NCBI GenBank assembly: GCA_910592005.1
Contig: CAJVPP010003066.1
Coordinates: 1 to 12,686 of the forward strand
Direction of reading: 5' to 3'
DNA length: 12,686 nucleotides
Source: Funneliformis mosseae
Taxonomy: Eukaryota > Glomeromycota > Glomeromycetes > Glomerales > Glomeraceae
The position numbers and the translations under genes are program-made. How positions within the stretch are numbered: the stretch's first letter is position 1; each line of letters opens with the position of its first letter. The notes below the pieces were generated by a model. It did not search any database, was not told the origin of the DNA, and saw nothing but the letters and a program-made list of their open reading frames with translations. Positions 1-12,686 of the stretch are shown piece by piece.

Positions 1-58
1 TTATTCTAAAAAAAAAGTTAATATAATAAGTATATTCAAATAGTTTAATTAATCGTTC

Positions 59-76
59 GGGTATCCGTGATCACCC
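59..76. repeat. Short GC-rich partial palindrome upstream of the Gag-like frame
   Basis: GGGTATCCGTGATCACCC stands out as an island of G and C in very AT-rich flanks. It contains the perfect palindrome GTGATCAC at 67-74, and its outer GGGT/ACCC bases can pair. It lies about 37 bp before the ATG at 113. It could be a promoter element, a primer or terminal site of the retroelement, or chance. Only the sequence pattern is seen; its role is inferred. Confidence 0.35.
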
Positions 77-112
77 TTTGTAAGTCTTATGAATTAGTAT
101 AATCTTTGAATA

Positions 113-900
113 ATGGCTAAGTTTCATAATACATATAACAATATTGTAGAAGCCTTAGCTGAAGCAGAAAAATTTACATTATCTCAAAAGAATATATCAT
201 CTTCTATTTCAGTTTTTCTAGTATCCAACCTTTATGTAGAAACTAACAGATCAGTGATGACTAAAAATGAAATTGAGAACTTAGTAAAAAATATAATAGT
301 ATCCTTAAAATTCCAATCTCAACAAGTAACTTTATCGCAATTTCAATCACATCTTGCAGGAATGCATAAAAATTTATAAGATGAAAATATAGGTAGATTT
401 TTATCATGAATTATGAAAGAAATCCCAGAATTTGTTCCTGTCTCTAATCCTACTTTGCCACTAAAGCTAAAGAAAAAGGTTAAAGTTAATTCTAACGAAG
501 AACTTGTTGAGCTTACAAAAAAGTAATTAAAGCTACATGTGGCTGAAGTGATTAAAAAAGCCATAAAGAGTCAATAGCAGTGCTCTAACTGTAACTGAAT
601 TGGACATAATTTTCGCAAATGCACTCAGAAGAAGAAAAAGAAGAACAAGTCTAAAAAAGCTAAAGTTAATTTCACTATTATAGATTTGGGTTCTGATTTA
701 GATTCAGATTCTAACATCTCATCCAGTAATACATTGTCTAGTGATAGTTTTAATTCTGACACAAGTTCTTTCAATTTTGAAGGCGATATCATTGTTAATA
801 TTACCAAGTCAAAAAAAAAGTAAGACATAGTGGGAAAAAGAACTCTTTTAGTAATAAAAGCCCTAAGGCTGTGAAAAAACATGATAGAAGTTTATTTTAA
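113..900 (+). pseudogene. Decayed Gag-like protein with one CCHC zinc knuckle
   Basis: One frame runs from the ATG at 113 to 820 with in-frame stops at 377 (TAA), 407 (TGA), 524 (TAA), 575 (TAG) and 596 (TGA). A one-base shift in the nine-A run at 811-819 then continues to the TAA at 898-900, giving about 262 codons. A zinc knuckle C-X2-C-X4-H-X4-C is read at codons 581, 590, 605 and 620 and is interrupted inside by the TGA at 596, where a polar or Arg residue would be usual. A lysine-rich stretch follows, then a Ser/Asp-rich acidic stretch at about 680-780 and a basic tail. An N-terminal helical region, a CCHC knuckle and a basic tail are typical of Gag nucleocapsids of LTR retrotransposons, which bind the element RNA. 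No reverse transcriptase was found nearby. The 5' half is open for 88 codons. It is a nonfunctional relic; a cellular CCHC protein is possible but less likely. Confidence 0.65.
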
Positions 901-1302
901 TTGGTGAATATTCGTAATCTACATGACGATATTACACTAAATAAAACTAATCAAAAATTCTAAATTTTCATTATATGCATATTAAATAATTAGCTAGATA
1001 TGATACTAATGATACTAAATAGTAACGAAAAGTGTAGCGAAATGCATTATGCATTAAAAAAATGTGTATACATGGTATACATGGTAAATACTAGTAGTAA
1101 ATTTAGTGTATTTGTGTAATAAAATGATTTCATATTTTAGTTTTTATTTAAAAAATCAATCTATATTATACTTTTTAAAGGATAACATGAAAAGTTTAAT
1201 AAAAAAATATATTTTTATTGAAAACTAATTTTAAAAATTTTATAAATAATAATCTGAAAAAATCTTGGCCTTTATTTTATTTATAATTGTCAAATAGAAT
1301 AA
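901..1302. other. AT-rich noncoding stretch with short repeats
   Basis: No convincing coding frame on either strand. It holds a 9-bp direct duplication of TATACATGG at 1067-1084, nested in the palindrome-like GTATACATGGTATAC, and an AATGCATTATGCATT palindrome near 1041-1055. These could be remnants of the left end of the element that follows, but no clear terminal repeat was found. Confidence 0.5.
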
Positions 1303-3843
1303 GATCAATATTGTGAAATTACAAATAATGCATTAAAAAAAGCAAAAGAAAAAGGCATCTTTAATCAACATAATTATTTAGAAGTTGAAAAGCAATTATG
1401 TTATTCTCATTATTTTAATATTATTGAGCCTAATCACAATAAATTACCAGCTAATCATATGCGAAATACTAATATACAAAATAATGTAGTTGTTAATAAT
1501 ATGAGACTATTATCATTGGTAATAAGATTGTGTTAATGACTAAAATATTATATAACAAATAAAGAAAAGAAAATGAAATACTTGAATTAGATCCAAATCA
1601 TTTTCAAATATTGTTTAAAAATGCTGAACTATTATTGAAAGGATTTTTTAATAAGTTATATAATTCATTTATTCCAGAAAGAAGGTCTGCTTATAATAAA
1701 AAAGAGAATAAAAAAGGTAATTAATATATGCTATTCAATGGTAGTGATACGTAATAAATTTGTAAACTATTATCCTTTAGAAATCAGATTCTATCTTGCA
1801 ATGCCAGATGCATCATATGATGCAATCAATATAATGCATAATGCTGACATTTCTATTTATTACAAAACTGTTGAAAACTATAAAAAAAAGATAGCTAATG
1901 CATATCTAGAAAATATTTGAAAGTATTTTACTGAAAAGGTAAGCATTTTAAAATACAATTTTTAATTAGAATTAAACTAATAGTTTTGATCATTAGAATA
2001 ATAGCTTTTTTGTATATAATCTTGATGATTATCATAACATATATGGAATAAAATGCCTTGATACTGTATTTTTCTCAACTGCAGTCTATTTTGCAATATG
2101 TGTTAGCAAAGAAATTTTAAACTGTGTTTTAATTCCAATAAATTATAATGGTAACTCAGTTCATAATTCTACTAATATAAATGCATTCTTAATTTATTAG
2201 CATTTAATTACACAGTATCATGGAGTTTTTGATCTATTATATATACAAAAAAAAATCAGTGGACTATCTCACAAAGTATAGATCTTACTAATTTTAATCA
2301 AGTTAATATATTAACAGTTTATTGTTATGATGATGCTATAAAAGATAATACAAAAGAAAGAAATATAAAAGAAATACAATTAGTTGGAATTAAAGAATCT
2401 CAACTTCATTCATTAAATGATTATCTAAATACATTGGAGATGATTCTTTCAATAAATAAAGATATTGGACACACAAATAATTATGTAATGCCAATCATTA
2501 CTGATTGGTCTAAATAACTTTTCATACGAAAAGCATTAACTTCTCTATATTAACCAAATATAACATCACAAATATCAGCATCTATTGATGCCTTTATATC
2601 TATATTAGTTCCTCTTCATATTTCATTAAATAGTCGGAAGCAAGTTTTAATAATTTATTATTCTTTTTTTAAAAAGCTTTTTCATGCAGTTTTTGGAAGC
2701 CGAAAAATTCTTGCAAAGAAACCAAAACCATGGAGAATCAATCTCCTTCTTGAACTTACTTACCAAGGATGGTTAAAGATAAAAGTAAAGATACTAGAAA
2801 AATTTGGATCTACATGTAAAGATGTAGAATACAGAATGTTAATTGATCTTCTTGATAATGTAATTCTAACAATACTAGACGTATATGCAATTTTTTTTCA
2901 TTCAGGTTCTTTTGATGAATACATTGAACTGTTTTTTTGAATATAGACTTTTGTATTACACTGGAATCATAAAAATTACAACAAGGCCTTTTTAGCATTC
3001 TTGTCAGATATTTATTATTGGTAAGATAAAAAGTATCTAATATTAGATGTAATCAAAATGTTTCTTGTAAATTTCAATGATTTTTTTGTTGAAAACTTAC
3101 ATAGTTAAATATGAGCAAATATATCATCTAGTGATAGTATCGAAGCTATTATTAAACAAACTTATATTTTAGGTATATATAAAATATAATTATGTTTATT
3201 TAAAAATAATATTAACCAAGTTTAAAAATAAATAGATGCAAAATAAGCAATCACTATTTAAAAAAACATTTCATACAAAAAAAAACACCTATATATATCC
3301 TTTATTCTGAAATATTTGATAAATGGAATATCATTATTTTTGCTAGATTATTTTATCAGAAATTCTACCATATTAAATGCATAACTATTAAAACAACCAC
3401 TAGTGATAAAAGGCAAGAAAGAAAGAAAAAAAACAATTCAAAATATAAACTTGTCATTTTAAATGAAGAAATTGATATTATGTGCTTATTAATAAGTTAA
3501 AGTACCAGAGTTCTTTTCTTATCAGAACTTTACGATAATTGCTATAAAAAAATTGGATGATAATAGTGGTAATACTGTATTCATCTGTGATCATAATTTT
3601 CATTGGTATTACTATGATTGAATAGAATATGGATGTCGACACTGTGAACAATATTACAAAAATAAAATAAATAAGAATGTTAATTCATTTTTACAAAGAC
3701 TTGAAAAAGGAACTGATATGTTTTCTGAAAATGATGGATTTGAAGAAGAATCACAAAATTTAGAAGAAGATACAGAAAAGCATGAAAATATTCAAGAAAG
3801 AGATATAAATTTACAAAATGCATTAGAGGATATAAATAAATGA
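1303..3843 (+). pseudogene. Long decayed repeat-family protein, probable transposase, with C-terminal Cys/His zinc motif
   Basis: Adjoining coding segments join into one protein of about 800 residues. They are 1303-1533, about 1560-1725, 1738-1938, then (after a 58-bp intron) 1997-2250, a longest frame of about 2250-3187 (roughly 300 codons with six stops), about 3300-3545 and 3547-3843. Landmarks: NLDDYHNIYGIK after the intron, PLHISLNSRKQV near 2610, and KPKPWRINLLLEL near 2725. A C-terminal cluster (FICDHNFHWY, then YGCRHCEQYY) spaces Cys and His like a RING or treble-clef zinc site, and an acidic tail ends at the TGA 3841-3843. I recall this arrangement from a highly repeated, usually unnamed protein family of arbuscular mycorrhizal fungi, probably a transposase; I cannot place a catalytic triad. 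Breaks include a nine-A frameshift at 2247-2255 and stops at likely Gln (about 2515 and 2551), Arg and Trp (about 2938-2946) and Gln (about 3023). Being coding and repetitive is well supported; the function is inferred. Confidence 0.7.
1939..1996 (+). other. 58-bp GT-AG intron inside the repeat-family gene
   Basis: The upstream frame ends ...TEK at 1938, and GTAAGC follows at 1939. A branch-site-like TAAACTAAT lies at about 1974-1982 and the acceptor CATTAG ends at 1996. The splice is phase 0: removing these bases joins ...TEK directly to NNSFFVYNLDDYH in an open frame, whereas reading through meets a stop at once. The length is typical of fungal introns. The junction is inferred from the frame; no transcript was seen. 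Confidence 0.72.
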
Positions 3844-4154
3844 TAATAAAATAAAAATATCATATAAATACTAAATTTGAATAACTAATATGACGTTTAT
3901 ATTATTTTTATAATTTAAACATAAGTGAATTACCTTTAAATACTTGATCTTACTTGATCTGAAAGTTTTAAGCAGTTTATTAAAGTATGAAGAATACGCT
4001 ATTAAAAAAATTTTCTTTTGTCACATAAAAGTTATATTATATTACTATTACTATTACTTTTATATGAATATACTATATATTGGTCAATCATATTCAATCT
4101 AATCATAAAAATAAAATAGCCAATAAAAATAAATTTCTATCATGCTCTGTGAAA
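3844..4154. other. AT-rich spacer between two elements
   Basis: No coding signal. It contains a tandem 10-bp duplication of ACTTGATCTT at about 3942-3961, differing only in the last base, and a perfect three-copy ATTACT run at 4041-4058. It probably includes the right end of the preceding element, though I cannot define a terminal repeat. Confidence 0.5.
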
Positions 4155-5010
4155 ATGCTATACAAGACAAAACAGAGATTGAAAGCGTTAAAGCATGATC
4201 AGAAAAATAGTAATGCTAATTTTTTTTTAACTAAAGCTGGTTAGAAAACTATTCGCAAAATAGTTCAAAGTGAGCTTAGTTCTACCCTTTGAGAAGAACT
4301 TAAAAAGATCCTCCTTCCGTATATGATTCAAGCCCTTCCGCTAGATACTAAGAAGTCAAATCAGAGAAAAAATATTAAATCTAAAGCCAATAATTTTTTG
4401 TCTTTTTGAGAATCAGCTCCTGCAATACCTGACTCAAATAAAGAGGAGACTTTGGATGATCTGATGAAAATTGATTTTTTTTCAGAAAAGAGAGCTGAAA
4501 ACAAGTATTGTGATAATAAAGTGTAAAATCAAACATTTAAAGATTCTAGCTATGATAGTTTTCTCTAAAGCTGAGCCTCCTATCATAATAGAAAATATCA
4601 TTGAACGCGTAGAAGCTAAAATTAATAAATCTGAAATATATGATCTTAGCAGTATTGCTATTATCTCAGTTAAATCTGTTAGAATTGTCCGCAATTTGCC
4701 TATTACTCTAGCCTTAGGTTATACTATTCATGAAGATTTTATCATAGTGAAATATCACAAGCTGACATTAATATTTTTTAACTAATTTTTAAAGAAATAC
4801 AATTGTATGATAGATTGAAAAACTAATAAGCTAAAGATCCTTCTTAATAGGAAAGACTATATTATTTCCAGTCATCATGCATAAGGTCAAAAATAAGCTC
4901 AAGGTGAACTACGCAAACATTACTCTTAAATGTAATAATCTACCAACTCTGAACAAGATTCTCAGGACTCGCAAGACTTAAACGAAGATAGCATATTAAA
5001 AAAAATATGA
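4155..5010 (+). pseudogene. Decayed Gag-protease (retropepsin-like) remnant of an LTR retrotransposon
   Basis: From the ATG at 4155 a Lys/Gln-rich helical frame runs with stops at 4242 (TAG), 4290 (TGA) and 4407 (TGA). It shifts by one base in the eight-T run at 4475-4482 into the frame that stays open to 4785. There ILAMIVFSKAEPPII fills the place of the retropepsin active site, normally hydrophobic-x-Asp-Ser/Thr-Gly-Ala. The Asp is Phe and the Gly is Lys, so it cannot be an active protease. Downstream (YDLSSIA, NLPITLALG, TIHEDFIIVKYHK) suits the beta-rich body of the domain. The TAA at 4783 and a TGA near 4819 sit at likely Gln and Trp. A further shift near 4868 opens PVIMHKVKNKLKVNYANI, and a Gln/Asp-rich tail ends at 5008-5010. 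In life it would cleave the Gag-Pol polyprotein. I recall close relatives in Rhizophagus; the naming as retropepsin rests on motif position. Confidence 0.6.
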
Positions 5011-5097
5011 GTTATGAAGAGCTCAAAAAATGTTGTATAATGCAAGTCATCTAAAAAGCAAACAGTCTGAATTTTTTTTTGCTGATCACAAACCCGT

Positions 5098-5150
5098 CAC
5101 GTGATCTTTATCCAATTAAAAATCATCACGTGAATTAAAATTGTTACATG
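5098..5150. repeat. Left end of the transposon: two CACGTG palindromes plus ACATG
   Basis: CACGTG occurs at 5098-5103 and 5127-5132, with a degenerate ACATG at 5146-5150. The core TCCAATTAAA between the two palindromes is shared, inverted, with the right end at 7471-7514. Repeated palindromes just inside the ends are typical sites for transposase binding; that role is inferred. Confidence 0.6.
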
Positions 5151-5222
5151 ATTAAATATTAAATCATTAATTTATCGAGTTTTAATTTATTAAATTTTTT
5201 GTATTAAAATAAATGAAATTTA

Positions 5223-7242
5223 TTAATTTATTTTATTTAATTCCTCTAATACATTTTCAGGAATTTTTCTATGTGATTTGTATTTTTTAACAGCATATTC
5301 TGCTAATTTACCTGTAATTCCATACCTATATAAATCTATATATCGTCATGTTTTTCTTGCAAATCTATGAATAGTTGTTAAATCTACAAAATCTAAGGTA
5401 CAAGGAACTATTTTTTATAATCCACTTCAAGTGTAATCATCATTATTTCATATATGTCATTTTGCTGCTTCCTAATAATATTCAATAAAGTTCAATTCAC
5501 AATGAAACTTTGGAAAAAATATACAAACATGACTAGCATTTTTAATTATTTCAACTAATGCAGATTTTTGAGCTAAAAAATCTGGTTGAAGAGATAAAAT
5601 CCGTCTTTCACAGCAATCTACACGTAGAGGATCATCATTTTTATTTTTATATAACTTGCATTCTCCTACCATATTTTTTTTTCACAATCCTCGTTCAATC
5701 AAAACTTGTTTTACACCTTTTGGTCAACCATCAAGAAAATTCATACTTTGTCTTTCATTATTTAGACCCCAAAAGGTATTATGCATTTTAGGTGCATTTC
5801 CACTAGGTCTGATATTTATCCTCTTTACAACCAATGCATCAGAAGCAAATGCAGAATGATTTGAACTATTATCAAAAGCAAATATTCCAATACAATTTTG
5901 AAATAAAGCCTCAAATATAGGAATGGCTTTATATTCAACCTGTTCAATAAGATATTTGGCTGTCCAATATCCTTCATCATTCTTTTCTGGTTTTAAATAT
6001 ACTTGTACTTCTTCTGAAATATCAGAATAATTCTCAATTTGCTCAGCAGTTAGTTTAAGTCTTTCACAAGCTTCAGTTAAAAATTCGCTTACTATAATTA
6101 ATTTTCCATTACCTTTTTTGCATAATGGTAACTTATCTGACTTAGCTCATATTTCATGTTTTTCATCATTTGAGTAGAAAATGCATTCATCATGAATTAT
6201 TAATATATGCTCTTTCTCTTCTGAAGTTAATAAAGAAGCAATTTTTTCCATATTATCTCCTTTATATATTGCTATGTATTTTTCAAGTTCAGCCATTTTT
6301 GATAAAAACACTTTTCGATATTTCACAACATCTTCTCTCTCATGTCTATCATAATATATTCCTTGTTTTTGTTGTTGATAATGATATCCAAGCACATTTA
6401 ACCATTGTCTTATAATACTTATACTAATCACATTTTTATTAATACCTGCTTTTAGTAATAATATATCCTAAACAAACTCCTTAAACTGATGTAGAGTTGT
6501 ATAACTTCCATTTTCTCAAATCTATTTATGACATATTTTAGCAATATCTTCATTATCAATAATTCTACTGATCTTCTGATGTTTTCTCAACGAGATGTAG
6601 GTAGAGTATTGTTAATGCACTAATACTTTGCTGTTTTCTAAACTCAAGTAGCTGTTGATTTACTATTACTATTATATACTATATTTACCACATCTATACT
6701 ACCTTCATTTTTTTTTCTCCTTTTAATAAATGTTTAAGATATTCAAATATAGCCCTTTTTGTAATATACTCTTTTGATAACATTCCATTAAAGTTTTTCT
6801 TTAAATTCTTTTCCAAACTTAAAACCATGTCTTCTGATGGCTAGACAAACATAAAGGTTTCCTCTTTATCTGATAAAATATCTTAAGAACCTTTTTGCAT
6901 TGATTCATCTTGCAGATTAAAAAAGCTTTCTAATTTCTGAGTTTTCTTTGCTACTTCTGTCCACAAGCCGCTAGGTCTCCATTTGTCATAATAAGTTGAT
7001 TTTAGTGTCTTACCCATTTTATAAGGACTGTGTTTTTCTATTTCTAACTTTGCATCTGGTCTCTATTTCAATCCAAAATTCACCTTCAAAAGTCTATCCC
7101 ACATATCTTGTTCTGCTTCCAAATCAGTATCACTTTCCCAATCACTTACCTTATCATTTCCCCAATCATTTTTACTAAAAGTATCATTCAAACCTGTTTC
7201 TAATTGTTCTCCTAATATGTTTCCTTCTGTATCACTCTCAAT
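5223..7242 (-). pseudogene. Decayed DDE transposase, Tc1/mariner-like motifs with a long D-E insert
   Basis: Read on the minus strand from about 7242 to the TAA at 5223-5225. The N-terminal part is acidic and Trp-rich, with YYDKWRPSGLWTEVAKKTQ near 6965, followed by a helical DNA-binding-like region (KHQKISRIIDNEDIAKI near 6570). The catalytic core includes IHDECIFYSND (first Asp 6189-6191), FAFDNSSNHS (second Asp 5871-5873) and FHCELNFIEYY (Glu 5481-5483). The last matches the SPDLNPIE-W box of Tc1/mariner enzymes. Spacing is 105 residues between the Asps and 129 before the Glu, much longer than 34 in Tc1. The last 400 or so codons stay in one frame. Stops at 6147, 5724, 5682, 5472 (TAG), 5427 and 5346 fall at expected Trp, 5457 and 5448 at Arg, and 5415 at Gln, judged against the family from memory. 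Upstream, stops and shifts (including the nine-T run at 6708-6716) are more frequent. It would cut and join element ends in the nucleus, but is now dead. No start codon is visible. Confidence 0.8.
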
Positions 7243-7284
7243 TTTAAAATAAAAATAAATTTATTTAAATAATTCTTATAAATA

Positions 7285-7423
7285 GGTTGAACGATTTATA
7301 AACTTATTTAAGTTCTATAGAAAATTTTCCTATTTTATTCCAGGTTGCGTTTTTAGTGCAGCTTTTCTTTTATTAAGTTAGGACATGCTGGAAAAATTTT
7401 TTAAAAAAAAAGTTCGTTCAACC
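7285..7423. mobile_element. 139-bp miniature inverted-repeat element (MITE) nested in the DNA transposon
   Basis: It begins with GGTTGAACGA and ends with TCGTTCAACC, a perfect 10-bp inverted repeat. Including the TA dinucleotide on each side (7283-7284 and 7424-7425) plus one more base, the match extends to 13 bp. A TA duplication is the target signature of Tc1/mariner-type transposition, so this is probably a nonautonomous relative moved by a transposase encoded elsewhere. It has no coding frame. The ends are unmutated, suggesting insertion more recent than the decay of its host element. Confidence 0.75.
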
Positions 7424-7436
7424 TATAAATTAAAAT

Positions 7437-7458
7437 TCATCATCATCATTATCATCAT
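7437..7458. repeat. TCA trinucleotide microsatellite
   Basis: Seven TCA-type triplets with one interruption lie between the miniature element and the right end of the larger transposon. Simple-sequence expansion; no function is proposed. Confidence 0.7.
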
Positions 7459-7470
7459 ATTACAAATTTT

Positions 7471-7514
7471 CACGTGATCAATTTCATTTAATTGGACAAA
7501 ATTGTTGTCACATG
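7471..7514. repeat. Right end of the transposon: CACGTG and CACATG
   Basis: CACGTG at 7471-7476 and CACATG at 7509-7514 bracket TTTAATTGGAC, the inverted counterpart of the block in the left end at 5098-5132. The CACATG copy differs from the palindrome by one C-to-T change, matching the mutation class seen in the coding frames. Confidence 0.6.
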
Positions 7515-7738
7515 ATAAATCACAAGTCTGAAATTTAAACATTTTATAGGAAAATTACCAATTTTCAAACGCTTAAGGCTCAAAAAATTTCTAATCAATT
7601 AGAGATTTGAAGCCATAACTTTTATTCTCTATTGTCTACATTATTATTATTACAGATTATTTTTTTTATATCATGTAGAACAAAAGTTTTAAGATTTTAA
7701 AGTCATACAATTTTATTTCTATTTATAGATGATTTGTA
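7515..7738. other. AT-rich spacer without a gene
   Basis: No coding signal on either strand. It includes a short ATT triplet run near 7641-7652. It probably contains the join between the insertion site of the transposon and the start of the polymerase-bearing module. Confidence 0.45.
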
Positions 7739-8350
7739 TCATATGATTTTCTTAAGTCTAAAGCAGAACTCAATCACATATGTAAAAGATTGCAGATTCA
7801 TTATAATGAGCTATTAGATAGTAGTCAATAAGTGAGCTATCTCTACTTTACTATTTTCATTTTCCTTAACACCCTTCTCATAAAATATTCTTAATTATTT
7901 TTTATGTAATCTTTTACTCTGAACGTTTTTAGCTGAGTTTTCTGAGGTTAACTTAGTCTAAATGGATCCTAAAAAGTAATGTTAGGTAACTTAGATATAT
8001 GAACAGACTTGACTTTTGAATTCTTTCTTCCAGTCTTTTTTGCCTTATTTTTAGAAATAATGATACTTGAGAACTTTTAGGGGTTTGTCTTTTCTCTATA
8101 GGATAAATCAGCATTTGCTGATACCATCTTTTTAGAATCTGAAGGTAGGTTTATTGGTGGATATAATACAATCTCTTTAGGATCTATTAGGGGTAAACTC
8201 CTCTTTATATTTGATATATCCGCTAAGATAATATTTTATATTTGTTTACCATAACTTCTGATACTCACTTCATTGAATATTAGCATCAATAATGTCCTGA
8301 ATATCTTTTTCTAATAAGTGAGTCACATCTAAATGTAAATAGCAATTCAT
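7739..8350 (-). pseudogene. Decayed small basic protein of the polymerase-bearing element, unknown function
   Basis: Reading starts at the ATG 8350-8348 (MNCYLHLDVTHLLEKD...). After about 27 codons it meets a TGA, then shifts by one base into SIRSYGKQI, a TAA, and NIILADISNIKRS. It continues through LIDPKEIVLYPPINLPSDSK and a Lys-rich stretch (SKNKAKKTGRKNSKVK) that could be a nuclear targeting or nucleic-acid-binding segment. Stops at likely Gln codons follow (NP*KFSS, ITF*DPF, LS*PQK), then a shift near 7860 and an end at about 7739. I do not recognise a domain. It is head-to-head with the coiled-coil gene across a 297-bp gap containing a repeat array, so the two probably shared control signals. 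That this is coding is supported by the coherent composition on both sides of the shifts. Confidence 0.55.
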
Positions 8351-8382
8351 TTTTTCTTATAATCAGAAAAAATCTATCAATA

Positions 8383-8590
8383 AATATTCGATATACATTC
8401 TATATATATATTTAATATATATTTGGTATACATTTGATACATCTGATATTTATCTAGTATGTTTAGTGCATTCAATGTATTCAGTACATTCGGTATGTTT
8501 GATGCATTTAAAATATATCTGATATATATCCAATACATATAGTACATTCAGTATATCTGATATATTCAGTAGATTCAATATATATTCAGT
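8383..8590. repeat. Array of degenerate 9-bp units
   Basis: The stretch parses into units near RRTRYATYY: for example AGTGCATTC, AATGTATTC, AGTACATTC, GGTATGTTT and GATGCATTT in a row from about 8465. Some units are lengthened by two bases (GATATATATCC). About 18 or more units are visible. The fixed alternation of purine, T, pyrimidine-A-T and pyrimidine pairs keeps the period in spite of base changes. It resembles iteron-type or transcription-factor repeat arrays. A second array of the same period lies at 12052-12150. Confidence 0.7.
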
Positions 8591-8618
8591 TCAGAAATTT
8601 CAATTGTATTTTTTCTAT

Positions 8619-8632
8619 TATAGTAGCAGTCA
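8619..8632 (+). repeat. 14-bp shared motif TATAGTAGCAGTCA, copy 1
   Basis: The exact 14-mer recurs in the same orientation at 12151-12164, each time just downstream of a 9-bp array. Here it lies immediately before the ATG at 8648, which suggests a conserved core promoter or 5' leader sequence of the element's genes. Confidence 0.6.
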
Positions 8633-8647
8633 AGTCAAAAAAAAGCC

Positions 8648-9676
8648 ATGAATAATGTATATACCTTGAGAGATGTTAATAAAAAAAATGATATCTTAAC
8701 TGTGACTGGACGTCAGCTTGGTACTGCATATGGGTATGAACTTAAAGAGAAGTTATATTCTGCTTTCAGCTCTAAGGCTGAACTTAGAGATCTTAATGGA
8801 AAGTTAATAGATAAGTACAATGAGCAGGAAAAGGAGTATCAGTAAAGCTATAGTGATATTGAAAATAAGATTAGCCAGTTAAATGCATTTATTACTAAAG
8901 TTAGATTTCAACTTATTTCTAAATGGAAGTCTTATTCTAAGAGTCAATGTGAGCTTAAAGCTAAATATACAACTAAAATCCAATCGCTCAAATTAAAGAT
9001 TAAAACACTGAAGAGAGAGGGAATTTTAGCCTAAAAAGCTTCATCTATTGACAAGATCAAGATTCTCTCTTTTGAAGCTAAAATACATAAATTAGAAGGT
9101 AAGTTGAAGAATATAGATCTAGAGTATACATATCATGATTTGGAACTAGAATAAGTGTTTCATTATTCAGATACAATAGAAGGACTTTTAGAAAAGCTGA
9201 TTCAAATAAATTCATTTGATCCTAAAGAGATCGATTCTCTCAGGCTTAAATTAAAATGAGCAAATGAGGATCTTAGTTCAAAAGAATATATAATAGAATG
9301 TATAGAAAAAGGAACAGAGGTATTAAACATCATATATAAATGGAAGTTAGACTCCTTATCTTCAATACGATTAAATTTACTGGAGAAAAATGCTTATTTT
9401 CAAGAATTACTATCGAAGAAAGAGCCAAGAGACGCTTTGCATAATGAAGTAGATCCTTCACTTCCACCTATGAATAATTTATCGCAACATAATCCTGAAG
9501 AAATTCTTTTAATTCTTAATCCTTTATCCTAAATAATAGGTAACGCAAAAGTGATATCTTTATCAGCAACTGCTCCTATCATTGCAAGCTTCTTGATGTC
9601 ACTGATAATAATATATTCTATACTTAATTTACTACTAATTGTAATTATATGGATTGTAGTCAGAAAAAAGCTATAG
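8648..9676 (+). pseudogene. Coiled-coil protein with C-terminal membrane segment, broken by five stops
   Basis: A single frame of 342 codons runs from the ATG at 8648 to the TAG at 9674-9676 with no frameshift. In-frame stops are at 8843 (TAA), 9032 (TAA), 9152 (TAA), 9257 (TGA) and 9530 (TAA); each is one C-to-T change from Gln or Arg (TGA also from Trp). Residues from about 45 to 265 are rich in Lys, Glu, Leu and Ile with heptad-like spacing (coiled coil). A proline-containing linker (DPSLPPMNNLSQ) follows. Residues about 303-337 are strongly hydrophobic and followed by RKKL, which looks like a tail anchor or fusion-type membrane segment. The frame may originally have read through the TAGs at 9674, 9707 and 9728, all potential Gln. 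I do not recognise a named family. It is divergent from the small basic gene and convergent with the polymerase, so it is probably an accessory or structural protein of the same element. Expression as drawn would stop after 65 residues. Confidence 0.7.
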
Positions 9677-9808
9677 AATATATGGAAAAAAAGTAACCAA
9701 TATATTTAGACTAGTGATTTACATCTCTAGGTATATCTGAGGCTGGGTTATATGATCAGAGGTTAGAAGAAATCTATCACATAACCAGATTGAATATAGA
9801 AATTGAAG

Positions 9809-11787
9809 TTAGTCAGTATTATTGCACAAGAAAAAATATATAAATAATATTATATAAAGTATCTTACAAATAAATTTTCTTAGCTGAAATTGCCAGATCT
9901 TGTTAAGAGTACTTAATAATATATCTACTTCAGATGAATCATCAAAATATCTAAAAATTTATTATAAACCTTTTATATATTTTTTAAGCCAGTTTTTTGT
10001 TTTTCTCTGGAAATAATCATTGATCTTCTTTTTCTTTTTATCAGAATTCTTAATCTGCATTATTTTATCTGATGGCGATAGTTAAAATCTGTCATCTTTA
10101 TTAATGAAGCGTATGCACATTTCTATTGTTTGTTCTAAATAGTAGCTAATATTTATCTTTATATTAAACTCTTCTGTTTTATAAAGATTTTATTGCATGT
10201 GAGACCTCCTTTAGCCTTTCATTTAAACATTGCAACAAACTGATTAAAATCCCACTGCCTAAATCTAGTATCTCAGAGAACATTTTTAACAATTTTTTGA
10301 ATTGGACGTATTTTATTGATACTTATAGCCTTCTACATAATCTTTTCTCCGATAAACCTAAAGAGCTCAGAATTCTCTTGCTTTACAATATTAATTTCTT
10401 TTTTAAAGAGATTATCTGGTCTAAAATTTAATTCATCTTCATACCAAATTCTAAAGTACTTTTTTTGCCAGTAAAGCAGATGGGAAATAATACCTTTTCA
10501 TATGCCATCTTTAGATAAGAGGTTCCATTTTTTATCCTAAGATAGGCATTTATTTGATCGCGCAATTTTTTCATTACATTCATAGTAATTTTGACCATTT
10601 TAGTCCAGTATACTTTCTTAGAAAGTTCTTTTCTGAAGAAGGCTTCATCACATTTTCTGAAATAATTTTCTAGGCAGGTGAGATATAAAGAATCAGTATT
10701 ACCATATTTTATTCTAAACTCTTTCTTTATTATGAATTCTGAGACAAGATTAAGATTGTATTTTCTTGCTAAAGTAGTTTCTTAAGCTAATTTATAAAGA
10801 AAGATAGGAGATTTAGAGTTTCTAACTTCTCCATAAAAAGTGTTCATGTATACCATTAAAGCTCTTTACTTCAAATCAGAATAATCATAATCGAAGCATA
10901 TAAATGAATATTCTGAATTTAAGCTTTTCAGAATCTTTTTGTCTTTTTATTTAACTAAACTTATTATCTTCTCAAGGTGTAGCTTTTTCTTTTCTAGTGT
11001 GACAAGTTGTGTTTTAAGTTTTATTCTCTTGTTGAAAAATCTTCTAATACAATAGGATATAAGCCTTTCTTTTCAAAATAATTATCATATCTTACATTTC
11101 AAGCTTAGATGATATGGTTATTAAATGGAAACTCAATCTTATGTAAAATGTTTCCATTTTTTTCTGCAATATTAGCCTCTTTATATGTTAATATTATTTT
11201 ATCTAGAGAGAGATTATAAGCCATGATAAGATTAAATATAATAAGGCGAAATTCAATCCCGTTATAGATCTTCTTATTTCAATCCCCTTTTTAGATGAAA
11301 AAACATAGGTACCGGAATATTTCCCTTTTCTAAATCTTTAAAATCCTTATACTAAATACTATATCTCATTTAACAGCATATGCACTGAGGAAGTTTCGTA
11401 CCTTTATTCTATTTGCGCGATAATATAAGTCAAACAAAGATATATAAGAGATAGAAGCAATTTCTCTATAATCATTGATTATATATAGCTTTACTATAAG
11501 CTCTTAATAACGTAATGTGTCTATAATACAATAATTAGCTATTTTATGCATTTTTTTGTAGTTGATAGGGAAAGGTCTTTTTTCACCTCTAAATAGATTC
11601 TTCATATTTCATTATATAGCATATCTGCTTTAGCATTATTAACGTGTAATTCTTACGAACTATGACTATTAGACGGGGTATTCAAGTAATTTATTCTTTT
11701 TAATTGAGTAGTAATCTTTCAACGATTAATGAGTTTTATATCAGGTTGATTCTCAAAAGTGTTTGTACTATTATGATGAACAGTATT
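9809..11787 (-). pseudogene. Decayed family B DNA polymerase of a selfish or virus-like element
   Basis: Read on the minus strand from about 11787. An Exo III-like block (IANYCIIDTLRY, Asp at 11519-11521) is followed by a linker with [17 protein letters not shown]. Motif A reads GLNFALLY (11236-11259) where GLDFASLYPS is expected, so its metal-binding Asp has become Asn. KKGLYPIVLEDLFNKRIKL lies near 11060. Motif B is YMNTFYG (from 10850), motif C is KYGNTDSLYL (10680-10709) with YGDTDS changed to YGNTDS, and the KKKYF motif and RFIGEKIM follow at about 10460 and 10340. A C-terminal part with a Lys-rich segment (INDYFQRKTKNWLKKY) ends at 9809-9811. About 660 codons remain; the N-terminal exonuclease start is missing. 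Stops are at Gln, Arg or Trp positions, and shifts include the seven-T run at 10460-10466. The order of motifs A-B-C and the motif B context identify family B. It resembles polymerases of Polinton/Maverick, linear-plasmid and large DNA virus type; which one is open. It would copy the element's own DNA. Confidence 0.85.
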
Positions 11788-11838
11788 TTAATAGATTACC
11801 AATGATTTATAATTGTAAAATAATGTGTTTATTCACAA

Positions 11839-11905
11839 GTAAAATAATAAAAGTAAAAGAAATAAAAGAAACTAAGAAAATAGTATAAAGAAAAGAAAAG
11901 AAACG
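11839..11905. other. Polypurine tract
   Basis: The plus strand is almost all A and G with a recurring AAAG/AAAAGA pattern; the minus strand is correspondingly pyrimidine-rich. It lies upstream of the polymerase frame, between it and the 9-bp array. It may be untranslated leader or decayed N-terminal sequence. From here to 12051 I see no gene. Confidence 0.4.
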
Positions 11906-12051
11906 AATTATTGAAGCAAAAATATAATGCGATAGGCCAGTTGCCTCTAAACCACTAAAACTAACTTGTCAAGTTCCTATCTATTTGTCTTTTTACATAA
12001 ACTAAAAAGCTATCTATTTATATAAAATAAATTACATAGAGAGATATAACT

Positions 12052-12150
12052 AATATGTTTACTATATCAACTATGTCTAATATATTAACTATATCTAATA
12101 TATCAACTATGTTTAATATGTCAATTATGTTATATATATCTGACATATTA
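12052..12150. repeat. Eleven uninterrupted 9-bp units
   Basis: The 99 bases divide exactly into 11 units of 9 bp: AATATGTTT, ACTATATCA, ACTATGTCT, AATATATTA, ACTATATCT, AATATATCA, ACTATGTTT, AATATGTCA, ATTATGTTA, TATATATCT, GACATATTA. The consensus is close to AMTATRTYW. The last unit abuts the shared 14-mer at 12151. It is upstream of the polymerase frame (minus strand), or of whatever once lay to the right. The same period as the array at 8383-8590 indicates a common element structure. Confidence 0.8.
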
Positions 12151-12164
12151 TATAGTAGCAGTCA
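12151..12164 (+). repeat. 14-bp shared motif TATAGTAGCAGTCA, copy 2
   Basis: It is identical to 8619-8632 and in the same orientation, directly joined to the 9-bp array. No start codon or gene follows here; within about 90 bases the sequence passes into a Tc1 element, which may have replaced the downstream gene. Confidence 0.65.
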
Positions 12165-12254
12165 TAAGTATCTGACCGCCTTTAATACTGGCTACAAGTA
12201 AGTAAATTCAAAATTTTTATTTTATTTAAAAAATACATAACTAACTAACTAAAA

Positions 12255-12686
12255 TTAATACATTATGTAGTCACTATTTGACTCTATAAGTGCAGCTGTA
12301 CGCCTTTTCATGCTAGCTACTAAATTCGCAGTAAGTACAGGTGATAATCAATTCCATTCTTTTGTAAGTTCTCCTTTTAATCCTCTAATTGATCGAATTT
12401 TTTTTTTGTGTATTAATTTTCATTAACCTCTAAATATTTTCTATAGGGTTTTAGTCTAGAGATATTAATGACTAAGAAAGTATCTCAATGCCATTTTCTT
12501 CCTTCTATTTTTTCACGATTTTTAATCGATACTTTGGATCATTATCTTCTTGCAAGATCCAATCTATGTTACCTTCACTAAAAAGTTTAAAGGTGGAAGC
12601 CAGAAGACTCTTCTCATAAATAGTACACATAAATTCAGCATTAAGGTTCCTCTGAAAGCAAAATAGCTTACCAAATCCAGAAGCAG
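12255..12686 (-). pseudogene. Tc1-family transposase, C-terminal part, runs off the window
   Basis: On the minus strand, entering at 12686, the frame reads WILQEDNDPKYRLKIVKK, then KEENGIEIL, then NPIENI followed by a TAG at 12430-12432. These are the second and third catalytic boxes of Tc1: Asp at 12544-12546 and Glu at 12439-12441, with exactly 34 residues between them (DD34E). Stops at 12505, 12472 and 12430 (all TAG) fall where Trp is conserved, and the TAA at 12451 is one change from Gln. A one-base shift in the ten-T run at 12398-12407 leads into RGLKGELTKEWN, and the C-terminus NLVASMKRRTAALIES ends at the TAA 12255-12257. The N-terminal DNA-binding region and first Asp lie outside the window. 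The enzyme would cut at TA targets; this copy is dead. Confidence 0.88.

What the first reader, a model, noticed from the sequence alone, without database searches (positions are those of the whole stretch)
7739..12164. Multigene module built round a family B DNA polymerase, likely a relic of a self-replicating DNA element
Three decayed frames are compactly arranged: a basic protein (minus), a coiled-coil membrane-tailed protein (plus) and a family B polymerase (minus). They are accompanied by two 9-bp arrays and a shared 14-mer. A replicative polymerase plus accessory genes, with no transposase or reverse transcriptase inside, points to a Polinton-like, linear-plasmid-like or fungal virus-like element integrated in the nucleus. 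The combination with iteron-like arrays is not one I can match to a described system.
Basis: partly seen in the sequence, partly recalled or inferred. Interest (0 to 1): 0.8.

Follow-up and report, generated by a model that had tools for sequence, protein, structure and literature searches.

The report
Decayed Gag-carrying Polinton-like DNA element
The window holds the decayed half of a large virus-like mobile DNA element, repeated many times in a mycorrhizal fungus, that combines a giant-virus-type DNA polymerase with a retrovirus-type shell protein, an integrase and a DNA-packaging motor, a mixture I could not match to a described element.

Summary
The three decayed frames belong to one repeated element in an arbuscular mycorrhizal fungus genome. 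It reaches left to at least base 110 (decayed Gag and aspartic-protease-like genes, split by two apparent insertions) and stops right at about 11,637, where a high-copy repeat cuts off the polymerase; the right-hand array and 14-mer belong to other repeats. Better copies carry, in fixed order, family B polymerase, coiled-coil/membrane protein, HTH-like protein, protease, Gag, retroviral-type integrase and A32-type packaging ATPase. Polymerase and protease share a contig 43 times (1.3 expected), 43 of 43 with one geometry; polymerase, protease and ATPase 22 times, 22 of 22 collinear. The polymerase is of asfarvirus type, neither protein-primed nor close to Pol delta. The Gag model resembles retroviral, Arc and PEG10 capsid domains. 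The Polinton-like guess is thus right in kind, but the polymerase test for a Polinton is not met, and no jelly-roll capsid or terminal inverted repeat was found. The element offers another reading of the scattered asfarvirus-like polB genes reported in these fungi. One terminus, the mechanism and any particle remain unproven.

The parts
110..379 (+). Gag remnant, region between capsid domain and zinc knuckle (decayed)
   Evidence: open stretch; tblastn of the C1069 Gag piece to window 137-616, 35% identity, E 4.7e-19
536..820 (+). Gag remnant, C-terminal part with CCHC zinc knuckle (one stop in the knuckle)
   Evidence: tblastn of the C1881 Gag: residues 348-443, 52% identity, E 1.8e-11
850..4130 (.). 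Not part of the element: apparent insertion between Gag and protease (about 3.3 kb, ends not resolved, type unknown)
   Evidence: in C1881 Gag and protease ORFs lie about 110 bp apart; Pfam finds no family in the one piece of it scanned, 2554-2940
4245..5004 (+). Retropepsin-like aspartic protease and the Gag-protease linker (decayed)
   Evidence: C1881 protease matches 4471-5004, 55% identity, E 8.3e-51; R. irregularis Gag-protease P0241 matches 4245-5004, E 1.2e-33; same place in C818, C2172
5045..7740 (.). Not part of the element: apparent insertion of a transposon (minus-strand transposase-like frame is my reading; ends not resolved)
   Evidence: in C818 and C2172 the sequences matching window 5030 and about 7742-7766 lie next to each other; Pfam names no family
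7740..8360 (-). Basic frame in the place of a small HTH-like gene (decayed)
   Evidence: 12 matches in the genome, five of them 81-83% identical over the whole stretch; intact-gene homology not shown
8398..8590 (.). AT-rich repeat array between the divergent basic and coiled-coil genes
   Evidence: repeats; region 8380-8720 conserved at 78-80% in 5 of 5 relatives compared
8648..9700 (+). Coiled-coil protein with C-terminal membrane stretch (decayed)
   Evidence: 47 DNA matches; coiled-coil ORF of C1789 matches 8744-9613, 47% identity, E 2e-63
9880..11637 (-). C-terminal half of an asfarvirus-type family B DNA polymerase; motif C reads YGNTDS where C1881 has YGDTDS; N-terminal part missing
   Evidence: 70 DNA matches; C1881 polymerase matches 10234-11557; exonuclease and N-terminal pieces give no match in the window
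11638..12150 (.). Not part of the element: high-copy repeat, with the right-hand 9-bp array, that cuts off the polymerase
   Evidence: 405 first-look candidates, 40 scored, most matching 1-509 of 511
12151..12686 (-). Not part of the element: another repeat (Tc1-type by my reading) whose end includes the right copy of the 14-mer
   Evidence: end stretch 12140-12230 has 303 first-look candidates, 40 scored

Best explanation
The window is a decayed, truncated copy of a large self-synthesizing DNA element of the Polinton-like kind in the genome of an arbuscular mycorrhizal fungus. Better copies are at least 14-16 kb long and carry in fixed order: asfarvirus-type family B polymerase (+), coiled-coil/TM protein (-), HTH-like protein (+), retropepsin-like protease (-), Gag with capsid domain and CCHC knuckle (-), retroviral-type integrase with a nuclease-like tail (+), A32-type packaging ATPase (+), and at least one further gene (-). 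Inferred cycle: the polymerase copies the element's DNA; Gag forms a shell or nucleoprotein that the protease matures; the ATPase moves the DNA into it; the integrase inserts the copy elsewhere. Shown: gene content, fixed order, copy number, past selection on several of the proteins, one sharp end. Inferred: every step of the cycle.
Confidence: 0.85

Rival explanations
1. Remains of repeated infections by asfarvirus-like giant viruses (endogenous viral fragments), with retrotransposon genes beside the polymerase by later insertion. This is how the scattered polB copies of R. irregularis were read in print (PMC10640383, passages).
For: The polymerase is of asfarvirus type (passages of PMC5294986, PMC10640383, PMC12455990); the ATPase is A32-like, as in giant viruses.
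Against: One fixed neighbourhood in 43 of 43 contigs with Gag in 36 of 36; a sharp common end; integrase of its own. No giant-virus RNA polymerase or capping gene was named among the Pfam-scanned ORFs of C1881, though this is a small sample.
Confidence: 0.06
2. The element is as described, but Gag and protease are passengers or serve as a nucleoprotein; the element makes no particle, or its shell is a capsid gene that I did not reach.
For: The ATPase-side end was not found and at least one unnamed gene lies there; no codon-position excess for Gag in the one pair compared.
Against: Gag recurs about 4 kb from the ATPase in three gene orders; Gag and protease stay together next to PolB; protease shows codon-position excess.
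Confidence: 0.4
3. Chance pile-up of unrelated repeats in a repeat-rich genome.
For: The window does contain a pile-up: two apparent insertions inside and two other repeats at the right edge.
Against: Co-occurrence far above expectation with one geometry, across polymerase copies 26-81% identical to the query.
Confidence: 0.02

Closest known systems
Polinton/Maverick self-synthesizing DNA transposons (polintoviruses)
   Same: Size class, multigene content, own family B polymerase, rve integrase, A32-like packaging ATPase, a protease
   Different: Polymerase of asfarvirus type instead of protein-primed; retropepsin-like instead of adenovirus-like cysteine protease; Gag where Polintons have jelly-roll capsids (none found here); no TIR found
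Asfarviridae and endogenous asfarvirus-like regions of Rhizophagus (PMC10640383)
   Same: Type of DNA polymerase; A32-like ATPase
   Different: Small repeated element with integrase and Gag-protease, not a long viral region
Ty3/gypsy-type retrotransposons
   Same: Gag with CCHC knuckle, aspartic protease, rve integrase
   Different: No reverse transcriptase after the protease (119 bp to the next, opposite gene in C1881); DNA polymerase and packaging ATPase instead
Fungal linear plasmids with protein-primed polymerase
   Same: Family B polymerase in a selfish fungal element
   Different: Their polymerases are protein-primed (passage of PMC11071308); this one is not

Membership tests
Polinton/Maverick | Protein-primed family B polymerase | tested here: not met
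   PolB is PF00136, best PDB chain 8ywg_A, 245 bits; PF03175 has 2 matches in the genome, on contigs C2643 and C2982 without the element's genes in my lists
Polinton/Maverick | rve-type integrase | tested here: met
   C1881 copy 33.1 bits over cut-off 32.6; C3436 piece 32.3, just under; not in the window
Polinton/Maverick | A32/FtsK-HerA-like packaging ATPase | tested here: met
   PF04665 over cut-off in relatives P0125 and P0189, just under in C1881; not in the window
Polinton/Maverick | Adenovirus-like cysteine protease | tested here: inconclusive
   none named among scanned ORFs; retropepsin-like protease present; one end not reached
Polinton/Maverick | Double jelly-roll major capsid protein | tested here: inconclusive
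   none named by Pfam among scanned ORFs; ATPase-side end not reached
Polinton/Maverick | Terminal inverted repeats and target-site duplication | tested here: inconclusive
   no TIR by BLAST in C493 or C1881; only one end located
Asfarviridae (endogenous) | Asfarvirus-type DNA polymerase | tested here: met
   with published placement (passages); that 8ywg is the African swine fever virus enzyme is recalled
Asfarviridae (endogenous) | Polymerase among other giant-virus core genes | tested here: inconclusive
   only an A32-like ATPase seen near it in the copies scanned
Ty3/gypsy retrotransposon | Gag capsid domain with CCHC knuckle | tested here: met
   PF03732 in 13 of 19, zf-CCHC in 4 of 19 relatives; capsid-like model
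Ty3/gypsy retrotransposon | Reverse transcriptase following the protease | tested here: not met
   in C1881 the next gene starts 119 bp away on the other strand; no RT named in the Pfam scans
Ty3/gypsy retrotransposon | Long terminal repeats | not tested
   no dedicated search around the Gag genes

The most novel reading that the evidence does not exclude
AM fungi harbour a lineage of double-stranded DNA viruses or virus-like transposons whose particle is built from a retrovirus-type Gag and filled by an A32-type DNA-packaging motor: Gag has taken the place of the jelly-roll capsid, a retropepsin that of the cysteine protease, and an asfarvirus-type polymerase that of the protein-primed one. 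In this genome Gag lies mostly about 4 kb from the ATPase in three gene orders: 34 contigs in the main order, 7 convergent and 6 same-strand without this PolB, as expected if shell and motor work together.
Probability: 0.45. Interest if true: 0.92.

Novelty: new variant of a known kind. Interest (0 to 1): 0.8.

Why it matters
From general knowledge, eukaryotic DNA viruses with A32-type packaging ATPases use jelly-roll capsids, and Gag shells carry RNA. An element that joins Gag and a retropepsin to a DNA polymerase and a DNA-packaging ATPase would break that link, and could explain why no capsid gene was found in the Polinton of Rhizophagus (passage of PMC7805220). It also offers another reading of the 15-33 polB copies per R. 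irregularis genome outside the 1.5-Mb viral region (passage of PMC10640383): copies of mobile elements rather than separate giant-virus infections. Both claims can be tested in existing chromosome-level assemblies.

Tried and rejected
Right-hand array, 14-mer and an 81-bp inverted match to C818 as ends of the element: rejected, they lie in other high-copy repeats. TIR search between the two sides of C493 and within C1881: no pair. An apparent ATPase-side end at L053 5265-5304 was withdrawn because other copies continue past it. IMG/VR: no relative with one polymerase sequence, one distant contig (28%) with an alignment, not pursued. Protease model: mean pLDDT 37, not used. PDB sequence search with the Gag alignment gave no good hit (best lipovitellin 0.0083; Gag nucleocapsids 0.58 and 0.62), with the integrase none, with the ATPase only weak hits to unrelated proteins. 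HTH-like, Tc1-type, transposase-like, coiled-coil/TM and nuclease-like are my readings of the translations; no tool named them as such in the window. Paper search for 8YWG gave one unrelated paper. Polinton + gag + capsid + retropepsin found no paper; Polinton + gag + packaging ATPase + retrotransposon + fungi found 8, of which I read passages of PMC6431247 only. Gong 2020 (veaa008) is not held and was not read. Repbase and subscription papers were not searched; the 'Maverick' repeats listed for R. irregularis (passages of PMC8647823 and PMC11075540) may include this element.

Full report
What the window is. The window is the whole contig C3066 of an 82-Mb genome in 4154 contigs. Named protein relatives come from arbuscular mycorrhizal fungi (Rhizophagus, Funneliformis, Diversispora, Gigaspora, Cetraspora, Glomus and others), so the host is very likely one; the genome itself is unnamed.

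Observation. The coiled-coil and polymerase frames are real, decayed and repeated: 47 DNA matches for the coiled-coil region and 70 for the polymerase region (lower bounds). The basic frame has 12 matches. The three lie together in the same order on C497, C476 and C2562 as well. The stated right edge is not the element's edge: polymerase homology stops at about 11637; 11640-12150 is another repeat (405 first-look candidates) and what follows 12151 another still (303). A 14-mer pair like the one reported is met in 24% of simulated sequences.

Extension to the left. Window 4438-5039 recurs upstream of the same genes in C818 and C2172, and part of it in C59; the C1881 protease matches 4471-5004 at 55% identity. 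Window 137-616 and 536-820 match the Gag of other copies (E 4.7e-19; E 1.8e-11). Two apparent insertions split this part, about 850-4130 and within 5045-7740; in C818 and C2172 the sequences on either side of the second are adjacent.

Better preserved copies. C1881 (L051, L053) reads: PolB in pieces from 1248 to 5235 with one open piece of 583 aa, coiled-coil/TM ORF, HTH-like ORF, protease ORF with an LDSGAE motif, Gag ORF of 443 aa with CCHC knuckle, coiled-coil ORF, integrase, nuclease-like ORF, ATPase with a GRTNTGKS loop, a further coiled-coil ORF and another ORF. Pfam: DNA_pol_B 7e-44, exonuclease 2.8e-12, zf-CCHC 0.0034, rve 6.9e-8, Pox_A32 8e-5, Retrotrans_gag 0.0023; the last three names apart from rve are below their curated cut-offs in C1881 (Pox_A32 by 0.1 bit), as is zf-CCHC. 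C1789 shares the layout where compared. In C493 the shared sequence runs from about 12,310 to 28,355, 16 kb.

Counts. From I copied the best row per contig; for the protease only rows at about E 1e-11 or better (71 contigs; weaker rows were dropped, among them real pieces such as C2126, C555 and C4136 and many 24-40% matches that I take for retrotransposon proteases). PolB 77 contigs, ATPase 112. PolB and protease share 43 contigs (1.3 expected), protease and ATPase 33 (1.9), PolB and ATPase 24 (2.1), all three 22; order and orientation agree in 43 of 43, 33 of 33 and 22 of 22. The expectation treats contigs as alike. Of 77 Gag contigs, 36 hold PolB, 36 of 36 with one geometry; 47 hold the ATPase, 34 in the main order and 13 in two other orders (7 convergent, 6 same strand), none of the 13 with this PolB; 17 hold neither. 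Most Gag-ATPase distances are 3.5-6.5 kb; C3269, C3419 and one row of C497 are wider.

Polymerase. A 362-aa open piece from C2750 gives 245 bits with PDB 8ywg_A (1206 aa) over residues 2-359, 47 bits with Pyrococcus polymerase and 23 bits with Pol delta. I recall 8ywg as the African swine fever virus polymerase; the output says only 'DNA polymerase'. Published trees place R. irregularis polB with Asfarviridae (passages of PMC5294986, PMC10640383, PMC12455990). Protein-primed PolB (PF03175) has 2 matches in this genome, on other contigs; the 14 control genomes had none.

Selection and decay. In diverged pairs the third codon position differs most: PolB C1881/C1789 0.136, 0.130, 0.302 (p 1.8e-13); integrase p 4.5e-7 (C3436); ATPase p 8e-6 and 8.5e-4; protease p 1e-9, 1e-10 and 0.012; ORF past the ATPase p 6e-5 and 0.009. 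There is no significant excess in the closest pairs (PolB C493 0.47, ATPase 0.86 and 0.53, integrase 0.39) nor for Gag (0.11), coiled-coil (0.10) and HTH-like gene (0.33, 0.28). The close pair C1881/C493 differs in PolB by transitions in 69 of 70 cases; 25 of 69 are in CpG context, so CpG alone does not account for them. CpG observed/expected is 0.36 in window 7740-11637 and 0.83 in the C1881 PolB ORF. I read this as decay by C-to-T change after insertion.

Terminus. On the PolB side 19 main matches stop within 400-410 of the query, after 18-bp repeats and a 48-bp palindrome; a few run on (C322 to 413, C274 to 442). On the other side homology runs at least to L053 5719. No TIR was found.

Literature. 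PMC10640383 (abstract and passages) reports 15-33 polB copies per R. irregularis genome outside the 1.5-Mb viral region and takes them as a sign of widespread infection. PMC7805220 (passage) says no capsid gene was found in the Polinton of Glomus intraradices/R. irregularis; PMC4409740 (passage) has R. irregularis in a tree of protein-primed polymerases. PMC8647823 and PMC11075540 (passages) list 'Maverick' repeats without gene content in what I saw. In the listings and passages from my searches I saw no description of an element with this gene set; most listed papers were not opened.

Judgement. A decayed copy of a Polinton-like element with an asfarvirus-type polymerase and a Gag-protease pair (0.85). 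That it works like a Polinton is inference; by the polymerase test it is not one. That Gag packages the DNA is the boldest reading left open (0.45).

Noticed in passing
G000 contigs C1613, C1621, C1636, C1720, C1755, C3543, C3906 (convergent) and C1214, C1406, C2566, C356, C4058, C897 (same strand): Gag and A32-type ATPase lie about 4 kb apart in two further gene orders without the asfarvirus-type PolB: apparently other families of Gag-ATPase elements.
   Followed up: partly
L066 4300-4555, L041 1560-1751: The PolB-side end carries 18-bp iterated repeats and a terminal palindrome of about 48 bp; the end region has 214 first-look candidates, more than PolB has, so end-only copies may exist.
   Followed up: partly
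window 7740-11637; L051; L066: CpG depletion in the window and almost only transitions between close copies point to C-to-T decay of silenced copies.
   Followed up: partly
window 11638-12150: A repeat of about 510 bp with hundreds of candidates, perhaps a solo LTR; not classified.
   Followed up: no
window 850-4130; L040 4250-6509: Decayed frames of another multi-gene repeat (apparent insertion); similar-looking frames lie beside the PolB copy on C52.
   Followed up: no
L041 4156-5001: An open 282-aa ORF that reads like a fungal MATA-type HMG-box protein (recalled, not searched), about 2.4 kb past the element's PolB-side end on C818.
   Followed up: no
L059 2337-3518: The integrase C-terminus is fused in frame to a treble-clef/nuclease-like tail (DUF4379 E 0.032).
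   Followed up: no
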